Positions 1 to 11,505 of a stretch of 11,505 nucleotides of DNA are shown in pieces; position 1 is the first letter of the stretch, and every line of letters begins with the position of its first letter. Source of the DNA: an uncultured Clostridia bacterium (lineage in GTDB: Bacteria > Bacillota > Clostridia > Oscillospirales > Butyricicoccaceae); the NCBI GenBank assembly GCA_945486175.1, contig CALYTA010000009.1:1-11505 (forward strand), written 5' to 3'. A program made the position numbers and the translations under genes. The notes below the pieces were generated by a model. The model ran no database searches and was not told the DNA's origin. It worked only from the letters and a program-made list of their open reading frames with translations.

Positions 1-121
1 CCAATCTGTACAACTTTTTGCTGCAAAGTGCACCAAAATGTGACACATTCTGATGTATTTGGTTTTCCATCTTCTCCCCCCAATTGTGCCCGTGTCCCGG
101 CGAAAGTATGCAAAACAGCAC

Positions 122-155
122 AAAAAAGCGCCGCTCCGGCGAAACCGGGCGGCGC
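122..155 (-). terminator. Intrinsic terminator of pyrE
   Basis: Read on the minus strand, a GC-rich hairpin (GCGCCGC-CCGG, loop TTTCG, CCGG-A-GCGGCGC, one bulged A) is followed by six T. It lies 13 bp past the pyrE stop codon. Bases 1-121, beyond it, show no gene or other feature that I can support. Confidence 0.9.
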
Positions 156-168
156 AGGCGCTTGTCAA

Positions 169-831
169 TTAAAAAACGCAATATTTTTCCATATAGGATT
201 CCATCAGCGGGAGAATGGACGCATACTCCGCCTGTCCCTGCAGATATTCATGGATATCACGGACATCGATGAGCGAATGCACGCGGATGCCGAATTCCTC
301 GCCGACCTCCATGACAGCGGTCTTGCCGGGGGTCTGGCCGACCTCACAGCGGTTGACTGAAATGAACATATCGGTTACCTTGACGTCAGCCGCGCCGTAC
401 AGCACCGGCAGTGTCTCGCGGATTGCGGTGCCCGCCGTGATGACGTCTTCGATGATGACAATGCGGTCGCCGTCCGCCGGCTTGTAGCCGACCAGGCTGC
501 CGCCCTCGCCGTGGTCCTTCGCTTCCTTGCGGTTGAAGAAGAACGGCTTGTCAATGCCATAGGTGCGCGCCAGCGCGCCTGCAACCGAGGTCGCCAGCGG
601 GATACCCTTGTATGCCGGGCCGAACATCGCGTCAAAATCTTCCCCGATGGTCTCCTTTACCATAGCGGCATAGAACTCGCCCAGTTTGGACGACTGCAAA
701 CCGGTCTTGTAGTTGCCCGTGTTCACAAAATACGGCGTGTTGCGTCCGCTTTTGGTGACAAAGTCGCCGAAACGCAGCACATCCGCGCTCATCATAAATT
801 CAATAAATTCCTTTTTTGCCGGTGTCAGCAT
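169..831 (-). CDS. pyrE: Orotate phosphoribosyltransferase (PyrE)
   Basis: Transfers the phosphoribosyl group of PRPP to orotate to make orotidine 5'-monophosphate, the fifth step of cytoplasmic de novo pyrimidine synthesis. The 220-residue length is normal. Visible motifs are SGRNTPYFVN (28-37), GPAYKGIPLA (71-80), the mobile catalytic loop NRKEAKDHGEGG (100-111) with its Lys/Asp/His set, and the PRPP-binding loop IVIIEDVITAGTA (124-136). The ATG at 831 is chosen because AGGAAGGA lies about 9 bp upstream. The gene appears monocistronic, with its own promoter at 865-893 and its own terminator at 122-155. No other pyr gene is next to it and no PyrR-type attenuator is apparent in the short leader. 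Function is certain at family level; nothing in the sequence looks unusual. Confidence 0.97.
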   Translation of the reverse strand: MLTPAKKEFIEFMMSADVLRFGDFVTKSGRNTPYFVNTGNYKTGLQSSKLGEFYAAMVKETIGEDFDAMFGPAYKGIPLATSVAGALARTYGIDKPFFFNRKEAKDHGEGGSLVGYKPADGDRIVIIEDVITAGTAIRETLPVLYGAADVKVTDMFISVNRCEVGQTPGKTAVMEVGEEFGIRVHSLIDVRDIHEYLQGQAEYASILPLMESYMEKYCVF

Positions 832-864
832 GGAAATCAGTCCTTCCTGATTGATGTTGCTTCC

Positions 865-893
865 AGTATATCAGAAATCCATGGGCAGGACAA
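865..893 (-). promoter_or_regulatory. Promoter of pyrE
   Basis: On the minus strand TTGTCC (893-888) and TATACT (870-865) are separated by exactly 17 bp, and the -10 is preceded by TGA, giving an extended -10. The transcript would start about 25-30 bp before the pyrE ATG, leaving room only for the Shine-Dalgarno. Prediction from sequence only. Confidence 0.75.
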
Positions 894-910
894 GAAAAAC
901 CGGCTTACAG

Positions 911-1681
911 TCACTCAAATGCCCCGATTTGATACAGCATGCCCCCTACTGCTACGGCAATGACAGCCAACAGTACCGCACCAAAGGCAAGCAGGCCGCC
1001 GATCCTCGCCGGTCTTCTTTCACGTGAGAACAGGATTTTCACCAGGCTGTACAGCATATAGCCCGCGGAAACAATCGCAAATGCTTCCAGCATCAGAAGT
1101 GCATTCTTGAACCCGCCCCGAAGCCCGTCTTTCGGCAGGATATAAAATGTATACAAAAACCAGTTCAGCAGCACGTAAAAACCAAACGACACAATCGCGC
1201 CCTTGGTATAGGAGCCTTGAATGGAAAATATGCCCCATGTCTTTTCAAAATAATTCTTCTGGTAGTCCTCCAGAATATCCCCCATCACATCACGGAACTT
1301 CTTGCCTTGCTGTTCGCGCTGCCGGATCAGTTCATCATATGTATCCACGGAAAGTGTCTCTATGCTTTCCTCCCGCTCCTGCATGATATCACACAGCTCC
1401 AGTGAGCCCTGCAATTGTTCCAGCCGTTCCTGTAACGCCTGTTTTGTCTGCTGTACCGCATCCTGTAAAGCCAGTTCACCATTCAATATCGCCTGAATAT
1501 CCTCGATGGACATATCCAGCCGCCGGAGCAGGATAATCTTCCGCAGGGTCTCCACATCCTCCTCGGAATAATCGCGGTAGTTGTTGCCCTGCCGTTCCGG
1601 ATGTACAAGGCCCTTGCTCTCATAAAACCGGATATTCGCACGGGCAAGCCCGGTTCTTTCCTCAATCTCCTTGATTTTCAT
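911..1681 (-). CDS. MerR-family regulator with C-terminal membrane domain
   Basis: A 256-residue one-component transcription factor. Residues 1-70 are a typical MerR winged helix-turn-helix: MKIKEIEERTGL, the IRFYESKGLVHPER segment (17-30), then YRDYSEEDVETLRKI (35-49). A Gln/Glu-rich coiled coil covers about 75-105, the usual dimer helix. Instead of a soluble ligand domain, the C-terminal half has three hydrophobic helices (about 162-183, 193-217, 227-250) split by short charged loops, so the protein is probably held in the cytoplasmic membrane. The ATG at 1681 has a GGGAGGGAG ribosome site 7 bp upstream. It is transcribed alone, from a promoter with a 19-bp spacer typical of MerR control, which suggests autoregulation. 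Signal and other targets are unknown. I see no terminator after it; its stop lies just upstream of the pyrE promoter, so read-through into pyrE is possible. Confidence 0.88.
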   Translation of the reverse strand: MKIKEIEERTGLARANIRFYESKGLVHPERQGNNYRDYSEEDVETLRKIILLRRLDMSIEDIQAILNGELALQDAVQQTKQALQERLEQLQGSLELCDIMQEREESIETLSVDTYDELIRQREQQGKKFRDVMGDILEDYQKNYFEKTWGIFSIQGSYTKGAIVSFGFYVLLNWFLYTFYILPKDGLRGGFKNALLMLEAFAIVSAGYMLYSLVKILFSRERRPARIGGLLAFGAVLLAVIAVAVGGMLYQIGAFE

Positions 1682-1706
1682 GGCTGTCTCCCTCCTTCCT
1701 TTCCCT

Positions 1707-1737
1707 ATCTTACACGTTCAAGCTGGTTTACAGTCAA
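1707..1737 (-). promoter_or_regulatory. Promoter of merR-like gene, 19-bp spacer
   Basis: On the minus strand TTGACT (1737-1732) and TAAGAT (1712-1707) are separated by 19 bp. Over-long 19-20 bp spacers are the established hallmark of promoters activated by MerR proteins, which twist the DNA to realign the two elements. A weak dyad (CTT...GT...AC...AAG) spans the spacer. Autoregulation is inferred from this. Confidence 0.6.
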
Positions 1738-1759
1738 GCCTTTTCTCCAAATTCCCGGT

Positions 1760-1792
1760 AAAAAACAGCCGGCAGGGAATCCCACCGGCTGT
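1760..1792 (-). terminator. Intrinsic terminator of rpiA
   Basis: On the minus strand the 8-bp stem ACAGCCGG/CCGGCTGT encloses a small inner GGG-ATT-CCC stem and is followed by six T. It begins 17 bp after the rpiA stop codon. Confidence 0.92.
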
Positions 1793-1808
1793 CAAACGCA
1801 ATATAGAC

Positions 1809-2498
1809 TTATCTGTTCGGGTTCTGGATGGTCTGGATGCCGTCCGGGCCTGCGGAAATGATGATATCCGTGCGGTTCAGGAAGAAGCCGGTCTCCAGTA
1901 CGCCGAGGGTACCCTTGAGGAATGCTTCCATTGCGGCATAATCCTTGCCGAACTTGGAGTTGGTGTACTTGGTGTCGAGGATGTAGTTGTGGTTGTTGGT
2001 CTCGTAGATCGAGCCATCCTTGTTCATGCGGAGCACCGGCTCAAAGCCTGCCTCCTCCATCTTCTTGACAACATGCTTGTAGCCGAACGGCAGAACCTCT
2101 ACCGGCAGGCCGAAGTCGCCGATCTCGTCAACCAGCTTGGCGCTGTGGCAGACCCAGATGTTGTACTTTGCGCTGGATGCGACAATCTTCTCACGGAACA
2201 GCGCGCCGCCGCCGCCCTTGATGCCGTTGAACTGCGGGTCAACTTCGTCAACACCATCGATGCAGATATCCAGCACCGGTGCGTCGTTGGTGTCCAGCAG
2301 CTCGATGCCGAGGCTCTTTGCCTGCTCCGTGGATGCATCAGACGTGGAAACGCACTTGATGTTCAAGCCTTCCTCTTTGACGCGCTGACCGAGCTTTTCA
2401 ATCAGATAATATGCCGTAGAACCGGTGCCGATGCCGACCAGCATGCCGTCCTTGACATATTTTGCAGCTTCATAGCCTGCCATCTGCTTTTCATTCAT
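1809..2498 (-). CDS. rpiA: Ribose-5-phosphate isomerase A
   Basis: Interconverts ribose 5-phosphate and ribulose 5-phosphate in the non-oxidative pentose phosphate pathway, feeding PRPP and nucleotide synthesis. The 229-residue protein carries the RpiA signatures GIGTGST (22-28), DGVDEVD (81-87) and KGGGGALFREK (94-104). Glu103 lies where the catalytic glutamate of the family is found. The start at 2498 is chosen over the in-frame ATG eight codons earlier (2522), because GAGGTG lies 6 bp upstream of 2498 and the upstream ATG has no ribosome site. The gene stands alone, with a terminator at 1760-1792, and is divergent from the lipid-kinase-like gene. Length and motifs are ordinary. Confidence 0.96.
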   Translation of the reverse strand: MNEKQMAGYEAAKYVKDGMLVGIGTGSTAYYLIEKLGQRVKEEGLNIKCVSTSDASTEQAKSLGIELLDTNDAPVLDICIDGVDEVDPQFNGIKGGGGALFREKIVASSAKYNIWVCHSAKLVDEIGDFGLPVEVLPFGYKHVVKKMEEAGFEPVLRMNKDGSIYETNNHNYILDTKYTNSKFGKDYAAMEAFLKGTLGVLETGFFLNRTDIIISAGPDGIQTIQNPNR

Positions 2499-2560
2499 TT
2501 CGCTCACCTCATAAACATTCAATAATTTGTCAAACCAATTCCTGCTTGATTTCTCTTCCT

Positions 2561-2590
2561 ATTGTAATACACGCGGCTGCCAAAGTGCAA
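2561..2590 (-). promoter_or_regulatory. Possible rpiA promoter
   Basis: On the minus strand TTGCAC (2590-2585) and TACAAT (2566-2561) are 18 bp apart. The -10 is good and the -35 weak. It would give a leader of roughly 55 bases. It lies back to back with the promoter of the divergent gene at 2621-2650. Confidence 0.45.
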
Positions 2591-2620
2591 TACATTTCCT
2601 GTTTTTTCTTGCGCAGAAAA

Positions 2621-2650
2621 TGGACATATCCGTTTGCTTTGTGCTATACT
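2621..2650 (+). promoter_or_regulatory. Promoter of the lipid-kinase-like gene
   Basis: TGGACA (2621-2626) and TATACT (2645-2650) are separated by 18 bp, with TGC directly before the -10 (extended -10). The gene's GGAGG ribosome site (2675-2679) follows 24 bp later. Confidence 0.7.
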
Positions 2651-2686
2651 GTAACCAAGGAGTGGTATTGATGGGGAGGTGTCCGT

Positions 2687-3490
2687 ATGGAGCATATTTT
2701 TCTGCTGTGTGCAGCAAAGCCGCACAGCCGGGCTGTCATCCAGCTGGTCGCACGCATTCGCACTGCAGCGGCACAGACCGGTGCGCTGTGCCTGATCCGT
2801 GAATGCCGCAGAGCAGGTGACATTGAAGCATTCATCTGCCGTGATGCGGCACGCGGCGGCGCCATGCGGTTCTATGTATATGGCAGCGACGCAGACCTGT
2901 GCGCCGCTGCACGTGTTGCCTCCGGTTTTTCCAACGCGGAAATCGGCATCATTCCGGATGCGCGCGGCTGTGACTTTGCGCGCAGCTACCCGCATGCCGA
3001 TTTTTCCAGCCCGCTGGCACAACTGCGTGCTGCGCCGCGGACAGTCGATATGATCGACTGCAACGGGCAGCGGTTCCTCAATTCGGTGCGCGTCTGTTCG
3101 CCCGGTACCTTCCGCCGTGCAGTACCGCTCTCCCCGCCGGTATCGCTCGCTGCCGCCTGTGATGACGGCGCATTGCTGACCGGTGCCTTCGTGTCTGCCG
3201 CTGTCGGCAACGGCACCCATTCCGGCAGAAAAAACCTGTTCCGGTATGCCGACCCGTCCGACGGCCGGCTCGACTTCGCGCTGCAGCGCAGCCTGCCGCC
3301 GCGCGGCACCACAGCCTCCATTCAAAAACAGGTCCGCCGGCTGACACTGGTCCCGCATCAGCCGCTGTATGTCTGCGGTGACGGCCAGCAGTTCCGCGCA
3401 ATCCGCCTGTCGTTCACCGCGGTGCCAAGCTGCGTGCGCTTCCTGATCCCCGCGGCACGGACACACCATATTCCGATTCAGTTCACATGA
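2687..3490 (+). CDS. Diacylglycerol/lipid-kinase-like protein with eroded active site
   Basis: The 267 residues follow the DAGK/YegS-like lipid kinase fold, but the catalytic signatures are degraded. The start MEHIFLL..A matches the family's first strand. RFYVYGSDADL (61-71) sits where functional proteins have GGDGT followed by Leu; only Gly66 and Asp68 of the motif remain. GIIPDARGCDFARS (87-100) replaces the usual GTGNDFAR. FLNSVRV (130-136), AVGNGTHSG (172-180), the DPSDGRLDF stretch (189-197) and GDGQQF (231-236) match the C-terminal beta-sandwich, which binds lipid in relatives. Active relatives phosphorylate membrane lipids; this one is probably not a kinase, or has changed activity. 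About 267 residues is slightly short for the family. No frameshift or internal stop is present, and it has a clear promoter and a GGAGG site 7 bp before the ATG, so it looks expressed rather than decaying. Its last 13 bp overlap the convergent ferredoxin gene. Confidence 0.75.
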   Translation: MEHIFLLCAAKPHSRAVIQLVARIRTAAAQTGALCLIRECRRAGDIEAFICRDAARGGAMRFYVYGSDADLCAAARVASGFSNAEIGIIPDARGCDFARSYPHADFSSPLAQLRAAPRTVDMIDCNGQRFLNSVRVCSPGTFRRAVPLSPPVSLAAACDDGALLTGAFVSAAVGNGTHSGRKNLFRYADPSDGRLDFALQRSLPPRGTTASIQKQVRRLTLVPHQPLYVCGDGQQFRAIRLSFTAVPSCVRFLIPAARTHHIPIQFT

Positions 3491-3669
3491 ATGACCAGAA
3501 CCGGGCAGCCGTCCGCGGCTGCCTGTACAGCTTCCTCTTCCTCCGCGTTCGGCTGGCGGATGACCTGCGCCAGTCCGTCTGACGCGATTTCAAACACGGC
3601 CGGACAGGTTCCGGCACACTGGCCGCATGCAATGCAGCCCGCTCTGTCAATTTCCACCTTCACAAGCAT
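3478..3669 (-). CDS. Small single-cluster [4Fe-4S] ferredoxin
   Basis: A 63-residue soluble electron carrier. The segment DRAGCIACGQCAGTCP (8-23) gives Cys12, Cys15 and Cys18, and GCPV (54-57) gives the remote fourth ligand Cys55 followed by proline. This is the arrangement of one-cluster bacterial ferredoxins; Cys22 before Pro23 is an extra cysteine commonly seen in this clostridial group. The acidic stretch EEEE (43-46) fits an electron carrier that docks on basic partners. The ATG at 3669 has AGGAGG about 6 bp upstream and lies 13 bp after the thioredoxin stop codon, so the two genes form one operon. Its stop codon lies inside the end of the convergent lipid-kinase-like gene. Redox partner is not shown by the sequence. 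Confidence 0.93.
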   Translation of the reverse strand: MLVKVEIDRAGCIACGQCAGTCPAVFEIASDGLAQVIRQPNAEEEEAVQAAADGCPVLVIHVN

Positions 3670-3682
3670 TCCCCTCCTTTCA

Positions 3683-4000
3683 TCAGATCTGATCCAGCAT
3701 GCGCAGGATGGCTTCCTTGCTGTGCACGCCGGTCATGGTTGCCGCCGGTGTCCCGCTGCGGAACAGCATCAGCGTTGGAACCGAGCTGATATGGTACAGC
3801 CCCGCCAGCTGCGGCTCCTTGTCTACATTGACCTTGCACACCCGCACCGCATCGGTTTCCGCTGCGATTTCTTCCACAACCGGCTCCAGTTTCCGGCATG
3901 GGCCGCACCAGTCCGCCCAGAAATCCACCAGCACCGGCTTTTCCTGGCGCAGTACCTGTTCTTTAAAGCTGTCCGTTGTCACAGCAATCGGCTGATTCAT
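3683..4000 (-). CDS. trxA: Thioredoxin
   Basis: A 105-residue disulfide oxidoreductase of the cytoplasm, the standard thioredoxin size. It has the active-site WCGPC (31-35), the buried acid in VDFWA (Asp26), the cis-proline loop SVPT (Pro75 before Thr76) and the Gly at 91 near the C-terminus. The start was set at 4000, giving MNQPIAVTTDSF with GGAGG 7 bp upstream. An in-frame ATG two codons earlier (4006) is nearly as good, but the much longer upstream reading frame has low-complexity basic sequence and is not thioredoxin. First gene of an operon with the ferredoxin. No thioredoxin reductase is adjacent, so which reductase recharges it is open. Confidence 0.95.
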   Translation of the reverse strand: MNQPIAVTTDSFKEQVLRQEKPVLVDFWADWCGPCRKLEPVVEEIAAETDAVRVCKVNVDKEPQLAGLYHISSVPTLMLFRSGTPAATMTGVHSKEAILRMLDQI

Positions 4001-4013
4001 CGCCATTCCTCCT

Positions 4014-4035
4014 CCGCCCGCCATCCGGCAGGCGG
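4014..4035 (-). promoter_or_regulatory. Hairpin abutting the thioredoxin ribosome binding site
   Basis: On the minus strand CCGCCTGCC and GGCGGGCGG form a 9-bp stem (one T-G wobble) with loop GGAT. The stem ends directly against the AGGAGGA ribosome site of the thioredoxin gene. It could modulate translation or protect the mRNA 5' region. No clear promoter for the operon was identified between 4036 and 4140. Confidence 0.45.
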
Positions 4036-4119
4036 TTTTAGTTTTCCCGTTCCGTCGCGTGCTATCCATCCGCCGCGCGGGCTTTTTTTCGATATTTTTC
4101 TGTTTTTTGCACATTTCCT

Positions 4120-4148
4120 GTTCCACAAACGCACACCTGTGGTATAAT
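4120..4148 (+). promoter_or_regulatory. Promoter of the sodium symporter gene
   Basis: A perfect TATAAT (4143-4148) is preceded by TGG, an extended -10, with a weak -35 (GTTCCA, 4120-4125) 17 bp upstream. Transcription starting near 4155 would give a leader of roughly 108 bases, unusually long for this window. Confidence 0.75.
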
Positions 4149-4158
4149 AAACGAAACC

Positions 4159-4246
4159 CATGCCCAATTCGCCCATATATATGGCAAACCCTGGGGCATG
4201 TGAGGAATTTTCATCGTACAGCAGCCGCTGTGCGGGTATGAAATTT
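4159..4246 (+). promoter_or_regulatory. Structured 5' leader of the sodium symporter gene
   Basis: Two hairpins fill the leader. The first pairs CATGCCC (4159-4165) with GGGCATG (4194-4200) around an inner AT-rich hairpin (4171-4185). The second pairs AATTTTCAT-CGTACAGC (4206-4222) with GCTGTGCG (4227-4234) and ATGAAATTT (4238-4246); the upper 8 bp are fully paired around an AGCC loop, GGT is bulged, and the lower 9 bp have one mismatch. The second ends directly before the AGGAGG ribosome site (4247-4252). This could be a cis-acting regulatory RNA or simple stabilising structure. I do not recognise a named riboswitch. Confidence 0.5.
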
Positions 4247-4262
4247 AGGAGGGAATTTTTTT

Positions 4263-5618
4263 ATGAGTAAAAAACGCAGCAGCTTTTCCAGCCGCATCGG
4301 CTTTGTCCTGGCTGCGGCGGGATCTGCCGTCGGTCTCGGAAACCTGTGGAGGTTTCCATATCTGGCAGCCAAATATGGCGGCGGCACGTTCCTCGTCATT
4401 TACCTGATTCTCGTGCTTACATTCGGCTATTCGCTGATGACGGCAGAGATCACGCTGGGACGCAAAACCCGTCTGAGTGCAGTCGGTGCATATGGAAAAA
4501 TCGACAGGCGGTTTAATTTTATCGGCCTTCTGTCCTGTCTTGTGCCGATTATCATTATTCCGTATTATTGCGTTATCGGCGGCTGGATTATCAAATATCT
4601 CGGCGTATTTGTCACAGACGGTGCGGCAACCGCAGCGGCAGACAGCTACTTTACCGATTTTATCACCAGCCCGATTCAGCCGTATGTACTGATGGTCATC
4701 TTCCTGACCATTACGGCGGTCATCGTTTCGTTTGGCGTCAAGCGCGGCATTGAAAATGCCAGCCGCATTATGATGCCGCTGCTGATTATACTGTCCATCG
4801 CCATCTCGATCTATTCCATGACCCGTCCGGGCGCATGGGAGGGTGTCAAGTATTACCTCACCCCGCATTTCTCCGATGTCTCGCTGAACACGCTGCTCGG
4901 CGCACTCGGACAGATGTTCTTCTCGATGTCGCTCGCCATGGGCATTATGATTACCTATGGCTCGTATATGATGGATGACACCGACATCGAAAAATCAGTC
5001 TCCCAGATTGAAATTTTCGACACCGGCATTGCATTCCTCGCCGGCCTGATGATTATCCCGGCAGTCTTCGCCTTTTCCGGCGGCGATGAGGAAGCACTCA
5101 ACGCAGGTGCGGGCCTGATGTTCGTCACCATGCCGAAGGTATTCGCAAGCATGGGCTTCGGTACCGTTATTGGCATTGCGTTTTTCGTGCTGGTCTTCTT
5201 CGCGGCGCTCACCTCGAGCATCTCGCTGTATGAAACCGTTGTCTCGATTTTCTGTGACAAGTTCCATATTTCGCGCAAGCTCTCCTGTGTCGTCACCTAT
5301 GTCATCTGCCTTGTGCTCGGCTTCTTCAGCGCACTCGGTTATGGCACGCTGTCCGGCATTGCACCGCTCGGCATGAGCTTCCTCGACTTCTTCGACTTCA
5401 TCTCCAACAGTATCCTGATGCCTCTGGTTGCCCTGCTGACGTGCATCTTCCTCGGCTGGATTGTCGGTCTGAACACCATCACGGACGAGGTCAAGAAGAA
5501 CTCCGCCTTCAAGCGTGAAAAAATGTTCCGCGTCATGATGCGCTGGATTGCTCCGGTCTTCCTGATTGCAATCCTCATCAGCTCGGTGCTCAGCGCACTC
5601 GGCATTATCAGCATCTGA
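4263..5618 (+). CDS. Neurotransmitter:sodium symporter (NSS/SNF) family transporter
   Basis: Imports an amino acid or related solute with Na+ across the cytoplasmic membrane. The 451 residues and about 11 predicted helices match bacterial members such as MhsT. Helix 1 carries the unwound-region signature AAAGSAVGLGNLWRFPYLAA (17-36), followed by GGGTF. Helix 6 (about 207-236) contains GQMFFSMSLAMG, and helix 8 contains AALTSSISLYE (314-324), whose Thr/Ser residues correspond to the second sodium site. Charged loops such as MMDDTDIEKS (236-245) separate the helices. The ATG has AGGAGG 10 bp upstream. The gene is transcribed alone, from an extended -10 promoter through a structured leader, and ends at a strong terminator. 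Substrate cannot be read from sequence; aromatic or branched-chain amino acids are typical of relatives. Confidence 0.95.
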   Translation: MSKKRSSFSSRIGFVLAAAGSAVGLGNLWRFPYLAAKYGGGTFLVIYLILVLTFGYSLMTAEITLGRKTRLSAVGAYGKIDRRFNFIGLLSCLVPIIIIPYYCVIGGWIIKYLGVFVTDGAATAAADSYFTDFITSPIQPYVLMVIFLTITAVIVSFGVKRGIENASRIMMPLLIILSIAISIYSMTRPGAWEGVKYYLTPHFSDVSLNTLLGALGQMFFSMSLAMGIMITYGSYMMDDTDIEKSVSQIEIFDTGIAFLAGLMIIPAVFAFSGGDEEALNAGAGLMFVTMPKVFASMGFGTVIGIAFFVLVFFAALTSSISLYETVVSIFCDKFHISRKLSCVVTYVICLVLGFFSALGYGTLSGIAPLGMSFLDFFDFISNSILMPLVALLTCIFLGWIVGLNTITDEVKKNSAFKREKMFRVMMRWIAPVFLIAILISSVLSALGIISI

Positions 5619-5637
5619 TTCCATTTTAAGCAGTATA

Positions 5638-5665
5638 AAAGCCGCCCGTTTGGGCGGCTTTTTTT
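5638..5665 (+). terminator. Intrinsic terminator of the sodium symporter gene
   Basis: AAAGCCGCCC pairs perfectly with GGGCGGCTTT around a GTTT loop, followed by a run of T (5659-5665). It lies 19 bp after the stop codon. Confidence 0.95.
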
Positions 5666-5758
5666 CCGGTTCACGCTGCATTTCCAGTTGATATCCCTGA
5701 TTCCGGCAGGTTCAATCATCTCGATTTTCTTTATGGACACGCCCTTTCCCTGATTCTG

Positions 5759-5767
5759 TGCTATAAT
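5759..5767 (+). promoter_or_regulatory. Extended -10 promoter of the arsR-like operon
   Basis: TGC-TATAAT is a full extended -10. No good -35 exists at the normal distance; TGGACA (5734-5739) is 22 bp upstream, too far for normal use. This suggests reliance on the extended -10 or on an activator. The ribosome site follows at 5784. Confidence 0.65.
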
Positions 5768-5795
5768 AACCGAACAGGCAGAGAGGAGTGATATT

Positions 5796-6146
5796 TTGCA
5801 AAGCATAAACGATCTGGCAGATGAATTCAAAGCCTGCCAGAAGGTTCTTCTGGCGCTCGGAGATGAAAATCGCCAGCATCTGATTCTGGAGATGATGCAG
5901 ACAGGAGAATGTGATGGTATCCGTGTGGGCGCAATCGCCGAACGAACCAATCTCTCCCAGGCCACTGTGTCCCACCATCTGCGGGTGCTGAAAGATGCCG
6001 GCCTTGTCAAAATGCGCCGGGAGGGCACAAAAAATTATTACTACTTTGATGTCGATACCGAAGCCATGAACCAGCTTTTGCAAATGCTCACCCATGCAAA
6101 GCAACTCATGGAATCCCTGCCCGACCGAAGCGGCGAAAACAGATAA
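5796..6146 (+). CDS. ArsR-family HTH transcriptional regulator
   Basis: A 116-residue winged-helix repressor of the ArsR/SmtB type. LLALGDENRQHLILEMM (18-34) is the family's leading helix. Residues 45-75 form the helix-turn-helix, with recognition helix SQATVSHHLRVL (54-65). DAGLVKMRREGTKNYYYFD (67-85) is the wing. It lacks the ELCVCDL metal site and has only Cys14 and Cys39, so metal sensing by the classical site is unlikely. The start is a TTG at 5796, supported by GAGGAG ending about 7 bp upstream; no ATG fits. It is the first gene of an operon with the nitroreductase 17 bp downstream, and probably represses it and itself in response to an unidentified signal, possibly redox or a nitroaromatic/quinone compound (inference). 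Confidence 0.93.
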   Translation: MQSINDLADEFKACQKVLLALGDENRQHLILEMMQTGECDGIRVGAIAERTNLSQATVSHHLRVLKDAGLVKMRREGTKNYYYFDVDTEAMNQLLQMLTHAKQLMESLPDRSGENR

Positions 6147-6163
6147 ATCCGGAGGAATGACAT

Positions 6164-6829
6164 ATGGAACTGATGGAAGCGATGAAAGCCCGGCACAGTG
6201 TCCGGCAATACACAGACAAACCCATTGGGGCGGACATCCTGCATGCGCTGCAGGAGGAAATTGCCGCCTGCAACAAAGAGGGCAATCTGCACATCCAGCT
6301 TGTGACGGATGAGCCGAAGGCATTTGACAGCTTTATGGCCCATTACGGCAAGTTCAGCGGCGTCACAAATTACATTGCACTGGTCGGCAAAAAAAGTGAC
6401 CGGCTGGACGAGTTGTGCGGATATTACGGCGAGCGGCTGGTGCTGAAGGCACAGCAGCTCGGACTGAACACCTGCTGGGTGGCGATGACCTATAAAAAAA
6501 TCCGCGGAGCATTTACCATCGGTGCCGGCGAAAAGCTGACCGTTGTCATTGCCCTCGGCTACGGAAAAACACAGGGCGCGGCACACAAATCCAAAGCCCC
6601 TGAAGCTGTGAGCAATGCAGACAGCAGCTCGCCCGGCTGGTTCCGGGCAGGTGTAGAGGCGGCATTGCTCGCCCCGACTGCGATGAACCAGCAGAAATTC
6701 ACGCTGACCTGTGCAAATGGCAGGGTCACTGCAAAAGCAGGCACCGGCTTTTATTCCAAAGTCGATCTCGGCATTGTAAAGTATCACTTTGAGATCGGCG
6801 CAGGCCGGGAAAATTTTGACTGGGCATAA
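6164..6829 (+). CDS. Nitroreductase family flavoprotein (TM1586-like)
   Basis: A 221-residue probable FMN-dependent oxidoreductase. The N-terminal RHSVRQYTDKPI (10-21) is the FMN phosphate-binding signature. GYYGERLVLKAQQLGLNTCWVAM (86-108) is the conserved helix and following strand of the fold. VVIALGYGKTQG (127-138) and the C-terminal ALLAPTAMNQQKFTL (167-181) resemble the two-lobed TM1586-type subgroup, in which one chain carries an internally duplicated-looking fold. Substrates are not predictable; members reduce nitro compounds, quinones or flavins using NAD(P)H. The ATG at 6164 has GGAGG 8 bp upstream. It is co-transcribed with the ArsR-type gene and closed by the hairpin at 6841-6871. 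Confidence 0.92.
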   Translation: MELMEAMKARHSVRQYTDKPIGADILHALQEEIAACNKEGNLHIQLVTDEPKAFDSFMAHYGKFSGVTNYIALVGKKSDRLDELCGYYGERLVLKAQQLGLNTCWVAMTYKKIRGAFTIGAGEKLTVVIALGYGKTQGAAHKSKAPEAVSNADSSSPGWFRAGVEAALLAPTAMNQQKFTLTCANGRVTAKAGTGFYSKVDLGIVKYHFEIGAGRENFDWA

Positions 6830-6840
6830 CCGGAAAAAGC

Positions 6841-6871
6841 AAGGCTGCAGGAAATTCCTGCAGCCTTTTTT
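6841..6871 (+). terminator. Terminator of the arsR-nitroreductase operon
   Basis: AAGGCTGCAGGAA (6841-6853) is perfectly complementary to TTCCTGCAGCCTT (6855-6867), followed by T to 6871. On the minus strand the same hairpin is followed by TTGCTTTTT, so it may also act on the converging surface-polymer operon. Confidence 0.92.
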
Positions 6872-6937
6872 GTTTGAGCCGGGATGCACCGTCCAACGGT
6901 TTCCTCAAGGGCGGATTTTACTCCGTTCGCACAATCC

Positions 6938-6969
6938 AAAGGCTCCCTCCGATGAGGGAGCCTTTTTTT
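6938..6969 (+). terminator. Second terminator hairpin, possibly repeat-derived
   Basis: AAAGGCTCCCTC (6938-6949), loop CGAT, GAGGGAGCCTTT (6954-6965) and a run of T to 6969. It sits 9 bp before the end of the convergent glycerophosphotransferase gene and may work in both directions, although the minus-strand T run is only three bases. I recall similar GGCTCCCTC...GAGGGAGCC hairpins as frequent dispersed elements in Oscillospirales genomes (memory, not checked). Confidence 0.8.
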
Positions 6970-6978
6970 CGGCATGAT

Positions 6979-8127
6979 TTACGGTTTTCCCTTCACCCGC
7001 TCCAGAATCCAGTCCGCACAGCGGGCGGATGCCTTTCCGTCCACACAGAAGCCCATCCTGTCAAAAAATGCCGCGCAGTCGCGCTGATAGACAGCCTCAT
7101 CGAACGCCGCGATGTGCTGCACCATTTCCTCATTGGATTTCGCCAGCGGGAACGGCGTGTCATCAATCGGGAAATAGAAATTCCGGTCATTTTTATATGC
7201 GTCAATGTCGGTCGCAAACTGGAAGCACGGGCGGCGCGTCAGCGCAAAGTCGAACATCAGCGATGAATAATCCGTAATGACCGCATCGCAGGCGGACAGC
7301 AGCAGCTGCATGTCGTCAAATGCCGTCGCGTCAAAGGTGGTCTTGTTGTCAAAACGCAGGTCTTTCGCGCGCTGCATCACATGCGGATGCAGGCGCACGA
7401 GCGCAATCCACTTCCCGCCGAACCGCTTTTCACAGGCGTCACAGACCGCGTGATAATCCAGGCTGTATGCATCGAGCGAGCCGTCCGCACGGAAGGTCGG
7501 CGCATACATGACCAGCTTGCGGCCCTCCGGCAGATGCAGCGCGCGGCAGACCTTCTCTTTTGCATCCTTCGGCGGATGCACGAGGATGTCATTGCGCGGT
7601 GCGCCGTACTGCTCGACCGGGCCGTCATACCAGAACGACTTCCGGTAAATGTTTGTCATAAACGTGCTGTCGGAAATAATCGCATCGATCTGCTGCGAAT
7701 CGCGCTGCGCATAAGCCGCATAAGTCGCGTCCTCCTTGCTCAGCTTATCTGCCACATCGCGTTCAATGCGCTTGAGTGCAAAGCCATGCCAGGTCTGCAT
7801 GTAATACTGCCCGGCTTTTTTATGGCGCGCACCCTTGCGGCAGTTGTCCACCCAGACCCGTGCCGTGCACATTTCCCGGATTGCCGCCATCGTGTCATAT
7901 TTCACGACGCGCATGCCTTCCGGCGTGCCCGCGTTTGCCGGATCCTTTGCCAGCCAGACGAGATCGAGGTCTTCGTCCCGCCGGAGCAGCTCATCGGCAA
8001 CCGCCTTCGGATTGTCCGAATATCCACGGCCATAATAGCTGGTAAATACAATTTTATTTTTCTTTACCGGCAGGACACTGCCCAGCGTCCATGCCAGACC
8101 CTTTTGAATCTTCTTTCCAATGGACAT
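6979..8127 (-). CDS. CDP-glycerol glycerophosphotransferase family protein (TagB/TagF-like)
   Basis: Probably transfers glycerol phosphate (or a related alditol phosphate) from a CDP-activated donor to a lipid-linked glycan, at the inner face of the membrane. The 382-residue protein has the conserved N-terminal KIVFTSYYGRGYSDNPKAVA (25-44). The family's catalytic and donor-binding signatures follow: TWHGFALKRI (112-121), YGAPRND (174-180), YAPTFR (208-213), RLHPH (245-249) and the ITDYSSLMFDFA segment (284-295). There is no membrane helix, so association is peripheral. The start at 8127 is used because AGGAGG, inside the end of the upstream gene, lies 9 bp before it; an earlier in-frame ATG would overlap that gene by 32 bp. 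Last gene of the operon, 4 bp after the flippase stop. No CDP-glycerol synthesis gene is in the window. Confidence 0.92.
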   Translation of the reverse strand: MSIGKKIQKGLAWTLGSVLPVKKNKIVFTSYYGRGYSDNPKAVADELLRRDEDLDLVWLAKDPANAGTPEGMRVVKYDTMAAIREMCTARVWVDNCRKGARHKKAGQYYMQTWHGFALKRIERDVADKLSKEDATYAAYAQRDSQQIDAIISDSTFMTNIYRKSFWYDGPVEQYGAPRNDILVHPPKDAKEKVCRALHLPEGRKLVMYAPTFRADGSLDAYSLDYHAVCDACEKRFGGKWIALVRLHPHVMQRAKDLRFDNKTTFDATAFDDMQLLLSACDAVITDYSSLMFDFALTRRPCFQFATDIDAYKNDRNFYFPIDDTPFPLAKSNEEMVQHIAAFDEAVYQRDCAAFFDRMGFCVDGKASARCADWILERVKGKP

Positions 8128-8131
8128 GTGC

Positions 8132-9403
8132 TCAGTCCTCCTGTTCCACGTGCAGCAATGCACGGTTTTTCCAGATCACAACAATGCGGAACAGCAGGAT
8201 GGCGATTTCCGCAACCGATACCAGTGCGCCGAGCGTGACCATATTCATATTTCCGGTGAAATACAGCACCAGCAGGTTGAACACATGCAGTGCCGAGCCG
8301 AATACAACGGAATAATTCGCATATTTTGACAGTCCCATCGCGCTGAGCGTCGGGAAACCAAGGATATAGCTCGGCAGGATGACAATGACAACCGGCAGCA
8401 TGACGCGCAGCACCGGTGCCGCATCGCCATAGCCCGCGCCGAACACGATTTCACACAGCGGGCGCGCAAAAATAAACACAATCGCACAGCCGCCGATGAT
8501 AACCGGCATGATGATTTTCAAAATCTTCCAGACCAGCTTAAAATCCTTATTCTTGGTCATATAGGGATACATACTGTCGGAAATCGGTGACAGGCCGTTT
8601 TTGGCAGTCGTCACCAGCTTGTCCGCCAGAGAATAATAACCGATGGATGAGCCTGCGGAAATAACACTCAGAATAACCGTATTGCTCGCGGTATATACCG
8701 AGGTGGCAATGCGCGAATAGAAAAACGTGCTGGAACGGCGGAAGCTGTCCCAGACCTCCCGTGCCGTGCACCTGACAAACCGGATGTCCATCTGGCGGTA
8801 CAGATGTACATATACGCCGATCAGCGCGGCAGTATTGCCGATGATATTCAGAATCGGAATGATGCAGTACTGCTCCGGTCGCTTGAGCAGCAGCACGATC
8901 ATGACGGTGAAAAACGTCTTGATCGCAACAGTGCGTACGGTAATGGCGGTCATCTGCTCCAAACCGCGGTACAGATAATCCGGAATCATGGAGTTGACTG
9001 CGGTCGCAATCAGGAACAGCATATAAAATGTGCGGTCTTCGCGCCACGACGGCAGAATCTGACACAATACCAACAAGACAATCACCGAGCCGATGGTCAG
9101 AAAAATCTTATCGATGGTGACTGCGGTCAGGATTTTGGACACCTTCCCCCTGTCTTCACGGTTGCGCGAGACATCCTCCGTCGCACTGAGCAGGAAGCCG
9201 AAATCGATGACCAGCTGGAAATACACCATGATTGCCGTCGCAACGCCCAGCTTGCCGTAATATGTCGGGCCGAGCACACGGGTCTCATACGGGACAACAA
9301 TAAAGCTGAGCAGATACGTCGAAAACTGCATGATGTACAGCATGACAGTATTTTTTAACAGCACGCCCTTTTTGGAGCTGAGGGCATTTTTATTGAACTT
9401 CAA
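8132..9403 (-). CDS. Wzx-like polysaccharide flippase
   Basis: A 423-residue integral membrane protein of the oligosaccharide flippase (MOP superfamily) type, expected to move undecaprenyl-linked glycan units across the cytoplasmic membrane. After a basic N-terminus, the segment STYLLSFIVVPYETRVLG (28-45) and YYGKLGVATAIMVYFQLVID (48-67) are typical of Wzx. Many further hydrophobic helices follow, about 12 in all. The start is a TTG at 9403 (MKFNKNALSSKKG), with AAAGGA 9 bp upstream. The reading frame is open further upstream, but that part overlaps the glycosyltransferase gene and looks non-coding. It lies 25 bp after the glycosyltransferase and 4 bp before the glycerophosphotransferase gene, so the three are co-transcribed. 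The glycan moved is unknown. Confidence 0.92.
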   Translation of the reverse strand: MKFNKNALSSKKGVLLKNTVMLYIMQFSTYLLSFIVVPYETRVLGPTYYGKLGVATAIMVYFQLVIDFGFLLSATEDVSRNREDRGKVSKILTAVTIDKIFLTIGSVIVLLVLCQILPSWREDRTFYMLFLIATAVNSMIPDYLYRGLEQMTAITVRTVAIKTFFTVMIVLLLKRPEQYCIIPILNIIGNTAALIGVYVHLYRQMDIRFVRCTAREVWDSFRRSSTFFYSRIATSVYTASNTVILSVISAGSSIGYYSLADKLVTTAKNGLSPISDSMYPYMTKNKDFKLVWKILKIIMPVIIGGCAIVFIFARPLCEIVFGAGYGDAAPVLRVMLPVVIVILPSYILGFPTLSAMGLSKYANYSVVFGSALHVFNLLVLYFTGNMNMVTLGALVSVAEIAILLFRIVVIWKNRALLHVEQED

Positions 9404-9428
9404 AACAGGAAATCCTTTCTTTATTTTC

Positions 9429-10412
9429 TCAGCCGCCGACTTTGTTCTTTGCGCGGAACAGTGTGGCGAGCAGACGGTACCGGCGATGCAGCAGCAGACG
9501 GAATGCCAGCTTTTTGGCACGCGGCAGCTGTGCCACATAGCGGTTCTTCTCAAAGCCCGGGAAATATTTGCGCATATACTGATAAAATTCCTCCAGCAGC
9601 GGATGCTTCGGGTCGGTCATCAGCACGCGGACAGATGCCGCGAGGAAAATATGGTCAATGGCCAGACGGCACAGCTCATCCCGATAGCGCTCAAACAGGC
9701 CGTTTTCCCGGTACCAGCCCAGCAGGTCGTCAAATGCATCGATGATCTCATGATTGCGGTCGACATTCTTGTTGCGCGTGATGGAATTTTCGCGCACAAC
9801 ATAGTAATAATACGGGCGATGTACCGAGGCAATGCTTTCCGCCTTTGCAAACAGCTTGGTCGTCGTGCGGATGTCCTCATACCACACGCGTCCCGGATAG
9901 CGGATGCCGGTTTCCAGAAACAGCCGGCGCGCATAAATGCGTGTCCATGCATTCGGCAGGGCGAGCAGCAGCTCCGGCGTGTCTGCCAGCGTAAACACGC
10001 GGTCCTCCGGCAGCGGATCAATGAAAACCTGTGAGGTATCTCCTCCATTGTCCACGCGGAAGCCAAAGCTGATGATTTCGGCATGTGTCTCGTCTGCCTT
10101 TTGGGACAGCTCTTCCAGCATGGTTTCATCAATATAATCGTCACTGTCCAGAAAGACCAGATAATCGCCCAGCGCATGCTCCAGACCGACATTGCGCGCG
10201 TCGCCCAGTCCGCCGTTAGGCTTATGGATGACACGGATTTTTTCGGGCGCCTGCGCCGCAAGGGTATCGCACAGCGCACCGCTTCCGTCAGTCGAGCCGT
10301 CATCTACCAGGATGATTTCATATTCGTCATTGCGCTGCGCCAGAACAGACTGCACGCACTTTTCCAGATAATCTTTTACGTTGTATACGGGGATTACTAC
10401 ACTGAATTTCAT
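9429..10412 (-). CDS. Family-2 glycosyltransferase
   Basis: A 327-residue GT-A fold glycosyltransferase, acting at the cytoplasmic face of the membrane on a nucleotide sugar. It has FSVVIPVYN (3-11), IILVDDGSTDGS (33-44), NGGLGDARNVGLEHA (66-80) and the metal-binding DSDD (89-92). Further on are NAWTRIYAR (154-162) and a WYED catalytic-base type motif (177-180), followed by YYYYVVRENSIT (201-212) common to polysaccharide GT2 enzymes. There is no clear membrane helix; the basic C-terminus may touch the membrane. The ATG at 10412 has GAGGAG about 7 bp upstream; a longer in-frame start would run through the promoter. First gene of the surface-polymer operon. Sugar donor and acceptor are unknown. 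Confidence 0.94.
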   Translation of the reverse strand: MKFSVVIPVYNVKDYLEKCVQSVLAQRNDEYEIILVDDGSTDGSGALCDTLAAQAPEKIRVIHKPNGGLGDARNVGLEHALGDYLVFLDSDDYIDETMLEELSQKADETHAEIISFGFRVDNGGDTSQVFIDPLPEDRVFTLADTPELLLALPNAWTRIYARRLFLETGIRYPGRVWYEDIRTTTKLFAKAESIASVHRPYYYYVVRENSITRNKNVDRNHEIIDAFDDLLGWYRENGLFERYRDELCRLAIDHIFLAASVRVLMTDPKHPLLEEFYQYMRKYFPGFEKNRYVAQLPRAKKLAFRLLLHRRYRLLATLFRAKNKVGG

Positions 10413-10442
10413 ACTGTTCTCCTCATTTCCCGATATGGGGTT

Positions 10443-10471
10443 ATTATAATCCCTTTGCACAGTGTATGCAA
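10443..10471 (-). promoter_or_regulatory. Promoter of the surface-polymer operon
   Basis: On the minus strand TTGCAT (10471-10466) and a perfect TATAAT (10448-10443) are separated by 17 bp. It points away from the divergent XRE gene and lies beside the CAACCGC boxes at 10497-10549, so both could be controlled together. Confidence 0.8.
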
Positions 10472-10496
10472 GGGAAAGTGCAGGAATCTGCTGCCT

Positions 10497-10549
10497 GCAA
10501 CCGCCGGTTGCGTACAAATCAACCGCAGATGGTAGCCATGCAACCGCAG
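10497..10549. promoter_or_regulatory. Phased CAACCGC boxes, candidate shared operator
   Basis: CAACCGC occurs at 10498-10504, 10520-10526 and 10541-10547. Starts are 22 and 21 bp apart, about two helical turns, so all three face the same side. The last two share the longer CAACCGCAG. The first is half of a perfect palindrome, GCAACCG-C-CGGTTGC (10497-10511). The boxes lie between the two divergent promoters, and the third ends 5 bp before the TGG of the regulator's extended -10. Binding by the neighbouring XRE protein is inferred. Confidence 0.55.
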
Positions 10550-10553
10550 TTTC

Positions 10554-10562
10554 TGGTATGAT
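10554..10562 (+). promoter_or_regulatory. Extended -10 promoter of the XRE regulator gene
   Basis: TGG-TATGAT is an extended -10 without a good -35; the expected -35 zone is occupied by the third CAACCGC box region. The gene's GAGAGG ribosome site begins 13 bp later. Confidence 0.6.
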
Positions 10563-10588
10563 AGAGGAAAGAAAGAGAGGTGCTGGGC

Positions 10589-11218
10589 ATGACAATTTCC
10601 GACAGAATCCGCGAGCTGCGCCGCGCGAGGGGCATTTCACAGGAAGAGCTTGCCGCAGAAATCGGCGTATCCCGCCAGGCGGTGTCCAAATGGGAGAGCG
10701 GACAGAGTGTGCCTGACCTAGACCGGGTCATCGCACTCAGCGATTATTTTGAAGTCACAACCGACTATTTGTTAAAGGGCATTGCACCAACTGTGCCGCA
10801 GTCCGGCAAACAGGCACCCAACGCATCGGTGTTTGCCATCGCCGGGACGGCATTGAATGTCATCGGGCTTGCCACCTCCTGCGGCGTATGGTACGAGGAA
10901 CAAAATGCAATGGCAATTATTATCGGTCTCATTTTTATGGCGATGGGCTGCATGATCTTCGGCATCGGCATGGTCTGCCCCTCTGCGGACACCCGGCTGA
11001 AGGCAAAGGACCTGTTCTGGAAGGTCAACATCTGGATTCTTGTCTTCCTGCCGCTGGCGGTCGTGTACAACATTCTGACAGGCGGGCTTCCGGCACCCTA
11101 TCCGCTGCGGCGCGGGCCGCTGTTTTCCTTCCAGATTGCTTTCTGGATCATTTATCTCGCCATCTGCCTGCTGGCACAGCGGTATCTCCGCCGAAGCAAC
11201 AGCAAAAAAGACGACTAA
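10589..11218 (+). CDS. XRE-family regulator with four membrane helices
   Basis: A 209-residue one-component regulator. Residues 1-64 are a Cro/CI-type helix-turn-helix: [20 protein letters not shown] (6-25) and recognition helix [18 protein letters not shown] (28-45), then [15 protein letters not shown] (50-64). After a short linker come four hydrophobic segments (about 80-101, 107-130, 145-165, 178-197) and a basic/acidic tail RRSNSKKDD. The DNA-binding part should face the cytoplasm, anchored to the membrane. Start at the ATG at 10589, with GAGAGG 8 bp upstream; an in-frame GTG at 10580 overlaps that site and is rejected. It is divergent from the surface-polymer operon and shares a 176-bp regulatory region with it, suggesting it senses a membrane or envelope state and controls that operon and itself (inference). 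Confidence 0.9.
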
Positions 11219-11252
11219 CAAAAAAGGAGACATCCGCGGATGTCTCCTTTTT
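11219..11252 (+). terminator. Intrinsic terminator of the XRE regulator gene
   Basis: GGAGACATC and GATGTCTCC pair around a CGCG loop, flanked by A on the left and a T run (11248-11252) on the right, directly after the stop codon. It is symmetric, so it could work on both strands. The tandem repeat array begins immediately after it. Confidence 0.93.
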
Positions 11253-11253
11253 C

Positions 11254-11505
11254 TTTTATCCATTGTATCCGGCCCGTACATCCGCGCGGCGTTGGGGCAA
11301 CTGCCGGACCGTCCGTCCGACATGTTCGCTACTCGCGGGAGCGAGCCAGAAAGGTTTTCTTTTGCCTATTGTTTTATCCACTGTATCTGTCTCGCACAAC
11401 CCACGCGGCGTTGGGGCAACTGCCGGACCGTCCGTCCGGCATGTTCGCTGCTCGCGGGAGCGAGCCAGAAAGGTTTTCTTTTGCCTATTGTTTTATCCAC
11501 TGTAT
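11254..11505. repeat. Tandem array of a 118-119 bp unit, running off the window
   Basis: Units start at TTTTATCCA at 11254, 11372 and 11491, so the periods are 118 and 119 bp, and a third copy is cut by the window end. From GTTGGGG to CCTATTG (11291-11371 against 11410-11490) the copies differ at only 2 of 81 positions. The first about 37 bp of each unit are more diverged and include a 1-bp length difference. Each unit contains two possible hairpins: GCCGGAC/GTCCGGC, and GCTCGC-GGGA-GCGAGC with a GNRA-type loop. No gene with a ribosome site is seen in these 252 bp. Role unknown; a non-coding structured array, a species-specific intergenic repeat or part of a mobile element are possible. Confidence 0.9.

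What the first reader, a model, noticed from the sequence alone, without database searches (positions are those of the whole stretch)
11254..11505. Tandem 119-bp structured repeat array of unknown function
Two nearly identical units and the start of a third follow head to tail straight after a terminator. The 81-bp core has only two differences, so the array is recently amplified, kept uniform by conversion, or under selection. Unit length and the lack of spacers differ from CRISPR, and no transposase is near. I do not recognise the unit.
Basis: seen in the sequence. Interest (0 to 1): 0.7.

Follow-up and report, generated by a model that had tools for sequence, protein, structure and literature searches.

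The report
Tandem copies of a triplex-forming repeat
The array is two and a bit copies of a non-coding DNA repeat scattered between genes in these Clostridia; its complete copies end in a segment that looks built to fold into a three-stranded, sometimes knotted structure, and related segments turn up across many bacterial phyla.

Summary
The array is real: TRF gives 119 bp x 2.1 copies at 11254-11505. The window is the whole contig C9 and ends inside the array. The unit is a dispersed repeat: at least 87 copies in 9 of 12 genomes of the genus, partly in arrays (18 found). A complete copy is tripartite: a long stem-loop, a GGGA-loop hairpin (both covarying) and an A/T-rich tail S1-linker-S2-loop-R. 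S1 mirrors S2, as an intrastrand pyrimidine triplex requires: among 66 informative hairpins not selected by sequence, 19 have a mirror copy only, 2 a direct copy only, 1 both, 44 neither. The tail occurs across phyla; in Proteobacteria it often gains a covarying pseudoknot X:X'. Only the last unit of an array keeps an intact S2:R hairpin (16 of 18 last, 0 of 21 internal, strict test); the window's units are of the tail-less kind. In the genus R lies within 15 nt of an opposing stop codon in 28 of 37 such cases. Closest known: intrastrand triplex (PIT/BoxC) repeats and REPs. Folding in cells, strand and function are not shown.

The parts
11226..11257 (+). terminator-like stem-loop GGAGACATCCGCGGATGTCTCC plus T-tract behind the HTH gene; the array begins in its T-tract
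   Evidence: read; HTH_3 domain
11254..11372 (+). repeat unit 1 (119 bp)
   Evidence: model R1 match 11289-11385, 60.5 bits
11297..11329 (+). unit 1 stem-loop 1
   Evidence: pairs read; covariation in relatives
11332..11345 (+). unit 1 hairpin 2, CTCGC-GGGA-GCGAG
   Evidence: covariation in relatives
11355..11364 (+). unit 1 pyrimidine tract S1, TTTTCTTTTG; no S2:R hairpin follows
11373..11491 (+). repeat unit 2 (119 bp)
   Evidence: model R1 match 11408-11504, 70.1 bits
11416..11448 (+). unit 2 stem-loop 1
11450..11465 (+). unit 2 hairpin 2, GCTCGC-GGGA-GCGAGC
11474..11483 (+). unit 2 pyrimidine tract S1; no S2:R hairpin within the window
11492..11505 (+). start of unit 3, cut by the contig end

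Best explanation
The array is part of a tandem run of a dispersed, non-coding, tripartite repeat. SHOWN BY COMPARISON: stem-loop 1 and the GGGA hairpin are kept by paired changes; the complete tail has the sequence logic of an intrastrand pyrimidine triplex (S1 parallel to R in the groove of the S2:R hairpin), which in many Proteobacterial copies and in a minority of the own order's copies is closed into an H-type pseudoknot by X:X'; in the genus the R end of most complete copies sits a few nt from a coding sequence, mostly behind the stop codon of the opposing gene. INFERRED: arrays grow by slippage or template switching when replication stalls at the tail, so that new units lose S2:R and only the last keeps it; the element spreads and is lost as DNA; in place it works like a REP, a folded block at a gene's 3' end acting on mRNA decay, on the terminating ribosome or on polymerase passage.
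For: Family: at least 87 copies in 9 of 12 genus genomes (150 candidates scored per genome). 5' module: covariation 0.304 vs shuffled 0.123 in 25 sequences; 0.445 vs 0.138 in 89 distinct (alignment fitted to the structure). Mirror test: of 66 informative hairpins of unselected core, 19 mirror only, 2 direct only, 1 both, 44 neither; all 111 unselected: 39 mirror vs shuffled mean 12.5, maximum 19 in 200; direct 10 vs 7.8. Pseudoknot (regrouped): X:X' of 3 bp or more in 60 of 131 genome contigs elements (shuffled mean 8.3, max 18 of 1000), 14 of 76 own order (2.1, max 7), 4 of 20 viral contigs (0.6, max 3); A3, 45 sequences chosen by spacing and not by X: 0.792 vs 0.220, slid at most 0.154. Arrays: intact S2:R in 16 of 18 last, 0 of 21 internal, 45 of 51 single units. 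Position: 28 of 37 opposed cases within 15 nt of the stop codon. Turnover. PIT elements are reported to block DNA polymerase in vitro (PMC4666352 passage); REPs within 15 nt of a stop codon to act on translation (PMC12306157 passages).
Against: No folding or expression data. 44 of 66 informative hairpins have no S1 copy of either kind. G.T does not exceed A.C in the 5' module (37 vs 48 of 1704 cells) nor in X:X' (13 vs 12 cells in 95 elements), which speaks against an RNA-only structure on that strand. X:X' is absent or under 3 bp in 62 of 76 own-order tails. In the Proteobacteria sampled no R end was within 41 nt of an opposing stop codon (25 cases). The 0-of-21 rule uses a strict test (8 perfect pairs starting at C); both internal units of L407 still keep about 8 pairs without the closing pair. 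Two last units fail: L016 (degenerate R arm near a contig end) and the window's own (cut). Holder et al. found no triplex signal in cells for the E. coli motif (PMC4666352, Discussion part 1).
Confidence: 0.55

Rival explanations
1. A purely selfish, MITE- or REP-like DNA repeat: structure serves its own copying, and its place behind stop codons is only where insertion does least harm.
For: Presence and absence at orthologous sites; amplification within single genomes: 67 tail motifs in one Paraburkholderia genome (the listed ones all alike but one) and 99 in one Clostridia genome, reversed-pattern controls 0; no wobble preference in the 5' module.
Against: Sites shared by five and four species of the genus with the structure kept; the R end, not the other end, is the one next to the coding sequence. 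No clear tie to the Y1 transposase family: G001 (99% complete, 19 copies) has none and G010 has Y1 but no copy; however 3 of the 4 genomes with Y1 do carry copies, and G000 is only 65% complete.
Confidence: 0.3
2. An RNA element read from the U-rich strand: a pseudoknot with a U.A-U major-groove triple helix, of the type known from telomerase RNA and the MALAT1 3' end, that stabilises or ends transcripts.
For: Topology X-S1-S2-X'-R; base-stem wobbles favour G.T over A.C on that strand, 30 vs 5 in 131 genome contigs elements, 12 U.G cells at one pair in A3; upstream gene co-oriented 49 vs 17 in genome-contig loci; GGGA is a GNRA-type loop (recalled).
Against: In the own genus the upstream gene is co-oriented in 10 and opposed in 10, and the U-rich strand is antisense to the neighbouring gene's 3' end in most cases; own-order wobbles 3 G.T vs 5 A.C; X:X' 13 G.T vs 12 A.C; no RNA evidence; wobble cells share ancestry.
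Confidence: 0.2
3. Mirror symmetry is a by-product of simple pyrimidine tracts and of descent from a few ancestors, with no triplex ever formed.
For: The core TTTTCTTTT is its own mirror, so most copies cannot discriminate; shuffled contexts already give 12.5 mirror hits of 111; three of the informative loci (L253, L260, L317) come from one genome; most motifs of short stem in A/T-rich genomes are expected by chance (PMC4666352).
Against: 19:2 for mirror over direct among informative unselected hairpins, from several lineages; S1 length follows R length, e.g. 14-nt tracts in G157/G229 and 6 T with 6 A in G029, with at least one exception, L231.
Confidence: 0.15
4. Assembly artefact.
For: The contig ends in the repeat; the assembly is 65% complete in 310 contigs.
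Against: Arrays of the same kind in other genomes, one inside a 52-kb contig.
Confidence: 0.03

Closest known systems
Intrastrand triplex repeats of bacteria: PIT elements, BoxC, TMECO (Holder et al. 2015, PMC4666352: abstract, sections 15 and 16, first part of the Discussion, and passages read; the earlier Hoyne/Maher papers known only through it)
   Same: Three neighbouring tracts that can fold into an intrastrand triplex; many copies; no known function. On the U-rich strand the order Hoogsteen-pyrimidine-purine is their class IV, on the other strand class II like TMECO.
   Different: A/T-rich core TTTCTTTTG/CTTTTCTTT/AAAGAAAAG rather than the G/C-rich TMECO; in Proteobacteria a covarying pseudoknot in loops of about 8 nt, outside their search rule (loops 1-6 nt); in this genus fused to a two-hairpin 5' module. 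Their main text has 0 occurrences of 'pseudoknot', 'covari' and 'compensatory'. Whether their database lists this A/T-rich motif was not checked.
REP / BIME elements (PMC12306157: abstract and passages read)
   Same: Short dispersed palindromes between genes, single or in arrays; a part of them within 15 nt of a stop codon, where they are reported to act on translation.
   Different: Different fold with a third strand; no clear tie to the Y1 transposase family; a directional tail at the gene boundary.
Triple-helix pseudoknots and 3'-end triple helices (telomerase RNA, MALAT1; topology recalled, MALAT1 abstracts seen only in the listing)
   Same: U-rich strand, U-rich strand, A-rich strand in this order; loop 1 of an H-type pseudoknot in the deep groove of stem 2.
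   Different: No evidence yet of an RNA here; no sequence relation tested.
CRISPR arrays
   Same: Tandem units.
   Different: Units are head to tail without unique spacers.

Membership tests
Intrastrand triplex (PIT) motif | Three adjacent tracts, the Hoogsteen tract mirroring the hairpin arm | tested here: met
   Met for complete copies. The units in the window themselves lack the S2:R hairpin.
Intrastrand triplex (PIT) motif | Loops of 1-6 nt (search rule of Holder et al.) | tested here: inconclusive
   Own-genus examples have loops of about 3-6 nt; the 45 Proteobacterial-type copies of A3 were chosen with 8 nt between the fixed arms.
Intrastrand triplex (PIT) motif | Triplex formed by the isolated strand in vitro | not testable with these tools
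   Needs CD, NMR or probing.
REP element | Short palindrome in many intergenic copies | tested here: met
   (8 of 64 complete tails were called inside an ORF).
REP element | Association with a Y1 (RAYT) transposase (feature recalled) | tested here: not met
   PF01797 in 4 of 12 genus genomes; absent from G001 (19 copies, 99% complete) and from G000 (18 copies, 65% complete); G010 has Y1 and no copy; G004, G008, G009 have both.
H-type pseudoknot | Two crossing helices, both supported by covariation | tested here: met
   A3: X:X' and the base of stem 2 covary; the core of stem 2 is fixed by the search pattern. Own order: only 14 of 76 tails reach 3 bp of X:X'.
MITE | Terminal inverted repeats and target-site duplication | not tested
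   Filled and empty sites were only looked at by eye.
Rfam RNA family | Score above a family's gathering threshold | tested here: not met
   None in the window. In nine own-genome loci 8 weak matches at E<=5, all below their gathering scores. In eight loci of other bacteria 2 matches, one of them (Bp1_684) overlapping the last 7 nt of an element.
CRISPR | Repeats separated by unique spacers | tested here: not met

The most novel reading that the evidence does not exclude
Across several bacterial phyla there is one recurring nucleic-acid device, X-UUUCUUUUG-linker-CUUUUCUUU-X'-AAAGAAAAG: an H-type pseudoknot whose first loop makes a base-specific triple helix, kept by three-strand covariation. 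It would be the bacterial counterpart of telomerase- or MALAT1-type triple helices, and in this Clostridia genus it is the terminal lock, set at a gene's end, of a modular repeat that grows by one unit each time replication stalls on it.
Probability: 0.35. Interest if true: 0.85.

Novelty: new variant of a known kind. Interest (0 to 1): 0.7.

Why it matters
Intrastrand triplex repeats are known in bacteria, but whether the third strand matters in a living cell is open. Here the third strand follows the hairpin through sequence and length changes; hairpin-templated repair would not produce that, because S1 is a mirror and not an inverted copy (my inference). A pseudoknot outside the loop range of the earlier search closes the fold in many Proteobacterial copies. 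That makes the question testable by comparison and by simple bench assays, and the polarity of the arrays (only the last unit intact) may be a natural record of where replication slips.

Tried and rejected
Without result: Rfam; BLAST of the array in phages and plasmids; a Paraburkholderia element in phages (in plasmids it does match, 21 records); motif strings in the paper library (0 papers each; the library holds only open papers). The asymmetric variant CTTCTCTTT in 391 genomes of the class matched only 3, one of them the own genome. MAFFT put S2 and R of two subtypes in different columns of A1, so tails were analysed by script and R1 pairs only the 5' module. Dropped: a switch in which S1 replaces S2 (needs a direct repeat); mobilisation by Y1; CRISPR.

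Limits: gene contexts come from my own ORF callers; L035 and L037 are listed as co-oriented although the TPP-enzyme gene there is opposed. Two callers gave 49 vs 21 and 49 vs 17. In one search a few viral and own-genome elements were put in the wrong group; one search gives the mended counts, used here. For genome contigs elements found by the pattern, S1, S2 and R cores were fixed, so only neighbouring unselected elements, X and the base stem are evidence. Hairpin loci without S1 exist: 13 of the 30 loci lack the TTTCTTTT mark, and 4 of 40 (besides L242, which has the other core). Copies are related, so shuffles are not probabilities.

Full report
1. What is in the window. TRF finds one array at 11254-11505, period 119, 2.1 copies. 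It starts in the T-tract of a terminator-like hairpin behind a gene with an HTH_3 domain (10580-11218) and is cut by the contig end: the window is the whole of contig C9. The two 81-bp cores differ at two positions. One unit folded alone is no more stable than its shuffles.

2. The unit is a dispersed repeat of the genus. The array matches 13 places in its own genome, itself included. A covariance model of 25 copies finds 87 copies in 9 of 12 genomes of the genus; only 150 candidates per genome were scored, so this is a lower bound; G007, G010 and G011 gave none. In the window it finds two units. No Rfam family at gathering score, no match in phage or plasmid records. The Y1 transposase family does not clearly follow the repeat: 4 of 12 genomes have it, three of them with copies and one without, and the two richest in copies have none, one of these only 65% complete.

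3. Anatomy of a complete copy. (a) Stem-loop 1 and (b) hairpin 2 with a GGGA loop: on 25 sequences 13 of 20 pairs have changes on both sides, covariation 0.304 against 0.123 shuffled and at most 0.130 slid; on 89 distinct sequences 298 double-changed cells, 0.445 against 0.138 (this alignment was fitted to the structure). G.T cells (37) do not exceed A.C cells (48) of 1704, so nothing points to RNA rather than DNA for this part. (c) The tail: S1 (TTTTCTTTTG), a short linker, S2 (CTTTTCTTTT), a loop, R (AAAAGAAAAG).

4. Why a triplex. A pyrimidine third strand lies parallel to the purine strand, so S1 must mirror S2. The common core is its own mirror and cannot tell. I therefore collected all hairpins with an all-pyrimidine 5' arm of 9 or more in the loci fetched by then, without looking at S1 (775), and set apart the 111 whose core was not the one used for searching. 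Of the 66 that can discriminate, 19 have an upstream mirror copy only, 2 a direct copy only, 1 both, 44 neither. Over all 111, 39 have a mirror copy against a shuffled mean of 12.5 and a maximum of 19 in 200 shuffles; direct copies (10) are near chance (7.8). Examples come from the own genus, Comamonadaceae, Paraburkholderia, Stenotrophomonas (one mirror, one of the two direct) and another Clostridia genome. S1 lengthens with R in other families of the order, with at least one exception, L231. Of 162 hairpin orientations in viral contigs, 8 have S1.

5. The tail is widespread. The hairpin-only pattern matches 131 places in 30 of 295 genomes of the order (reversed control: 9 places in 9 genomes); not all of these have S1. 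Ten genomes holding such loci have 1 to 99 copies, reversed controls 0. A Paraburkholderia element also matches 21 plasmid-collection records, 323 places, with no listed gene under the best place wherever the record is annotated.

6. A pseudoknot. In many of these elements the nt before S1 (X) are complementary to the start of the loop behind S2 (X'): 60 of 131 genome contigs elements have 3 bp or more (shuffled mean 8.3, maximum 18 of 1000), 14 of 76 of the own order (2.1, 7), 4 of 20 of viral contigs (0.6, 3) (which mends the grouping). In 45 ungapped elements, chosen by spacing and not by X, X:X' has covariation 0.792 against 0.220 shuffled and at most 0.154 slid, the base of stem 2 0.717 against 0.231. 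X:X' crosses S2:R, so the fold would be an H-type pseudoknot with S1 as loop 1. In the loci I could group by name, X:X' of 3 bp or more occurs in 33 of 41 Proteobacterial, 3 of 8 Bacteroidota and 5 of 33 Firmicutes elements.

7. Which strand. In genome contigs elements base-stem wobbles favour G.T on the U-rich strand (30 vs 5 A.C), and the upstream gene is co-oriented 49 to 17. Against this: X:X' has 13 G.T and 12 A.C; own-order base stems 3 and 5; in the genus the upstream gene is co-oriented in 10 and opposed in 10. Of 64 complete genus tails 37 face an opposing gene, 28 of them with R within 15 nt of its stop codon; 18 were called co-oriented, at least two of these wrongly; 8 were called inside an ORF and 1 had no neighbour. 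So in the genus the A-rich strand would mostly be in the neighbour's mRNA. I do not decide between RNA and DNA.

8. Turnover and arrays. At a phosphoglucomutase gene 5 of 10 readable genomes (of 12) carry the element and 5 do not; at a TPP-enzyme gene 4 of 10 do, one more has a remnant of the 5' module and 5 have none. In several of the element-bearing sequences a terminator-like hairpin lies beyond the element (by eye). Eighteen arrays hold 39 of 90 model hits; by a strict test S2:R is intact in 0 of 21 internal, 16 of 18 last and 45 of 51 single units; the two failing last units are the window's own, cut by the contig end, and L016, with a degenerate R arm near a contig end. In the 13 arrays I printed, R of the internal units mostly breaks off early, and in several (L022, L404, L421, L426, L029, L428) the stretch between units resembles the left flank of the array; in others I see no such likeness, and both internal units of L407 keep about 8 pairs. 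I infer slippage or template switching at the tail.

9. Literature. Holder et al. 2015 (PMC4666352; parts read as stated under Closest known systems) describe intrastrand triplex motifs as abundant in bacteria, cite earlier work with polymerase blocking in vitro but no promoter or terminator activity, and report no triplex signal in vivo. Motif strings and a term search for bacterial triplex pseudoknot repeats (listing only) gave no description of this motif; the library lacks most subscription journals.

10. Verdict. The thing is a modular repeat whose tail, missing from the units in the window, is a triplex motif, in many relatives of pseudoknot type: a new variant of the PIT kind. Its structure as potential is well supported; formation in cells, strand and function remain inference.

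Noticed in passing
L267:4272-4787 and genome G681: In Paraburkholderia haematera many of the listed tail elements stand as divergent pairs about 475-650 b apart; in L267 the segment between has its own inverted repeats, as if the pair were one larger element.
   Followed up: partly
genome G690 (locus L260): A 2.6 Mb Clostridia genome holds 99 matches of the full tail pattern, several in close pairs.
   Followed up: no
L045, L052, L301: The R arm alone is locally repeated, as from slippage.
   Followed up: no
L408, L413, L405: Tail-only tandem runs with a period of about 50-58 nt, the last copy 3-11 nt from the opposing stop codon.
   Followed up: no
L267:4781-4877: Rfam sRNA family Bp1_684 matches right behind, and overlaps by 7 nt, a tail element.
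   Followed up: no
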